Made by a program: the position numbers and the translations under genes. From contig NZ_BOOO01000022.1 of the NCBI RefSeq assembly GCF_016863275.1, forward strand, positions 1-64,000: a stretch of DNA of 64,000 nucleotides, in the 5' to 3' direction. Positions 1 through 64,000 of the stretch are shown here, in pieces. How positions within the stretch are numbered: position 1 is the first letter of the stretch; each line of letters begins with the position of its first letter. Origin of the DNA: Planotetraspora mira. Lineage in GTDB: Bacteria; Actinomycetota; Actinomycetes; Streptosporangiales; Streptosporangiaceae. The notes beneath the pieces are model-generated. The model was given only the letters and a program-made list of their open reading frames with translations, was not told the DNA's origin and did no database searches.

Positions 1-531
1 GTGCTTCAGCAGCTCATCGATCTTAGCGACGTGCTTCTGAGTGAGGTCGTCGAGCTCCTTGACCGCGCGATGCACCTCGTCCTCGCCGGCCTCGCCGTCC
101 TTGACCAGCTTGTCGAGCGTCTCCTTGGCATGACGGCGGATGTTCCGCACGGAGATCCGGCTGTTCTCCGCCTTGGTGCGGGCGACCTTGATGTACTCCT
201 TGCGGCGCTCCTCGGAGAGCTCGGGGAACACCACGCGGATCACCTGCCCGTCGTTGCCCGGGTTGACACCGAGGTCACTGTCGCGGATGGCCTTCTCGAT
301 CGCCGTCATCGCACCCTTGTCGTACGGCTGCAGCAGGACCATGCGTGCCTCGGGCACGTGGAAGGACGCAAGCTGCTGGATCGGGGTGGGCGATCCGTAG
401 TAGTCCACGTTGATCTTGTTGAACATGGAGGGCGTGACACGGCCGGTGCGGATGCCCGCGAAGTCGTCCTTGGCGACCGTCACCGCCTTGTCCATCTTCT
501 CTTCGGCCTCGAAGAGCGTTTCGTCGATCAC
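1..531 (-). CDS. frr: Ribosome recycling factor, 3' end cut by window edge
   Basis: Splits post-termination ribosomes together with EF-G so that subunits can be reused; a cytosolic translation factor. The 177 visible residues match the family from its start, with typical segments such as [40 protein letters not shown] and [15 protein letters not shown]. The family is about 185 residues, so only the last few codons and the stop lie outside. A GTG start at 531 is chosen because GGGAG sits about 6 nt upstream. It follows the pyrH stop by 9 bp and is the last gene of rpsB-tsf-pyrH-frr. Confidence 0.95.
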
Positions 532-540
532 TGCGGCTCC

Positions 541-2197
<1,657 letters not shown>

Positions 2198-2240
2198 TGT
2201 CCTATTTCCTCTTCGGGAACCCAGGTGAGATCAGATGTCT

Positions 2241-2279
2241 CGTGGTGGGCGTGGGCGCCGGGCGCGCACGCCCACCACG
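2241..2279 (-). terminator. Perfect 13-bp hairpin in rpsB-tsf spacer
   Basis: CGTGGTGGGCGTG (2241-2253) pairs perfectly with 2267-2279 around a 13-nt GC-rich loop. There is no T-tract, so it may be a Rho-independent-like attenuator, an RNA processing or stability hairpin, or a protein-binding structure between rpsB and tsf. Confidence 0.5.
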
Positions 2280-2292
2280 GTGGAGCCTTGAG

Positions 2293-2316
2293 GTCCGCAC
2301 GGCATTCCGTGCGGAC
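2293..2316 (-). terminator. Perfect 10-bp hairpin just after rpsB
   Basis: GTCCGCACGG (2293-2302) pairs with 2307-2316 around CATT. It sits 7 bp after the rpsB stop and precedes the second hairpin at 2241-2279. No clear U-run follows on the minus strand. A partial terminator that lowers tsf-pyrH-frr relative to rpsB is an inference. Confidence 0.5.
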
Positions 2317-2323
2317 GCCGGGG

Positions 2324-3277
2324 CTACGCCTGCTCTTCGGTGGCGGGAGCCTCGGCGGCCGGAGCCTCAGCCTCAGTCGCGGCCTCGGCCTCGGCGGGAG
2401 CGGCCTCCTCGACCGGAGCCTCAGCTGCGTCCTCGACCGGAGCCTCGGCGGCAGCGGCGTCCTCAGCCGGAGCCTCGGCCGGAGCGGCCTCGGCGGAGGC
2501 GCCCTCGAGCAGCTCGCGCTCCCACTCGGCGAGCGGCTCGACCTCGGCGGTGCCACTGGGCTTCTCGTCACCGCGACCGGCGCCGGCGCGGGTCATCAGA
2601 CCGTCGGCCACGGCGTCGGCGATCACGCGGGTGAGAAGGCTGACGGCGCGGATCGCGTCGTCGTTACCCGGGATCGGGTAGTCGACCTCGTCCGGGTCGC
2701 AGTTGGTGTCCAGGATCGCGACGACCGGGATGCCAAGCTTCTTGGCCTCGTTGATCGCGATGTGCTCCTTCTTGGTGTCCACGATCCAGATCGCGCTCGG
2801 AACGCGGGCCATGTCCCGGATGCCGCCGAGCGTGCGCTCGAGCTTCTCCTTCTCACGGCGGCGCATCAGGAGCTCCTTCTTGGTGAGCCCGGACGCGGCC
2901 ACGTTCTCGAAGTCGAGCTCCTCGAGCTCCTTCAGGCGCTGGAGCCTCTTGTGGACCGTGGAGAAGTTGGTGAGCATGCCACCCAGCCAGCGCTGGTTCA
3001 CGTACGGCATGCCGACGCGGGACGCCTGCTCGGAGATGGACTCCTGGGCCTGCTTCTTCGTGCCGATGAACATGATGGAACCGCCGTGGGCGACGGTCTC
3101 CTTCACGAAGTCATAGGCGCGGTCGATGAAGGACAGCGACTTCTGCAGGTCGATGATGTAGATGCCGTTGCGCTCGGTGAAGATGAAGCGCTTCATCTTC
3201 GGGTTCCACCGGCGAGTCTGGTGGCCGAAGTGAACGCCGCTCTCGAGCAGCTGTCGCATGGTGACGACAGGGGCCAT
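2324..3277 (-). CDS. rpsB: 30S ribosomal protein S2 with Ala/Glu-rich tail
   Basis: S2 binds the head-body junction of the 30S subunit, often with S1-type proteins. The core (residues 1 to about 240) has typical [44 protein letters not shown] and [20 protein letters not shown]. The last 60 or so residues are an acidic low-complexity tail of [13 protein letters not shown]-like units, as in many actinomycetes. The ATG at 3277 is chosen because GGAGG lies 8 nt upstream. An ATG at 3292 precedes that ribosome site and is less likely. At 317 residues it is longer than E. coli S2 because of the tail. Confidence 0.95.
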
Positions 3278-3585
3278 GGTGTGGTCCTCCATGGTTGTGT
3301 GCCCGGGGGCACGGTCTCGGTTGGTCGCACGAGCCACGTGGCTCGCACCCTGACGCCCCGGGCCGTCACCGCCGGACAAGGTCCGGACCGAGGTGGCGAC
3401 TCGTGAATGGGCGCGTGAATTCGGCCCGCTAGAGCAGGCCGTCGTACAGTCTACCCGGATCCGTCCCCGCTGATGACCGGCGACGTGACCGTGCCGGCCG
3501 CCGCGTCGCCGTCGTCCGCCGAACCGGCCGCCGTGGCACCCGGGTCCGCGGAACCTGAGCTCGCCGAACCGGCCGCCGTGGAACC
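3278..3585. other. rpsB leader region, no gene
   Basis: No convincing coding region. It should hold the rpsB promoter and a long 5' leader on the minus strand. A perfect 16-bp palindrome CGAGCCACGTGGCTCG lies at 3330-3345, about 55 bp before the rpsB start, and could fold in the leader or bind a protein. A TAGACT candidate -10 lies at 3448-3453 on the minus strand without a recognisable -35 element. Confidence 0.5.
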
Positions 3586-4224
3586 TCAGACGGTGGAATC
3601 CGAGCCCGCGGAACCCGAGCCTGGACCGCCCTGGTCGCGCGGCGCCCAGGGAAAGAGCCGGAGCTGGAACTCCGCGAGTCGCGCCCCCGTGGGGGCGTCC
3701 TCCCCCGCGCGTTCCGCGGCCCGGTAGGGGATGATCAACTCGTTGATCCGCTCCGCGAGGGCCCTCAATTCCTCGGCGTCGACGAGAAGTGTCGCATGGG
3801 TCAGCCACGCGGCCGCCCGCCATTCGTGCGACTCCCGGTCCGACTGCGCGAGATACGCGTTCAACCGCTGGGCCGCGTCCGCCAGGACCGTGTCGATCAC
3901 CGCCCTCTGGGCCTCGAACAGCTCAGGTGTGATCCCGTCCTCGGGTTCGTTGAAGCCCCATCCCCGTTGCAGGGCCCGCCAGACCCGCTCCCTGCCGTCA
4001 CCTCTGGGCGGCGCCTCTTCGACGAGCCCGTTCTTCGCCAGCGTGCGCAGGTGATAGCTGCACGCGCTCGGAGACAACCCCGTGACCTGCGCACACTCCG
4101 TGGCCGTCGCAGGCCCCTCCGTCTGGAGCCGGGAGAGGATGGCCAGCCGCGCGGGATGCGCCAGCGCACGGAGGACGCCGGCGTCATTGACCTGCCGGTA
4201 ACCCTCCGCCTTCGAGGTGGTCAT
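3586..4224 (-). CDS. ArsR-type helix-turn-helix repressor of the adjacent exporter
   Basis: A winged helix-turn-helix regulator of 212 residues. The DNA-binding domain is N-terminal (about residues 10-75): [37 protein letters not shown] as helix-turn-helix, then the wing [12 protein letters not shown]. The C-terminal half is helical and acid-rich, as in relatives that sense drugs or stress by an unknown ligand. No metal-binding cysteine motif of classical ArsR is seen. The ATG at 4224 is chosen: TAGCGT (4232-4237, minus strand) lies 7 nt before it, as for a leaderless mRNA. It is divergent from an MFS transporter, and the shared region carries three copies of one palindrome. Autoregulation and control of the exporter are inferred. 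Confidence 0.85.
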
Positions 4225-4252
4225 GCCGCACACGCTACTCGTCGCCGAGATG

Positions 4253-4312
4253 TGAAGTATTGCCTTCACAGTCGTGAAGCATTAGCTTCATAGTTATGAA
4301 GGAATCGCTTCA
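4253..4312. promoter_or_regulatory. Three TGAAG-N6-CTTCA operators at exact 22-bp spacing
   Basis: Copies at 4253-4268, 4275-4290 and 4297-4312 all read TGAAG, six bases, CTTCA. The starts are 22 bp apart, about two helical turns. A plus-strand promoter lies inside: TTGCCT (4260-4265), 17 bp, TAGCTT (4283-4288), then 7 nt to the ATG at 4296. The third copy begins at the T of that ATG. The minus-strand -35 region of the repressor overlaps copy one. Repressor binding is inferred from the layout. Confidence 0.8.
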
Positions 4313-5621
4313 CGATGGCCGGGACGTCCGCATGCCGATCCCCCTCCGTCGCCAGCGCGACTATCGCTTCCTCTGGTCCGCCCGGGCGATCTCTGAGACC
4401 GGAAGCGAGGTCACCAGGCTCGCCATGCCCCTGACCGCGGCCACCGCGCTCCACGCATCTCCCATCCAGATGGGCGTGCTCACGGCCGCGTCGACGTTCC
4501 CGTACCTGCTCGTCGGCCTCCCGTCCGGCGCGCTGGCCGACCGGATAGGCCGTCGCAGACCGGTCATGACGGCGTGCGAGACGGTCGCCGGACTCACCAC
4601 GCTCTCGGTCCCCGCGGCGTGGCTGGGCGGGGTGCTGACCATCCCCTGGCTGATCGCGGCCGCCTTCGTCGTCGGCGTCTGCGCGGTGGTGTTCCGCTCG
4701 TTCAACACGCCCCACCTCGCCACCGTGGTCGCGGAGCCCCAGCGGACGGCGGCGCTCGCGGGCTTCCAGTCGGTCTATTCCGTCGCCCAGATCAGCGGGC
4801 CGGGTCTCGCGGGCCTGCTCGTCGCCCTGCTCACCGCCCCCGTCGCGATCCTGGTCAACGGGTTCTCCTTCGTGGCGTCCGCGCTCTGCCTCCGGGCCAT
4901 CCGCGCGCCGGAGCGCGAGGCCGGCACCCGCGGAGCCGGGATCGGCCGTGAGATCGCCGAGGGTCTGCGCATCCTGACCAGGCATCCGGTGCTGCGCACG
5001 CTCTGTGTCGCCGGCATGATCGTCAACGTCCTCGGTGCGGCCCAACTCGCGCTCTACGTGGTCTTCGCGGTCCGCGTCCTCGGCCTTCCCGGCGAACTGG
5101 TCGGCGTCACGGCGGCCGGTTTCGGCGTCGGCGGCCTTCTCGGTTCCTTCCTGGCCCCCCGGCTCACCCGCCGGTACGGCGAAAGCCGGGTGTTGCTCGG
5201 CTCCGTGCTGTTCTTCCCGATCGGCTTCATCGCAACGGCCGCCGCGCACGGCCCGATCTGGCTGGTGATCGGTCAGCTCGGCGTCGCAGAGGTGATCACC
5301 GGCGTGGCCGTCGTGTGCTTCAGCGTCTGTGCGGGCGCGACGACGATGCGCGAGGCGCCGGCCGGGCTGCTCGGCCGGGTGAACGCCTCGACCCAGTTCG
5401 CCGTCCAGGGCGTCATGGCTTTGGGCGGTCTCCTCGGCGGCATGCTCGGGGAGTCACTCGGGCTCCGGCCCGCCTTGTGGGTGGGTGCGGCGGCCTCACT
5501 GCTCGTCATCCCCTGCCTGTGGCTGTCGCCCATCCGGCGGGATGCCCGCCCTGCGGGGGAGGAGCACTCGCCCAGTACGGCTCGGCGCCCTCAATCAGCC
5601 CCGGAGGCCTCACGTACGTGA
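4296..5621 (+). CDS. MFS transporter, probable drug/multidrug exporter
   Basis: A 12-helix major facilitator of 441 residues. The N-terminus after MPIPLRRQRDYRFLWSARAIS leads into helix 1. The loop 2-3 signature is GALADRIGRRRPVM (near residues 80-90), and the second half has a matching loop around FLAPRLTRRYGESRVLL. It resembles the enterobactin/macrolide exporter branch (MFS_3), usually proton-driven efflux. The ATG at 4296 suits a leaderless transcript from TAGCTT at 4283-4288. An in-frame ATG at 4332 fits the usual family start but has no ribosome site. The 3' end overlaps the convergent CoA-transferase pseudogene by 116 bp. The substrate is unknown. Confidence 0.85.
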   Translation: MKESLHDGRDVRMPIPLRRQRDYRFLWSARAISETGSEVTRLAMPLTAATALHASPIQMGVLTAASTFPYLLVGLPSGALADRIGRRRPVMTACETVAGLTTLSVPAAWLGGVLTIPWLIAAAFVVGVCAVVFRSFNTPHLATVVAEPQRTAALAGFQSVYSVAQISGPGLAGLLVALLTAPVAILVNGFSFVASALCLRAIRAPEREAGTRGAGIGREIAEGLRILTRHPVLRTLCVAGMIVNVLGAAQLALYVVFAVRVLGLPGELVGVTAAGFGVGGLLGSFLAPRLTRRYGESRVLLGSVLFFPIGFIATAAAHGPIWLVIGQLGVAEVITGVAVVCFSVCAGATTMREAPAGLLGRVNASTQFAVQGVMALGGLLGGMLGESLGLRPALWVGAAASLLVIPCLWLSPIRRDARPAGEEHSPSTARRPQSAPEASRT

Positions 5622-6894
5622 GGGTCCCGAACGCGCTGCCCATGGTGGCCAGCAGATCGTCCACCCGCGGTTCGGGAGCGTCACCGGCGGCGCGTCCCAG
5701 GCCGTCGAGCCACGCCGCGGTCCTCGCCAGCGCGACCTCGACGTGCCAGGAACCGCCCTCGTCCGTACGGCGCAGCAACCCGGCGATCGCGCCGAAGGCG
5801 GCGAGGAAACCGGTCGCGTGGTCGAGCGCCTGCGCCGGGAGCGGCACGGGCCGGGAGCCGTCGCCGTTCTCGTGGGCGATGCCGGAGACCATCTGCACCA
5901 GGCTGTCGAAGCCCCTCCTGCTCCCCCACGGGCCGCGGGAGCCGTACGCGGAGACGTCCACGGACACGATCCCCGGCCGCAGGGCGGCGAGATCGTCCGC
6001 GCCGAACCCCCTGTCCCGCAGGGCCCCCGGTCGATAGGCCTAGATCACCACGTCGGCTCGCCTGACGAGGTCCCGCAACACGCCGGGCTCCGTCCTGAGG
6101 TCGACGTGACACGATCGCTTGCCGAACGCGGTCTCCACGACCAGCCCCGGCACCTCGGGGAGGTGCGCGGCGCCCACGCGCAGGACCTCGGCGCCGTGCG
6201 CGGCGAGGATCCTGGCGGCCACCGGTCCCGCGATCACCCTCGTCAGATCGAGGACCCGCACACCGCTCAGCGGCCGCGGAGCATCGGCGGCTCCCGATGC
6301 CGTGCCATGTGCCGGCGTGGCGGGTGCGGGAAGGGATGACAGGCCGACGAGCGGCAGTTCCGCGACCGCGCGCCCCTGCGGATGCGCGAGCCATTCCCGC
6401 CTGGTGCGCATCGCGGCCGCGCACCCGCCTTCGAGGGTCACCGCCTCCTCGACGTCGGTGCCGGTACGGACTGCGCAGGCGGCGGCGACGTCGTCCTTGC
6501 CCGCGCCGGCGTCCAGCCCCAGCGCCCGGAGGGCGGCGTCGCGGTGATGGTCGAAGTTGCAGTGCAACTTGATCCAGCCGTCGGAGGTCCGGTAGTCCCC
6601 CGACAGGGGCGCCCAGAGAACGGCCCTCTTCCCGTCGATCCGGAAGTGGCGCTCACTCTGGAAGGCGGCCGCCGCGTGCCTGACGTCCACGCTCACATCC
6701 GGACGGGCGGCCGGAGCGCCTTCGCGTCGGCCCCAGTACGCGGCGACGGCCGCGGTCACGGCGCCGACAGAGGCGGCCGCGGCCGTGTCGACGCGGAAGA
6801 CGGAGGGAAGCACGGGGTCGTCGCCGGTCACCCGCACATCCGGGAGGGCGATTCCCGCCTCCTCGCCCAACCGCTTGATCAGGCCCTCGATCAC
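5506..6894 (-). pseudogene. CaiB/BaiF family III CoA-transferase broken by one amber codon
   Basis: Family III CoA-transferases move CoA between carboxylic acids. One reading frame runs from an ATG at 6894 to 5506 (463 codons). The family is clear on both sides of a TAG at 6042-6040: upstream WAPLSGDYRTSDGWIKLHCN and GVRVLDLTRVIAGPVAARIL, downstream AYRPGALRDRGFGADDL and SAYGSRGPWG. The local reading is ADVVI-stop-AYRPGAL, where relatives carry Gln (VIQAYRPG). A single CAG to TAG change explains it, and the frame is otherwise intact. Loss of function, readthrough or a sequencing error are all possible. The C-terminal 38 codons overlap the convergent MFS gene. Confidence 0.8.
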
Positions 6895-6933
6895 GCTCGT
6901 CCCCCTTCGATCACACTCGTCTCTCCTCGGCCG

Positions 6934-6995
6934 GAGTCCACAAGATCCCCGGTGTCATCCACAGTCTTCGCCGGTTACCCACAGATCTGTCCACA
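6934..6995 (+). promoter_or_regulatory. Cluster of DnaA-box-like 9-mers
   Basis: TCATCCACA (6955-6963), TTACCCACA (6975-6983) and CTGTCCACA (6987-6995) each differ by one base from TTATCCACA or TTGTCCACA. A weaker GAGTCCACA lies at 6934-6942. They fill the spacer after the hydrolase gene. DnaA binding is inferred from similarity only. Confidence 0.35.
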
Positions 6996-7013
6996 GCCTC
7001 AGGAGCCAGGCGA

Positions 7014-7799
7014 TCACACCGAGAGCAGTTCCTCCGGCAGCGGGTCACCCAGCGCCCAGGATCGGATCATCGCCGTGAAGAGCTCGGGCCTCTCCCCGTT
7101 CCACCCGTGGCCGACGCCGGGCGCCAGGCGAGCCAGCCCCTCGGGGAAGGCCCCGGCGATGTCCGTCAGCGACCGTCTGATCAGCTCGTGCTCGTTCTCC
7201 CCCGCGACGGCGAGGACCCGGCACGGGGAGTCCTTCGACTGATCGGGCACCCGGAAATGCAGGACCTCCTCGTTGACCCTGCGGAAGGCCTGCCGGGTCA
7301 TGGCGCGGACCGCGGCGCGATAGCCCTCGAAGTCCTCCGGGGGCACGCCGAGATTGCGGGCGTTCGCCCGTACCACGGGCCCCCAGCCGATGATCGGCCC
7401 CATCACCCTGCCGATGAGCCGCATCGTGCCCGGATTGGGGAAGGGCAGGACGTTGACCCCGCTCACGACGGCGCTGCTCAGGAGCTCCGGGCTGGTGGCG
7501 GCCAGGTGCGCGGCGACGTATCCGCCCAGGGACAGCCCGACCACGTGGGCCTTCCCGTCCGGCGTCCGTGCCGAGATCGTCTCGGCCACCAGCTCGGCCG
7601 TGTCGGCGATCGATATCCACGGGTGGGTGTTGCTCCGCCCGTGGCCCGGGAGATCGGGCACCAGAACCCGCAGTCCGGCGGCGAGCGCGGGGATCTGCCT
7701 GTTCCACATCCAGCCGCTGGTTCCAGCACCGTGGAGCAGCACCACCGACGGCCCGTCATCGGGGCCCGCCTCCTGGACAAAGATCGCCATAAGCGTCAT
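7014..7799 (-). CDS. Alpha/beta hydrolase
   Basis: A 261-residue alpha/beta-hydrolase fold enzyme. HGAGTSGWMW supplies the oxyanion hole region, GLSLGGYVA (near residue 95) the nucleophile elbow with Ser, and GVGHGWNGE near the C-terminus the catalytic His. No signal peptide, so cytosolic. The substrate cannot be named; esterase, lactonase or C-C hydrolase activity are all possible. The start is uncertain: ATG at 7799 (MTLMAIF) or 7790 (MAIF), neither with a strong ribosome site. It is flanked on both sides by spacers rich in DnaA-box-like sites. The yraN gene runs divergently. Confidence 0.85.
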   Translation of the reverse strand: MTLMAIFVQEAGPDDGPSVVLLHGAGTSGWMWNRQIPALAAGLRVLVPDLPGHGRSNTHPWISIADTAELVAETISARTPDGKAHVVGLSLGGYVAAHLAATSPELLSSAVVSGVNVLPFPNPGTMRLIGRVMGPIIGWGPVVRANARNLGVPPEDFEGYRAAVRAMTRQAFRRVNEEVLHFRVPDQSKDSPCRVLAVAGENEHELIRRSLTDIAGAFPEGLARLAPGVGHGWNGERPELFTAMIRSWALGDPLPEELLSV

Positions 7800-7835
7800 G
7801 CTCGCACGTCTTCGCGCCGGTCCGGCCGCCAGACC

Positions 7836-7874
7836 TGTGGATGACGGGCCTGTGGATGAGCGGCCATGTCCACA
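7836..7874 (+). promoter_or_regulatory. Second cluster of DnaA-box-like 9-mers
   Basis: TGTGGATGA occurs twice (7836-7844, 7851-7859; reverse of TCATCCACA) and ATGTCCACA at 7866-7874. Each is one base from a DnaA box. They lie in the divergent spacer between the hydrolase and yraN, so they could also be promoter-proximal regulatory sites. Confidence 0.35.
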
Positions 7875-7940
7875 GAATCCAGTTCTGCCGCTTGGCGCCG
7901 GGGGACGCCGTAGGAAGGTCTGGGGCCGGAGGTGGTCCCA

Positions 7941-8294
7941 TTGGCCGCGAAAGATCAGCTGGGCAGACATGGCGAACAGCTCGCCGCCGACTTTCTGGTG
8001 GCACGGGGCATGAGCGTCCTGGCCCGCAACTGGCGGTGTCCCGAGGGTGAGATCGACATCGTCGCGCGTGACGGGAACGCGATGGTCGTCGTGGAGGTGA
8101 AGACCCGCTCGAGCCGGCGTCACGGCACGGCGTTCGAGGCTGTCACGCACGACAAGCTCGTACGGCTGCGCTCCCTGGCTCGACTGTGGCTGGCGACGCA
8201 GGCGGAGCGGTTCGACACGGTGCGGGTCGACGTGGTCGCCCTGGAGCGGTTCGCGGGCGACTTCTCCCTCCGCCACGAGCGCGGGGTGATCTGA
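7941..8294 (+). CDS. yraN: YraN/UPF0102 family endonuclease-like protein
   Basis: Small protein of the YraN (UPF0102) family with a PD-(D/E)XK-like nuclease core, of uncertain role in DNA processing. Seen: GRHGEQLAADFL, ARNWRCPEGEIDIVARD and VVVEVKTRSS, which supply the E, D and E-x-K residues, then the C-terminal DTVRVDVVAL strand. A TTG start at 7941 (117 residues) is chosen because GGAGG lies 8 nt upstream; a GTG at 7932 overlaps that site. One base separates its stop from the next start. The order yraN-comM-dprA is a common DNA-uptake/processing cluster. Confidence 0.9.
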   Translation: MAAKDQLGRHGEQLAADFLVARGMSVLARNWRCPEGEIDIVARDGNAMVVVEVKTRSSRRHGTAFEAVTHDKLVRLRSLARLWLATQAERFDTVRVDVVALERFAGDFSLRHERGVI

Positions 8295-8295
8295 A

Positions 8296-9927
8296 ATGAC
8301 CGTCGCGAGGACACGATGTGTCGCCCTGGTGGGCGTGACCGGGCACATCATCGAGGTCGAGGCCGACGTCGGCCCCGGAATGGTCGGCACGCACTTCATC
8401 GGCCTCCTGGACACCGCGATCAGCGAGTCTCGCGGGCGTGTCCGTTCCGCGTTGATCAACAGCCGCTTCGAGTGGCCGGACGCGCGGGTGACGGTCAGCC
8501 TGTTCCCCGCGAGCCTCCCGAAGCGCGGGTCGATCTTCGATTTGGCGATCGCGATCGCCGTCCTCGGCGCGGCGGGCGCGGCCCCGGCCCAGCGCGTGGC
8601 CGAGCCCGTGTTCCTCGGCGAGCTCGGGCTGGACGGCCGTGTGCGGCCGGTCAGGGGCGTGCTGCCCGCCGCGTTGTCCGCGGCCGAGGCGGGGGCGCGC
8701 ACCGTCGTGGTCCCCTCGCTCAACGCCGCTGAGGCGTCCCTGGTGCCCGGCCTGACCGTGGTGCCGGTCGCCACCCTCTCCGAACTCGTGGGCTGGCTGC
8801 GCTCAGGCGATCTCCACAACCTGGCGGTCGTCGCCGACGCCGCCACGCTGTACGGCGACGCACCCCACGCGGACGGCCCCGCCGGGACGGCCGGGGTCGG
8901 CGAAGTCGCCCGCCGCAACGGCCCTCGAAGCGAGCAGCCGCCCGGCGGCCGACCCTACGGCACGCCAGAGGTCGATCTGCGCGACGTCGCAGGCCAGCCC
9001 ATGGGCCGCAAGGCTCTGGAGGTGTGCGCGGCGGGAGGCCACAACCTGTGGATGCTCGGCCCCGCGGGCACCGGCAAGACCATGCTCGCCGAGCGGCTGC
9101 CGACGCTCCTGCCGGCGCTCTCCCAGGACCAGGCGCTGGAGGTCACCGCCATCCACTCGGTCGCGGGGGCTCTCCCGCGCGGCCGTCCGCTGCTCACCAG
9201 GCCCCCCTTCATGGCGCCGCATCACACGGCGACGGTGGCGGCCGTCGTCGGCGGAGGCGCGGGCGGCCTGGTCCGGCCCGGCGCGGTGTCGTTCTCGCAT
9301 CGGGGCGTGCTCTTCCTGGACGAGGCTCCTGAATTCGGCTCCGGCGTGCTCGACTCGCTTCGGCAGCCCCTCGAATCAGGCACGGTGACGATCTCCCGGG
9401 CGACGAACACGGTCACCTTTCCCGCGCGTTTCATGCTGGTGCTGGCCGCCAATCCCTGTCCGTGCGGGCGCAACGGCTCGCCGGGGAGTGCCTGCGACTG
9501 CACGCCGACCATGCGGCGGCGCTATCTCGCCCGGCTGTCCGGGCCCCTGCTGGACCGCATCGACGTGAAGGTCAGAGTCGGCCGGGCGACCCGGGCCGAG
9601 TTGCTCGCCGATCGGCGGTTCGCCGAGTCCAGCGCCGTGGTGTCCGAGCGTGTCCTCCTCGCCCGTGAGCGCGCCGCCAAACGTCTGGCGGGCACACCGT
9701 GGCAGACCAACGCGGAAGTGTCGTCGGCGGCGCTGCACACCGAGTTCCGGCTGCCGGGCGGCGCCCTCGCACCCCTGCATCGAGGGCTCGACCAGGGCAC
9801 GCTCAGCACGCGCGGACTGGACCGGATCCTGCGCGTCGCCTGGACGCTCACGGACCTCGAGGGCAAGGACCGCCCCGGCGAGGCCGAGACGTCGGCGGCG
9901 CTGGGGATGTGGCTGGGGGTGGAGTGA
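8296..9927 (+). CDS. comM: ComM/YifB family Mg-chelatase-like AAA+ ATPase
   Basis: AAA+ helicase-type ATPase, whose characterised relative ComM promotes branch migration during natural transformation. It has an N-terminal Lon-protease-like fold (residues 1 to about 170: VEADVGPGMVGTHFIGL, FPASLPKRGSIFDLAIAIAVL). The ATPase has Walker A GPAGTGKTMLAERLPTL (near residue 255) and Walker B GVLFLDEAPEF. It also carries the Cys cluster NPCPCGRNGSPGSACDC typical of the family. At 543 residues it is slightly longer than usual because of a Gly/Pro/Arg-rich linker at about residues 190-215. The next gene starts inside its stop codon (TGATG). Confidence 0.92.
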   Translation: MTVARTRCVALVGVTGHIIEVEADVGPGMVGTHFIGLLDTAISESRGRVRSALINSRFEWPDARVTVSLFPASLPKRGSIFDLAIAIAVLGAAGAAPAQRVAEPVFLGELGLDGRVRPVRGVLPAALSAAEAGARTVVVPSLNAAEASLVPGLTVVPVATLSELVGWLRSGDLHNLAVVADAATLYGDAPHADGPAGTAGVGEVARRNGPRSEQPPGGRPYGTPEVDLRDVAGQPMGRKALEVCAAGGHNLWMLGPAGTGKTMLAERLPTLLPALSQDQALEVTAIHSVAGALPRGRPLLTRPPFMAPHHTATVAAVVGGGAGGLVRPGAVSFSHRGVLFLDEAPEFGSGVLDSLRQPLESGTVTISRATNTVTFPARFMLVLAANPCPCGRNGSPGSACDCTPTMRRRYLARLSGPLLDRIDVKVRVGRATRAELLADRRFAESSAVVSERVLLARERAAKRLAGTPWQTNAEVSSAALHTEFRLPGGALAPLHRGLDQGTLSTRGLDRILRVAWTLTDLEGKDRPGEAETSAALGMWLGVE

Positions 9928-11144
9928 TGGGGACGCCGCTCGGCTCCGGCACGCGGACGCCGGAGGACGACCGCACGGCCAGGGTCGCGCTCATGCGGAT
10001 GGCCGAGGCGGGCGATCCGGTCATGGGCCGCCTGATCGCCTGGTGTGGCCCTCAGCAGGCGCTGGAGCAGGTCAGCCGAGAATCGCTGGATCCGGATTTC
10101 GCCACGAAGGAGAACGAACTGGCCGAGCGATCGGGGCGGCGGTCCGACCTGGCGCGGCTGGTCACGGCCTGGGCCGCCCGCTACGGCGACCCGGAGGCCG
10201 ATCTGGCGCTGGGGCGGGAGCGGGGAGCCCGATTGATCGTTCCCGGCGATTCCGAGTGGCCCACCCAACTGGACGATCTCGGTGACGCCCGGCCCTTCGG
10301 GCTCTGGCTGGACGGCCAGGCGAACCTGCGCTTCGCCTGCCTGCGGTCGGTCTCGATCGTCGGCGCGAGGGCCGCGACGCCCTATGGCGTCCAGGTGGCC
10401 GCCCAACTCGGGTCGGAGCTCAGCATCCGGGGATGGACGGTCGTGAGCGGCGGCGCCTACGGCATCGACGCCGCGGCCCATCGCGGGGCCCTCGCGGGCG
10501 GCTCGCCCACGGTGGTCACCCTGGCCTGCGGGGTCGACGAGTGCTACCCCCGCGCTCACGAGGACCTCTTCCGCGTGGTCCGGTCCCAGGGTGTGGTCGT
10601 CAGCGAATGGCCGCCCGGCGCCCACCCGACGCGGCCTCGCTTCCTGGTCAGGAACCGGGTGATCGCGGCGCTGTCGCGCGGCACGATCGTCGTGCAGGCG
10701 GCCGTGCGCAGCGGCGCTCTCAACACCGCGACGCACGCGGCCGGGCTGAACAGGCATCTGATGGCCGTGCCCGGGCCGATCACCGCCGTGACCTCCGAGG
10801 GATGCCACATGCTGATCCGTTCCGGCAAGGCGGTGTGCGTGACCTCACATGAAGAGGTGATCGACCTCGTCGGCTCGATCGGCGCCGACCTCGCGCCGGA
10901 GCGCCGCGGGCCGGTCCGGCCGCGTGACGAGCTGAACGACGAGACCAGACGTGTGCTCGAGGCCGTCCCCGCGCGCGGAGGCGCCGGTCCGGCCGTGATC
11001 GCCGTCGCCGCCGGAGTCGATCTCACCACGGCGATCGGCTGCCTCGGCGGCCTCGCCGCGGCCGGTTTCGTCGAGCCCGTCACCCGTGGATGGCGCCTGC
11101 GGCGGCAGGCCGACCTCCAGGGCCGGGGAGATCACGCTCGCTAG
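9927..11144 (+). CDS. dprA: DNA-processing protein DprA
   Basis: DprA loads RecA on incoming single-stranded DNA and is kept widely in bacteria not known to be competent. The Rossmann core is clear: SIVGARAATPYG, VVSGGAYGIDAAAHRGAL, LACGVDECYPRAH, SEWPPG, FLVRNRVIAALS, VQAAVRSGALNTA and VPGPITAVTSEGCHMLI. An N-terminal helical segment (about 110 residues) and a C-terminal winged helix (GPAVIAVAAGVDLTTAIGCL) complete the 405 residues. The ATG overlaps the comM stop. xerC follows immediately. Confidence 0.93.
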   Translation: MGTPLGSGTRTPEDDRTARVALMRMAEAGDPVMGRLIAWCGPQQALEQVSRESLDPDFATKENELAERSGRRSDLARLVTAWAARYGDPEADLALGRERGARLIVPGDSEWPTQLDDLGDARPFGLWLDGQANLRFACLRSVSIVGARAATPYGVQVAAQLGSELSIRGWTVVSGGAYGIDAAAHRGALAGGSPTVVTLACGVDECYPRAHEDLFRVVRSQGVVVSEWPPGAHPTRPRFLVRNRVIAALSRGTIVVQAAVRSGALNTATHAAGLNRHLMAVPGPITAVTSEGCHMLIRSGKAVCVTSHEEVIDLVGSIGADLAPERRGPVRPRDELNDETRRVLEAVPARGGAGPAVIAVAAGVDLTTAIGCLGGLAAAGFVEPVTRGWRLRRQADLQGRGDHAR

Positions 11145-11145
11145 C

Positions 11146-12078
11146 ATGGAGGCCATGACCGGCGACATCGTGGTCCGCGCCACCGGCGAGACGGCTGAAG
11201 CCGTCCTGGCCCTGTTCGAGCGGCATCTGCGCCTGGAAAGGGACCTGTCGCCGCACACTGTGCGGGCCTACATCGGGGACGTCACCTCGCTGCTCGGCCA
11301 TCTCCGGGCCGCCGGTCATGCGAGCCTCGACACCCTGGACGTCAGTGCCCTGCGGGACTGGCTCGGCGATCAGCACCAGGCGGGGCGTTCCCGTGCGACT
11401 CTCGCACGTCGCACCGCCTGTGCCCGGGTCTTCACGGCCTTCTGCCACCGCCGGGGCTGGCTGGCCGTAGATCCCGGGCTGCTCCTGGGCACCGCGAAGT
11501 CGAACCGGTCGTTGCCCGCCGTCCTCGATCAGGCGGAAGCCGAAGCCGTGCTCGCCCTTGACGGGCCCGGCGACCCCAAGGACCTCCGTGATCGGGCGAT
11601 CATGGAAGTCCTGTACGCCACAGGCGTCCGAGTGAGCGAGTTGTGCGGGCTCGACGTGGACGACGTCGACCGGGAACGCACGACCCTGCGGGTGATGGGC
11701 AAGGGACGCAAGGAGCGCACCGTGCCCTTCGGGCTTCCGGCGCTCCACGCCCTGGACTCCTGGTGCGTCCGGGGCCGCCCGCTGTGGATCCGCGAGGGCA
11801 CCGGCCCCGCTCTGTTCCTCGGAGTCAGGGGCGGCCGCATCGATCAGGGGACTGTGCGGCGCGTGGTGCACGCCCGCCTGAGCCGGGCGGAGACCACGGA
11901 CATGGGGCCGCACGGGCTCCGTCACACGGCCGCGACGCACATGCTGGAAGGCGGCGCCGATCTGCGCAGCGTCCAGGAGATGCTCGGCCACGCCTCCCTG
12001 GCCACCACCCAGGTCTACACCCACGTCTCGATCGAACGGCTCAGGACCGCCTACCGCCAGGCCCACCCCCGCGCCTGA
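11146..12078 (+). CDS. xerC: Tyrosine recombinase XerC
   Basis: Site-specific recombinase that with XerD resolves chromosome dimers at dif. The N-terminal SAM-like core-binding domain (residues about 20-105, FERHLRLERDLSPHTVRAY) is followed by the catalytic domain with Arg in ATGVRVSELCGLDV, HGLRHTAATHMLEGG (H-x-x-R) and GHASLATTQVYTHV with the nucleophile Tyr. Its 310 residues fit the family. The ATG at 11146 follows the dprA stop by one base; a second ATG at 11155 is possible. The last 38 bp overlap the convergent M23 peptidase gene. Confidence 0.9.
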   Translation: MEAMTGDIVVRATGETAEAVLALFERHLRLERDLSPHTVRAYIGDVTSLLGHLRAAGHASLDTLDVSALRDWLGDQHQAGRSRATLARRTACARVFTAFCHRRGWLAVDPGLLLGTAKSNRSLPAVLDQAEAEAVLALDGPGDPKDLRDRAIMEVLYATGVRVSELCGLDVDDVDRERTTLRVMGKGRKERTVPFGLPALHALDSWCVRGRPLWIREGTGPALFLGVRGGRIDQGTVRRVVHARLSRAETTDMGPHGLRHTAATHMLEGGADLRSVQEMLGHASLATTQVYTHVSIERLRTAYRQAHPRA

Positions 12079-12979
12079 CCGTTCTCGCGGCGGGCAGAAC
12101 TCGACAGCCGAGGCGCCCGCGCCGCGCTCGGCCGACGGTCAGGATTCCCATCAGGAAGGCGACCGCCGCTCCGGCTGGCACGGTGTGATGACTCACCGGC
12201 ATGGCACGGCGGCCCGACGATCCCGACGGTGAGAGTGCCGAGGATGAGGCCGGGCCCACCCTCGACGACCTCAGCGCCGCGGATGAGGTCGGCCCCACCT
12301 CCGACGGTCCTGACGGTGAGGGTACTGGGGACGAGACCGGCCCAACCACCGACGGCGGCCAGGGCCACTCGGCGGCATTCGGGGCAACGCGGCCCCGGAC
12401 TCGAAGTGGCAGCCGAAGGGGCAGCCGACCTCCCCACATGGGCAACAGGCGCACCTGGCCGGAGCCGAACAGGACAAGCGGGTCGAGGTAGCTCTCTCCC
12501 CGCAGGAGGCCCCAGTGCAGGCATGTCACCCGGCAGTGACCCGTCACGGGCTCCAGGACGCCGATCTTCTCCCCCGCCGCCACGACTTGGCCTGGCCGTA
12601 CCGTGGGGCGGACCGGAAGGTAGGTGGTCCGCAGGCCGCCCGGATGGACGATCGTGACAGCGCCCCTGCCTCCGACTGATCCGGCGAACCCGACGGTTCC
12701 GGCCCCGGCGGCACGGATCTCCGCGCCCGGCCCCGCCGCGACGTCGACCCCTCTGTGCCCAGCGAGCCAAGGCTCAGCCGGAGGGTCGAAGCGCCTCATC
12801 ACCGCTCGCCCACCCTCGACCGGCCATCGCCATTCGGGCGGATCCGCCGCCTCGGCGGCCGCGGGCGCCGCCAGGACGGTGGGCAGAGCCAGAACAGCAG
12901 GCAGGAGCAGAACAGGGGGCAGAGCCAGGACGGCACGGGAGACCAGCAGCCCGAAGACGATCAAGTGAGCGCGACGCAT
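12041..12979 (-). CDS. Secreted M23 (LytM-type) peptidase with C-terminal hydrophobic segment
   Basis: Probable cell-wall endopeptidase of the M23 family. An N-terminal signal segment (MRRAHLIVFGLLVSRAVLAL and a long Leu/Ala stretch to about residue 45) leads to the domain, with HRGVDVAAGPGAEI (H-x-x-x-D zinc ligands) and HCRVTCLHWGL (H-x-H-like). The C-terminal third is Pro/Ser-rich, then a hydrophobic stretch (VPAGAAVAFLMGILTVG) followed by arginines, which may anchor it. The domain binds zinc and cuts peptide cross-bridges in known members. The start at 12979 is chosen over an in-frame TTG at 12997. It overlaps convergent xerC. Confidence 0.85.
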   Translation of the reverse strand: MRRAHLIVFGLLVSRAVLALPPVLLLPAVLALPTVLAAPAAAEAADPPEWRWPVEGGRAVMRRFDPPAEPWLAGHRGVDVAAGPGAEIRAAGAGTVGFAGSVGGRGAVTIVHPGGLRTTYLPVRPTVRPGQVVAAGEKIGVLEPVTGHCRVTCLHWGLLRGESYLDPLVLFGSGQVRLLPMWGGRLPLRLPLRVRGRVAPNAAEWPWPPSVVGPVSSPVPSPSGPSEVGPTSSAALRSSRVGPASSSALSPSGSSGRRAMPVSHHTVPAGAAVAFLMGILTVGRARRGRLGCRVLPAARTVRRGGGPGGRRS

Positions 12980-13080
12980 GGCAGAACACTGCGCCAAAAC
13001 CCGCCGCCGGAAGCCGCCGAACGCCGCTCTGTGGACGACCGGCCCGCCAGCCAGGGCAGACCGTCAGCCTGAGCAGGCCG

Positions 13081-13404
13081 TCAGTTGGAGAAACCCTCCT
13101 TGGGCATCTCGAGATCGGGCTTGGCCAGTTCTTCGACGTTGACGTCCTTGAAGGTGACGACTCGGACGTTCTTGACGAACCTGGCCGGACGGTACATGTC
13201 CCACACCCAGGCGTCCTGCATCTTCACGTCGAAGAAGACATCCCCGTTCTCAGCCGTGCGGACATCGAGATCCACGGAGTTGGTCAGGTAGAAGCGCCGC
13301 TCGGTCTCGACAACGTAGGTGAACAGCCCGACCACGTCGCGGTACTCCCGGTAGAGCTGCAACTCCATCTCGGTCTCGTACTTTTCGAGATCCTCCGCGC
13401 TCAT
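13081..13404 (-). CDS. DUF2469 family protein
   Basis: A 107-residue actinobacterial protein of unknown function, almost always found after rnhB. Seen: MSAEDLEKYETEMELQLYRE, VVGLFTYVVETERRFYL, VFFDVKMQDAWVWDMYRPAR and VVTFKDVNVEEL. It is soluble, acidic and has no cysteine. GGAGG stands 6 nt before the ATG at 13404. It is 39 bp after rnhB and so last in the lepB-lepB-rnhB run. Confidence 0.93.
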   Translation of the reverse strand: MSAEDLEKYETEMELQLYREYRDVVGLFTYVVETERRFYLTNSVDLDVRTAENGDVFFDVKMQDAWVWDMYRPARFVKNVRVVTFKDVNVEELAKPDLEMPKEGFSN

Positions 13405-13443
13405 CCCGGTCCTCCTCTTCCACTCCCCGTCGAGATCGCCCTT

Positions 13444-14169
13444 TCAGACGACACCGGCCCCAACCTCATTCTCGCGCATGTCCCCATCCTGCCTGGCCCA
13501 TGGGCTCGCATCCCGGAGCGGCGAGCCACGAGTCACCCTCGCCACCGTCACGAACGAGAACCGATGATGCGCGGTCGGTCCGTGAACGCCCAAAGCCCGC
13601 CGATGGGCGGGCGTGACGTACCCCTTGTGCTCGGCGAAGCCGTACTCAGGGTGGACACCGTCCAGATTGTGCATCATGCGATCCCTGGTCACCTTGGCCA
13701 CGATCGACGCGGCCGCCACACAGGCCGCGACCTGATCGCCCTTCCACACCGCGAGCGACGGGACGGGAAGACCGGGAACGGGAAACCCGTCGATCAACAC
13801 ATATCCGAGATCGATCTCCAGACCGGCCACGGCCCTGCGCATGCCGGCGATGTTGCACTTGTGCAGGCCGCGCGTGTCGATCTCCCCCGGAGGTATCACC
13901 ACGACGCTCACGGCCTTGGCCGAGGCGAGAACCTGATCGTACAGGTGTTCGCGCACAGGCTCGGTCAGGAGTTTGGAGTCGGCCAGACCGTCGATCTCCC
14001 GGCCCAGCACCACCGCCGCGACCACCAGCGGCCCGGCACAGGCCCCCCGCCCGGCCTCGTCCACCCCGGCGACGGGCGTGAGCCCTCGTCGGGCGAGAGC
14101 ACGCTCGTAGCCGTAGAGTCCCGAATCCCGCCGTACGACACTGGGTCGCGGGCGATACGCAGCTGTCAT
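13444..14169 (-). CDS. rnhB: Ribonuclease HII
   Basis: Removes ribonucleotides embedded in DNA and RNA primers. The active-site D-E-D-D set is visible: [21 protein letters not shown] (Asp-Glu), [20 protein letters not shown] (Asp), and [15 protein letters not shown], with the RNase HII block [14 protein letters not shown]. The start is taken as ATG 14169 (241 residues); an in-frame ATG at 14193 would add 8 residues. Neither has a good ribosome site. The last 20 residues are basic and low-complexity. Confidence 0.92.
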
Positions 14170-14247
14170 GACGACAAGCAGATTACGCTCCATTCGGGCC
14201 CCGCGGTACGGCGAGAGCGCACTCGATCGGGGCGACCGCAGGTCAGC

Positions 14248-14841
14248 TCAGTGGATTGCCGAGAAAGTCGCGGGCGGGGACAGGAACGATCCGCGGGAAA
14301 GCGGCCAGTAGCGGACGAAGGCCCGGCCGATCACGTCGTCCTCCGAGATCGTCCCCTCGTTTCCATCGTCGACGAACGACCGGGAATCCTGGGAGTCGTC
14401 GCGGTGATCGCCCATCAGCCAGAGACGGCCTGCGGGGACCTTGACGTCGAAGCGCCCGTCCGAGGGAGAGGCGCCCGGGTACACGTAGCCGCCCGTCTCG
14501 TCGAGGGGGGTGCCGTTGACCGTGATCCGGTTCCGCGCGTCGCAGCACCTCACGGTGTCGCCGCCCTTGGCGATCACCCGCTTGATGGTGTCCTCTCCCG
14601 TCCAGCCCTTGAAGACGACGATGTCGCCGCGATCCACGTCGCCGAACCGGTAGGCGAGCTTGTTCACCAGCACGCGGTCGTTGACGAGGAGCGTGTTCTC
14701 CATCGACTCGGACGGGATGTAGAACGACTGCAGCGCGAACACATGGACGAGGACCGCCGCGGCGACGCCGCCCAGCAGGAACAGGATCGACTCACGAGTG
14801 CCTGAGCGCTTCGCCGCCGGGGGGTCCTTCTCTTCGGCCAT
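14248..14841 (-). CDS. lepB: Signal peptidase I (short form)
   Basis: Membrane serine protease that removes signal peptides from secreted proteins. One N-terminal transmembrane helix (ESILFLLGGVAAAVLVHVFAL) precedes box B FYIPSESMENTL with the nucleophile Ser. The general-base Lys is in DTIKRVIAKGGDTV, and box E is MGDHRDDSQDSRSF. The periplasmic-side insert has RCCDARNRITVNG, with a cysteine pair shared with its neighbour. It is 197 residues and lacks the C-terminal helix of the other copy. It starts 10 bp after the longer lepB, so the two are a tandem duplication, as in Streptomyces. Confidence 0.93.
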   Translation of the reverse strand: MAEEKDPPAAKRSGTRESILFLLGGVAAAVLVHVFALQSFYIPSESMENTLLVNDRVLVNKLAYRFGDVDRGDIVVFKGWTGEDTIKRVIAKGGDTVRCCDARNRITVNGTPLDETGGYVYPGASPSDGRFDVKVPAGRLWLMGDHRDDSQDSRSFVDDGNEGTISEDDVIGRAFVRYWPLSRGSFLSPPATFSAIH

Positions 14842-14851
14842 GGTGAGCCGG

Positions 14852-15700
14852 CTATCGCCTGGTCAGGCGGCGGCGCAACGCGATGATCGGGATCGCTCCG
14901 GCGAACCCCAGGGCCAAGGGGGCGGCTCCGGCCGCGGCCTGGAGCGCGGGCTGGGAGAACGTCTCGGGAATCGGCAGGATCTTCGCCCGGTCGAACGGCC
15001 AGACGATCACGAACGCCCGCCCGATCACCTTGTCGATGGGGATGGTCCCGCCGCCCGGATCGCCCACGTGTGAGCGGGAGTCGAGCGAGACCGACCGGTG
15101 GTCGCCCATCACCCAGAGCCGGTCCGGAGGCACCGTCACCTCGAAGTCGGTCTGCGAGGGCTGATCACCCGGGTAGAGGTAGGCCTTCTCGTCGATCGCG
15201 GTGCCGTTCACCGTGACCCGGCCCTGGGCATCGCAACACTTGATCGTGTCGCCGGGCACGCCGATGACCCGCTTGATGTAGTCCTTCTCCCCCGGGACCA
15301 CGCCGAACGCCGTGCCGACCCACCGGAAGAACGCGGCCACGGGGTTCGACGGCTCCTCCAACTGGATCTCGGGATCCCAGGAGTCCACGCCGCTGAACAC
15401 CACGACGTCACCGCGCTCGATGTCGCGCACGCGATAGACGAGCTTGTTGACGAGCACCCTGTCGTTCTTGAGGAGGGTGTCCTCCATGGACTCGGACGGG
15501 ATGTAGAAGGCCTGGACCACGAACGACTTGATGAGCAGCGCGAGGAGTAGCGCGACCACGATCAGGACGGGCAACTCCCGCCAGAACGAGCCCTTCTTCC
15601 CCTCGCCGCCCTTGGCGGCCTGCTGGGTGTCTTCCGCGACCACGTCCACCCCGTCCTCGGCGGGCAGGTGCACTTCGAACTCCTGCCCCTCGTTAGTCAT
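14852..15700 (-). CDS. lepB: Signal peptidase I (long form with C-terminal membrane helix)
   Basis: Second type I signal peptidase, 282 residues. A 45-residue acidic cytosolic N-terminus leads to a transmembrane helix (LPVLIVVALLLALLIKSFVV). Box B is FYIPSESMEDTL with catalytic Ser, the Lys lies in DYIKRVIGVPGDTI, and box E is MGDHRSVSLDSR. KCCDAQGRVTVNG carries the same Cys pair as the adjacent copy. The C-terminus has another hydrophobic stretch (APLALGFAGAIPIIAL) followed by RRRLTRR. The ATG at 15700 has only a weak upstream purine run. It follows rplS across a strong terminator, so it may have its own promoter. Confidence 0.93.
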   Translation of the reverse strand: MTNEGQEFEVHLPAEDGVDVVAEDTQQAAKGGEGKKGSFWRELPVLIVVALLLALLIKSFVVQAFYIPSESMEDTLLKNDRVLVNKLVYRVRDIERGDVVVFSGVDSWDPEIQLEEPSNPVAAFFRWVGTAFGVVPGEKDYIKRVIGVPGDTIKCCDAQGRVTVNGTAIDEKAYLYPGDQPSQTDFEVTVPPDRLWVMGDHRSVSLDSRSHVGDPGGGTIPIDKVIGRAFVIVWPFDRAKILPIPETFSQPALQAAAGAAPLALGFAGAIPIIALRRRLTRR

Positions 15701-15760
15701 CGCTGCTGAGCCTAAATGATGTCCCTGGCAGCCACCGCCCGGGGACTCGGCATCACCGGC

Positions 15761-15797
15761 AAAAAGAAAATGGCCCGCGCCATCCGGCACGGGCCAT
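15761..15797 (-). terminator. Rho-independent terminator after rplS
   Basis: ATGGCCCG (15770-15777) and CGGGCCAT (15790-15797) form an 8-bp stem. On the minus strand it is followed by TTTTCTTTTT. It ends the rpsP-rimM-trmD-rplS series ahead of lepB. Confidence 0.85.
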
Positions 15798-15811
15798 CGT
15801 CATGGCCTGGT

Positions 15812-16174
15812 CTACTTGGCGGGGAGCGCGTCGCGCTTCTCGCGGATGCGGGCGGCCTTGCCCCGCAGGTCGCGCATGTAGTACAGCTTCGCCCTGCGGA
15901 CGTCGCCGCGGGTGACCAAGGTGATCTTCTCGATCACCGGGCTGTGCACCGGGAAGGTCCGCTCGACGCCGACGCCGTAGCTGACCTTGCGAACGGTGAA
16001 CGTCTCACGGGCGCCACCGCCCTGGCGGCGCAGGACGAATCCCTTGAACACCTGGATACGGGACCGGTTGCCCTCGACGACGCGGACGTGGACCTCCAGC
16101 GTGTCGCCGGGCCGGAACGCCGGTACGTCACTCCGGAGAGCGGCCTTCTCGAGCTCCTGGATCTGCGTGTGCAT
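15812..16174 (-). CDS. rplS: 50S ribosomal protein L19
   Basis: L19 sits at the 30S-50S interface. Its 120 residues include [52 protein letters not shown] and [18 protein letters not shown], all typical. The ATG at 16174 has GAGGAA about 10 nt upstream. It lies after trmD across a 180-bp spacer and before a strong terminator. Confidence 0.96.
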
Positions 16175-16357
16175 GGCAGCGGTTCCTCTTGACATGGGCG
16201 CGCGGAGGTCCGCCCGGCCGATCTGGGAAGGTCGGCAGCGAGGGGGACACGCACGCTTGGCTTGATACGTCTGACTTGCTACGTACTGTCTACGTACTGT
16301 TTGTGGACCGGGCCTCGCCCGGTCACGCCGCCACAACGAAAAATCGGCAGCAGCGAC

Positions 16358-17182
16358 TCAGTTTGCCATATCTTCCGGCCCCGCGCGAAACGCGTCGCCG
16401 GAAGCCTTGCGCTCCAGCTCTTCCAGGACGCGCCTGTCGTGCGCGTCCAGGGTTCCGGAGTCGAGTCTCGCGAGGAGTTCCGGCCGCTTGTCCAAGGTAC
16501 GGCGGAACGCCTCGTCGCGGCGCCACCGGGCGATCTTGCCGTGGTGGCCGGACAGGAGGATCTCCGGCACCTCGTGGCCGCGCCACACGGGCGGCTTGGT
16601 GTAGACGGGCCCCTCCAGCAGGTTGGCCATCGCCCCCGGCGCGAAGGAGTCGTCCGAGACCGAGCACGCGTTGCCGAGGACTCCCGGCAGCAGGCGGCCG
16701 ACGGCCTCGACGATGACGAGGACGGCCGCCTCTCCCCCTGCCAGGACGTAGTCGCCGATGCTGACCTCGTCGACCCGCAGGCGGGAGCCGTACTCGGCCA
16801 TGACCCGGGAGTCGATGCCCTCATAGCGGGCGGGGGTGAACAGCAGCCAGGGCTCCCTGGCGTAGTCCAGCGCCACTTCCTGGGTGAAAGGCCGGCCGCT
16901 CGGCGTCGGCACGATCATCCGGGGCAGCACGGACACGTCGCCTTCCGGCTGGCCCTGGGCGACCACGGCGTCGATCGCCTCGCCCCAGATATCCGGCTTC
17001 ATCACCATTCCGGGGCCGCCGCCGTACGGCGTGTCGTCGACGGTCTTGTGGATGTCGCGGGTCCAGTCACGGAGCTGGTGCAGCCGGATGTCCAGGATGC
17101 CGCGGTCGCGGGCCTTGCCCATGAGCGAGACGTCCAGCGGCGCGAAGTACTCCGGGAAGATCGAGATGATGTCGACGCGCAC
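16358..17182 (-). CDS. trmD: tRNA (guanosine(37)-N1)-methyltransferase
   Basis: Methylates G37 next to the anticodon with S-adenosylmethionine, preventing frameshifts. The SPOUT trefoil knot motifs are present: IISIFPEYF, DDTPYGGGPGMVMKPD, LLFTPARYEGIDSRV, DEVSIGDYVLAGGEAAVLV (catalytic Asp region) and PPVWRGHEVPEILLSGHH. At 274 residues it has the C-terminal helical domain. The start is GTG at 17182, 12 bp after the rimM stop. Confidence 0.96.
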   Translation of the reverse strand: MRVDIISIFPEYFAPLDVSLMGKARDRGILDIRLHQLRDWTRDIHKTVDDTPYGGGPGMVMKPDIWGEAIDAVVAQGQPEGDVSVLPRMIVPTPSGRPFTQEVALDYAREPWLLFTPARYEGIDSRVMAEYGSRLRVDEVSIGDYVLAGGEAAVLVIVEAVGRLLPGVLGNACSVSDDSFAPGAMANLLEGPVYTKPPVWRGHEVPEILLSGHHGKIARWRRDEAFRRTLDKRPELLARLDSGTLDAHDRRVLEELERKASGDAFRAGPEDMAN

Positions 17183-17194
17183 GGCCCGGCCTCC

Positions 17195-17713
17195 CTACTC
17201 CGACTCGCCGAGATCGAACAGGCCCGGCGGGGCGGCGACGACGAGCAGGCCGTTCTCGAGGTCGATCTCGGGCACGAGCGCCTTGACGAACGGCACGTAG
17301 ACCTCGTCCCGGGACGGGCGGCGCACCACCAGCAGGTCCTGGCCGTGATGGAGGACCTCGGCGACCTCCCCCACGCTCTCCCCGTCGGTCGTCACGACGG
17401 TGAGGCCCACGAGTTGGTGGTCGTGGAACTCGTCCGGATCGTCCAGCGCGGGGATGTCGGCGGAGTCGACCACCAGCAGCGTGCCGCGCAGCGTCTCCGC
17501 GGCGTCCCTGTCGTGCACGCCGGCGATGGCGAGCAGCAGGATGCCGGCGTTCCAGCGGGCCCGCTCGATGACGAGCGGCCCCCGACCTGCGGGTTCGGTG
17601 GCCAGAGCCGTACCAGGGACGAAACGCTGCTCGGGGTCGTCGGTGCGCACCTCGATCGTGACCTCGCCCCGCACTCCGTGCGGCCGGCCGATCCTGCCCA
17701 CGACTAGCTGCAC
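17195..17713 (-). CDS. rimM: 16S rRNA processing protein RimM
   Basis: Assembly factor for the 30S head domain that binds S19. It has two beta-barrel domains: N-terminal VVGRIGRPHGVRGEVTIEV with VHDRDAAETLRGTLLVVD, and C-terminal PRC-like barrel (HDHQLVGLTVVTTDGESVGEVAEVL, DEVYVPFVKALVPEIDLENG). Its 172 residues match the family. It is placed between khpA and trmD as is usual in actinomycetes. Confidence 0.95.
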   Translation of the reverse strand: MQLVVGRIGRPHGVRGEVTIEVRTDDPEQRFVPGTALATEPAGRGPLVIERARWNAGILLLAIAGVHDRDAAETLRGTLLVVDSADIPALDDPDEFHDHQLVGLTVVTTDGESVGEVAEVLHHGQDLLVVRRPSRDEVYVPFVKALVPEIDLENGLLVVAAPPGLFDLGESE

Positions 17714-17778
17714 TTGTCGCCTTCCTCCGAACGTCTGTGGAACCTCGGTCGCGACGTCGTCACGGCCCCTGAAACGAA

Positions 17779-17808
17779 CCGGGGGACCCTCGCGTGAGGG
17801 TCCCCCGG
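17779..17808 (-). terminator. Perfect 13-bp hairpin between khpA and rimM
   Basis: CCGGGGGACCCTC (17779-17791) pairs perfectly with 17796-17808 around GCGT. On the minus strand GGTTCGTTTC follows, a poor U-tract. It may act as a partial terminator or processing site dividing rpsP-khpA from rimM-trmD. Confidence 0.55.
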
Positions 17809-17822
17809 CCGTACGGTTCTAC

Positions 17823-18065
17823 TCAGCGGGCCTCGTCCAGATCGACCAGGTCGACCCGCACGTACTTGCCGTCGGCCAAGGCGGTCACCACGGTGCGCAG
17901 CGCCTTCGCCGTACGGCCCCCGCGGCCGATTACCTTGCCGAGGTCCTCGGGATGTACCCGAACCTCGAGGACGCGCCCGGTGCGAATGCGCCGGGCTCGG
18001 ACCTGGACCTCGTCAGGATGCTCGACGATGCCCTTAACCAGATGCTCGAGGGCTTCCTCGAGCAC
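17823..18065 (-). CDS. khpA: KH-domain RNA-binding protein KhpA
   Basis: An 80-residue single KH-domain protein (YlqC/UPF0109 family). The KH motif GKVIGRGGRTAKALRTVV is intact, flanked by VLEVRVHPEDL and KYVRVDLVDL. In Streptococcus and others KhpA pairs with KhpB (Jag) to bind RNA and affect cell elongation. The start is GTG at 18065, one base after the rpsP stop, indicating translational coupling. Confidence 0.93.
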   Translation of the reverse strand: MLEEALEHLVKGIVEHPDEVQVRARRIRTGRVLEVRVHPEDLGKVIGRGGRTAKALRTVVTALADGKYVRVDLVDLDEAR

Positions 18066-18066
18066 C

Positions 18067-18516
18067 TCAGGACCCGCCTTCCGGCTTCTCCTCGGCGGCG
18101 GGAGCCTCAGTGGTCTCTTCGGCCTTGGCCGGCTTCTTTGCCTTCTTCGGCGTGGTGGCGGCGCCGGTGTCGCTGGACAGCGACTCCTTGGCCGCGGCCT
18201 CGTAGGCGGCGTGACGGTCGGCCTTCGGCTCGGCGACCAGGAGCGGCGCCGGAGCGGCCTCGCCCTTGAACTTCTGCCAGTCGCCGGTCAGCTTGAAAAG
18301 CTTGAGAACCGGGTCGGTCGGCTGCGCGCCGACGCTCAGCCAGTACTGTGCCCGGTCGGAGTTCACCTCGATGCGCGAGGGGTGCTCCTTCGGGTGGTAC
18401 AGGCCGATCTCTTCGATCGCACGGCCGTCACGCTTGGTGCGGCTGTCGGCGACGACGATGCGGTACTGCGGGTTACGGATCATTCCGAGCCGCTTGAGCT
18501 TGATCTTGACTGCCAC
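18067..18516 (-). CDS. rpsP: 30S ribosomal protein S16 with Lys/Ala/Glu-rich tail
   Basis: S16 is an assembly protein for the 30S body. Residues 1-85 carry the family ([34 protein letters not shown] is the usual start, then [21 protein letters not shown]). The remaining 60 residues are a charged low-complexity tail ([21 protein letters not shown]), as in many actinomycetes. It heads the minus-strand series khpA-rimM-trmD-rplS. Confidence 0.95.
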
Positions 18517-18748
18517 GGGTGTGGTCTCTCCTGCATTAGAGCGTGGGTGAGCGGTGTCTCATCGAGTGGGGCACGATGAGAGCCCGCCCGAGGGACAGAC
18601 GCGACCGGCGGGGGTGAGAGGGCACCCGCCATGGCCACGATGTTCCAGCTAGACATTCTGCCAGACGCTCACAGGTGCTCGGCCAATCGCCGCCGATGTG
18701 ACGTCGACGAATTCGTGATCGAGACGCGGATCGGCGGCCGGAGAGGGC

Positions 18749-20275
18749 TTACTGCTGGCCGGGGAGCTTGAACTTGGACGGGTCGAACCCTGGCGGAAGC
18801 TGCAGGTTGCCGAGCGCCCCGCCACGAGGCTGGGGGGTCTCCTCCGCCCCGGCTCCCGCTCCGGACTTGATCTGCCCGGCCTTGCGGGGGTCACCGCTCA
18901 CGCGGCGGCCCTTCTTGGCCTTCTGGGCCTTCTGCGCCTTGTTCCGGCCTCCTGGCATGCCCGGGATCCCCATGCCCTGGCTCATCCGCTTCATCATCTT
19001 CTGCGCTTCGAAGAAGCGGACCACGAGGCCGCTCACCTCGGTGACGGTCACGCCGGAGCCCTTCGCGATGCGGGCGCGGCGCGAGCCGTTGATCAGCTTC
19101 GGCTCCGCACGCTCACCGGGGGTCATCGAGCGGATGATCGCGGCGATGCGGTCCAGATCGCGGTCGTCGACCTGGTTGAGCTGGTCCCGCATCTGCCCCA
19201 TTCCGGGCATCATGCCGAGGAGGTTCTTGATGGGGCCCATCTTGCGGACCATCATCATCTGCTCGAGGAAGTCGTCGAGCGTGAAGCCGTCCCCGGAGAC
19301 GAGCTTCTCCGCCATCTTGGCGGCTTCCTGCTCGTCGAAGGTCTTCTGCGCCTGCTCGATCAGGGTGAGGATGTCACCCATGTCGAGGATTCGGCCCGCC
19401 ATGCGGTCCGGGTGGAACGCGTCGAAGTCGGCGAGCTTCTCACCGGTCGACGCGAACATGATCGGACGGCCGGTGACATGCCGGACGGACAGGGCGGCGC
19501 CGCCGCGGGCGTCGCCGTCGAGCTTGGTGAGGACGACGCCGTCGAAGCCGACCCCGTCCATGAACGCCTGGGCGGTGCTGACGGCGTCCTGACCGATCAT
19601 CGCGTCGACCACGAACAGCACCTCGTCGGGGCTGATCGCGTCGCGGATGTCCGCGGCCTGCCGCATCAGTTCCTGGTCGATGCCCAGCCGTCCCGCGGTG
19701 TCGACGATGACCACGTCGTGCTGCTGCCGCCTGGCGTGCTCGATCGACTGCCTGGCGACCTGGACCGGGTCCCCGACTCCGTTGCCCGGCTCGGGCGCGA
19801 AGACGGCCACCTCGGCCCGCTCGGCCATGACCGACAACTGCTGGACCGCGTTGGGACGCTGGAGGTCACAGGCGACGAGCAGCGGAGCGTGTCCCTGGTC
19901 CCGCAGCCACTTGGCCAGCTTGCCCGCGAGGGTCGTCTTGCCCGAGCCCTGGAGGCCCGCGAGCATCACGACGGTGGGCGGCGTCTTGGCGTAGCGCAGC
20001 CGGCGCGTCTCACCGCCGAGGATCTCGATCAGCTCGTCATTGACGATCTTCACGACCTGCTGGGCGGGATTCAGCGCCTGGGAGACCTCGGCTCCGCGGG
20101 CCCGCTCCTTGATCCGCGCCACGAAGTCCTTGACGACCGCCAGCGCGACGTCCGCCTCGAGCAGCGCGATGCGAATCTCACGGCAGGTCGCGTCGATGTC
20201 GGCGTCGGAAAGCCTGCCTTTGGACCGAAGGGAGGAGAAGACCGAAGTCAGCCGGTCGGAAAGCGTCTCGAACAC
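18749..20275 (-). CDS. ffh: Signal recognition particle GTPase Ffh
   Basis: With 4.5S RNA, targets nascent membrane proteins to FtsY. The N domain (residues 1-90), G domain with P-loop GLQGSGKTTLAGKLAKWL, DTAGRL, TKLDGDARGGAALS, and the ALNPAQQVVKIVNDEL region are all visible. The Met-rich M domain (FLEQMMMVRKMGPIKNLLGMMPGM, MMKRMSQGMGIPGMPGG) binds the signal sequence, with the RNA-binding SRRARIAKGSG motif. It is 508 residues with a flexible Lys/Gly tail. The start is GTG at 20275. Confidence 0.97.
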   Translation of the reverse strand: MFETLSDRLTSVFSSLRSKGRLSDADIDATCREIRIALLEADVALAVVKDFVARIKERARGAEVSQALNPAQQVVKIVNDELIEILGGETRRLRYAKTPPTVVMLAGLQGSGKTTLAGKLAKWLRDQGHAPLLVACDLQRPNAVQQLSVMAERAEVAVFAPEPGNGVGDPVQVARQSIEHARRQQHDVVIVDTAGRLGIDQELMRQAADIRDAISPDEVLFVVDAMIGQDAVSTAQAFMDGVGFDGVVLTKLDGDARGGAALSVRHVTGRPIMFASTGEKLADFDAFHPDRMAGRILDMGDILTLIEQAQKTFDEQEAAKMAEKLVSGDGFTLDDFLEQMMMVRKMGPIKNLLGMMPGMGQMRDQLNQVDDRDLDRIAAIIRSMTPGERAEPKLINGSRRARIAKGSGVTVTEVSGLVVRFFEAQKMMKRMSQGMGIPGMPGGRNKAQKAQKAKKGRRVSGDPRKAGQIKSGAGAGAEETPQPRGGALGNLQLPPGFDPSKFKLPGQQ

Positions 20276-20489
20276 GTGATTGGCCAGCCTCGAAGCAAGT
20301 GAACAGTCGGTGGACTAAGCGTCGCGTCCCCCAGCCTATCCGTCCAGACGGCCTGCGCGCCCGGGCCGCCGCGATCACGTCGTCTGCCGCAGGCGCCTTG
20401 GACGGGAGCCGGCACGGTCTGGCGAGGCCTCCGCGGATGGAGAATCGCGACGCCGGCGAGCAGTCAGGAGCAGGAACGCGCCTCCGGAG

Positions 20490-21962
20490 TCAGCGGCTCT
20501 TTCTGGCATAGAGGGCGAGACGGGTATCGCCGAACGATCTGTTCGACACGAGCTTGAAGGCGCGGCGGAGCTCGACGAAACGCGGGTCCCCGATGTTCCT
20601 CGGCCCGGCAGGGGGTGCGATCAGCCACACCCGATCCAGGCCGGCGGCCGCCGCCGTGAACTGGGCAGCCGTCCGCGGTTCGTACATCCCCGGCTCATTG
20701 GTCAGATCGGTCAGATGCCGGAAGGGCTCCTCATACACGGTCGCGAACAAGCGGTACCGCTGTGGGACGAACAGGACGCCGTCGCCCGATTGCTGTTCCG
20801 CACCGAGCACCGCGGCCAGTGACCGCAGGTCGTCCGGGCGGCTCGCCGGTTCGCGGATCTCCACGTGAGAGCTGAAGGTCAATGCCCCGACCACGACGAA
20901 AGCGATGATCGGGACGGCGATGTGCCCACGAAGCGACGTGGTGACCGCGTGCAGGCCGATTCCCGCGAGCAGCGCGATGGCCGGGACCACGAAGAGCACG
21001 TAGCGCGGGTCGAAGACCGGATACACCTGCGAGATCAGGAACGACGCCAGAACCGGAGCGAACGCCCACAGGGCCACGATCGGCGTCCGGCGGGACCACC
21101 ACACACCACAGGCCGCCAGTGCGAACAGGACCACGGCTGCCGGGACGTTGCCGGCGACCTCCCGCAAAAATGCGGCCAGGTCGCCGAGATCTGGCCGGCC
21201 GAGCCAGAACAGCTGCGTCTCACGCTGCCCCGAGGCCACGACCACGAGTGGCAGCAGTGCGATTCCGGCCCCTGCGATGGCGAGGACCCAGGGCAGGACA
21301 CGGCGGGGCCGGGCCGTCCATACGGCGACGGCGTGGACGCCGACCAGCAGCAGAGCGTAGAGGTGGAACCATCCGAGCACGGCGATACTTGCCGCATATG
21401 CGATATATCGCCGCCTTGAAGGCGTCTCCAGCGCGTCGACCAGCAGCCACGTGGCCAGTACGGCGACGAGGCTGACGATGGCGTAGCTCCTGGTCTCCTG
21501 GGCGTACCGGTCGGCCATGGGCAGCAGCGCGTAGAGGAGGCCTCCGTACAGACCGGCCAGCGGTCCGGCGAGCCGGCGGCCCAGCACGGCGATTCCATAC
21601 GCGGCGGCGGCGAACGCGATCAGCGACGGAAGGCGCAGGAGGAACTCGGATCCTCCGAAAGCGGCGAACGGTCGCAGAAGCAGGTAGTAGAGGGCGTGGA
21701 CGGCGTCCAGGTCCCCCACCAACTGCCGCATGTACGACAACGGGGAACGGGCGACGACCGCGCTCACGGACTCGTCTCGCCACAGGGAGGGAACGGTGAT
21801 CCCCCACCCACCGATCGCGAGTGCGGCGAGGGCGGGCACCCACACGGAGGCCGCCCTCAGGCGGCGCCGCCCCGGCTCCTCGAACGATGGGCCTTCTGCG
21901 CTCCCCTGCGGAGGAGTCCCGGCGGCGGGAGTGCGCGGAATCGAGTCCCAAACGCTAGTCAT
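20490..21962 (-). CDS. Polytopic glycosyltransferase, GT39/mannosyltransferase-like
   Basis: A membrane enzyme of 490 residues with about 10-12 hydrophobic helices. After the first helix comes WRDESVSAVVARSPLSYMRQL, a D-E acidic pair like that of lipid-linked GT-C glycosyltransferases, followed by DAVHALYYLLLRPF. The DRYAQETRSYA loop is typical of this branch. The C-terminal 120 residues are soluble and extracytoplasmic. It probably transfers a sugar from a polyprenyl phosphate to a cell-surface acceptor; sugar and acceptor are unknown. It starts 70 bp after cvnD but a hairpin lies between, so co-transcription is uncertain. Confidence 0.75.
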   Translation of the reverse strand: MTSVWDSIPRTPAAGTPPQGSAEGPSFEEPGRRRLRAASVWVPALAALAIGGWGITVPSLWRDESVSAVVARSPLSYMRQLVGDLDAVHALYYLLLRPFAAFGGSEFLLRLPSLIAFAAAAYGIAVLGRRLAGPLAGLYGGLLYALLPMADRYAQETRSYAIVSLVAVLATWLLVDALETPSRRRYIAYAASIAVLGWFHLYALLLVGVHAVAVWTARPRRVLPWVLAIAGAGIALLPLVVVASGQRETQLFWLGRPDLGDLAAFLREVAGNVPAAVVLFALAACGVWWSRRTPIVALWAFAPVLASFLISQVYPVFDPRYVLFVVPAIALLAGIGLHAVTTSLRGHIAVPIIAFVVVGALTFSSHVEIREPASRPDDLRSLAAVLGAEQQSGDGVLFVPQRYRLFATVYEEPFRHLTDLTNEPGMYEPRTAAQFTAAAAGLDRVWLIAPPAGPRNIGDPRFVELRRAFKLVSNRSFGDTRLALYARKSR

Positions 21963-21992
21963 GCAGGAACAATATCGGACAAGATCACCCCT

Positions 21993-22020
21993 GCCCGGAG
22001 CGCGCGCTCTCGGCCCGGGC
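21993..22020 (-). terminator. GC hairpin after first conservon
   Basis: GCCCGG (21993-21998) and CCGGGC (22015-22020) enclose a self-complementary GAGCGCGCGCTC. No U-run follows. It may separate the conservon from the glycosyltransferase gene. Confidence 0.3.
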
Positions 22021-22032
22021 GTCGGTCGACGA

Positions 22033-22623
22033 CTACGCGCGGTTCCCGTCGGGGACGGCGACCCGCATGGTCAGCGCGTGCTCGACCAGCGTGATGAGCG
22101 TGCCCTTGACCGAGTCCCTGTTGCGGGCGTCGGTCCGGACGACCGGAACGTGCGAGGACAGGGTGAGCGCCTCGCGAACCTCGTTCTCGCTGTGCGGGTG
22201 GTGCCCGCCGAAGCCGTTCAGGCCCACCACGAACGGCAGTTGGGCTTCTTCGAAATAGTCCACCGCGGGGAAACTGTCGGCGAGCCGCCGTGTGTCCACC
22301 AGCACCACGGCGCCGATCGCACCGCGCACCAGGTCATCCCACATGAACCAAAATCGGTGCTGGCCAGGCGTTCCGAACAAATAAAGGATCAAATCCTGAT
22401 CCAGCGACACGCGGCCGAAGTCCATCGCCACCGTCGTCGTGGTCTTGTGCGGCGTCAATCCGACATCGTCGATGCCCGCAGAGGCGTCGGTCATCACCGC
22501 CTCGGTCGTCAACGGGACGATCTCCGACACCGCTCCGACGAAGGTGGTCTTGCCCACACCGAAACCACCCGCAACGACGATCTTCGTCGAAGTCAGCCCA
22601 CGACTAGAGCCTGCGAAGTCCAC
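22033..22623 (-). CDS. cvnD: Conservon GTPase CvnD (copy 1)
   Basis: Small Ras-like/MglA-related GTPase of the cvnABCD system. P-loop GGFGVGKTTFVGAVSE and the switch II region FGTPGQHRFWFMWDD are intact. The usual NKxD specificity motif is replaced by GLNGFGG, a known oddity of this family. In Streptomyces, CvnD proteins act with CvnA-C at the membrane in signalling that affects development and antibiotic production. The start is GTG at 22623 inside the cvnC end (20-nt overlap). It is 196 residues and highly similar to copy 2 at 26930-27514. Confidence 0.92.
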   Translation of the reverse strand: MDFAGSSRGLTSTKIVVAGGFGVGKTTFVGAVSEIVPLTTEAVMTDASAGIDDVGLTPHKTTTTVAMDFGRVSLDQDLILYLFGTPGQHRFWFMWDDLVRGAIGAVVLVDTRRLADSFPAVDYFEEAQLPFVVGLNGFGGHHPHSENEVREALTLSSHVPVVRTDARNRDSVKGTLITLVEHALTMRVAVPDGNRA

Positions 22624-23050
22624 TGAGCACCCTTTCCAGCAAGTTCAGATCCGGCTTACCCGCGTCCAGCTGCGGCTGGTGCACGTGCACCAGCCCTTCC
22701 GCCGCCATGTCCCCGACCACCACGCGCACCACGCCCAGCGGCATCCGCAGCAGAGCGGAGATCTCCGCCACCGACCGCACCTGACGGCAAAGCGAGCTGA
22801 TCGCCTGACGCTCCGGGGTCAGGATGGACAGATCCTGGTGAATCGACGTGGCGGAGGACACGAGTGCCTCCATGGCGAGCTGGAGGCGAGCTGCAGTCCG
22901 CCCCCCGGTCACTGCATAGGGGCGCACCAGAGAGCTACGCTCCGGCGAAGGGGGCGGGGTCGATTGACCCGGGTTCGTGCTGCCGCCGTAGTACCGGTGG
23001 GCGTCGTCCACCGGCGGATATGGCTCATTGCTCCAGCCGCCGCCTGCCAC
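22604..23050 (-). CDS. cvnC: Conservon DUF742 protein CvnC (copy 1)
   Basis: DUF742 protein, 148 residues. The N-terminal 45 residues are Pro/Ser-rich and disordered. The conserved part begins at LVRPYAVTGGRT and has a winged-helix-like segment (VRSVAEISALLRMPLGVVRVVVGDM) ending in PDLNLLERVLSGLRRL. DNA binding has not been established for this family and is not assumed here. It overlaps cvnD. Confidence 0.9.
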   Translation of the reverse strand: MAGGGWSNEPYPPVDDAHRYYGGSTNPGQSTPPPSPERSSLVRPYAVTGGRTAARLQLAMEALVSSATSIHQDLSILTPERQAISSLCRQVRSVAEISALLRMPLGVVRVVVGDMAAEGLVHVHQPQLDAGKPDLNLLERVLSGLRRL

Positions 23051-23158
23051 AACGTCCTCCTGACCTGCTCGTGCTCGCTCGGGAACTCACTGACCCCCTG
23101 GCCGCCTCGCTTTCAGGCCACTTTCCCCGCCCTAGGCTCGGCCGCTTCGAACCACCTG

Positions 23159-23581
23159 TCACCTGGGATGAGACGACTGAAGCTCGGCGCGAACCGCCGG
23201 CGTCAGCACCTGACCCGCACGCTCGACCAGCAAGGTCATCTGGTACGCGACCAAACCCATGTCGGAGTCGGCCGAGGCCAGCACCGCGAGACAGGATCCG
23301 TCGCTGATCGACATGATCAGCAGCAGGCCCCGCTGCATCTCGACCACCGTCTGGGTCACGGGGCCGCCTTCGAAGACCCGGGAGGCTCCCTGGGTCAAGC
23401 TGATCAAACCCGCGGCCACCGCGGCCAGTTGATCCGCCCGGTCCTTCGGAAACCCGTCGGAGTACGCCAACGGCAACCCGTCCGACGACACCACCACGGT
23501 GTGCGCCACTCCAGGCACGTTATTGACGAAATCGGTGATCAACCAGTTGATGCCGCGTGCGGCCTGGCTCATTTCCCTCAT
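23159..23581 (-). CDS. cvnB: Conservon roadblock/LC7 protein CvnB (copy 1)
   Basis: Roadblock/LC7 domain of 140 residues, related to MglB, a GTPase-activating partner of small GTPases. Seen: NWLITDFVNNVPGVAHTVVVSSDGLPLA, ADQLAAVAAGLISLTQGASRVF, and GLVAYQMTLLVERAGQVLTP. The ATG at 23581 overlaps the cvnA stop by 4 nt (ATGA), as copy 2 also does; an internal ATG at 23572 is possible. It likely acts on CvnD. Confidence 0.92.
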   Translation of the reverse strand: MREMSQAARGINWLITDFVNNVPGVAHTVVVSSDGLPLAYSDGFPKDRADQLAAVAAGLISLTQGASRVFEGGPVTQTVVEMQRGLLLIMSISDGSCLAVLASADSDMGLVAYQMTLLVERAGQVLTPAVRAELQSSHPR

Positions 23582-26500
23582 CGGTCCTCCTTCTCAGTGC
23601 CGTGGGCACCGTTCTCACCCAGTGGCACCGCCCCGGGGTAGCCCATTTCCTCGTTCGCGTCTCCCTTGGCGGCCGCCCGGGCCTGCCTGACTCCCTGCTG
23701 GAAGCTGGAGAGCCTGCTCCGCACCCGATCGGGCGAGAGCACGGGCGGGGGGGAGGCCACGGGAGTCGCGACAGACTCGGTTGAGGAGGCGGTGGCCGAG
23801 CCGGGCACCAGGTTCGCCTTGGGCACACGCTTGGGCAGCCCCGAAGCGGTCACGCCTCCGAGCGCGGGCTCGCTGGCGGCCTTGGCCGCCTGCCAGCCTG
23901 CGTCGGCCGGGGAGGACCATGCCTTGTTCTCCACCGGATCGACGCTGGAGTCCGTCTTCTCGATCTGCGTGTCAACCTTCTTGAACCAGTCGGACTCCAC
24001 AGCCGCGAAGATCGGCAAGAACTCCTCCTCCGCCTCCATTGGCGAGGTCCGCACCACAGGCAGCGGACCCGTGTTGTCGACATCCCCGTTGAACGGGCCT
24101 CGGCCGGGCCGTCCCGACCAGCCGCCGTTGTCCTGCTGCTGTTGCGCCGGCCACGACCCGCTTCCCGGAGGGGGCAGATGCCCCGGCCACGGCGTGTCCA
24201 CCGGAGCCTCGCCGACCCGGGCCTGCCCGAAGGTGTTCGGCTCGAACGAACTCCGGTCGAAGGCGCCGGAATCGAACGGGTTGTGCGCGAACGGATCCGG
24301 CTCGGGACCACGCTCGAAGGGGGTGGGGTCGAAGGGATCGCGCGTGAACGGATCCTGCTCCCTGCCGCGTTCGAACGGCGTGGGGTCGAACGGATCGCGG
24401 GCGAAGGTCTCGAACGGCCCGCGCTCGAGACCGCCGCTCCTGGCCACGCTGGGCTCGTCCGCTCCGTACACGGGCGTCCGCGGCATCGCCTCGAACGGGG
24501 TGGGGCTGGCGAGAGCCGGCGCACCGAACGACGGGGCGCCGAGCTGGCCGGCGCCGCCCACGGCGGGCATCGGGCTGGTCAGCTCGGGCTGGGGCATACC
24601 CGGGTAGGCGGGGCCCGCGGCGGCGAGCAACGATTCGGGCAGCAGGACCATGGCGGTGAGGCCGCCGGACTCCTGCGGCCGCATCTGCACCCGGATGCCG
24701 TGGCGGAGCGCCAGGCGGCCGACCACGAACAGGCCCATTCGGCGGGAGACGGAGACGTCGACGACCGGCGGGTTGGCGAGGCGGTGGTTCGCCTGGGCCA
24801 GCTCGTCGCCCGACATGCCGATGCCCATGTCGCTGACCGAGATGATCAGGCCGCCGCCGTCGATGCGATTGCTGGCCACGGTGACCTTGGTCTCGCCCGA
24901 CGAGAACGCGATCGCGTTCTCGACCAGCTCGGCCACGAGGTGGACGACGTCGTTGACGGACTGTCCGACCACCGCCACGCCGGACTGCACCTGGAGGTCC
25001 ACCCGCTCGTAGTTCTCGACCTCCGACAACGAGGCGCGGACCACGTCCACGACCGGGACCGGCTGGCCCCAGCGCCGTGCGGGTTCCTGACCGGCGAGGA
25101 CCAGGAGGTTCTCACTGTTGCGGCGCATGCGCGTCGCCAGGTGGTCGAGCTTGAACAGGTTGCCGAGCCGCTGCTCGTCCTGCTCGCCCTGCTCCAGGCC
25201 GTCGATCAGCGACAGTTGCCGCTCGACCAGGGTCTGCGTACGGCGGGACAGGTTGACGAACATCGAGTTGACGTTGCTGCGCAGGCGGGCCTCGTCACCC
25301 GCCAGGCGTACGGCTTCGCGGTGGACCTCGTCGAAGGCCCGGGCGACTTCACCGATCTCGTCGCGGGCGACCACGCCGATCGGGGTGATGACCGGAGCCT
25401 CACTCGCCTCACCGGCCTCACGCAGCTTCTGGACCATGTCGGGCAGACGCCGTCCGGCGATCTCCAGGGCCTCCCGGCGCAGGCGGCGCAGCGGCCCCAC
25501 GAGCGACCGCGCGACACCGGTGGTGAACAGCAGGACCGCGATCAGCAGCGCGGCCACGGCCACGCCGACGATGATCGCCCGCTGCTGCTCGTCGTCCTTC
25601 AGCGTCGCACTCCTGGCGACGATCGATGCGGTGAGCTTGGTCTCGACGGACCGCATCCGGTTGATGGGGTCCGACACGGAGTCGAACCACTCGCGGTTCT
25701 CGTCCCTGGTCGTGGAGTCGAGATTCTCGAGCGAGAAGCCGGCGTTGGCACGGTCGAGCACGAGGGTGCGGAGGAATTCCGCCTGGTCGACCTTGTTACC
25801 GGTGACGGTGTTGTCGAACTCGGCCCGTTCCTGAGTGGTCGCACTCTTGCGGAAGGCCTTCAGCTCGCTGTCCTCAGCGGAAACGGCACCGAGGAAGTCC
25901 TGCAGCTGTGTCTGGTCGAACCGATGGGCCGGCAGGACGGTCGCCAGCAGTCCCCGCTGGAGGGAGAGGCTCTCCTTGGCCTTGGCGAGGGCCGCCAGGG
26001 TGACCGACGCCGCGGCCAGGTTGTCGTCCTGCGTGCCCTTGGCGAGCTCGTCCTGCAACGCCAGAAGGTCGTCGACGACGAGGGTGTACTGGGTGATCAC
26101 AGCGCCGGGGAGAAGCGTTCCTCGAACGGCCTGTTCGCGGAGCGGCTCGAGGCTGTCGAGCTTGCCGATGATGTGCTCGACCTCGTCGCCGGCGCGCCCT
26201 CCGACCTTGGACCGGAGGCTGGTGGCGAGCTGCCGGACGGACGTGGCCGCCTTGTCCACCTTGCCGATCTGGGTGGTCACCGTCGCGGTGGTCTTCTCCG
26301 TCCGGCCGACGGTGGCGTTCCATGCCGCCCGGTCCCGCTCGGTCTGAAGCTCATGCGTGAGCACGGCAACGGTGTCGACGAGCCGCGCCAGGTCGTTGAC
26401 CTGCTGATAGTCGGCGGCCGTGTTGACCGAGGTGAGCACGCGCAGACCACCGAGCAGGAGCGCCGCAAGGGTGGGAACGAGAATCAGCGCGACGAGCCTG

Positions 26501-26610
26501 GACCGCACACGCCAGTTCCTTAACCGGAAGCGGCTGCCCTCGCCGGGATCGCGCTCAGCCGGAACACCGTTCCTCGGGCCCTGATCACTCCGGGGGTCTT
26601 TGGTCCTCAC
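23578..26610 (-). CDS. cvnA: Conservon sensor kinase-like protein CvnA (copy 1), NIT domain
   Basis: Membrane sensor of about 1010 residues. Helix 1 (LVALILVPTLAALLLGGLRVL) is followed by an extracytoplasmic nitrate/nitrite-sensing (NIT-type) helical domain to about residue 340. A second helix (IIVGVAVAALLIAVLLFTTGV), a HAMP-like region, a DHp-like DHLATRMRRNSENLLVLAG and an ATPase domain (LVAELVENAIAFS N-box, VSDMGIGMS G-box) follow. The C-terminal 330 residues are low complexity with two 19-residue repeats (RDPFDPTPFERG units, 24286-24399), then a conserved GLPKRVPKANLVPGS. The GTG at 26610 with GAGAGG upstream is chosen. Kinase activity of CvnA proteins is not firmly established. Confidence 0.9.
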   Translation of the reverse strand: MRTKDPRSDQGPRNGVPAERDPGEGSRFRLRNWRVRSRLVALILVPTLAALLLGGLRVLTSVNTAADYQQVNDLARLVDTVAVLTHELQTERDRAAWNATVGRTEKTTATVTTQIGKVDKAATSVRQLATSLRSKVGGRAGDEVEHIIGKLDSLEPLREQAVRGTLLPGAVITQYTLVVDDLLALQDELAKGTQDDNLAAASVTLAALAKAKESLSLQRGLLATVLPAHRFDQTQLQDFLGAVSAEDSELKAFRKSATTQERAEFDNTVTGNKVDQAEFLRTLVLDRANAGFSLENLDSTTRDENREWFDSVSDPINRMRSVETKLTASIVARSATLKDDEQQRAIIVGVAVAALLIAVLLFTTGVARSLVGPLRRLRREALEIAGRRLPDMVQKLREAGEASEAPVITPIGVVARDEIGEVARAFDEVHREAVRLAGDEARLRSNVNSMFVNLSRRTQTLVERQLSLIDGLEQGEQDEQRLGNLFKLDHLATRMRRNSENLLVLAGQEPARRWGQPVPVVDVVRASLSEVENYERVDLQVQSGVAVVGQSVNDVVHLVAELVENAIAFSSGETKVTVASNRIDGGGLIISVSDMGIGMSGDELAQANHRLANPPVVDVSVSRRMGLFVVGRLALRHGIRVQMRPQESGGLTAMVLLPESLLAAAGPAYPGMPQPELTSPMPAVGGAGQLGAPSFGAPALASPTPFEAMPRTPVYGADEPSVARSGGLERGPFETFARDPFDPTPFERGREQDPFTRDPFDPTPFERGPEPDPFAHNPFDSGAFDRSSFEPNTFGQARVGEAPVDTPWPGHLPPPGSGSWPAQQQQDNGGWSGRPGRGPFNGDVDNTGPLPVVRTSPMEAEEEFLPIFAAVESDWFKKVDTQIEKTDSSVDPVENKAWSSPADAGWQAAKAASEPALGGVTASGLPKRVPKANLVPGSATASSTESVATPVASPPPVLSPDRVRSRLSSFQQGVRQARAAAKGDANEEMGYPGAVPLGENGAHGTEKEDR
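24286..24399 (-). repeat. 57-bp tandem duplication in cvnA tail
   Basis: Two adjacent 57-bp units (24343-24399 and 24286-24342) encode 19-residue repeats starting RDPFDPTPFERG. A third degenerate unit (HNPFDSGAFDRS) follows. It lies in the disordered cytosolic tail. Confidence 0.75.
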
Positions 26611-26929
26611 AGGCTTTCGAACCTCTCGCCGTATGTGCGCGCGGTGGGAAGACTCTCCACGAGTGTGACAGACGAGACACCAGAGACTTCCCGCGGGCGA
26701 GGGTAATTGCAGCACACCGACACCAGCGAGGCCAACCGAACACCCGTGCCTAAATAGCCTAAAGCGGGATGTGTATGGCGTTAATTGGTCAAATATCAGG
26801 CTGTCTTTATTAGCAAATTGTGCCCCGCCGGCAAGGAGGTCACTCCTCCGAGAACGAAGAAGGGCGGCGCCTTGTCAGGCGCCGCCCTTGAAACCTCCGC
26901 GCCCGTGGCGCGGAACGCGTCCAGAACCC
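26611..26929. other. Spacer between the two conservons
   Basis: No gene seen. It holds the terminator of conservon 2 (26860-26889) and, in an AT-richer stretch at about 26750-26830, the likely promoter of conservon 1 on the minus strand. TTGACC occurs there (rc of 26787-26792) but a matching -10 at normal spacing is not clear. Confidence 0.5.
26860..26889 (-). terminator. Terminator after conservon 2
   Basis: A 12-bp stem: AAGGGCGGCGCC (26860-26871) with 26878-26889, 6-nt loop. The minus strand continues CTTCTTCGTTCT, moderately U-rich. It lies 40 bp after the cvnD stop. Confidence 0.75.
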
Positions 26930-27514
26930 TCAGAGAGCCCGGCCGTACGCCGCGCGAACCGTCAGAACGTACTCCACCAGGTTGATGAGCGTCGACTTCA
27001 CCGCATCCCTCGACCGCGCGTCCGTGCGCACGACGGGAACGTGCGGCGGAAGGGACAGAGCCTCCCGGACCTCGTCCTCCGTGTGGACGAAGCTGCCGTC
27101 CCAGCCGTTCAACGCGACCAGGAAGGGCAACTGCGCCTCCTCGAAGTAGTCGATCGCCGGGAAGCAGTCCGCCAGCCGGCGGCTGTCCACGAGCACGACG
27201 GCCCCGATGGCACCCCGGACGAGGTCGTCCCACATGAACCAGAACCGGTGCTGGCCGGGGGTCCCGAACAGGTACAGGATCAGGTCCTGGTCCAGCGAGA
27301 GACGGCCGAAGTCCATGGCGACCGTGGTCGTCGTCTTGTTCGGTGTGAGTCCGAGGTCGTCGATTCCCGCGCTGGCGTCGGTCATCACGGCCTCGGTCGT
27401 CAGGGGAAGGATCTCCGAGACGGCCCCGACGAAGGTCGTCTTCCCCACGCCGAACCCACCCGCGACGACGATCTTCGTCGAGGTCAGACCACGGCTAGAG
27501 CCTGCGTAGTCCAC
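26930..27514 (-). CDS. cvnD: Conservon GTPase CvnD (copy 2)
   Basis: Small GTPase of 194 residues with P-loop GGFGVGKTTFVGAVSE and switch II FGTPGQHRFWFMWDD. The base-specificity position reads ALNGWDG rather than NKxD. It is nearly identical to copy 1 over residues 1-120, which supports a tandem duplication of the conservon or strong constraint. GTG start at 27514, overlapping cvnC by 20 nt exactly as in copy 1. A terminator follows. Confidence 0.92.
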   Translation of the reverse strand: MDYAGSSRGLTSTKIVVAGGFGVGKTTFVGAVSEILPLTTEAVMTDASAGIDDLGLTPNKTTTTVAMDFGRLSLDQDLILYLFGTPGQHRFWFMWDDLVRGAIGAVVLVDSRRLADCFPAIDYFEEAQLPFLVALNGWDGSFVHTEDEVREALSLPPHVPVVRTDARSRDAVKSTLINLVEYVLTVRAAYGRAL

Positions 27515-27854
27515 TGAGCACCCTTTCGAGCAGGTTGAGGTCTGGCTGTCCCTGGCTGAGCTGCGGCATGTGCAGCCGGACCAGACCCTCGTCGGCCATG
27601 TCGGCGATGAGCACCCTGGCCACGCCGAGCGGGACCCGCAGCAACGCCGAGATCTCCGCGACCGATCGTACGGAACGGCACAACATCATGATCGATTCCT
27701 GCTCAGGGGTGAGCAGGGAGTATTCGTCGCTCATCAAGGCCACCGATGATACGAGCGTTTCCATCGCCATGTGATAACGCGGCTCGGAACGCCCGCCGGT
27801 GACGGCGTACGGACGGAACAGAGGCTCGTCCTCTGTCCCGTCAGAACCGCGCAT
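27495..27854 (-). CDS. cvnC: Conservon DUF742 protein CvnC (copy 2)
   Basis: DUF742 protein of 119 residues with LFRPYAVTGGRSEPRYHMAME, VRSVAEISALLRVPLGVARVLIADM and the same end, PDLNLLERVLSGLRRL, as copy 1. It lacks most of the Pro-rich N-terminal extension of copy 1. It follows cvnB by 18 bp and overlaps cvnD. Confidence 0.92.
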   Translation of the reverse strand: MRGSDGTEDEPLFRPYAVTGGRSEPRYHMAMETLVSSVALMSDEYSLLTPEQESIMMLCRSVRSVAEISALLRVPLGVARVLIADMADEGLVRLHMPQLSQGQPDLNLLERVLSGLRRL

Positions 27855-27872
27855 ACCCCTCTCCGGCGGTGA

Positions 27873-28292
27873 TCATCGGCGAGACACCTGAAGCTCGGCG
27901 CGGAGCGCCGGCGTGAGAACCTGACCGGCCCGCTCCACGAGCAGGGTCATCTGGTAAGCCACCAGGCCCATGTCGCAGTCGGGGGCGGCCAGCACGGTCA
28001 GGCACGAGCCGTCGCTGATCGCCATGACCAGCAGCAGCCCGCGTTGCATCTCCACGACGGTCTGAGTGACCGAGCCGCCCTCGAACACCCGGGAGGCGCC
28101 CATGGTGAGGCTGAGCAGACCGGCGGCGACGGCCGCCAACTGGTCGGCACGGTCGTGCGGGAAGCCGTCGGATTGGGCCAGCCGCAGACCGTCGGCCGAC
28201 ACCACCACCGCGTGTGCCACACCCGGCGTGGAACCGACGAACTCGGTGATCAGCCAGTCGAACCTGCGTGCTTCCACGCTCAGCTCAGTCAC
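27873..28292 (-). CDS. cvnB: Conservon roadblock/LC7 protein CvnB (copy 2)
   Basis: Roadblock/LC7 protein of 139 residues: FDWLITEFVGSTPGVAHAVVVSADGLRLA, ADQLAAVAAGLLSLTMGASRVF, VTQTVVEMQRGLLLVM and GLVAYQMTLLVERAGQVLTP. The GTG at 28292 overlaps the cvnA stop by 4 nt. A partner and possible activator of the CvnD GTPase, by analogy to MglB/MglA. Confidence 0.92.
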   Translation of the reverse strand: MTELSVEARRFDWLITEFVGSTPGVAHAVVVSADGLRLAQSDGFPHDRADQLAAVAAGLLSLTMGASRVFEGGSVTQTVVEMQRGLLLVMAISDGSCLTVLAAPDCDMGLVAYQMTLLVERAGQVLTPALRAELQVSRR

Positions 28293-31267
28293 GAGCCCTC
28301 CTCCTCATTTCCCAAGCCATCAGGGGATCCTCCGGCCAGATCGGCACGGCCCCGCCGTACACCCTGCTGCAAGCTCGACAGACGACTGCGGACCGCGTCG
28401 GCCGACACCGGGGGACGTGGCGTGGGGGCCGGGGTGTCCCCGCCCACCGAACCAGGCACCAGGTTGGCCTTCGGCGTCCGCTTCGGCAGACCTGCCGCCG
28501 TCACCCCGCCCTGCGTGGGATCCTTCGCCACACCGGCCGCCTTCTCGAAGCCGCTGTCCGCACGGGACCACCAGGCCCCCTGCTCAGAAGTCGCACCGGG
28601 TGGGTCGAGCGGACCCGGAACGGGACCGGTCTGCCTCCCGGGTGTGCCGGCCGCCGCAGGACGCGACATGCCGGAATCCGGCGCCTTCCCGTTCCCCGCG
28701 TGCCCCGCCTGATCGTTCTGGCTCGGCGCGGGAGTGCCCGCGCCGTTGGGCGCCGGGCGCCGGAACCAGGCCGACTCCACGGCTGCGAAGATCGGCAGGT
28801 ACTCGTCACCGCGCTCCAGCGGGGCGTCCTCCACAACCGGGAGCGGCCCCGTCGCCTCTCCGGGCTCCATGATGGGGAAGGCTCCGGAGTGCTCGGTGAA
28901 CGTGGGACGTCCCGGCCTCGGCCGACCCGGCGGCAGACCACCGGCGGTGTCCGAAACGGCAGGGAAGCTCGCCGTGGTCTCCTCCGGCGGAGCGCCGAAG
29001 GGGGCGAAGGCGCCCGTGTCGGAAGGCGCGAAGGCACCCGTGTCGGAAGGGGCGCCGGAACGGGCTCCCCCACCGGCCGCCAGAGGCCCGCCGTCATGGC
29101 CGGGCGATCTGCGCGTGGGTAGCCCGTTGGACGGCGGCGTCGGAGCGGAGGACGTCCACGGTGAGAACGTCCCGGTCGCCTCGGGCGCCGCCGGAGGCGC
29201 GTTCCAGGGCTGGAGACCACCCGAGGCGGACGCGCCGCCGCCCATCTGCGGCTGATCGGCGAACGCCCCGACCGTGGCCGTCGCGGGTTGCGCCGGGACC
29301 GCCTGGTCGGCGTTGGAGATCATCTCGGCGGGGAACAGCACCATGGCGATCATGCCGCCCTGGTCGCCGCGGCGCATCTGCACGCGGATGCCGTGGCGGA
29401 GCGCGAGGCGGCCGACCACGAACAGGCCCATGCGCCGGGACACCGACACGTCGACCGTGGGCGGCTCGGCCAGGCGGTGGTTGATGTCCGCCACTTCCTC
29501 GGGGGACATGCCGATGCCGGCGTCGCTCACCCCCAGCATGACGGCCCCGCCCTCGACGGGACTGCTCGACACGATGACCCGGGTGTTGCGCGGCGAGAAC
29601 GCGATGGCGTTCTCGACGAGCTCCGCGACCAGGTGGACGATGTCGTTGGCGGCGTGCCCGGCGATCGCGATGCTGCGGTGCACCTTGACCGTGACACGCT
29701 CGTAGTCCTCGATCTCCGACAGAGAGGCGCGGACCACGTCCACCAGGCGCGCGGGCTGGCTTCGCTTGCGCGCGGGCTCGTGCCCGGCGAGGACCAGGAG
29801 GTTCTCACTGTTGCGGCGCATGCGGGTGGCCAGGTGGTCGAGCTTGAACAGGTCGGACAGACGCTGCCCGTCCTCTTCACCGCGCTCCAGACCGTCGATC
29901 AGGGCGATCTGCCGTTCCACCAGCGTCTGCGTGCGGCGCGAGAGGTTCACGAACATCGCGTTGACGTTGGAACGCAGGCGCGACTCCTCCGCGGCCAGGC
30001 GGACGGCCTGCCGGTGGACCTCGTCGAAGGCCTGGGCGACTTCACCGATCTCATCCTCTGTGCCGACGGAGATCGGCCGCACATGCGGCTCGCTCGTGTC
30101 GTCCGACTCGCGCATCCGCCGGACCATGTCCGGCAGGCGCAGGCCCGCGATCTCGAGCGCCTCGGCGCGCAGGCGGCGCAGCGGCCGGACCATCGAGCGC
30201 GCGATGAGGACGGTGGTGGCGAGGACCAGGAGCAGCAGCGCGAGGATCAGGCCACCGGCGATCAGCACGTTGCGCTGTTCCGACGACTGCAACCCCCGCG
30301 CGCGGTCGAGGACCGAGGCCGAGACCTGGTGCTCGACGGTGGCCATCTGGTCGATGGTCTTGGTGCTGTCCTGGAACCAGCGCTGCAGGGTCTGGGTACG
30401 GGTTAGAGCGTTGTACGTGGACAGCGGAGTGTTCCGGGTCCCGAGCTGGATCGCCCAGGCCTTGGCCAGTTCGGCCTCGACGACATCGGGGTCGCTGAGC
30501 AGCGTCACCAGTTGCTTCGACTGCGCAGGCTGGCTCTCGGTGATGAAGGTGTCGGTGTCCGACTGCTGCCGCGACTGGGAGGCGATGAAGTCCGTCAGCT
30601 CGGTACCCACGAACTGCTGCGTGTGCTCCAGCAGTTCCCTGGTGAGGGTCGCCCGCTGTTCGGACGCCTCCTCCTTCGCGTGGGCGAGCGCGGTCAGCGC
30701 TCGCGCGTCGCCGACCACTTCAGGGTCGTCACTGGTCTGCGCGAGTTCGTCGTGAAGTCGCAGGAGTGTGGCGATGAGGGTGGTGTAGCCGTCGATCTCC
30801 CTCTTGTCCCGCAGCTTGGCCAGCCCCGTCAGCCCCGTGGCTGCCTGCTCGGCATCCTGCTCGGCGCGGACGCCGTAGCTGGCGTCGATCTCGTCGAGAT
30901 CGGCGTTCACCTGCCTGGCCAGGCCGTCCACGACCACTGTCTGCTGGGCGAGAGTGATGGTCTTGCCCGTGCCCAGCTTGATCTTGCGCTTGGGACCCCA
31001 AGTGCTGATGTCCCGTTCAAGGCCCAGCTGCTGGATGAGATCCCGCAGCCGGACGGAGTACTCAGCGCTCTGCCTCACCTGCTGATATCCGTTGAGGCTT
31101 TCGATCGACCCCACGACGCGGATGCCGGCAAGAAGCACGGCCACCAGTGTGGGAGCGACGATGAGGGCCGTCACGCGGGTGGGCACCCGCCAGTTACGCG
31201 GCGCGAAACGCCTCGACCGCGCGTGTTTTTCGCTTTTCGACTGCTCCGTGCTCACCGGCCCCGCCAT
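28289..31267 (-). CDS. cvnA: Conservon sensor kinase-like protein CvnA (copy 2), NIT domain
   Basis: Membrane sensor of about 990 residues. Helix 1 (VTALIVAPTLVAVLLAGIRVV), an extracytoplasmic NIT-type helical domain to about residue 330, helix 2 (NVLIAGGLILALLLLVLATTV), HAMP-like linker, DHLATRMRRNSENLLVLAG, and ATPase boxes LVAELVENAIAFS and VSDAGIGMS. The tail is Pro/Gly-rich and disordered and ends with GLPKRTPKANLVPGS and RSRLSSLQQGVRRGRA, the same pair of motifs as in copy 1. The outer domains differ much more than the cytosolic parts, suggesting different signals. The start is uncertain: ATG 31267 is given, ATG 31300 and GTG 31255 are alternatives. Confidence 0.9.
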   Translation of the reverse strand: MAGPVSTEQSKSEKHARSRRFAPRNWRVPTRVTALIVAPTLVAVLLAGIRVVGSIESLNGYQQVRQSAEYSVRLRDLIQQLGLERDISTWGPKRKIKLGTGKTITLAQQTVVVDGLARQVNADLDEIDASYGVRAEQDAEQAATGLTGLAKLRDKREIDGYTTLIATLLRLHDELAQTSDDPEVVGDARALTALAHAKEEASEQRATLTRELLEHTQQFVGTELTDFIASQSRQQSDTDTFITESQPAQSKQLVTLLSDPDVVEAELAKAWAIQLGTRNTPLSTYNALTRTQTLQRWFQDSTKTIDQMATVEHQVSASVLDRARGLQSSEQRNVLIAGGLILALLLLVLATTVLIARSMVRPLRRLRAEALEIAGLRLPDMVRRMRESDDTSEPHVRPISVGTEDEIGEVAQAFDEVHRQAVRLAAEESRLRSNVNAMFVNLSRRTQTLVERQIALIDGLERGEEDGQRLSDLFKLDHLATRMRRNSENLLVLAGHEPARKRSQPARLVDVVRASLSEIEDYERVTVKVHRSIAIAGHAANDIVHLVAELVENAIAFSPRNTRVIVSSSPVEGGAVMLGVSDAGIGMSPEEVADINHRLAEPPTVDVSVSRRMGLFVVGRLALRHGIRVQMRRGDQGGMIAMVLFPAEMISNADQAVPAQPATATVGAFADQPQMGGGASASGGLQPWNAPPAAPEATGTFSPWTSSAPTPPSNGLPTRRSPGHDGGPLAAGGGARSGAPSDTGAFAPSDTGAFAPFGAPPEETTASFPAVSDTAGGLPPGRPRPGRPTFTEHSGAFPIMEPGEATGPLPVVEDAPLERGDEYLPIFAAVESAWFRRPAPNGAGTPAPSQNDQAGHAGNGKAPDSGMSRPAAAGTPGRQTGPVPGPLDPPGATSEQGAWWSRADSGFEKAAGVAKDPTQGGVTAAGLPKRTPKANLVPGSVGGDTPAPTPRPPVSADAVRSRLSSLQQGVRRGRADLAGGSPDGLGNEEEGS

Positions 31268-31417
31268 CTTTCGGCATGTCTTCATGGGTCTGGACAGCAT
31301 GAAGTTACATAGCTATACAGGCGGGGACAATTCGACCACAAGGTCAAGGGCGCCGGAGGCCGTACGGATGGCGGCTCACCCAATCGTTACCAACAGGAAA
31401 GACGATCGTCGCCCATC

Positions 31418-33730
31418 TCACCGCAGAGCGGCCAGCACGTGCTCACGCACCTGGGCCCGTTGTTCCTCGTCAGCGAGGGGATGACCGTTGCGGTCCGCCA
31501 CGTAGAACACGTCGACGGCCTCCGCGCCGAGAGTCTCTACGCGAGCAGCCCTCACGTCAAGACCGCATTCGCCGAACGCGCGGCCGATCTTCCACAGCAG
31601 CCCCGGCCGGTCGTGGGCGCGCACCTCGACCACGGTCGCCGTATTGGACGCGTCGTCGATGAGGGTGACCCGGGGTGGCGCCACCGGCACCCGGGGCGGC
31701 CGGATCGACCTCGTCCGCCTGGCGAGTCTCGCCTCGATGTCGAGCCGCCCGGCGAGGACCAGACGGAGATCGGCCTCCAGCGTCGCGGGGTCGGGGGGCG
31801 TGCCGTACTCGGGCACGACGACGAACTCGATCACGGCGGTGGAACCGGCGGACGCGGCGGACGCCGACCGCACGACCATCCGGTGCGCGGCCAGCACCCC
31901 GGCCGCGCGCCACAGCAGTCCGGGCCGATCGGGCGCGACCACGGTGACGGCCCCCTTGTTGACCCGCACCGCGCCGCCGCCGTGCCGTGCGAGGGCCGCC
32001 TGCTCCTCCGACAGGGCGGGCGCGGGCGCGGGCGGGGTGCCCGACAGGACCGACCTGACCCGGCGGACCAGGTCGGACACCAGGGAAGCCTTCCAGGAGT
32101 TCCACGCGGCCGGGCCTGTGGCGTTGCCGTCGGCGACGGCGAGGGCCGCGAGCAGTTCGAGGACCTCACGCGACCCGACCGCCTCGGCCACCCGTGCGAT
32201 GGTCACCGGGTCGTCGAGATCGCGCCGGGTGGCGGTCTCCGGCAGCAGGAGGTGATGGCGGACGACGGTGGCCACGATCTCCACGTCGGCCGGCGGAAGG
32301 CCGATCCGGGCACCGATGTCACGGGCCACGACCTCACCCGTCGTCGAGTGGTCGCCGGGCCATCCCTTGCCGATGTCGTGCAGGAGCGCGGAGATCAGCA
32401 GCAGGTCGGGCCGTGAGACCTCACGGGTGAACGACGCGGCCCCCGCCGCGGCCTCGATCAGATGCCGGTCGACCGTGTAACGGTGCACGGGATTGCGCTG
32501 CGGGCGGTGCCGCACCCGCTCCCAGTCGGGGAGCAGACGCACCAGGATGCCCGCCTGATCCAGCTCCTCCCACACCGGTACGGCGGCGCGCCCGGCGCCG
32601 AGCAGCGCCACGAGAGCGGCGCGGGCGTCCTCAGGCCACGGCACGTCGAGGGGAGGCGACTGCGCGGCGAGCACGGAGACGGTGGCGGGCGCGAGAGGCA
32701 GCCCGGCCTCCGCGGCGGCGGCCGCCGCGCGGAGCACCAGTGTCGGGTCCTTGCGCGGGCTCACGCCGCGGGCAAGGACGACCTCGCCGCCGTGCTCCAC
32801 CACGCCGTCGGCGAGCGGACGCCGGCCTCGCGGCGCGGGACCGGACAACAACCTGTCGACGGTCCGCCACGTGGCGTCGAACGAATGGGAGATGGTCCGG
32901 CCGGCCTCGGCGAGGCGGCGCATCAGCGCCTCCGCGTCCAGCAGGCCGAGTGTTCCCGCGACGGCGTCCTGCTCCTGGAGGACCAGGCGGTCGGCGCCGC
33001 GTGCGGTGACCAGATGCAGACCGTGCCGGATGTCCAGCAGGAACTCGTAGGCCTCGCGCACCCGCGGACCGGGCGCCGAGGCCACCCAGGCCGCCGCGAC
33101 GGCCTGCATCGCCTGCACGTCCCGCAGGCCGCCCCTGGAGTCCCGCAGATCGGGCTCGAGGAGGAAGGCCAGCTCACCGCTCGACTCGGCCCGCTTGTCG
33201 GCCGCCATCTTGAGCTCGGCGAGCCTGCGCCGGGAGTCCGCGCGCCACTCCGCGAGCACGGCCTCGCGAGCCGCGCGCGTGAGCTCGGGATCGCCCACGA
33301 TGTGACGGGCCTGGATGAGGCCCAGCACGGCCTTCAGGTCCTCGCGCGCCACCTTGACGGCCTCGTCGACCGTACGGACCGAATGGTCCAGCCCGATCCC
33401 GGAGTCCCAGATGGGGTACCAGATACGGTCCGCGATGCGCGCGACATCGTCGTGGCCGTTGTGAAGCAACACCAGGTCGAGGTCGCTACCTGGGGCGAGT
33501 TCTCCTCGCCCCAGGCTGCCGACCGCCACGAGTGCGACGCCGCCGATCCCGTTGGGACCGGGCGCGCCGCGTTCGTCGGGGAAACCGCTCTTGGGGCCCG
33601 GCCCTGCCCGTCCCTCGCGTGCGTACGGTTGCGCACCCGCCGTGCGGAACAGATCGGTGAGCCACCTGTCGATGTCCGCGGCCCGATCCTTCCTGGCCGC
33701 GGCGAACGAACGAGCTTCCCCCCTCATCAT
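31418..33730 (-). CDS. glnD: PII nucleotidylyltransferase / removing enzyme GlnD
   Basis: Modifies PII (GlnB/GlnK) in response to nitrogen status; in Streptomyces and Corynebacterium the modification is adenylylation rather than uridylylation. Order: nucleotidyltransferase domain with GSLGRGELAPGSDLDLVLLH (near residue 70), helical PII-NT associated domain, HD domain with ALLHDIGKGWPGDHSTTG for demodification, and two ACT domains (VTVVAPDRPGLLWR, VEVRAHDRPGLLWK) that sense glutamine. The ATG at 33730, 4 nt after the glnB stop, is preferred (770 residues) over 33811, which would lie inside glnB. Last gene of amtB-glnB-glnD. Confidence 0.95.
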   Translation of the reverse strand: MMRGEARSFAAARKDRAADIDRWLTDLFRTAGAQPYAREGRAGPGPKSGFPDERGAPGPNGIGGVALVAVGSLGRGELAPGSDLDLVLLHNGHDDVARIADRIWYPIWDSGIGLDHSVRTVDEAVKVAREDLKAVLGLIQARHIVGDPELTRAAREAVLAEWRADSRRRLAELKMAADKRAESSGELAFLLEPDLRDSRGGLRDVQAMQAVAAAWVASAPGPRVREAYEFLLDIRHGLHLVTARGADRLVLQEQDAVAGTLGLLDAEALMRRLAEAGRTISHSFDATWRTVDRLLSGPAPRGRRPLADGVVEHGGEVVLARGVSPRKDPTLVLRAAAAAAEAGLPLAPATVSVLAAQSPPLDVPWPEDARAALVALLGAGRAAVPVWEELDQAGILVRLLPDWERVRHRPQRNPVHRYTVDRHLIEAAAGAASFTREVSRPDLLLISALLHDIGKGWPGDHSTTGEVVARDIGARIGLPPADVEIVATVVRHHLLLPETATRRDLDDPVTIARVAEAVGSREVLELLAALAVADGNATGPAAWNSWKASLVSDLVRRVRSVLSGTPPAPAPALSEEQAALARHGGGAVRVNKGAVTVVAPDRPGLLWRAAGVLAAHRMVVRSASAASAGSTAVIEFVVVPEYGTPPDPATLEADLRLVLAGRLDIEARLARRTRSIRPPRVPVAPPRVTLIDDASNTATVVEVRAHDRPGLLWKIGRAFGECGLDVRAARVETLGAEAVDVFYVADRNGHPLADEEQRAQVREHVLAALR

Positions 33731-33734
33731 CCGG

Positions 33735-35380
<1,646 letters not shown>

Positions 35381-35518
35381 CGACGCGGCCCTCCTTACAA
35401 TTTGCCGTGTGGCCGGTTATCACTCCCGCAGTGGCTTCGTCCGGGGCATCGTCGGCCGGCGGGCGCACTGACGTTGGCGACAGCGTGTTCTTTCGCCGTT
35501 TCAGGTCACGCCTCTTCG

Positions 35519-35538
35519 TGTTTCACATCTGTGAAACA
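35519..35538 (-). promoter_or_regulatory. Inverted repeat upstream of amtB, GlnR-like half sites
   Basis: TGTTTCAC-ATCT-GTGAAACA is a perfect 8-bp inverted repeat, 139 bp before the amtB start. On the minus strand TTCAC-N6-GAAAC resembles one gTnAc-n6-GaAAc unit of GlnR boxes known from Streptomyces amtB. The second unit of a full box is not at standard spacing. GlnR control is therefore an inference. Confidence 0.4.
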
Positions 35539-35586
35539 CAGTGAACGAGCGTTACAGGGAGGTTTCGGACACCCCCGGGAACGCAA

Positions 35587-35613
35587 AACGCGCACCCCTT
35601 AGGGGTGCGCGTT
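35587..35613 (-). terminator. Terminator after sigma factor gene
   Basis: AACGCGCACCCC (35587-35598) pairs with GGGGTGCGCGTT (35602-35613), loop of 3. The minus strand continues TTTTGCGTT. It lies 58 bp after the sigma gene stop. Confidence 0.8.
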
Positions 35614-35671
35614 GGGGAAAGACCCGCCCGCCGTGCGTCGCGAAGGTTTCCGACGGCGGCCCTGCCGGGGG

Positions 35672-36607
35672 TCAGGCGGCCGCGGTGGCCATCTTCCGCA
35701 GCCGCGTCAGCGCGTCCCGCTCCAGCCTCCGGGCCCGGTCGCGGCCGATGCCGTAGCGCTCCCCCACCTCGGTGAGGGTGTGCTCGCGGCCGTCGACGAG
35801 GCCGTAACGCCACCGGAGTATCTCCCGCGTCCGGCCTTCGAGGCCGGTCAGCCACTCCTCGAGACGCTCCTTCTCCAGCGTCGCGAGCGCCTGCTGCTCC
35901 GGATCCGCCCAGGTCTCGTCGGCGATCATGTCACCGAGCTCGGTCTCGTCCTCGTCGCCCACTCCGAGTTGGAGGGACACGGGGTCGGAGGCCCAGCGGC
36001 GCAGCTCCTGCACCCGCTCGATCGGCAGGTCGAGCACCGCCGCCAGATCGGCGTCGGTCGGCTCGGCGTCGAACTCGGCCAGCATGTCGCGGCGGACGCG
36101 CATCAGGCGCGTCATCTGCTCCCCTGCGTGCGTGGGCAGCCGCACCGGGCGCGCCTGCTCGTGGATCGACCGGCCCACCGACTGCCTGATCCACCACGTC
36201 GCGTAGGTCGAGAACTTGTACCCCCGCTGGTAGTCGAACTTCTCGACCGCCCGTACCAACCCCAGGTTGCCCTCCTGGACGAGATCGATCAGGGGCATCC
36301 CCCGCCCCGAGTACTTCCTCGCGACCGCGACCACGAGACGCAGGTTGGCCTGGATGAACTCATCCTTCGCCCGCCTGCCGGAAATCGCTATGCGCTCAAG
36401 CTCCTCATCGGCCGCATCAGAGACCTTGGGCTCCACCCGACCGCTGTCGAGCAGGTGCTCCGCGAGCAGGCCTGCCTCGATGCGCTTGGCGAGCTCGACC
36501 TCCTGCTCCGCGGTCAAAAGGGGCACCCGCCCGATCTCGGCGAGATATGTCCCCAACAGATCCCGGTCGGATACCTGCTGATCCTGCGTCCGATTCCCCG
36601 TCGCCAT
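35672..36607 (-). CDS. Group 2 sigma-70 family RNA polymerase sigma factor
   Basis: A primary-like sigma factor of 311 residues. Region 1.2 LGTYLAEIGRVPLLTAEQEVELAKRIE, region 2 FIQANLRLVVAVARKYSGRGMPLIDLVQEGNLGLVRAVEKFD with 2.3-2.4 FSTYATWWIRQSVGRSI, region 3 and region 4.2 LTEVGERYGIGRDRARRLERDAL are present. It lacks the long region 1.1 of HrdB, so it is an HrdD/SigB-like alternative factor. The region 4.2 recognition helix (RDRARRLERDAL) deviates from the usual RERIRQIE, so its -35 preference may differ. The gene stands alone with its own terminator. Confidence 0.9.
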   Translation of the reverse strand: MATGNRTQDQQVSDRDLLGTYLAEIGRVPLLTAEQEVELAKRIEAGLLAEHLLDSGRVEPKVSDAADEELERIAISGRRAKDEFIQANLRLVVAVARKYSGRGMPLIDLVQEGNLGLVRAVEKFDYQRGYKFSTYATWWIRQSVGRSIHEQARPVRLPTHAGEQMTRLMRVRRDMLAEFDAEPTDADLAAVLDLPIERVQELRRWASDPVSLQLGVGDEDETELGDMIADETWADPEQQALATLEKERLEEWLTGLEGRTREILRWRYGLVDGREHTLTEVGERYGIGRDRARRLERDALTRLRKMATAAA

Positions 36608-36838
36608 TCGATGGCACCTCGTTCCGCCGCGCCGCAGTGTGCACCGTGTTAGAAGCCGGCCTCGGAGCCGGATCCCCCGCGATGAACACGGATTCCTCGA
36701 CTTCGACGTCCTGAACCTGACAACGGTTTATGCAGGGCAAAGATTCCCTAAATTAATACGCCCGCGGAATGGTTTCGGATTCATCCCCAAGGAGGATGTG
36801 ATCCCCAGAATAGGTGCGATTACCCCACCGGAGAGTGA

Positions 36839-37987
36839 TCAAACGACCCTGCGGCCCGATCGCCACACCTGGGCCACCAATGGCACACCCGGCCGGTAGG
36901 CGAGGTGCACGTAGGACGGCGCGTCCAGCATCACGAGATCGGCCTGGGCCCCCTCGCGCAGCGTGCCGACGTCGTTCCTCAGCAGGGCCCGCGCCCCGCC
37001 GCGGGTGGCCGCGCGCACGGCCTCGAGCGGCGTCATCCGCATCTCCCGCACGGCGAGGGCCACGCAGAACGGCATCGACGTCGTGAACGAGGAGCCCGGG
37101 TTGCAGTCGGTGGCGAGCGCGACGGTGACCCCGGCGTCGAGCAGCCGGCGCGCGTCCGGATACGGCGAGCGCGTGGAGAACTCGGCCCCGGGCAGTAGGG
37201 TCGCGACCACGCCCGCGTCCGCTAGGGCGGCCACGTCCGCGTCGGTCAGATGGGTGCAGTGGTCGGCCGACGCGGCTCCCATCTCACAGGCGACCCGCAC
37301 GCCGGGGCCCTCGCCCAGTTGGTTGGCGTGGATCCTCGCCCGCAGTCCCGCCTTGATCCCCGCGGCCAGGATCTCCCTGCTCTGGTCCTCGTCGAAGGCG
37401 CCGCGCTCGCAGAACACGTCCACCCATCGCGCGTGGGGCGCGCACGCGTCCAGCATGGGGCCGGTCACCATTCGGACGTAGTCGTCGGGCGTCGTCTCCG
37501 GCGGTACGACATGGGCCCCGAGGTAGGTCGTCTCCGGGGTGAACTGGCCGGCGATCTCCAGGCAGCGCCGCTCGCTCTCGACCGTCAGGCCGTAGCCGCT
37601 CTTGATCTCGAACGTCGTCGTGCCCTGAGCGGTCATCTCGGTCACCAGCAGCGCGGTGGTGGCGGCGAGTTGGGGGACGGTCGCCTCCCTGGTAGCGGCC
37701 ACCGTGGTGCGGATGCCGCCCGCCGAGTAACGCTCTCCCGCCATCCGCGCGGCGAACTCCGCCGTGCGGTCCCCGGCGAACACCAGGTGGGAGTGGCTGT
37801 CGACGAATCCGGGAATCACCGCGCGCCCTTCCGCGTCCACCCGCTCGTCCGCCGCGGGCGCGTCGGCGGACCGCCCGATCCATCGGACGACGCCGTCCTC
37901 CACCACCAGCGCGGCGTCCTCGATCTCCTCACGGATCGGGTCCGCCGTGTACAGCAGGCCGATCCCGTCGAACACCGTTGAACTCAT
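36839..37987 (-). CDS. hutI: Imidazolonepropionase
   Basis: Third step of histidine degradation: hydrolyses 4-imidazolone-5-propionate to N-formimino-L-glutamate. It is an amidohydrolase of 382 residues with metal and substrate motifs [14 protein letters not shown] (His-x-His), [26 protein letters not shown] and TDCNPGSSF. The ATG at 37987 is chosen (GAGGGCG just upstream). It follows hutF by 54 bp, forming a two-gene unit; hutH and hutU are not in the window. Confidence 0.95.
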
Positions 37988-38041
37988 CGCCCTCGCTCCA
38001 CGATTCCGTATCCTCGCCACCGGCCGCGGGGCGCAAACCCG

Positions 38042-39385
38042 CTAGTCGCGGGCCCGCGCGACGGCGTCACGCAGGAGAGCGCCGACGTCACCGAGCGTGT
38101 GCAACCCGTCCTCGACGATCACGCGGCCCCCCGAGACCACCGAGTGGACGTCGGCCGCCGTCGCGGCGAACACCACGGACTCGGCGGCCGTCAGCCGCGT
38201 CGCCCCCGCCGTACGGACCGAGTCGAGACGGACGGACACCAGATCGGCCCACGCCCCGGGGACCAGGCTGCCGGCGTCCGGGTAACCCATCGAGGCGTGG
38301 CCCGCCGCGGTGGCCGCGTTCAGCAGGTCGGCCGCACGCCAGTGCCCGCGCTCCCTGCTGGCCAGGCGCTCGTCAAGCTCCACGGCCCTGGCCTCCTCGA
38401 ACAGGTCGATCACCGCCTGGCTGTCGGAGCCGAGCGTGATCGGCGACCCGGCGTCGAGCAGCCTGCGGGCCGGCCCGATGCCGTCGGCGAGGTCGCGCTC
38501 GGTCGTCGGGCACATGCACACGTGCGTGGACGAGCCTCCGAGCAGCGCCACGTCCACATCCGACAGGTGCGTGGCGTGCACGGCGGTCGAGCGCGGCCCG
38601 AGGACACCGTGTTCGTGCAGCACCTGGACGGGAGTGGCGGAGTAGGCCTCGACACACGCCTCGTTCTCGGCGCGCTGCTCGGACACGTGGACGTGCAGCG
38701 GCCCGGAGTGCCGGTGGGCGAAGTCGACGACCACGTGCATCTGCTCGGGCGGCACCGCACGCACGGAGTGGACCGCGGCGCCGATCTCCACGTCCTCCGC
38801 GCCCTCGTACGACAGGGCCAGTTCCTCGGCCCTCGACGCCCAGCCGTCCGCGTCGCCGTCCCCGAAGCGCACCTGAGGTCCGGTGAGGGCGTCGCCGATG
38901 CCACCTGTGAGATAGCACGTGTCGAGCAGCACGATCCGCAGACCGGCCTCCCGCGCCGCGCGCACCAGGACGTGGCCCATGACGTTGGGATCGTCGTACG
39001 GCACGCCGCCCGGGCCATGGTGCAGGTAGTGGAACTCGGCGACACAGGTGATCCCGGCCAGCGCCATCTCCGCGTAGACGGCCCTGGCCAGCGCCAGGTA
39101 GGTGTCGGGATCGAGACGGCCCGCCACGCCGTACATCTGTTCGCGCCACGTCCAGAAGCTGCCCCTGCCCGTCTGCGTGTGGCCCCGGAGCGCCCGGTGG
39201 AACGCGTGCGAATGGGCGTTGGCGAGACCCGGCAGGGTCAGTCCGGCCAGCCGTACGGCTCCGGGCGGGGCGGGGACGCCGGGATGCACCTCGGCGACGC
39301 GCACACCGTCGACGATCACGGCTACGTTCTCCACGACCTCACCGGGCGGCAGCCACGCCATCTCGCACCAGTAGGTCACACGCAC
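38042..39385 (-). CDS. hutF: Formimidoylglutamate deiminase
   Basis: Converts N-formimino-L-glutamate to N-formyl-L-glutamate and ammonia, the fourth step of the five-step (HutF/HutG) histidine route. Amidohydrolase motifs: GLANAHSHAFHRALRGHTQ, EFHYLHHG, HVHVSEQRAENEAC, HATHLSD, MCPTTERDLADG and LGSDSQAVIDLFEEAR. It is 447 residues from the GTG at 39385, where GGAGG stands 4 nt upstream; GTG 39379 is an alternative. hutI follows. No hutG is seen in the window. Confidence 0.94.
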   Translation of the reverse strand: MRVTYWCEMAWLPPGEVVENVAVIVDGVRVAEVHPGVPAPPGAVRLAGLTLPGLANAHSHAFHRALRGHTQTGRGSFWTWREQMYGVAGRLDPDTYLALARAVYAEMALAGITCVAEFHYLHHGPGGVPYDDPNVMGHVLVRAAREAGLRIVLLDTCYLTGGIGDALTGPQVRFGDGDADGWASRAEELALSYEGAEDVEIGAAVHSVRAVPPEQMHVVVDFAHRHSGPLHVHVSEQRAENEACVEAYSATPVQVLHEHGVLGPRSTAVHATHLSDVDVALLGGSSTHVCMCPTTERDLADGIGPARRLLDAGSPITLGSDSQAVIDLFEEARAVELDERLASRERGHWRAADLLNAATAAGHASMGYPDAGSLVPGAWADLVSVRLDSVRTAGATRLTAAESVVFAATAADVHSVVSGGRVIVEDGLHTLGDVGALLRDAVARARD

Positions 39386-39718
39386 AGATCCTCCAGAGCA
39401 GCGCCGCACTCGTCCGGCCCGCTACGGCCGGAGCCGGCGGCATCCTGACACTCTAGTGAACGCGTCCGTAGGCGCGGATCTCCTGGTAACGGGGCGCCCC
39501 GGGGTACACCCCCCGAGGCGCCCCGCCTTCGGCCGTCGTCCCCGGACGCGCCCGCACGCGCGTTCGACCCGGTGACTCCGGCTGAGGTGAAGGAGAGGTT
39601 CCGCACTCCGGGAGTTCCCGATTTCAGGAGCCGCCAAGCTGCGGACCGGCGTAAAGGCTGCGTACGGCTTTGCCATCACGGCCGCCGCATGTCACCGGAT
39701 CCCCGCCCGCACAGGCGT
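39386..39718. other. Spacer between hutF and ABC exporter, no gene
   Basis: No convincing coding sequence. A strong GC hairpin (GGGGCGCC at 39491-39498 with GGCGCCCC at 39517-39524, plus inner pairing) may end the ABC transporter transcript. The rest should hold the hutF promoter on the minus strand; no clear -35/-10 pair was found. Confidence 0.45.
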
Positions 39719-41497
39719 TCACGACGACACGAGGAACTGGGTGGCCGCCAGTTCCCGGTAGAGGTCGTCGGCGTCGACGAGCTCCTCGTGGGTGCCCGAG
39801 GCGCGGACCCGCCCCGCCTCCATCACGATGATCCGATCGGCGCCGGTCACCGTGGACAGGCGGTGGGCGATCACCAGGACCGTGGTCTCCCTGGCGACCT
39901 CGGCCACCACTTCGCGCAGGCGGAGTTCGTTCACGGCGTCGAGTTGCGAGGTGGCCTCGTCCAGGAGCAGCAAGGACGGCCGGCGGAGCAGTGCCCTGGC
40001 GATGGCGACCCGCTGGCGCTCCCCACCCGAGAGCAGCACCCCGCGGTGGCCGACAGGCGTCTCCAGGCCGGCGGGCAGGCGCTCGACCAGGTCGTCGAGG
40101 CGGGTCCGGGCGAGGGCCTGCGCGATCTCTCCCTCGGTGACGTCGGGGGCGCCGAAGACGAGGTTCTCCCTGAACGTGCCGGCCAGGACCGGGGCGTCCT
40201 GCTCGACGTAACCGAGCGCGGCCCGCAGGTCTCCGAGCGGCCACTCCCGGATGTCGCGCCCGCCGACGAGGATCGTCCCGGCCTGCGGCTCGTAGAAGCG
40301 CTCGATCAGCCCGAAGACCGTGGTCTTGCCGGCTCCGGAAGGCCCCACCAGGGCCGTCATCCCGCCCGCGGGCACCTCGAAGGTCACCTGGTCGTGGACG
40401 ACCGGCCGGTCGTCGCCGTACCGGAAGACCACGTCGTCGAAGCGCACGCCGACGGGCGTGCGGTCCCGCGCCGGCCCCGCGCCGACGGAGGCCGCGGGCT
40501 CGGAGTCGAGCGCGGTCACCTCCTGGATCCGGATGATCGCGGCCATGGCGACCTGAAGCTGGGTGAGGCTCTGGATGAGCTGCCCGATCGGGGAGACCAG
40601 ATAGAACAGGTACAGCAGGAACGCGATCAGCGCCGAGACCTCCATCGCCCCACTGGCGACACGGGCTCCGCCCACGCCGAGCACGGCGATGAACGCGAGC
40701 TGGACCGACATCCACGCTCCGGTGCCCGCCACGGACGTCCACGCGGCGGCCGTCACGCCGCGGTCGCGCGCGCGGGTCGCGGCGCCGGACACCGCGGCGA
40801 TCTCACGTGATTCCGCCCCGCTGGCCTTGACCGTGCGGAACGCCTGAAGGGCACGGTCGAGCACGGAGCCCATCTCCCCGAGGGCCACCTGCGCCTCGAG
40901 GGACGCCCGGCGGATCCTGGGCGCGATGGCCAGGCCCATGAGGGCGACCAGTGCCACGACGCCGAGGGTGACCAGGAGCAGCAGGCCGTCCATGATCGCC
41001 ATGAGGACCACGGCACCCAGGAACATGAACACCGACCCCACGGATCCGGCCAGCGCCTCCGTGTAGACGGCGCGCAGCAGCGTGGTGTCGGAGCTGACCC
41101 GCGAAAGCAGGTCGCCCGGCTTGAGCCGGTCGACGTCCGGGACCCTGAGCCGGAGTATCCGCTCGACCAGGTTCGTGCGGGTGGCCAGCACGATGCCCTC
41201 GCTCATCCGTTCAAGGAGGAACCGTCCCCAGGCGGCGATCAGGGCGCCCGCCAGGACGGCCAGCGACAGTCCCGCCAGCGGCCCGGCCAGGGCGGCGCCC
41301 TTCCCGAAGGCGTCGATGACCGACTTGGCGAGGATCGGCATCGCCAGCCCGGCGAACGTGCCGACCAGGCTGAGCGAGGCGCCGAGCACCAGCGCCTTCC
41401 TGTGCGGTCGCACCTGGCCGAACAGGAGCCGCCACGACCCCCGGTCGCGCAACATGTCGGCCCGCCGGTTCTCCGGCTCCGCGTCCTCCGCACCCAT
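39719..41497 (-). CDS. ABC exporter, fused membrane and ATPase domains
   Basis: Half-type ABC exporter of 592 residues, working as a homodimer or with a partner. Six hydrophobic helices occupy residues about 25-300 (SLVGTFAGLAMPILAKSVID, LAGSVGSVFMFLGAVVLMAI). The ATPase has Walker A GPSGAGKTTVFG, Q-loop LGYVEQDAPVLAGTFRENL, signature LLSGGERQRVAIARAL, Walker B LLLLDEATSQLD and switch His in VLVIAHRLSTV. It resembles lipid or multidrug exporters. The ATG at 41497 is chosen (GGGGGAG upstream). No partner gene is adjacent. Confidence 0.9.
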   Translation of the reverse strand: MGAEDAEPENRRADMLRDRGSWRLLFGQVRPHRKALVLGASLSLVGTFAGLAMPILAKSVIDAFGKGAALAGPLAGLSLAVLAGALIAAWGRFLLERMSEGIVLATRTNLVERILRLRVPDVDRLKPGDLLSRVSSDTTLLRAVYTEALAGSVGSVFMFLGAVVLMAIMDGLLLLVTLGVVALVALMGLAIAPRIRRASLEAQVALGEMGSVLDRALQAFRTVKASGAESREIAAVSGAATRARDRGVTAAAWTSVAGTGAWMSVQLAFIAVLGVGGARVASGAMEVSALIAFLLYLFYLVSPIGQLIQSLTQLQVAMAAIIRIQEVTALDSEPAASVGAGPARDRTPVGVRFDDVVFRYGDDRPVVHDQVTFEVPAGGMTALVGPSGAGKTTVFGLIERFYEPQAGTILVGGRDIREWPLGDLRAALGYVEQDAPVLAGTFRENLVFGAPDVTEGEIAQALARTRLDDLVERLPAGLETPVGHRGVLLSGGERQRVAIARALLRRPSLLLLDEATSQLDAVNELRLREVVAEVARETTVLVIAHRLSTVTGADRIIVMEAGRVRASGTHEELVDADDLYRELAATQFLVSS

Positions 41498-41593
41498 GAC
41501 ACTCCCCCTGCGCGGCCCGGCCGCATCCGTCAACTCACTTTGACGGTAGGTCGGGAAGGGCGATCGTGGGCGCGTCGAGGGTGACGAATCCGA

Positions 41594-42286
41594 TCAGTCG
41601 AGGTCGGGGAGGCCGAAGTCGTCGTAGTCCGCGTCGCCGTCGTCGACCCTGCGCAGCCGGATGTCCTCGGCCCAGGCGTAGGCGAAACGCCGGATCGTGC
41701 CGACGCCGTCATCGTCGAGGCCGTGCTCGGCGAACGCCTCGTCGGCGAGCAGGTCGACGCTCTCCAGCCGCTGGAGCAGATCCTCCGTCAGCCACTCGTC
41801 GTCGTGCCGGCCGCCGAGTTGCTCGAGTTCGCGGAAGCCGTACAGGCCGGAGACGGCGGCGACGTCGGCGAAGTCGCGGGCCAGGCCGGTGTCACGAAGC
41901 GACCGCACCGCGAGGCCTGCCGCGTCGTCGAGGCCCACGACCGGGCACGGCTCGAAGACGGCCGGCTCGTCCCGCAACGCCTCACGCGACAGGCGGATCT
42001 CACCGGCTTGGCCGCCGATCTCGTCGGTGACGACCACGCGGCCCACGCGCGGGGTGACCTCGCAGACCTGGGCGGACAGCCCCGTCCTGCCGAACGCGCC
42101 GGCGACCTGCTCGGCGACCTCGGTCAGCGGCGTCTCGTCCGCCGTCGCGAACTCGAGCTCTCCGGCCGTCCTGCCGGACAGGCCGTGCGCCGTCATGGCG
42201 TAGCCGCCGGCGAGGAGCAGGCCGTAACGGTCGCAGACCACCCGGGCGTCCTCGATCAGGCGGAGATGGAACGGCGGCAGCTCCAC
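41594..42286 (-). CDS. AbiEii-like nucleotidyltransferase
   Basis: A 230-residue protein with a nucleotidyltransferase-like N-terminus: YGLLLAGGYAMTAHGLSGRTAGELEFAT matches the LAGGTALxxH...R.S.DLDFxT pattern of AbiEii/DUF1814 proteins. The acidic pair is changed to Glu-x-Glu-like (ELEFATADE), so catalysis is uncertain. The C-terminal half has a helical region with DFADVAAVSGLYGFREL typical of the group. AbiEii toxins phosphorylate tRNA or act with AbiEi; no AbiEi is adjacent here. The start is GTG at 42286, overlapping the stop of a small upstream gene (TAGTG). Its role as a toxin or a housekeeping transferase is open. Confidence 0.6.
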   Translation of the reverse strand: MELPPFHLRLIEDARVVCDRYGLLLAGGYAMTAHGLSGRTAGELEFATADETPLTEVAEQVAGAFGRTGLSAQVCEVTPRVGRVVVTDEIGGQAGEIRLSREALRDEPAVFEPCPVVGLDDAAGLAVRSLRDTGLARDFADVAAVSGLYGFRELEQLGGRHDDEWLTEDLLQRLESVDLLADEAFAEHGLDDDGVGTIRRFAYAWAEDIRLRRVDDGDADYDDFGLPDLD

Positions 42287-42549
42287 TATTCGCGGGCCCT
42301 CTCACGTCTGGACGGCCGACCTCCGCGCTGGTCGGCGGGCCGGCTGGGCATTTCCCCAGTATGGCCGCTCGGCGGACGGCGCGGCTCCCTGACGGTGTCG
42401 ACGATGGCGTGCCAGGTCAGGCACAACCTCGCCTCCGCCTCCTCCGTGCGAGCCTCGGCGGCGAGCAGCCTGTCGCCCGTCAACAGGGCGGCCTCCCGTT
42501 TCAACTGCGCCGCCATTTCCTGGAATTCGAAATGCCCCTTCGGCTCCAT
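42286..42549 (-). CDS. Small hypothetical protein coupled to the nucleotidyltransferase
   Basis: An unrecognised 87-residue protein. The first 50 residues look helical (EFQEMAAQLKREAALLTGDRLLAAEARTEEAEARLCLTWHAIVDTV). The C-terminus is basic and disordered (RPADQRGGRPSRRERARE). GGGGAG lies about 9 nt before the ATG at 42549. Its stop overlaps the next start, so the two genes are translationally coupled. An antitoxin-like role is only a guess from position. Confidence 0.6.
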   Translation of the reverse strand: MEPKGHFEFQEMAAQLKREAALLTGDRLLAAEARTEEAEARLCLTWHAIVDTVREPRRPPSGHTGEMPSRPADQRGGRPSRRERARE

Positions 42550-42617
42550 GCCGCCGACTCCCCACCCCGGACCGACTTTCGCATGGATAAATACCCATAA
42601 TTAACTTACTTATCGAT

Positions 42618-43409
42618 TCATGAACGCCGGGATCGGCGTTGTGACGACGGAACGTCATGACGTCCGGAGACGAACTCCTGAATGGCGATCTTCACGCGGA
42701 TGACGGGCCTGCGCCAGCGTTCCTCACGATGAACGGCTTTCGCCATCCGCCGCGGTTTGGGCCTCCTCGCCACCTCCGAGTAGTACCAGCGGGCCCACGG
42801 CGATCCCGGGCGGGCGAGCCGCAGGGCCCCGATGTAGACGAACGGCGGGACGAACAGCCCGATCAGGCCACTCCAGATCTTCCCCTTGAGCAGCGTGACG
42901 ACGGCGAAGACGAGGTTGACGACGAGGATCGCCATCGCCGTGCCCCGGCCGCCGAGCGCCTCGTCCGAGCCGCTCCACGCGAGCGGGCGCAGTCCGACCA
43001 GCAGCAGGCCGGTCCCGGCGACGGCCACGAAGACGGCGTCGACCGACGTGCGGCCCTCCTCCTGCCAGTAGACGTCGCGCAGGTGCAGGAGCAGGGCGAA
43101 CTCGTCGAGCACCAGCGCCGCCCCGACACCGAAGACGGCCGCGCTGAACGCGTACCACCCGATGGAGACGCTGGACAGGATCAGCCCGGCGACCCCGCCG
43201 AGCAACATCAGCACCACGCCGAACACGACATGGTGGATGTGCGTCTCCCCGACGCTGACGTTGCCGAACCAGCGCACCCGTGACCGGATCAGCCGGACGT
43301 TCACGCGGGTGCCCACGAAGGCGACGATCAGCGCCACGAAGAAGCAGAACAGCGGCAACCTGCGCGCGCCCTCATGGAGCGACGCGTCGGCCAGGTACCA
43401 GTCAGCCAT
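42618..43409 (-). CDS. Conserved polytopic membrane protein
   Basis: Integral membrane protein of 263 residues with about six helices (LFCFFVALIVAFVGTRVNV, VVFGVVLMLLGGVAGLIL, AFSAAVFGVGAALVLDEFALLLH, VFVAVAGTGLLLVGL, MAILVVNLVFAVVTLL, SGLIGLFVPPFVYIGAL). HIHHVVFG and DEFALLLHLRDVYWQEEGR contain several His, Asp and Glu near membrane edges. The C-terminal 55 residues are cytosolic and basic. I recognise no named family. GAGGA lies 8 nt before the ATG at 43409. Confidence 0.75.
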   Translation of the reverse strand: MADWYLADASLHEGARRLPLFCFFVALIVAFVGTRVNVRLIRSRVRWFGNVSVGETHIHHVVFGVVLMLLGGVAGLILSSVSIGWYAFSAAVFGVGAALVLDEFALLLHLRDVYWQEEGRTSVDAVFVAVAGTGLLLVGLRPLAWSGSDEALGGRGTAMAILVVNLVFAVVTLLKGKIWSGLIGLFVPPFVYIGALRLARPGSPWARWYYSEVARRPKPRRMAKAVHREERWRRPVIRVKIAIQEFVSGRHDVPSSQRRSRRS

Positions 43410-43463
43410 TGATGAGTCCTCGATCGGCGGAACTGCGGGAGCGACGGCGGTGGGGCGGGCCGG

Positions 43464-44192
43464 TCAGCTGAGGAAGCCTCGCAACAGCGCGGCCGTACCT
43501 TCCAGGTGCTCGGCCACGGCCCGCCGGGCACCCTCGGGATCGCCTTCCAGGATCGCCGCCACGATGGCCGCGTGCTGCGTGGCGGCGTGCTCGATGTTGG
43601 GCTGGAGCACCGGAATTGCGTTGAGCAGGTCGGTCACGCGCAGTCGGGCGTCCGCGCACGCGGCGGCGAGCAGCGGCGACCCGGTCAGCTCGGCGATGGC
43701 GAGGTGGAAGGCGGTGTCCAGTCGCCGGTAGTCGGCCGGAGCCGCGTCGTTCACCCCGGCGAGACGGGAGGCGAGCGTCTCCCGCTGCACCTCGGTGAGC
43801 TCCGTGCCGGCCAGGATCTGGGCCGCGCCGCACTCGACCGCCATCCGGAAGGTCAGCGCGTCGTCAAGCCCGCCGGCTCCCATCTCGTTGACGGCCCGGC
43901 GCAGGTCTCCCTTGCGGGGGCTCGGCGGCCGGTAGACGACGAACGCTCCGCCGTAACGGCCTCGCCGTACGTCGAGGAAGCCCGCCTCCTGGAGCGCCCG
44001 GATCGCCTCCCGTAAGGTGACGCGGCTGATGCCGAGTTGCGCGGCCAACTCGCGCTCCGGCGGCAGTTTCTCCCCATGGGCGACGACGCCGAGCTTGATG
44101 GCCTGCAGCAGCCGTTCGACGGTCTCCTCGAACGCGTTGCCCGCCCGGACCGGCCTCAGGAGCGAGACGGCCCCTGTGGCGCCCCCGTCCAA
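43464..44192 (-). CDS. GntR/FadR-family regulator of the amine operon
   Basis: FCD-type GntR regulator of 242 residues. The winged helix is at residues about 18-85 (ETVERLLQAIKLGVVAHGEKLPPERELAAQLGISRVTLREAIRALQEAGFLDVRRG). The FCD ligand domain has RMAVECGAAQILA, DTAFHLAIAELTGSPLL and QHAAIVAAILEGDPEGARRAVAEHL, with the Asp and His residues that usually bind a metal and an organic acid. The start is TTG at 44192, with GGTGGAG just upstream. It is divergent from the gamma-glutamylation operon, which it probably represses, as EpuRI-type regulators do in Streptomyces. Confidence 0.88.
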   Translation of the reverse strand: MDGGATGAVSLLRPVRAGNAFEETVERLLQAIKLGVVAHGEKLPPERELAAQLGISRVTLREAIRALQEAGFLDVRRGRYGGAFVVYRPPSPRKGDLRRAVNEMGAGGLDDALTFRMAVECGAAQILAGTELTEVQRETLASRLAGVNDAAPADYRRLDTAFHLAIAELTGSPLLAAACADARLRVTDLLNAIPVLQPNIEHAATQHAAIVAAILEGDPEGARRAVAEHLEGTAALLRGFLS

Positions 44193-44305
44193 TGCTCCAC
44201 CGCCCCTTCACGAATCGGCGCGCCTCACACCCCCGTGAGGCCGAGGTTAACCCACAGAGCATTGTTGACTCAGGGGCAGGCCGGGTGCTTGCATGCCCTT
44301 CAATG

Positions 44306-44319
44306 GTCTGTTTCCAGAC
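44306..44319. promoter_or_regulatory. Inverted repeat before the amine operon
   Basis: GTCTG-TTTC-CAGAC lies 18 bp before the GTG start of the ligase gene, in the divergent spacer. Its size suits a FadR-type dimer operator. It is a single copy, and binding is an inference. Confidence 0.35.
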
Positions 44320-44337
44320 TTTTGGACAGGAGGCACC

Positions 44338-45684
44338 GTGCTCGACGTGGATCAGCTTCGCGGCGACATCGAGGCCGGCCGCGTGGACACGGTCCTGCTG
44401 GCCGTCACCGACATGCAGGGCAGGTTGCAGGGCAAGCGCCTGTCGGCGCGGTACTTCCTGGAGGAGGTGCTGAGCCACGCCGCCGAGGGGTGCAACTACC
44501 TGCTGGCGGTCGACGTCGACATGAACACGGTGGACGGCTACGCCATGTCGTCGTGGGAACGCGGCTACGGCGACTTCGTGATGAAGCCCGACCTCACGAC
44601 GCTGCGCCGGGTGCCCTGGCAGGAGGGGACCGTCCTGCTGCTGGCCGACCTGGTCTGGGAGGACGAGTCGGACGTCGTCCCCTCTCCCCGGCAGATCCTC
44701 CGCAGGCAGATCGCCCGGCTGGCCGACCGGGGATGGACCGCCTTCGTCGGCACCGAGCTGGAGTTCTGCGTCTACAACGACACCTATGAGGACGCGTGGC
44801 GGCGCGGCTACCGCGACCTGACGCCCGCCAACCTCTACAACGTCGACTACTCCCTGCTCGGCACGGCCAGGATCGAGCCGCTGCTGCGGAAGATCCGGCT
44901 CGGCATGGAGGGCGCGGGCCTGTACGTGGAGTCGGCGAAGGGCGAGTGCAACCTCGGCCAGCACGAGATCGCCTTCCGGTTCTCCGACGCGCTGACGACG
45001 TGCGACAACCACGTGATCTACAAGAACGGCGCCAAGGAGATCGCCGCCCAGGAGGGCAGCTCGATCACCTTCATGGCCAAGCCGAACCAGCGCGAGGGCA
45101 ACTCCTGCCACATCCACATCTCCCTGCGCGACGCCGACGGGCGGCCGGTGATGGCGGGGACGGAGCCGCACGGGCTCTCCAAGGTCGGAGAGCACTTCAT
45201 CGCGGGCCAGCTCGCCGCGCTCAAAGACCTGACCCTCTTCTACGCGCCCAACATCAACTCCTACAAGCGGTACGTCCCCGGGAGCTTCGCCCCCACCGCG
45301 GTGAAGTGGGGCATCGACAACCGGACCTGCTCGCTGCGGCTCGTCGGCCACGGGCCCTCACTCCGGATCGAGAACCGCGTGCCGGGCGGCGACGTGAACC
45401 CGTATCTGGCGGTGTCCGCCCTGATCGCCGCGGGCCTGCGCGGGATCGAGGAGGAGCTGCCGCTGGAGGAGCCCTACGCGGGCAACGCCTACGCCGCGGG
45501 CGCGGAGACCGTGCCGAGCACGCTCCGCGACGCGCTCTCGCTGTGGGAAGGCTCCGACCTCGCCGAGGCGGCCTTCGGCAAGGATGTGGTCGAGCACTAC
45601 GCCAACAACGCACGGGTCGAGTTGGCCGCCTACGACGCGGCGGTCACCGACTGGGAGCTCTATCGGGGGTTCGAAAGGCTGTGA
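44338..45684 (+). CDS. Glutamine-synthetase-like gamma-glutamylamine ligase (GlnA4/PuuA type)
   Basis: Glutamine synthetase fold enzyme of 448 residues that more likely joins glutamate to an amine than to ammonia. Seen: VLLAVTDMQGRLQGKRLSARYFLEEV, ELEFCVYNDTYEDAW (metal Glu), AKGECNLGQHEIAFRF, FMAKPNQREGNSCHIHISL (ATP and His), SYKRYVPGSFAPTAVKWGIDNRTCSLRL and RIENRVPGGDVNPYLA. The N-terminal Asp-50 loop region of true GlnA is altered. The GTG at 44338 has AGGAGG 5 nt upstream. The next gene overlaps its stop. The regulator, dehydrogenases and hydrolase around it point to amine catabolism. Confidence 0.88.
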   Translation: MLDVDQLRGDIEAGRVDTVLLAVTDMQGRLQGKRLSARYFLEEVLSHAAEGCNYLLAVDVDMNTVDGYAMSSWERGYGDFVMKPDLTTLRRVPWQEGTVLLLADLVWEDESDVVPSPRQILRRQIARLADRGWTAFVGTELEFCVYNDTYEDAWRRGYRDLTPANLYNVDYSLLGTARIEPLLRKIRLGMEGAGLYVESAKGECNLGQHEIAFRFSDALTTCDNHVIYKNGAKEIAAQEGSSITFMAKPNQREGNSCHIHISLRDADGRPVMAGTEPHGLSKVGEHFIAGQLAALKDLTLFYAPNINSYKRYVPGSFAPTAVKWGIDNRTCSLRLVGHGPSLRIENRVPGGDVNPYLAVSALIAAGLRGIEEELPLEEPYAGNAYAAGAETVPSTLRDALSLWEGSDLAEAAFGKDVVEHYANNARVELAAYDAAVTDWELYRGFERL

Positions 45685-47060
45685 AGGTACTCAATCCGGC
45701 GACCGAAGTCGTGGTCGCCGAGGTCGGCATGGCGGACGCCGCCGAGGTCGACCGCGTGGTCGAGCGTGCGCGGGCGGCGTTCGCGAGCTGGCGGGCGGTG
45801 GCCCCCGGCGAGCGGGCGCGGCTCCTGCGGCGGTTCGCCCAGGTGGTCGAGGACCACGCCGAGGAGCTCGCCCAGCTGGAGATCGCAGGCGCCGGGCACA
45901 CGATCGGCAACGCCCGCTGGGAGGCCGGGAACGTCCGCGACGTCCTGAACTTCTACGCGGGCGCACCCGAGCGCGACCATGGCAAGCAGATCCCCGTGGC
46001 GGGCGGCGTGGACATCACGTTCGCCGAACCGCTGGGCGTCGTGGGCGTCATCGTGCCGTGGAACTTCCCCATGGTCATCATGACCTGGGGGGTGGCTCCC
46101 GCCCTGGCGGCGGGCAACACCGTCGTCGTGAAGCCCGCCGAGTGGACGCCGCTGACGGCGCTCCGGCTGGCCGAACTGGCCCTCGAGGCCGGCATCCCCG
46201 AGGGCGTGCTGCAGGTCGTCCCCGGCGAGGGCGAGGTGGCAGGCGCCCGGCTGGTCGAGCACCCGGACGTGCGCAAGATCGTGTTCACGGGTTCGACCGA
46301 GGTGGGCAAGCTGATCGCGGCCCAGGCCGCCGCCCAGGTGAAGCGGGTGACGCTGGAGCTCGGCGGCAAGAGCGCCAACATCGTCTTCGCCGACTCCGAC
46401 CTGGACAGGGCGGCGGCCTCCGCCCCGATGGCGGTGTTCGACAACTCCGGGCAGGACTGCTGCGCCCGATCGCGCATCCTGGTGGAGCGTTCCGTCTACG
46501 ACGACTTCCTCGCGCGGCTCAGCCAGGCCGTCCGGGACGTGAAGGTCGGCGATCCGCTCGATCCCGCCACGCAGATGGGCCCGCTGATCAGCGCCGAGCA
46601 CCACGCGCGGGTGGCGTCGTTCGTGGGGGCCGTCGACGTGCACACGGCCGGAGCCTGCCCGGACGGGCCGGGCTTCTGGTTCGCCCCCACCGTTCTGGCC
46701 GCGCCCGCCGGATTCGACCCGCTGGCGGAGGGCTCGGGCGCCTTCCACCGGGCATTCACCGAGGAGATCTTCGGGCCGGTCGTGTCCGTCGTCCCGTTCG
46801 ACGACGAGGCTCATGCCGTACAGATCGCCAACCACACGGCCTACGGGCTGTCCGGGTCGATCTGGACGCGTGACGTCGGGCGCGCCCTGCGGGTGGCTCG
46901 GGCGGTCGAGGCGGGCAACTTGTCGGTGAACTCCCATTCCAGCGTCCGTTACTGGACGCCGTTCGGCGGCTTCAAGCAGTCCGGCCTCGGCCGGGAGCTG
47001 GGCCCCGACGCCCTGGCCGCCTTCACCGAGACCAAGAACGTCTTCATTTCCACGGAGTAG
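45681..47060 (+). CDS. Aldehyde dehydrogenase of the gamma-glutamyl pathway
   Basis: NAD(P)-dependent aldehyde dehydrogenase of 459 residues. Cofactor segment WNFPMVIMTWGVAPALAAGNTVVVKPAEWTP, FTGSTEVGKLI, general base Glu in LELGGKSANIVF, catalytic Cys in GQDCCARSRI, and the C-terminal EIFGPVVSVVPF with WTPFGGFKQSGLGRE. By context it oxidises a gamma-glutamyl-linked aldehyde to the acid. The GTG at 45681 overlaps the ligase stop by 4 nt; the open frame upstream of it is not used. The SDR gene follows by 4 bp. Confidence 0.92.
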   Translation: MKVLNPATEVVVAEVGMADAAEVDRVVERARAAFASWRAVAPGERARLLRRFAQVVEDHAEELAQLEIAGAGHTIGNARWEAGNVRDVLNFYAGAPERDHGKQIPVAGGVDITFAEPLGVVGVIVPWNFPMVIMTWGVAPALAAGNTVVVKPAEWTPLTALRLAELALEAGIPEGVLQVVPGEGEVAGARLVEHPDVRKIVFTGSTEVGKLIAAQAAAQVKRVTLELGGKSANIVFADSDLDRAAASAPMAVFDNSGQDCCARSRILVERSVYDDFLARLSQAVRDVKVGDPLDPATQMGPLISAEHHARVASFVGAVDVHTAGACPDGPGFWFAPTVLAAPAGFDPLAEGSGAFHRAFTEEIFGPVVSVVPFDDEAHAVQIANHTAYGLSGSIWTRDVGRALRVARAVEAGNLSVNSHSSVRYWTPFGGFKQSGLGRELGPDALAAFTETKNVFISTE

Positions 47061-47064
47061 AGAC

Positions 47065-47829
47065 ATGCAGCGTTTGCAGGACCGCGTCGCCGTCATCACA
47101 GGGGCGGGCAGCGGCATCGGGCTCGCCACGGCGCAGCGGTTCGCCCAGGAGGGCGCCAAGATCGTGGCGGTGGACCTCGACGAGGCGGCCGGGACCAAGG
47201 TCGCCGACGAGGTCGGCGGCCTGTTCGTCCGGGCCGACGTGGCGAACGAGGACGACGTCGTCCGGATGTACCAGACCGCGTTCGACACGTTCGGCAGCGT
47301 CGACATCGCCTTCAACAACGCGGGGATCTCACCGCCGGAGGACGACTCCATCCTCGACACCGGCATCGAGGCGTGGCGCCGGGTCCAGGAGGTCAACCTC
47401 ACCAGCGTCTATCTGTGCTGCAAGCACGTCCTGCCGTACATGCGGAGGCAGGGCAAGGGCTCGATCATCAACACGGCCTCGTTCGTGGCGGTGCTGGGCT
47501 CGGCGACGTCGCAGATCTCCTACACCGCGTCCAAGGGCGGCGTGCTCGCGATGAGCCGCGAACTCGGCGTGCAGTTCGCCCGCGAGGGCATCCGGGTGAA
47601 CGCGCTCTGCCCCGGGCCGGTGGACACTCCCCTGTTGCGGGAACTGTTCGCCAAGGACCCGGAGCGCGCGCAGCGCCGCCTCGTCCACGTGCCGATCGGG
47701 CGGTTCGCCCGCGCGGAGGAGATCGCGGCCGCCGTGGCCTTCCTCGCGTCCGACGACTCGAGCTTCATCACCGCGTCGGAGTTCCTGGTCGACGGCGGCA
47801 TCTCCGGGGCGTACGTCACTCCCCTGTAA
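47065..47829 (+). CDS. Short-chain dehydrogenase/reductase
   Basis: Classical SDR of 254 residues. TGAGSGIG (cofactor, residues 13-20), Asp after VVAVDLDEA suggesting NAD preference, NNAG, catalytic Ser in INTASFVAVLGS, and YTASKGGVLA (Tyr-x-x-x-Lys) are all visible. In this operon it could oxidise the alcohol end of a gamma-glutamyl-ethanolamide-like intermediate to the aldehyde. That would replace the amine oxidase (PuuB) found in putrescine operons, which is absent here. This role is inferred from context only. Confidence 0.9.
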   Translation: MQRLQDRVAVITGAGSGIGLATAQRFAQEGAKIVAVDLDEAAGTKVADEVGGLFVRADVANEDDVVRMYQTAFDTFGSVDIAFNNAGISPPEDDSILDTGIEAWRRVQEVNLTSVYLCCKHVLPYMRRQGKGSIINTASFVAVLGSATSQISYTASKGGVLAMSRELGVQFAREGIRVNALCPGPVDTPLLRELFAKDPERAQRRLVHVPIGRFARAEEIAAAVAFLASDDSSFITASEFLVDGGISGAYVTPL

Positions 47830-47869
47830 CGGCATCCTGTGGCGGCATCCGATCCAACGCGAGGTGGTC

Positions 47870-48562
47870 ATGTCACGACCGGTCATCGGCATCACGTGCT
47901 ACGTGGAGCCCGCCAGATTCACGGTCTGGGACATGACCACCGCGCTGCTGCCGTACATGTACGTCGAACACGTCGCGCGGGCCGGCGGGCAACCGGTGAT
48001 CATCCCGCCCGCGGGTGATCCCGCCGAACTGACCGGCCGACTTGATGGCCTGATCATCGCGGGCGGCGGCGACATCGATCCCGCTCGGTACGGCTCTCGC
48101 ATGCACGAACAGACCGGATACGTAAGGAAATTTCGTGACGAGGCGGAGTTCGGGCTGATGCGTGCCACCCTGGACTCCGGTCTGCCGTTCCTCGGCATCT
48201 GCCGTGGGCTCCAGGTCCTCAACGTGGCCCTGGGCGGCTCGCTCCACCAGCACCTTCCCGACGTGGTCGGCCATACCGACCACTCGCCCGCCCCGGGGAC
48301 CTTCGGCCGGGTCCCGGTACGGCTCTCGCCGACGCTGGCCAAGATCTACCAGGACGACCACCTGACCCCGGCGCACTACCACCACCAGGCGGTCGACCGG
48401 CTGGCGGACGGCCTGGAGGTCACCGCCCGATCGGAGGACGGCACGATCGAGGCCGTCGAACTCGGCGGCCACCCGTTCGCGCTGGCCGTCCAGTGGCACC
48501 CCGAGGCCGACGAGGACGGCCCCCTGTTCGACGCCCTCGTGTCCGCGGCTGGGCGCGGCTGA
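47870..48562 (+). CDS. Class I glutamine amidotransferase-like gamma-glutamyl hydrolase (PuuD type)
   Basis: A 230-residue peptidase C26 family enzyme. GITCYVEPARFTVWD at the start, AGGGDIDPARYG, the nucleophile Cys in FLGICRGLQVLNVALGGSLHQHL, and His/Glu in VQWHPEADED form the triad. PuuD-type members free glutamate from gamma-glutamyl-linked acids, closing the pathway. The ATG at 47870 is chosen (GAGG 5 nt upstream); an in-frame GTG lies at 47864. Last gene of the operon. Confidence 0.9.
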   Translation: MSRPVIGITCYVEPARFTVWDMTTALLPYMYVEHVARAGGQPVIIPPAGDPAELTGRLDGLIIAGGGDIDPARYGSRMHEQTGYVRKFRDEAEFGLMRATLDSGLPFLGICRGLQVLNVALGGSLHQHLPDVVGHTDHSPAPGTFGRVPVRLSPTLAKIYQDDHLTPAHYHHQAVDRLADGLEVTARSEDGTIEAVELGGHPFALAVQWHPEADEDGPLFDALVSAAGRG

Positions 48563-48584
48563 CCCGCGGATTCAGCTATGGAGC

Positions 48585-49103
48585 TCAGGCGAAGAGCTCG
48601 TCGGCGGAGCTCACGGTGACCGCCCGGCGGATCCAGGTCTCCAGCATGTTCAGGTCGTCGCAGCGGGTGATCCGGTCGCGCGTGTCGGAGGAGATCTCCA
48701 GGCCACGGGTCTCGAGCACAGCCAAGATCGCCGCACCCTCGCCCTCCGCCCGGCCTTCCTGGCGGCCTTGATCGACCCAGTGCGACAGATACTGACTGGC
48801 GATGTGCTCGTAATCGTGGCTGGTGGTGGTCACGATCTCCTCCAGGTGCTTGCGTGCCACGCTCGGTAGCACGGCGAACACGTAGTTCGGTTTCTGGACC
48901 TCCACGATCAGGGCCAGCTGAGCTCCCCCTGCCACGTCGCGCAACACCACGACCGAGTCGGCGCGGAACTCCACCGGGGCCAACTGGGCGAAGTCGACCG
49001 ACTCCACCGCGGCGGTGGCGAACGAGGGTGGTTGGACGCCGACGGCGTCCCGCAGTAGTTCCACCGCGGTCATCGGGTCGTTGTGGATGAGCTCGATTGG
49101 CAT
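48585..49103 (-). pseudogene. Rpn/PD-(D/E)XK nuclease-like protein with internal deletion
   Basis: A 172-residue protein of a family common in actinomycetes, remembered as about 290-300 residues. The N-terminal part keeps ELIHNDPMTAVELLRDAVGV, PVEFRADSVVVLRD and LALIVEVQ, the D and E-x-Q of a PD-(D/E)XK core. Just after EVQ the sequence jumps to YVFAVLPSVARKHLEEIVTTT, which normally follows about 120 residues later. The C-terminal SQYLSHWVDQGRQEGRAEGEGAA and LETRGLEISSDTRDRI are intact. The frame is open, so it is either an in-frame deletion remnant or a short variant. Start ATG at 49103. Confidence 0.6.
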
Positions 49104-49344
49104 CTCATGGTCGATCCCTGGCACGGAGCGGATACTAATTGCGTTCAATCGATTACGCAAAGTCACGGTCAAGAATGAGGACACCACGGTCCCCTTGCGA
49201 CGACTGATTCAGGCGACATGACACGGCGGGCCCCATCGGGCCTTCGACGGCCCACCAGCACCGGCGACCGGCCGACGCCGCAAAAGGTGCCCAGCGGGCG
49301 TTACCACGACCAGTCCCCACCCACTAGGCTGGCGGAACACCATT

Positions 49345-49540
49345 GATCCCGCGCGGGAGAGTGTCCTGGCATCCTGTCAGGGCCCCTGAAGGAGCAAGCC
49401 CTCCCCGCGAACCTCTCAAGGCAAAGGACCGTGCGGGCCAGGTGTCCTCTGGAAAGCAGGCCTGCTGGCCTCGCCGAAGGTGAAAGTCCGGCAAAGGACG
49501 GGCGAAGCTCTCAGGCACCGATGACAGAGGGGGAGGATGC
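49345..49540 (+). ncRNA. Tandem glycine riboswitch (gcvT motif)
   Basis: Two glycine aptamers precede gcvT. Aptamer 1 shows GCGGGAGAG (49353-49361), GAAGGAGCAAGCCCTCC (49388-49404), then CTCTCAAGGCAAAGGACC (49413-49430) and CTCTGGAAAG (49447-49456). Aptamer 2 has GCCGAAGGTGAAAGTCC (49473-49489), CTCTCAGGCACCGATGACA (49509-49527) and GAGGGGGA. A hairpin follows (49532-49540 with 49557-49569, 2-nt bulge) just before the gcvT ribosome site at 49571-49576, so control of translation or termination is likely. Glycine is expected to turn expression on. Confidence 0.88.
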
Positions 49541-49581
49541 CCAATAGTCCGACGCAGCATCCGTCCTCCTGAGGTGCATTC

Positions 49582-50697
49582 ATGTCCCGGTCCACTCCGT
49601 TGCGCGAGGTCCACGAGGCCCTCGGCGCCACCCTGACGGACTTCGCGGGCTGGCTCATGCCCCTGCGCTACGGCAGCGAGTCGGTCGAGCACAACGCGGT
49701 CCGGACGGCGGCCGGGCTCTTCGACCTGTCCCACATGGGAGAGATCTTCGTCACCGGTCCGGAGGCGGGACAGGCGCTCGACTACGCCCTCGTCGGCTGG
49801 CTGAGCGCGCTCGACGTCGGACGCGCCCGCTACACCATGATCGTGAACGGGGACGGCCGAGTCCTCGACGATCTCATCGTCTACCGGCTGGCGACCGAGG
49901 AGTTCCTCGTCGTCGCCAACGCCTCCAACTACTCGATGGTCGCGCGCGAGCTGACCGAGCGTGCCGAGCCGTACGACGCGCGGGTGGAGGACCGGTCCGG
50001 CTCCTACGCGCTGGTCGCGGTCCAGGGGCCGAAGAGCACCGAGATCCTGCGCACGCTCACCGACGCCGACCTCGACGGCCTCAAGTACTACGCCGGCCTG
50101 CCCGCCACGGTCGCCGGGTTCGAGGCCCTCATCGCGCGCACGGGCTACACCGGCGAGGACGGCTTCGAATTGTTCGTCCGCAACGAGGACGCCGTGCCGC
50201 TGTGGAACGCGCTGACGGAGGCCGGTGCGGGCCTGGGACTCATACCCGCGGGCCTGTCCGCCCGTGACACGCTCCGCCTCGAGGCGGGCATGCCGTTGTA
50301 CGGCAACGAGCTGACCGCGGACCTCACACCGTTCGACGCCGGGCTCGGCCGGGTGGTGCGCCTGGACAAGCCGGGCGACTTCGTCGGGCGCGCGGCCCTC
50401 ACCGAACGGGCCGCCCTGGCGGATCAGGAGGCCGGGCCGGACGGCACCGCCCGGCGCCTCGTCGGGCTCGTCGCGCGCGGCCGCAGGGTCCCCCGCCACG
50501 GCTACCCCGTCACCCGGGACGGCGTGGTCGTGGGCGAGGTGACCAGCGGCGCGCCTTCGCAGTCGCTGGGAAAGCCGATCGCCATGGCGTACGTCTCGCG
50601 CAGCGCCGTGGAAGCGGGCGGCCTGGCCGTGGACATTCGTGGCAGCCATGAACCGGTCGACGTCGTTGACCTGCCTTTTTACAGGAGGAGCAAGTGA
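49582..50697 (+). CDS. gcvT: Aminomethyltransferase (glycine cleavage T protein)
   Basis: Transfers the methylene unit from aminomethyl-lipoyl H protein to tetrahydrofolate, releasing ammonia. The 371 residues have [92 protein letters not shown] and [21 protein letters not shown]. The ATG at 49582 has GAGG 7 nt upstream, directly behind the riboswitch platform. gcvH overlaps its stop. The gcvP decarboxylase is not in the window. Confidence 0.96.
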
Positions 50698-51083
50698 GCA
50701 GCATTCCCGAGGACCTCAGCTACACCAAGGAGCACGAGTGGGTCGCCGGGCTCGATGACGGCCGCACCGTCACCGTCGGCATCACCGCCTACGCCGCCGA
50801 GCAACTCGGCGACGTGGTCTACGTGCAGGTGCCCGAGGTCGGCGCGGCGGTCACGACCGGAGACGCCGTGGGCGAGGTCGAGTCGACCAAGTCGGTGAGC
50901 GACATCTTCGCGCCGGTCACCGGCGAGATCGTTGAGGTCAACGCGGCCGTCGTCGACGATCCCTCGCTCGTCAACTCCGACCCGTACGGCGAGGGCTGGC
51001 TGTTCCGCGTGCAGATCGGCGAGGAGCCGGAGGACCTGCTGACCTCCGCCGAATACACCTCGCTGACCTCAGCCGAGGCCTGA
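50694..51083 (+). CDS. gcvH: Glycine cleavage system H protein
   Basis: Lipoyl carrier of 129 residues that shuttles the aminomethyl group between P, T and L proteins. [36 protein letters not shown] and the lipoylation Lys in [19 protein letters not shown] are standard. The GTG at 50694 overlaps the gcvT stop (GTGA) with AGGAGG upstream. Confidence 0.96.
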
Positions 51084-51090
51084 CAGCCCC

Positions 51091-51148
51091 TCTCTCAGGA
51101 CACCGACCTTCTCTCAGGACACCGACCTTCTCTCAAGGACACCGACCA
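51091..51148 (+). repeat. Three tandem 19-bp repeats carrying the sdaA ribosome site
   Basis: TCTCTCAGGACACCGACCT occurs at 51091-51109 and 51110-51128; a third copy at 51129-51148 is 20 bp with CAAGGAC in place of CAGGAC. The extra A makes AAGGA, 8 nt before the GTG start of sdaA. The spacer is thus almost wholly built of this repeat. Confidence 0.85.
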
Positions 51149-52519
51149 GTGGCTATCAGCGTGTTCGACCTGTTCAAGGTGGGAATCGGGCCGTCCAGCT
51201 CGCATACGGGCGGCCCGATGGCCGCGGCGCACCGTTTCGCCCGCGGCCTGGATGCGGACGGCCTGCTGGAGAAGGTCACCGAGGTCCGGGTCATCCTCTA
51301 CGGATCTCTCGGGCTGACGGGGAAGGGCCACGGCAGCGACAAGGCCGTGCTGCTCGGCCTGTCCGGAGAGAAGCCAGAGCTCGTCGACGTCGACCGCGTC
51401 GACGAGATGCTCGGGGAAATGCGGTCGAGCGGCACGGTCCGGCTCTTCGGCTCGAAGGAAGTGCCCTTCGTGGTGGGTGACCACCTGGTGTTCGAGCGGA
51501 AGCTCTCGCTCCCCCACCACCCGAACGGCATGCGCTTCACGGCCTACTCCGAAGGCACCCCCGTGCGGGAGAAGGTCTACTACTCGGTCGGCGGCGGCTT
51601 CGTCGTGGACGAGAACGCCACCGGCGCCGATCGGATCAAACCCGACGACACGGTGCTGCCGTATCCGTTCACGACGGCCGCGCAACTGCTCGCCCACTGC
51701 GCGGACACCGGCCTGTCCATCTCCGGACTGATGCTGGAGAACGAGAAGGCCTTCGGCCGTACGCCGGAGGAGATCCGCGCGCAGTTGCTGCACCTGTGGT
51801 CGGTCATGGTCGAGTGCGTACGGCGGGGCACCCACAACGAGGGCGTCCTGCCGGGCGGCCTGAAGGTCAAGCGCCGGGCGAACCAGCTCCACCGCAGGCT
51901 CCAGAGCGAGACCGACGCCGACCCTCTGCGCGCCATGGACTGGGTGACGTTGTTCGCCCTCGCCGTCAACGAGGAGAACGCGGCGGGCGGCCGCATCGTC
52001 ACGGCTCCCACGAACGGCGCGGCGGGGATCATCCCCGCGGTCCTGTCGTACTACACCAGGTTCATCCCCGGCGCGGCGGACGACGGGGTGGTCCGGTTCC
52101 TGCTGACCGCCGGAGCCATGGGCGTGCTGTTCAAGGAGAACGCCTCGATCTCCGGTGCGGAGGTCGGCTGTCAGGGAGAGGTCGGCTCGGCCTGTTCGAT
52201 GGCCGCCGCGGGCCTCACCGAGGTGCTGGGCGGCACTCCCGAGCAGGTGGAGAACGCGGCCGAGATCGGCATCGAGCACAACCTGGGGCTGACCTGCGAC
52301 CCGATCGGCGGCCTCGTGCAGATCCCCTGCATCGAGCGCAACGCGGTCGCCTCGATCAAGGCGATCGCCGCGGCCAGGATCGCGCTGCGCGGGGACGGCC
52401 GTCACTTCGTGGCCCTGGACAAGGCCATCAAGACCATGCGGGACACCGGCAGGGACATGCTCGACAAGTACAAGGAGACGTCCCGCGGCGGCCTGGCCGT
52501 CAACGTCATCGAGTGCTGA
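51149..52519 (+). CDS. sdaA: L-serine ammonia-lyase (iron-sulfur type)
   Basis: Deaminates serine to pyruvate with a [4Fe-4S] cluster; single-chain type with fused beta and alpha domains, 456 residues. N-terminal [39 protein letters not shown] and GGGFVVDE; C-terminal [35 protein letters not shown] and [17 protein letters not shown] with the cluster cysteines. Start GTG at 51149 after the repeat-borne AAGGA. Behind gcvT-gcvH it would drain serine made from glycine, so co-control by the glycine riboswitch makes sense. Confidence 0.95.
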
Positions 52520-52524
52520 TCCGG

Positions 52525-53001
52525 TCAGCGCCGCCGGACGTGCAGCCTGACCAGTGTCGGGATCTCCTCACGGTCGACCGCGCCGCGCACGCGTGAGATC
52601 GCCTGCCCGTCGAGGCGGCCGATCACCTCGTGCAGGTCGGCGCGGGGCAGAAGAGACACCAGGACGCGCATCCGCTTGTCGCGGACCAGCCTGACCTGGA
52701 TCCTGCTGATGCCCTCGATGCCCTTCATCGCGACGCCCAGCATCGCCGTCCCCGATCCCGTACGGCTCCCGCAGCGCCCCCAGCCGAGGGCGACCGCCAG
52801 CCAGCGCGTGACGAGCAGGGCGATCAGTATGGCGGCCGCCGCGGCCAGCGGCCGCGCCCAGGCGTTCCGCACGAAGAACGACAGGTCGATGATCCGTACG
52901 CCGAGATGATCGGCCCGGGCGGCCAGCACTCCGACGCCGGCGAGCGCCATGATCAGCCCGACGATCCCGAGCCCGACCCGGTTCCCCATGTGCGCGCGCA
53001 T
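52525..53001 (-). CDS. Small membrane protein of the alkaline-shock (AmaP/DUF6286-like) group
   Basis: A 158-residue protein with two hydrophobic helices (VGLGIVGLIMALAGVGVLAA and PLAAAAAILIALLVTRWLAVAL), then a soluble domain with MKGIEGISRIQVRLVRDKRMRVLVSLLPRADL. This resembles AmaP-type anchors and DUF6286 proteins that accompany Asp23 (alkaline shock) proteins in actinomycetes. No Asp23 gene is nearby. AGGAGG lies upstream of the ATG at 53001, 2 nt after the stop of the preceding paralogous gene. It converges on sdaA with a 5-bp gap. Confidence 0.65.
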   Translation of the reverse strand: MRAHMGNRVGLGIVGLIMALAGVGVLAARADHLGVRIIDLSFFVRNAWARPLAAAAAILIALLVTRWLAVALGWGRCGSRTGSGTAMLGVAMKGIEGISRIQVRLVRDKRMRVLVSLLPRADLHEVIGRLDGQAISRVRGAVDREEIPTLVRLHVRRR

Positions 53002-53003
53002 CC

Positions 53004-53603
53004 TCAGAGCCTCCTCCTGCGCAGCCGAACCACGACCTCGTGACGGCACTGCGCGCCGAGGCCGGAAAGCTGGTCGCCCACGGCCGCACCGACCTCGCGG
53101 AGCAGTTCACCCGTGCCCTTGGCGTCGGTGACCACCACGACCTCGATCTGGCCGCGCAACATCCGCACCCGGGCCCGCTGGACGCCTTCGACCGTCTGCG
53201 CCGCGACCGCGAGCGTCCTGCTCAGGCCCGCGCGGGTCAGTCCCATGACCAGAAGCGGGTCCTCGCACTCCAGGGGCACCAGCCGGGGCCGCCCGGGCAG
53301 CACGGCGAGGGCCACCAGGCCGGCGCCGCAAACGATCATCATCGCGGCGGTTCCGGGAACGGCGGGGTCCCCGAAGGTCGTCGACATCAGGCGATGCAGC
53401 GGCGGCCACAGGACGGGCGAGCCGAAGATCGTCGCGATGATCTCGACGGCCAGGGCCCACGCGCCGACGGAGAGCACCGCGGCCACCACGATCCCCGCAG
53501 GAGTACGGCCCGGCCGCAGCGCGCGGATGGCGTTGCGGCGTACGGCACGCCGGCTGTCACCCTTCGCCGAGGCGCCCGCGAAGATCTCCTGCACGACGCT
53601 CAT
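53004..53603 (-). CDS. DUF6286-like membrane protein
   Basis: A 199-residue protein with two hydrophobic segments (AGIVVAAVLSVGAWALAVEIIATIF and AAMMIVCGAGLVALAVL), and a C-terminal soluble part LSRTLAVAAQTVEGVQRARVRMLRGQIEVVVVTDAKG similar in layout to the next gene. It looks like the DUF6286 partner of Asp23-type envelope stress proteins. Start ATG 53603 is chosen with GAGGTGAG upstream. The two genes form a compact unit. Confidence 0.65.
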   Translation of the reverse strand: MSVVQEIFAGASAKGDSRRAVRRNAIRALRPGRTPAGIVVAAVLSVGAWALAVEIIATIFGSPVLWPPLHRLMSTTFGDPAVPGTAAMMIVCGAGLVALAVLPGRPRLVPLECEDPLLVMGLTRAGLSRTLAVAAQTVEGVQRARVRMLRGQIEVVVVTDAKGTGELLREVGAAVGDQLSGLGAQCRHEVVVRLRRRRL

Positions 53604-53791
53604 CAACCGCTCACCTCTGACCAGCACAGCATCGGATCCGATCTGTAGTCACCTGTTCAGGGGTACACGGCGGGAGGCGCTCGCGAGCCGATCACCCGCC
53701 ATCTTGCGCGATCATGGCCGAGCGGCTCCGGAATTTTTGCCGCGGCCTCGTTAACGTGAGTAGCACTCATTTAATTTGTGCGCATTCGTAC

Positions 53792-53803
53792 TAGGCTGCG
53801 GGC
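53792..53803 (+). promoter_or_regulatory. Leaderless -10 element for the PLP enzyme gene
   Basis: TAGGCT at 53792-53797 is exactly 6 nt before the ATG at 53804, the spacing seen for leaderless actinobacterial mRNAs. No ribosome site is visible. No good -35 lies 17 bp upstream. Confidence 0.45.
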
Positions 53804-54979
53804 ATGGACGACCGACAGCGTCTCGACCAGGCCACGGCCGGGTTGCACCCCCCGTTCGCGGTGGTCGACCTCGACGCGCTGAGGTCCAACAGCGCCGACA
53901 TGGCTCGCCGGGCGAACGGCAAGCCGATCCGCGTCGCCAGCAAGTCGATCCGCAGCCGGGCGGTCCTCGAACGCGTCCTCGCCATGGACGGCTTCGCCGG
54001 GATCATGGCGTTCACGCTCCCCGAGGCGCTCTGGCTCGTGTCATGCGGTCTGCGTGACGTGCTCGTGGCGTATCCGTCCGTGGACACCGACGCCCTCCGC
54101 GCGCTCGGCTCCGACCGCCGCGCCGCCGAAGAGATCGCGGTGATGGTCGACTCGCCGGGCCACCTGGATCTGATCGAAAGCCTCCACCTTCCTCACCAGG
54201 TCCGGATATGTCTTGATATGGACGCGACCTTTGTGGCGTTCGGCGGGAAGTTGCGCGTGGGGGCCTTACGCTCCCCCATACGCGAGCCCGACCAGGCGGC
54301 CCGGATCGCCGAGGACATCGCCGGACGCCCCGGAATGCGCCTGGTGGGCCTCATGTCGTACGAGGCGCAGATCGCCGGCGTGGGCGACAGGGTCCCCGGC
54401 GCGTACGGGCGGGTCGTCCGGTGGATGCAGGCCAGATCCCGCCAGGAACTCGCCGTACGGCGCGGGCGGGTCGTGCAGGCCGTACGGCAGGCCGCCGACC
54501 TGGAGTTCGTCAACGGCGGGGGCACGGGCAGCATCGAGCGGACGGCGGCGGAACACGCGATCACCGAGGTGGCGGCCGGCTCGGGCTTCTTCCATCCGCG
54601 GCTGTTCGACTTCTACCGGAGCTTCAGCGGGCGGCCCGCGGCGCTGTTCGCCCTGCCCGTGGTGCGTAAGCCGTCCCCCGGCGTCGTGACGGTGCTGGGC
54701 GGCGGATATCCGGCCTCAGGTCCGTCGGGAGCCAATCGGCTGCCGCATCCCCACCTGCCGGCGGGGCTGAAATACGACTCCAACGAGGGTGCGGGCGAGG
54801 TCCAGACCCCCCTGGTCGGGGACGCGGCCCATGACCTGCGGATCGGCGACCGTGTCTGGTTCCGGCACGCCAAGGCCGGCGAGTTGTGCGAGCGCTTCGC
54901 CAGCCTGCATCTCATCGAGGGCGACCGGATAGTCGAGGAAGTCCCCACCTACCGAGGAGAAGGCCAAACCTTCCTCTAA
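53804..54979 (+). CDS. Fold-type III PLP enzyme, amino acid deaminase/aldolase (D-threonine aldolase-like)
   Basis: A 391-residue alanine-racemase-fold enzyme. The PLP Lys lies in IRVASKSIRSRAVL (near residue 48), after FAVVDLDALRSN. The phosphate-binding FVNGGGTGSIERTA and the C-terminal barrel follow. RHAKAGELCERF has the His...Cys pair that binds divalent metal in D-threonine aldolase and D-serine dehydratase relatives. The exact substrate is unknown. It is probably leaderless from ATG 53804. The large repeat element begins 34 bp after its stop. Confidence 0.82.
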   Translation: MDDRQRLDQATAGLHPPFAVVDLDALRSNSADMARRANGKPIRVASKSIRSRAVLERVLAMDGFAGIMAFTLPEALWLVSCGLRDVLVAYPSVDTDALRALGSDRRAAEEIAVMVDSPGHLDLIESLHLPHQVRICLDMDATFVAFGGKLRVGALRSPIREPDQAARIAEDIAGRPGMRLVGLMSYEAQIAGVGDRVPGAYGRVVRWMQARSRQELAVRRGRVVQAVRQAADLEFVNGGGTGSIERTAAEHAITEVAAGSGFFHPRLFDFYRSFSGRPAALFALPVVRKPSPGVVTVLGGGYPASGPSGANRLPHPHLPAGLKYDSNEGAGEVQTPLVGDAAHDLRIGDRVWFRHAKAGELCERFASLHLIEGDRIVEEVPTYRGEGQTFL

Positions 54980-55012
54980 CCCCCTCCCCCTCCGCCCCAC
55001 CCCGCCCCTCCC

Positions 55013-55402
55013 GCGTGATCATGCACGAGTTCGTGAATGGGTGGCTTGACCAGCCCAAACCTCGGGCGTGATCATGCACAGGTTCGGAGATTGCGGCCTT
55101 GACCTGGCCGTTCTTCATTTGTGATCATGCACGGATTCGGACGCGACCCACCCGACCTGCGTTTCTTCAATGCGTGATCATGCACAGCGGTGGCATCCCG
55201 TGGTCTCGGACTCCGATCCACAGCTGAGATTGCATGATCACGAGCCACGTTTTCCCTGGTGAACGGCCACGCAGAAGAATCCATGCATGATCACGAAATG
55301 GATCCGCCCAGGTCAGGCCGGACATCCACGAACCTGTGCATGATCACGCCCGAGGTTTGGGCTGGTCAGGGGGCCTCTTCACGAATCTGTGCATGATCAC
55401 GC
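55013..55402. repeat. Eight-copy, 53-bp periodic GTGATCATGCAC inverted array
   Basis: GTGATCATGCAC starts at 55015, 55068, 55121 and 55174; its reverse complement lies at 55230 (first base T), 55283 (first base A), 55336 and 55389. Spacing is exactly 53 bp within each half and 56 bp across the centre. The whole element is symmetric about 55207.5; 55047-55086 is a perfect 40-bp inverted repeat of 55329-55368. The spacers also share TTCG soon after the 12-mer and GACC(A/T)G about 22 bp on. Function unknown. Confidence 0.9.
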
Positions 55403-55465
55403 ATCCCCATCCCCACCCCATCACGCATCCTCATCCCCACCCCCGTCACGCATCTCCATCACGCC
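55396..55465 (+). repeat. 24-25-bp tandem repeats next to the array
   Basis: Units beginning ATCACGCATCC and ending CATCCCCACCCC lie at 55396-55419 and 55420-55444, followed by a partial third (GTCACGCATCTCC, 55445-55465). The first unit starts within the last 12-mer of the array, so the two repeats are fused. The strand is strongly C-rich. Confidence 0.7.
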
Positions 55466-55536
55466 TTACAGCCCGACTCGACACGCGCCGCGCCCCACGC
55501 TCCGCGGGGCGCGGAGAGTGGGGCGTGGGTGGGCGG

Positions 55537-55857
55537 TCAGCGGTTGCGGCGGCGGAGCAGGATGATCGCGGCACCCACGACCAGGACGGCGCCGAGGCCG
55601 ATCAGAACCGGCGCCATGGACTGCGCCGGGTACCGCTCCTCGCCCTCCATTTCGGCGGCGGAACGCGATGCGGAACCCCCCACGAGATCCCCGAACGACG
55701 ACACCAGGTGTTCGGCGTTGGCCTTGACCTTGGCGACGCTCCGCTCGGCCACCCGTTTCGGGCTCACCCGGTCCGCGATGGCGTCGACCGTGCGAGCCAG
55801 CTCGGCCCGGGTGCGCTCGATCTCTCGTTCCAGCGCATCGGGATCGGTGTCAGCCAT
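55537..55857 (-). CDS. DUF3618 family membrane-anchored protein
   Basis: A 106-residue actinobacterial protein. DPDALEREIERTRAELARTVDAIADRVSPKRV at the start is the DUF3618 signature, forming an amphipathic helix. One C-terminal transmembrane helix (MAPVLIGLGAVLVVGAAIILL) ends in RRRNR. Function unknown; often near envelope stress genes or bcp. GGAGGGGAT precedes the ATG at 55857. Divergent from bcp. Confidence 0.9.
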   Translation of the reverse strand: MADTDPDALEREIERTRAELARTVDAIADRVSPKRVAERSVAKVKANAEHLVSSFGDLVGGSASRSAAEMEGEERYPAQSMAPVLIGLGAVLVVGAAIILLRRRNR

Positions 55858-55990
55858 GCGATCCCCTCCTGTGGTTTCCGTAGGTGATCAGTCTGCCAGG
55901 TCCGGTACGCACCCCGCACAACGGCCGAACCGGTAGTTTGGTTGACGCTTGTCCGCACATCGACGCGGGTCACCCTCACGGGAGGTATTC

Positions 55991-56458
55991 ATGAGCAGGC
56001 TCGAGGTCGGCGACGCTGCGCCCGAATTCACCCTCAAGGACGACGAGGGCGAAGAGGTGTCGCTCGAGTCGTTCCGTGGCCAGCGCGTCATCCTTTATTT
56101 CTACCCAGCGGCGATGACTCCAGGCTGCACCAAGCAGGCCTGCGACTTTCGCGACAATCTGGGCTCTCTCACCGCCAAGGGCTTCGTGGTCCTCGGCGTC
56201 TCCAAGGACAAGCCGGCCAAGCTCCAGCAGTTCCGCGAGCGTGACGCGCTCACGTTCCCGCTCCTGTCCGACGTCGATCTCGACGTGCACAAGGCGTACG
56301 GCGCCTACGGCGAGAAGACGAACTACGGCAAGACGATCCTGGGCGTCATCCGCTCGACCTTCGTCATCGACGCCGACGGCAAGGTCGAGAAGGCGCTCTA
56401 CAACGTGAAGGCCACCGGCCATGTCGCCCGCCTGGTGAAAGAGCTCGGCATCTCCTGA
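55991..56458 (+). CDS. bcp: Thiol peroxidase Bcp (peroxiredoxin Q)
   Basis: Reduces hydroperoxides using thioredoxin. The 155 residues contain FRGQRVILYFYPAAMTPGCTKQACDFRDN with peroxidatic Cys (TPGC) and resolving Cys 5 residues later, the alpha2-type Bcp arrangement. FVVLGVSKDKPAKLQQF, FPLLSDVDLDVHKAYGAYGEK and IRSTFVIDADGKV complete the fold. GGAGG lies 5 nt before the ATG at 55991, which fixes the start. Confidence 0.95.
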   Translation: MSRLEVGDAAPEFTLKDDEGEEVSLESFRGQRVILYFYPAAMTPGCTKQACDFRDNLGSLTAKGFVVLGVSKDKPAKLQQFRERDALTFPLLSDVDLDVHKAYGAYGEKTNYGKTILGVIRSTFVIDADGKVEKALYNVKATGHVARLVKELGIS

Positions 56459-56592
56459 CCCGTACGGTCACACCGGCAGGGGCCCCCGCAAAACGGGCGG
56501 CCCTTGGCGGTAGCCAACCTGTACGATGGGCGGCGCCTGCCTGTGACGCCACAGGGAGCGCGCCGTCCGTCGACGTTGCGCGTCGAAGCTCA

Positions 56593-56665
56593 GGGGCCGT
56601 AGTCCAACGGCAGAGACAGCGGCTTTAGGTGCCGTCCAGCGTGGGTTCGAATCCCACCGGCCCCA
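56593..56665 (+). tRNA. tRNA with UAG (Leu) anticodon, class I shape
   Basis: Acceptor GGGGCCG (56593-56599) pairs with CGGCCCC (56658-56664); discriminator A at 56665; CCA not encoded. D-arm 56602-56617 has GG in the loop, the anticodon stem GCGGC/GCCGT encloses TTTAGGT, giving anticodon TAG (56626-56628), and the T-arm is GTGGG-TTCGAAT-CCCAC. The anticodon reads CUA (Leu). The variable loop is only 5 nt (CCAGC), whereas tRNA-Leu normally has a long variable arm. Confidence 0.85.
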
Positions 56666-56685
56666 CTGCGTGACCGGCCATTCGG

Positions 56686-57357
56686 CTACGAGGCCGGAGC
56701 AGGATTCGGTACCGCTCCGGGTCCGTCACAGCGGATTCCCTCGTCGGTCCGCCGGCAGAATCCGGACAGGCCGTCCGACGGCTGGTCCTGCCCGAAGCGC
56801 CGGCCGTTCTGGCCGTCTCCCGGCATCCGCCGCGGCCCCTGGTCGGGGTTCGACCACACGACGCCGTAATGCGGGCCGTGGAATCGGTGCCACAGGACGT
56901 CACCGACCGCGACGACGCCCCCGCCGAACAGGGCTCCCACCACCGCGCACACCAGACCGACGATCACGAGCCGGTTGGTGTCCGTCCGCCGGGGTCGAGG
57001 ACCACCCGGCTGAGGACCACCCGGCTGAGGACCACCCGGCTGAGGACCACCCAGCCGAGGAGCGCCCGAAGGTCCCCCCGGTGGAACACCAGGGACTCCG
57101 GGCCCAGCCTGTCCCGCCGCGGGCCGCCAGCCGGGAGCACTCCAACCGGCCCCTCCGGGACCGTAGGCGTATCCCGGCGCCTGGAACGCGGATTGGCCGG
57201 CGGAGCCTACTCCGGACCCTGCAGCAGATCCGGAGCCTGGCTCCGCCGTGGTCTGGTCGGGAGCCGCCTCGGCAGGTAGCGGTGTGGTGCCCTCTCCCGG
57301 CCCCGGAACGCGCGACTCATCCTCAGCATCGCGCGGCCCTCCATGTTGATCCGCCAT
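56686..57357 (-). CDS. Gly/Pro-rich protein with one membrane helix
   Basis: A 223-residue protein of no recognised family. Residues 1-120 are disordered and Gly/Pro/Ala-rich, with a four-fold GGPQP repeat (LGGPQPGGPQPGGPQPGG). One transmembrane helix (RLVIVGLVCAVVGALFGGGVVAVG) follows basic RPRRTDTNR. The C-terminal 60 residues outside the membrane have two Cys (FCRRTDEGIRCDG) that may form a disulfide. AGGAG lies 8 nt before the ATG at 57357. It converges on the tRNA gene. Confidence 0.75.
   Translation of the reverse strand: MADQHGGPRDAEDESRVPGPGEGTTPLPAEAAPDQTTAEPGSGSAAGSGVGSAGQSAFQAPGYAYGPGGAGWSAPGWRPAAGQAGPGVPGVPPGGPSGAPRLGGPQPGGPQPGGPQPGGPRPRRTDTNRLVIVGLVCAVVGALFGGGVVAVGDVLWHRFHGPHYGVVWSNPDQGPRRMPGDGQNGRRFGQDQPSDGLSGFCRRTDEGIRCDGPGAVPNPAPAS
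56997..57056. repeat. Four 15-bp tandem repeats inside the Gly/Pro-rich gene
   Basis: GAGGACCACCCGGCT is repeated exactly at 56997, 57012 and 57027, with a variant copy at 57042. They encode the GGPQP units and keep frame, so length changes by slippage would be tolerated. Confidence 0.85.
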
Positions 57358-57511
57358 CACAGATCTCCTGTCCGCCCCACCGAGGCGCTCCCGGGGATAA
57401 TGATGGTCCTCGTTTCGTAAAGGCGACGTAAGGCCCCGTCCTCGCATCTGCGACCTGAGTCGTACGCCCGGATCAGCCCGAAGGCGGAACACCGCTGAGC
57501 AGCCACTACGT

Positions 57512-58702
57512 ATGGTTGGAACCGTGTTCGGCAGACCACGCGCCTGGGCCCGGCGTCACCCCGTCCTGATCGACTCCTTCACGGTCTCACCGCTCGTCCT
57601 GTTCTGCCTGGCCACGGTCGGGAACTTCAGCGAAGCCCAGTGGCTGGCCGGCTCCCGCGTGGGGATGCCGACGGGCCTGTTCCTGACGATCGCGCTCCTC
57701 GCGCCGCTCATGGTGCGCAGGAACCACCCCCGCGAGGTGTTCGCGGCCATCGCCCTCCTCAGCTTCGGCCAATGGCTGGCCGGTCTGGCCGAGATCCCGG
57801 CGAACCTCGCCGTCCTCGTCGCGATGTACGCCGTGGCCGCCCGCTGCACCGCCGCCTGGGCCGTCGCGGCCGGTCTGGTGACGGAGGTCGGGCTGGCACT
57901 CGCCCAGTCCCGCTACACCGCTTTCGAACCGTCGACCTTCGCCTCCATGTCGGTGTTCGTCGTGGCCATCTGGGTCACCGGGATCTACGCGAACACCCGG
58001 CGGCGCTTCGTCGAGAGCCTGGTGGAGCGCGCCGAACGCGCCGAACGTGAGCGGGACCAGCAGGCGCAGATCGCCGCCGCCGCCGAGCGCACCCGCATCG
58101 CCCGTGAGCTGCACGACGTCGTCGCGCACAACGTCAGCGTGATGGTGGTCCAGGCGGACGGCGCGGGTTACGCCATCGACAGCGACCCGGAGCAGGCGCG
58201 CCGTGCCGTACAGGCGATCTCGGCGACGGGGCGCAAGGCGCTCGCGGAGATGCGACGCCTGGTGGGGGTGCTCAGGCAGGAGGGGGACCACACGCAGGAG
58301 TACGCTCCGCAACCGGGAGTGGCTCAGCTCGGCGACCTGGTGAAGCAGGTCGGCGACTCCGGGTTGCCGATCGACTTCACCGTCTCCGGCGTGCCGCACG
58401 TGCTCCCGGAGGGAGAACAGCTGGTGATCTACCGGATCGTCCAGGAGGCGCTGACGAACACCCTCAAGCACGGGGGGCCGGGCGCTCGCGCCCTGGTCGA
58501 CATGACGTACGGCAGGGGCGAGGTCGTGCTGCGGATCTCCGACGACGGCAGGGGCGCGGCCGCGATCGCGTCAGAGGGCGGACACGGACTGGTCGGCATG
58601 CGGGAGCGGGCGGCGATGTACGGCGGGAGCATCGACGCGGGCCCGAAAGCCGGCGGCGGCTTCCAGGTGCTCGCGCGGATCCCGACCGGAGTGACGGTAT
58701 GA
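57512..58702 (+). CDS. Sensor histidine kinase (NarL-type, HisKA_3)
   Basis: Membrane kinase of 396 residues. About five helices span residues 20-165 (LTIALLAPLMV, LAVLVAMYAVAARCTAAWAVAAGLV, STFASMSVFVVAIWVTGIYA). A coiled coil (ESLVERAERAERERDQQAQIAAAAERTRIARE) leads to the phospho-acceptor His in RELHDVVAHNVSVMVVQA (HisKA_3). HATPase boxes are EGEQLVIYRIVQEALTNTLKHG and ISDDGRGAAAIASEGGHGLVGMRER. The ATG at 57512 is taken; GTG 57524 is an alternative. It phosphorylates the response regulator encoded 20 bp on. Confidence 0.92.
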   Translation: MVGTVFGRPRAWARRHPVLIDSFTVSPLVLFCLATVGNFSEAQWLAGSRVGMPTGLFLTIALLAPLMVRRNHPREVFAAIALLSFGQWLAGLAEIPANLAVLVAMYAVAARCTAAWAVAAGLVTEVGLALAQSRYTAFEPSTFASMSVFVVAIWVTGIYANTRRRFVESLVERAERAERERDQQAQIAAAAERTRIARELHDVVAHNVSVMVVQADGAGYAIDSDPEQARRAVQAISATGRKALAEMRRLVGVLRQEGDHTQEYAPQPGVAQLGDLVKQVGDSGLPIDFTVSGVPHVLPEGEQLVIYRIVQEALTNTLKHGGPGARALVDMTYGRGEVVLRISDDGRGAAAIASEGGHGLVGMRERAAMYGGSIDAGPKAGGGFQVLARIPTGVTV

Positions 58703-58721
58703 CGGACAGGAAGCGGCGGCG

Positions 58722-59387
58722 ATGATTCGAGTGATGGTGGTCGACGACCAGGAACTGGTGCGCACGGGATTCCGGATGGTGCTCGGGGCGCAGCCCGACA
58801 TCGAGGTCGTCGGCGAGGCGGCGGACGGGGCCGCGGCCATCGAGACGTTGCGCACGACCGAGGCCGACGTGGTGTTGATGGACGTCCGGATGCCCCGCAT
58901 GGACGGCGTGGAGGCGGCCCGGCTCATCTGCGCGTCCCCCGGCTCGCCGAAGGTCCTCATGCTGACCACCTTCGACCTGGACGAGTACGCCTTCGAGGCC
59001 ATCAAGGCAGGCGTCTCGGGCTTCCTGCTCAAGGACGTGCCGCCCCCCGAGCTGATCAGCGCCATCCGTTCCGTCCACGCCGGGGACGCCGTGATCGCCC
59101 CCAGTACGACCAGGAGGCTGCTCGACCGCGTCGCCGTGCACCTGCCGGCGGGCGATGCCCTGAAGCGGGACGACGACACCCTGACGGCGCGGGAGCGTGA
59201 AGTCCTGTACCACGTGGCCCTGGGACTGTCGAACTCGGAGATCGCCCAGCAGTTGCAGCTGGCGGAGGCGACTGTGAAGACCCACCTCGGCCGGATCCTG
59301 GCCAAACTGAGCCTGCGTGACCGTGCTCAGGCCGTCGTCTACGCGTACGAAAGCGGGCTCGTCACGCCCGATCGTTCCCAGGGCTGA
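58722..59387 (+). CDS. NarL/LuxR-family response regulator
   Basis: Response regulator of 221 residues. Receiver: VMVVDDQELVRTGF (acidic pair), phospho-acceptor Asp in VVLMDVRMPRMDG, LMLTTFDLDEYAFEA, and Lys in GFLLKDVPP. The LuxR helix-turn-helix is LTAREREVLYHVALGLSNSEIAQQLQLAEATVKTHLGRILAKL. By position it controls the ABC transporter that follows and probably itself. Confidence 0.93.
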   Translation: MIRVMVVDDQELVRTGFRMVLGAQPDIEVVGEAADGAAAIETLRTTEADVVLMDVRMPRMDGVEAARLICASPGSPKVLMLTTFDLDEYAFEAIKAGVSGFLLKDVPPPELISAIRSVHAGDAVIAPSTTRRLLDRVAVHLPAGDALKRDDDTLTAREREVLYHVALGLSNSEIAQQLQLAEATVKTHLGRILAKLSLRDRAQAVVYAYESGLVTPDRSQG

Positions 59388-59499
59388 CTCGGGACTACAT
59401 CAGAAATCGCAGATCCTCCGTACGGACCCTCAGCAAACGGATCAGAAAGCCCTTCGCACGGCAGAGGTGCACGCATGATCGCGAACCTAGGGTTTTCGC

Positions 59500-60243
59500 A
59501 TGACCACAATCACGAGTGTCCGGAGCGCCGTGACCGCGCAGGGGCTCACCAAGGTGTACGGCACGGGCGACGCGGCCGTGCACGCCCTGCGCGGAATCGA
59601 CGTCGGGTTCGCCACCGAGGCGTTCACCGCGATCATGGGCCCGTCGGGCTCCGGCAAGTCGACGCTGATGCACTGCCTCGCCGGGCTCGACTCGGTGACG
59701 GACGGCCATGTCACCATCGGCGACGTCGAGATCACCCGCCTGAACGACAAGCGGCTCACCCTGCTGCGCCGTGACCGCGTCGGATTCATCTTCCAGGCGT
59801 TCAACCTGCTGCCGACGTTGACCGCCGAGCAGAACATCCGGCTGCCGTTGCAGATCGCCGGGCGGCAGGCCGACCAGGCCCTGTTCGACCGTGTGATCGA
59901 CACGGTCGGCCTCCGCGACCGGTTGCGGCACAAGCCGAGCCAGCTGTCCGGCGGGCAGCAGCAGCGGGTCGCGGTCGCGCGGGCGCTCATCAGCAAACCC
60001 CAAGTGATCTTCGCGGACGAGCCGACCGGAAACCTCGACTCGCGCAGCGGCGCGGAGGTGTTGTCGTTCCTGCGCACCTCGGTGCGGGAACTCGGGCAGA
60101 CGATCGTGATGGTGACCCACGACCCCGTCGCGGCGTCCTACGCCGACAGGGTCGTGTTCCTCCGCGACGGGCTGCTGGTGCGCGAACTCGAACAGCCGAC
60201 GCCGCAGACCGTCCTCGACACGCTCGTGGCGCTGGAGGCCTGA
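59500..60243 (+). CDS. MacB/LolD-type ABC transporter ATPase
   Basis: ATPase of 247 residues. Walker A GPSGSGKSTLMHCLAGLD, Q-loop VGFIFQAFNLLPTLTAEQNI, signature QLSGGQQQRVAVARAL, Walker B VIFADEPTGNLDSRSG and His-loop VMVTHDPVAASYADR are of the MacB/LolD/FtsE group, whose members drive mechanotransmission rather than substrate flux through the membrane. Start ATG 59500. It pairs with the FtsX-type permease 3 bp on. Confidence 0.94.
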   Translation: MTTITSVRSAVTAQGLTKVYGTGDAAVHALRGIDVGFATEAFTAIMGPSGSGKSTLMHCLAGLDSVTDGHVTIGDVEITRLNDKRLTLLRRDRVGFIFQAFNLLPTLTAEQNIRLPLQIAGRQADQALFDRVIDTVGLRDRLRHKPSQLSGGQQQRVAVARALISKPQVIFADEPTGNLDSRSGAEVLSFLRTSVRELGQTIVMVTHDPVAASYADRVVFLRDGLLVRELEQPTPQTVLDTLVALEA

Positions 60244-60246
60244 CCC

Positions 60247-62733
60247 GTGTTCAGGACCACCATCACGGGCCTGCTGGCGCACCGGCTCCGGCTGCTGCTC
60301 ACCTCGCTGGCCATCATCCTCGGCGTGGGCTTCATCGCCGGGACCTTCGTGCTCACCGACACGATCGACGCCGGCTTCAGCCAGTCCTTCACCGCCGCCG
60401 CCGACAAGATCGACGTCGCGGTCATCTCAAAGGGGGACGAGGACCCGCTTCCCCCGAGCCTGCTCGCCAAGGTCGGATCAGTCGCCGGCGTCAAGGACGC
60501 GCAGCCCGTCGTGTCCGGCGAGGCGCCCCTCATCGGCAAGGACGGCAAGACCGTCGGCGAACTCGTCACCGCCGGGGTGTCGTTCCCCTCGTACCGACTG
60601 GACGTCACCAGCGGCAAGGCGCCGGCGTCGGACGGCGAGGCCCTGGTCGACACGAGCACGGCGCGGGCGCAGGGCTTCCGGATCGGGGACACCGTCTCCG
60701 TCCTCGACCAGAAGAACGTCCGGCACGAGTTCCGGCTGGTCGGCACCTTCGACGTCGGCGTCGACCAGTCACTCGCCGCCCGCGGCGCGGTCGCCTACAC
60801 CCCGGCGACCGCGATGCGGATGACGGGAGCGACGGGCTACGCCGAGATCGACGTCACCACCGCGGGCCCGTCCAGGGAGAGTCTCCGTACGGCCGTCGCC
60901 GCGGTCGCCGGGTCCGGCGCCAAGGTCCAGACCGGGGAGGAGCGCGCCGCCGATCTGGCGGCGTCCAACGGCGCGAGCACCGACTATCTGAAGGTCGGCC
61001 TGCTGATGTTCGGATTCGTCGCCCTGCTGGTCGCGGGCCTGGTGATCTACAACACCTTCGGGATCCTGGTCGCCCAGCGCATGCGCGAGCTGGCGCTGCT
61101 GCGGTGCATCGGGGCGACCCGGCGTCAGGTCTTCGGGTCGATCGTGCTGGAGTCGGCCATCGTCGGGCTGGTCTCCTCGATCCTCGGTTTGGCCGCCGGG
61201 CTCGGCATGGGATGGCTCGCCGTGTTCCTGCTGGGGACCTACCAACCGGACGTGGAGGTCCCCACGGGCACCGTGACGTTGTCGCCGCAGACCATCGTCA
61301 TCGGCCTGGCGACCGGCCTGATCATGACGGTCGTCGCGGCCCTGCTCCCGGCCCGCCAGGCCACCAAGGTCGCGCCCGTCGCGGCACTGCGCACGCAGAC
61401 CGAGGAGCACACGTTCCGCGCCGGCGTCGTACGGATCATCTTCGCCGTGCTGTTCGGGCTGGCCGCCGCCGGACTGACGTACGCGGGCGTGACCGCGAAG
61501 CCCGACGAGACGGCGCTCATGACCGTCATGGCGGGCGGCGTGCTGGCCTTCTTCACCGTGCTGATCCTGGGACCGGTGCTCGTCACACCGCTGAGCGGGC
61601 TGGCGGGCTGGCTGCCCGGGCGGCTGTTCGGGGTGCCGGGCCGTCTGGCCACGGAGAACTCACGGCGCAACCCGAAGCGGTCGGCCACGACGACGATCGC
61701 CCTCACCATCGGCGTCACTCTCATGACGTTCATGGCCGTCCTCACCGCGACCATGCGGGCCACCGCCGACCATGAGCTCGACTCGCAGTTCCCCGCCGAC
61801 TACCGGGTCGCCGCGCAGACCGGCGACGTCCCCCACACGGTCGCGGAGGCGTTGCGCGGACACCCGGAGCTGGCCACCGTGGCGGAGTTCCGGGAGGCCG
61901 AGGGCAAGCTCGACGACGAGGACTACCCCATCGGTACGGTGACGTCGTCGGTGCTCGAGACCGCTATGCGGCCGAAGGCGACGTCGGGCTCGGCCGACGG
62001 CTTCAAGCCGGGAACGGTCATGATCGCCGACTATGTGGCCGAGCACCTCAAGATCAAGGTGGGCGACGACGTCAGAGTCGGAACCGCGAAGAAGGCCACC
62101 CCGCTTCGTGTGGTCGCCATCCTCGACTCACAGTCGTTGCTGCCGTCGATCACCGTGCCGGAGCAGTTCTTCGACGAGCGCTTCGGGAAGACGGACGACA
62201 ACCAGATCCTGATCACCGCGGCCGACGGCGCCGACCTGGACAAGGCACGGGCGATCGTGGACGACGCGACCCAGCCGTACCCGGCGGTGAAGGTCACCAG
62301 CTCCACCGAGATCCGCGGTCAGTTCGACGAGGCGATCAACGGCATATTGTCGGTGATCACCGGTCTGCTCGGCCTCGCGATCGTCATCTCGCTGCTGGGC
62401 ATCGCGAACACGTTGTCGTTGTCGGTTCACGAGCGGACGCGTGAGTCGGCGCTGCTGCGCGCCCTCGGCCTGAAGCGCGGGCAACTGCGCGGCATGCTCA
62501 CCGTCGAGGCGCTGATCCTCGGTCTGGTCGGCGCCCTCGTCGGCACCGTCCTCGGCATCGTGTACGGCTGGGCCGCGACGACGACGATCTCGGAGTCTGT
62601 GAGCTTCCGGCTGCCCGTCGGGCAGATCGCGTTGTTCATCGCGGCGTCCGGGCTGGCCGGAGTGCTGGCGGCCGTCCTTCCCGCCAGGCGCGCGGCGCGG
62701 ACGTCCATCGTGGGCTCCCTCGCGAGCGACTGA
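60247..62733 (+). CDS. FtsX-domain ABC permease
   Basis: An 828-residue permease with two FtsX modules and two extracytoplasmic (MacB periplasmic-like) domains. N-terminal helix [23 protein letters not shown], three helices at about residues 255-370 ([70 protein letters not shown]), a second set of helices from about 390, and the last FtsX set near the end ([37 protein letters not shown]). Start GTG 60247. With its ATPase and two-component system it likely responds to envelope-active compounds; substrate unknown. Confidence 0.92.
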
Positions 62734-62742
62734 AACGCGTGA

Positions 62743-63006
62743 TCACGCAGGTGGGGGGAGGGGGGTGGGCCACTGCTCGGCCACGTCGTTCGGGCCGAGC
62801 AGTGGTCGTATGACGATGTCACCCGTCGTGCCGTCGATGACGACGCAGCCGCCCCCCACCGTCTCGGGGGGGACTGTCGGGTCCTCCGGCTCGTCGTCCG
62901 CGATCCAGGCCACGTAGCCGCCGTCGAAGGCGAGCATCTCCGCCTCGGAGCCGCGATCACCGAAATAGCGCTCCGCCAGCTCCCGCGCCTGGTCGGGCGA
63001 GACCAT
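62743..63006 (-). CDS. YrhB/Imm35-like small protein, probable immunity protein
   Basis: An 87-residue protein: MVSPDQARELAERYF at the start and AFDGGYVAWIADDEPEDPTVPPETVGGGCVVIDGTTGDIVIRP match the YrhB/immunity-protein-35 pattern (helix, then beta-sheet with GG..V.vd..tG.i). Such proteins protect against toxins encoded just upstream. Its ATG overlaps the toxin gene stop by one base (TGATG), as is usual for toxin-immunity pairs. It converges on the FtsX gene with a 9-bp gap. Confidence 0.75.
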   Translation of the reverse strand: MVSPDQARELAERYFGDRGSEAEMLAFDGGYVAWIADDEPEDPTVPPETVGGGCVVIDGTTGDIVIRPLLGPNDVAEQWPTPLPPPA

Positions 63007-64000
63007 CAAAGGCGCTGCCCTTCCCGGTCGATGACCACGCAGAAGACCCCGGTGACGACCTCGTACGGCGGTTCGACCGCCATGTGACCCCGCTGCGCGT
63101 CGATCCACAGGACCTCGTCCCGGCAGTTCACGGCGTTCCATGCGTGGCTCCCACCACCCGGCCAGCGGGTGATGAGCATCGCGCTCGCCCCGTGACCTCC
63201 GAAGACCAGGCGCTGCGCGATGGCCACGTAGGCGCGACGGCCGTGCCCGACATACTCGAACCGATGCCCCAGCCACTGCTCGGCGCGGGCCACTCCCCCG
63301 GTCTCACCGGTCAGGAGCGGCTTTCCCCCCGCGTCGAACTCAGGCTGACGGCGTGCGGCCACGACCGGTTCCCCGTGCCAGGTCGACATGACGGCGAGCG
63401 CGCAGTCGACGGCGTTCGTCGACCTGAACGGGTCCTCCGTCGGCCCTTCCGCGTTGATCAGGCGGATCCACATGCCCCGTGGATCGGGGAAGCGCCCGCT
63501 GACCGCCTGGACGAGACTCTCCTGGGCGAGGATCTCCTCGGTCCCGGGCCTCGACTCCGCGAGCCCGCCCGGCTTGCCGTACGGACGCGTCGCCTCCAGC
63601 CGCGGTGGCCTGCGGACACTGTCGAACCAGTCAGGCTCGAGGTTCTCGCCCGCGTCGCCCAGGACCCGGGATCCGGCCGGTTCCCGCGCAGGACTCTGTC
63701 CCCGCGCCGGGACGTCCGACTGCGGTGCGACGTCTGACCGCGGCGCAACATCTGACCGCGACGCGACGTCTGACCGCGCCGGGCCCTGGCCCCATTTCGG
63801 ACGTTCTCCCCAAACCGGAATGCCAGCATCGGGTGCGGCGGTCTCAGCGACCACGCCCTCGGCCGACACGACCGGCGACGGGTCTGCCAGGCCCTCCCCG
63901 TCGGAGGCGGGCGCGTGCGGCAGTGCCGACGCCGGAGCCGGAGCCGGCGCCTCGACCGGCACCGCGGCAACGGCCTCAACGGGCCCTTCAACAGGTGCCG
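63006..64000 (-). CDS. Papain-fold (glutamine deamidase-like) toxin domain protein, 5' end outside window
   Basis: The visible 330 residues are the C-terminal part of a longer protein; the frame is open to the edge. The first 130 or so residues are Pro/Ala-rich with four 6-residue SDVA repeats. The last 150 residues look like Tox-PL (papain-fold toxin 1): STNAVDCALAVMSTWHGEPV, AMLITRWPGGGSHAWNAVN with the His, and EVLWIDAQRGHM with the Asp. The family's usual N-C-x-x-C start here reads N-A-x-x-C. Known relatives deamidate or cleave host proteins. The YrhB-like gene follows at once. Confidence 0.72.
   Translation of the reverse strand, partial: APVEGPVEAVAAVPVEAPAPAPASALPHAPASDGEGLADPSPVVSAEGVVAETAAPDAGIPVWGERPKWGQGPARSDVASRSDVAPRSDVAPQSDVPARGQSPAREPAGSRVLGDAGENLEPDWFDSVRRPPRLEATRPYGKPGGLAESRPGTEEILAQESLVQAVSGRFPDPRGMWIRLINAEGPTEDPFRSTNAVDCALAVMSTWHGEPVVAARRQPEFDAGGKPLLTGETGGVARAEQWLGHRFEYVGHGRRAYVAIAQRLVFGGHGASAMLITRWPGGGSHAWNAVNCRDEVLWIDAQRGHMAVEPPYEVVTGVFCVVIDREGQRL
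63709..63780. repeat. 18-bp repeats encoding SDVA units in the toxin linker
   Basis: Four approximate 18-bp units (GACGTCTGACCGCG-like) encode RSDVAS-RSDVAP-RSDVAP-QSDVPA. They lie in the flexible linker before the toxin domain. Confidence 0.6.

Follow-up and report, generated by a model that had tools for sequence, protein, structure and literature searches.

The inverted array in the window, by which we mean the whole 64,000-nt stretch of Planotetraspora mira DNA analysed here, is one copy of a genome-wide family. We propose, with about even confidence, that this family is a gene-end element, a two-way transcription stop or insulator whose phased units would be read by a putative DNA-binding protein. 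The family, its placement, phasing and dialects, the RNA folding of its two-armed members and the occurrence of look-alikes in the same kind of slot were computed directly; termination, protein binding, cooperation and a shared origin with the look-alikes are what we infer. Should the elements prove to end transcription or to set boundaries, they would point to a missing protein factor and permit a direct test of it. Many gene ends carry this conserved DNA code in phased form, and variants of it exist in nature: species with another dialect, one whose arrays have shrunk (G002) and sister species that have none. To our knowledge, it is not well settled by what means high-GC actinobacteria terminate transcription in the absence of U-tract terminators. 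A search of open-access papers gave no description of these arrays; the 12-mer was matched in two papers and its reverse complement in none.

The window belongs to a 9.03-Mb genome in 100 contigs (G000). Between two convergent genes, one with an Ala_racemase_N domain (+ strand, ending at 54979) and one encoding DUF3618 (- strand, 55537-55857), it carries eight copies of a 12-mer, four on the + strand followed by four on the - strand; six copies are exact and two have one mismatch. The original prediction had placed the 12-mers at 55015, 55068, 55121 and 55174 (+) and at 55230, 55283, 55336 and 55389 (-), with an exact 53-bp period in each half and a centre distance of 56 bp, and all of these positions and distances were confirmed. 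A perfect 40-bp inverted repeat had also been described, and 55047-55086 is indeed the exact reverse complement of 55329-55368. In the whole element, which had been described as symmetric, 246 of 390 positions are self-complementary. The innermost units retain little of the conserved spacer boxes of the family. The element and its neighbours consist of the following parts:

53804..54979, + strand: upstream gene with an Ala_racemase_N domain, its 3' end towards the left arm
54980..55014, + strand: C-rich leader from the stop codon to the first motif
55015..55067, + strand: left arm unit 1, with its 12-mer at 55015-55026; begins 36 bp past the last base of the + strand gene
55068..55120, + strand: left arm unit 2
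55121..55173, + strand: left arm unit 3
55174..55226, + strand: left arm unit 4, innermost; 12-mer retained, remaining boxes degenerate
55189..55241, - strand: right arm unit 4; 12-mer with one mismatch, overlapping left arm unit 4 at the centre
55242..55294, - strand: right arm unit 3; 12-mer with one mismatch
55295..55347, - strand: right arm unit 2
55348..55400, - strand: right arm unit 1, outermost; its 41-nt spacer is 78% identical to that of left arm unit 1
55047..55086, no strand: perfect 40-bp inverted repeat, left copy
55329..55368, no strand: perfect 40-bp inverted repeat, right copy
55537..55857, - strand: convergent neighbour gene encoding DUF3618, its 3' end towards the right arm

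Two sigma-70-like promoter matches (TTGACC, 18 bp, GATCAT) lie on unit borders at 55046-55128; 0.1 was expected from shuffled sequences.

The exact 12-mer occurs 623 times in the P. mira genome (316 + 307), versus none on either strand for the reversed control, and 309 exact pairs have the arrangement 12mer-N41-12mer. This arrangement was found in 5 of 60 genomes, P. mira included, all from one genus. A scan of named genomes gave at least 98 stretches, and among the matches listed all were from Planotetraspora. Contig C1 of P. mira (382 kb) carries 13 elements, a density that would give some 300 in the whole genome. The contig has 50 exact 12-mers, not one of them isolated. Scattered or low-complexity sequence is ruled out by the 623 copies against none for the control and by the lack of isolated copies. 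A non-random array had been proposed, and the 12-mers were found clustered at 53 bp, at positions kept between species.

An element is a half-array that stands alone or opposite an inverted half-array, and 159 of 185 half-arrays contain 3-5 motifs. From these 185 half-arrays and from 358 non-redundant units we obtained a 53-bp unit consensus, GTGATCATGCAC-AGGTTCG-variable-YGACCTGC-variable-C, in which AGGTTCG occupies unit positions 12-18, YGACCTGC positions 32-39 and the C position 52; the profile of the half-arrays also showed an excess of C 5' of the first motif. The spacers had been said to share short motifs, which they do, although this understates the pattern: family spacers carry conserved boxes at fixed positions. 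The array had been said to match no CRISPR, and the unrelated spacers of a CRISPR were not found; array spacers share their fixed-position boxes and align between species, with nine sites covered by the alignments. Among 543 same-strand spacings of 45-61 bp, 501 were 53 bp, 27 were 52 bp, 8 were 54 bp and 7 took other values. Five helical turns amount to 52.5 bp (5 x 10.5), and the 528 of 543 spacings at 52 or 53 bp support the suggestion that the motifs face one side of the helix. Outside the 45-61 bp range, spacings of 18 bp (12 cases) and 35 bp (11 cases) reflect a degenerate inner motif. The distance between facing arms was most commonly 23 bp (12 of 82), then 76 bp (5 of 82), and was otherwise variable. 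It followed no clear period: the Rayleigh p was 0.20 at 10.5 bp, and 0.014-0.020 at 10.75, 11, 9 and 13 bp with nine periods tried.

Coupling between positions, analysed over the 358 units, was local, with 20 of 23 strong pairs no more than 3 nt apart, and no Watson-Crick stem was found within units among the coupled pairs. The 12-mer matches its own reverse complement at 6 of 12 positions and is not a palindrome; the consensus unit contains an imperfect 28-nt palindrome (71%), whose pairs show no covariation over the 358 units. This lack of covariation ruled out an RNA hairpin inside one unit. Long inverted matches of at least 70% identity were found in 24 of 879 pairs within one element versus 128 of 41,459 pairs between elements. 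Because the arms of one element share such matches more often, the comparison suggests that arms may have been copied from each other.

To place the elements relative to genes, we called genes with an uncurated program of our own, based on a codon score with a threshold of 20. The placement set contained 109 elements with both neighbours called (60 double and 49 single), of which 45 lay in convergent, 58 in tandem and 6 in divergent slots; the corresponding shares of 761 background intergenic regions were 19%, 55% and 26%. The binomial p values, 7e-8 for the convergent excess and 2e-8 for the divergent depletion, are optimistic, because the set spans several species and orthologues were kept separate. 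In tandem slots, the element was nearer to the 3' end than to the next start in 48 of 58 cases, with median distances of 19 versus 92 bp. Behind a gene, 96 of 110 arms started between -3 and +52 of the stop codon, and in 27 of the 110 the motif's own TGA was the stop codon of the gene. Extragenic, behind genes, and in tandem and convergent slots, the arrays show a REP/BIME-like placement. Single arms in tandem slots showed no clear orientation bias, 16 pointing with the gene and 12 opposite to it, and these slots therefore do not establish a coupling of orientation. The suggested role in partition or replication control would fit hundreds of dispersed copies poorly.

Folded as RNA, the window element reached -251.5 kcal/mol versus -153.7 kcal/mol for its shuffles (z -13.3). 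The folding sets (61 single and 44 double elements, as distinct from the 60 doubles and 49 singles of the placement set) comprised only clusters of up to 450 nt, which understates the doubles; the mean z was -8.2 for 14 of the 44 doubles drawn at random, -2.3 for the first 36 of the 61 single arms in list order and -1.5 for 24 array-free gene-end controls. The rod hairpin belongs to the doubles, since single arms fold barely better than the controls, and the long hairpin RNA that had been predicted is supported for two-armed elements and hardly so for single arms. A terminator scan of 54900-55600 gave one weak site with a T-run, inside the array, and no U-tract after a stem where the arms of the window element end. 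A known RNA family was considered and rejected, the only match being HOTTIP_1 at 19.2 bits, below its threshold of 50.

One slot was read in 19 genomes (G122 left out), and a perfect-stem hairpin was called strong if no more than 3 of 60 shuffles equalled it. Arrays with about three units per arm were present in 3 of the 19 genomes (G120, G115 and G243). Among the 16 without an array, 7 had a strong perfect-stem hairpin (G112, G119, G114, G124, G123, G110 and G130) and 9 had none by the shuffle criterion; G121 and G117 showed imperfect GC-rich hairpins by eye. One array of G002 has been reduced by collapse to a lone hairpin, each arm of which keeps one motif (-51.1 kcal/mol for the interval). 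Another G002 slot holds a GC-rich hairpin of -58.0 kcal/mol, and the corresponding array of G003 also folds strongly (z -7.1). These few loci suggest that an array and a hairpin can serve the same slot.

Arrays were present in all five Planotetraspora genomes examined (G000-G004, genus g1). Twelve of the 13 sites on P. mira contig C1 had an array in the same slot of G003, and 10 of the 13 kept at least one motif in G002, whose units never outnumbered those of P. mira. Flank identity to G003 was 90-96% for G002, mostly 93 or more, and 86-94% for P. mira; because G002 is thus the nearer of the two to G003, the shrinkage of arrays in G002 looks derived, as judged from these flanks. G002 has 238 copies of GTGATCATNCAC versus 629-706 in G000, G003 and G004. 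Planotetraspora thailandica (G001) has switched dialect: it contains 856 copies of GTGATCATGCAG (...GCAG), which occurs 47, 29, 64 and 40 times in G000, G002, G003 and G004, respectively. The window slot holds an array in G003 and G004 and one collapsed unit with a palindrome in G002, and is empty in G001. Behind a serine dehydratase gene, an array is present in G001 and only a few bases in G000 and G002-G004. These two slots therefore indicate that individual slots gain and lose arrays, with the set as a whole being maintained. Substitution in arrays was 2 to 3.5 times as fast as in other intergenic DNA. Small indels numbered 2.4-2.6 per 100 substitutions in arrays versus 6.2-9.6 in other intergenic DNA, a ratio of 0.26-0.39 that is based on small array counts (16, 13 and 3 indels in 9, 9 and 2 regions, centres included).

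Within the window's own taxonomic family, TGATCATG-N45-TGATCATG was found in 13 and GTGATCNTG-N44-GTGATCNTG in 18 of 341 genomes. A sequence model built from 65 dimers matched 19 of these genomes at E 1e-4; at most 13 candidates per genome were scored, and per-genome counts are lower bounds. Strong matches came from all five g1 genomes, G105, 5 of 15 genomes of g69, the one genome of g72 and both of g80, and the weak or single matches in the remaining genera may be due to chance. Some related genera use other motif dialects (GTGATCTTG...) and keep the 53-bp period. The loci read in g69 and g80 had at most three units per arm, mostly three, with a period of 53-54 bp, and the first unit in g69 was mostly GTGATCTTGTAGTTTGTCGCA. 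G105, which is classed in a genus apart from the other Planotetraspora, has TTCC instead of TTCG in most units.

Single-hairpin elements with an outer motif resembling that of the arrays, represented by the inverted-repeat pattern TGATCWTGNAGTT...AACTNCAWGATCA, were found in 13 of 394 genomes across the class, and the copy number reached 47 in one of them. Genus g105 of family f21 accounts for 9 of the 13, and the pattern was absent from all 41 genomes by which the window's own family is represented in this set. We read 14 such loci with the same gene caller. The 13 with both neighbours called comprised 10 convergent, 3 tandem and no divergent slots, and the motif TGA was the stop codon in 3 of the 14. 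Judging from motif and placement, these look-alikes probably share descent with the arrays. Family f21 (loci L326-L335 and L337) has a 67-69 bp repeat, TGATCTTGGAGTT...AACTCCAAGATCA, with up to 47 copies per genome and often an asymmetric loop like ATGTCCGATAGATGG. At about 1471-1563 of locus L308 (G075, genus g56), the 21-mer GTGATCATGCAGTTGTTCGCG stands opposite its complement in a perfect hairpin and the motif occurs once more after 41 bp; this locus might be a form that links the single hairpin to the array.

We propose the following mode of action for the gene-end element. Each arm, usually a row of 3-5 53-bp units close behind a stop codon, would stop or insulate transcription, in both directions if both arms are present, and two facing arms would separate convergent or tandem transcription units. 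A putative sequence-specific protein would bind each unit on one face of the helix, at the GTGATC core, the TTCG box and the GACCTGC box, and the bound units would form a cooperative roadblock or boundary. The transcript of a two-armed element would fold into a long rod hairpin, which may aid termination or shield the mRNA end. A two-way stop or boundary is favoured because the placement and the hairpin look-alikes fit it, and a DNA-binding protein fits better than an RNA fold because coupling is local and not of the Watson-Crick type, the units are phased and the spacers have few indels. The hairpin cannot be a universal part of the mechanism, because 49 of 109 elements are single arms and the folding of the 36 single arms was barely stronger than that of controls. 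The array is also dispensable at a given slot, as the empty window slot of G001 shows, which counts against the proposal. So do the lack of a clear orientation bias of single arms in tandem slots, the lone weak terminator-like site of the window array, the 9 of 16 array-free genomes with no strong perfect-stem hairpin at the slot compared and the absence of the look-alike pattern from the 41 genomes of the window's family. A more far-reaching version, which we hold only tentatively and well short of even confidence, is a dedicated nucleoprotein system at gene ends, in which a putative actinobacterial protein would read the helically phased 53-bp units past hundreds of stop codons and form directional roadblocks, the dialect would co-evolve with the protein and the single hairpins of other actinobacterial families would be ancestral.

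DNA uptake sequences occur in dialects and are used as terminators, and MIRU-VNTR and other actinobacterial tandem repeats have intergenic units of about 53 bp. The arrays depart from MIRU-VNTR in having facing arms, spacers that vary strongly from unit to unit and a period preserved between genera. Like the uptake sequences of Neisseria and Pasteurellaceae, which can form inverted pairs according to PMC1590033, the arrays contain a short conserved motif in many copies, with some intergenic inverted pairs; unlike them, they form 53-bp rows at gene ends, and none of the 50 exact copies on C1 was isolated. PMC1590033 also states that stem-loops favour convergent and 3'-end positions. With bidirectional intrinsic terminators (PMC1590033), the arrays share the slot between converging stops, and array doubles form stable hairpins; however, the arrays have a conserved primary sequence and multi-unit phased arms, single-arm arrays lack a strong hairpin, and neither arm of the window element ends in a T-run. 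REPs are described in PMC3733652 as palindromes of 20-40 bp that lie between tandem and convergent genes, frequently as opposed pairs, and REPINs in PMC3116915 as inverted REP doublets thought to use RAYTs. The arrays resemble REPs, BIMEs and REPINs (PMC3733652, PMC3116915) in their hundreds of dispersed extragenic copies, often opposite, in tandem and convergent slots and behind coding regions. They differ in the 53-bp unit with a non-palindromic 12-mer (6 of 12), in the phasing at 52-53 bp with rows of mostly 3-5 units per arm and, from REPINs, in that a RAYT-type Y1 transposase had no match in 8 of 14 array genomes. The arrays share their placement with known kinds (REPs, REPINs and stem-loops), and not their unit.

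The elements might instead organise the chromosome, with a nucleoid protein or topoisomerase bound and supercoils absorbed or domain borders set, and with no direct role in termination. BIMEs bind gyrase, and the conserved units with 52/53 spacing, the single arms without an RNA fold, the dispersal of the copies (13 elements per 382 kb) and the enrichment of convergent slots are all consistent with such a site. Two observations suit transcript ends better, namely that in 27 of 110 arms the gene stops at the motif TGA and that other genomes have hairpins in the same kind of slot, and we regard a chromosome-organising site as unlikely. The elements might also act only as RNA, in the form of a long 3' hairpin by which the mRNA is ended or stabilised and for which no DNA-binding protein is needed. 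This would agree with the very strong folding of the doubles, with a centre stem formed by two facing 12-mers at their commonest distance of 23 bp (12 of 82), with the likeness between arms of one element (24/879 versus 128/41,459 pairs at 70% identity or more) and with the existence of single-hairpin look-alikes. However, the 36 single arms fold little better than controls, no compensatory pairs were found within units, and a conserved primary sequence with 52/53 spacing would be needless for a hairpin; we consider this explanation rather improbable.

High copy number, inverted arms and two slots that are filled in some species only, the window slot and the one that follows the serine dehydratase gene, would also be expected of a selfish interspersed element of the REP/REPIN or MITE kind, spread by a transposase, for which gene ends are merely harmless targets. 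The Y1 transposase domain PF01797 was matched in 6 of the 14 array genomes (G001, G111, G117, G121, G242 and G243) but not in the other 8 (G000, G002, G003, G004, G105, G115, G120 and G130), nor in 5 genomes with hairpin look-alikes, and the viral, plasmid and phage collections searched contained no match to the array. Moreover, 12 of 13 sites are common to G003, and the dialect change of G001 touches the bulk of its copies. We therefore consider a selfish element quite improbable; mobility of the REPIN/RAYT type and an origin from viruses or plasmids are weakened. The MITE-like mobile element of the original prediction accordingly received little support, with the slots empty in some species speaking for it and the missing Y1 matches and shared sites against it. 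A promoter array, in which a GACC box and the next GTGATCAT box would act as -35 and -10 elements for antisense or 3' RNAs, is very improbable: the two promoter-like matches with 18-bp spacing in the window array (0.1 expected) favour it, but the profile of 185 half-arrays showed no such box 5' of the first unit, and divergent slots are avoided.

Two further observations concern the genome sequences around the elements. Compared with G000, G105 and G120, G002 has in opposite orientation a segment of about 460 bp that contains one gene and adjoins an element (G002:C1:562768-563228, corresponding to about 21836-22296 of G000:C1); recombination may take place at inverted arms. Contigs C13 and C14 of G001, which match either side of one P. 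mira element, each have an array near the contig end, and inverted arrays may break short-read assemblies.
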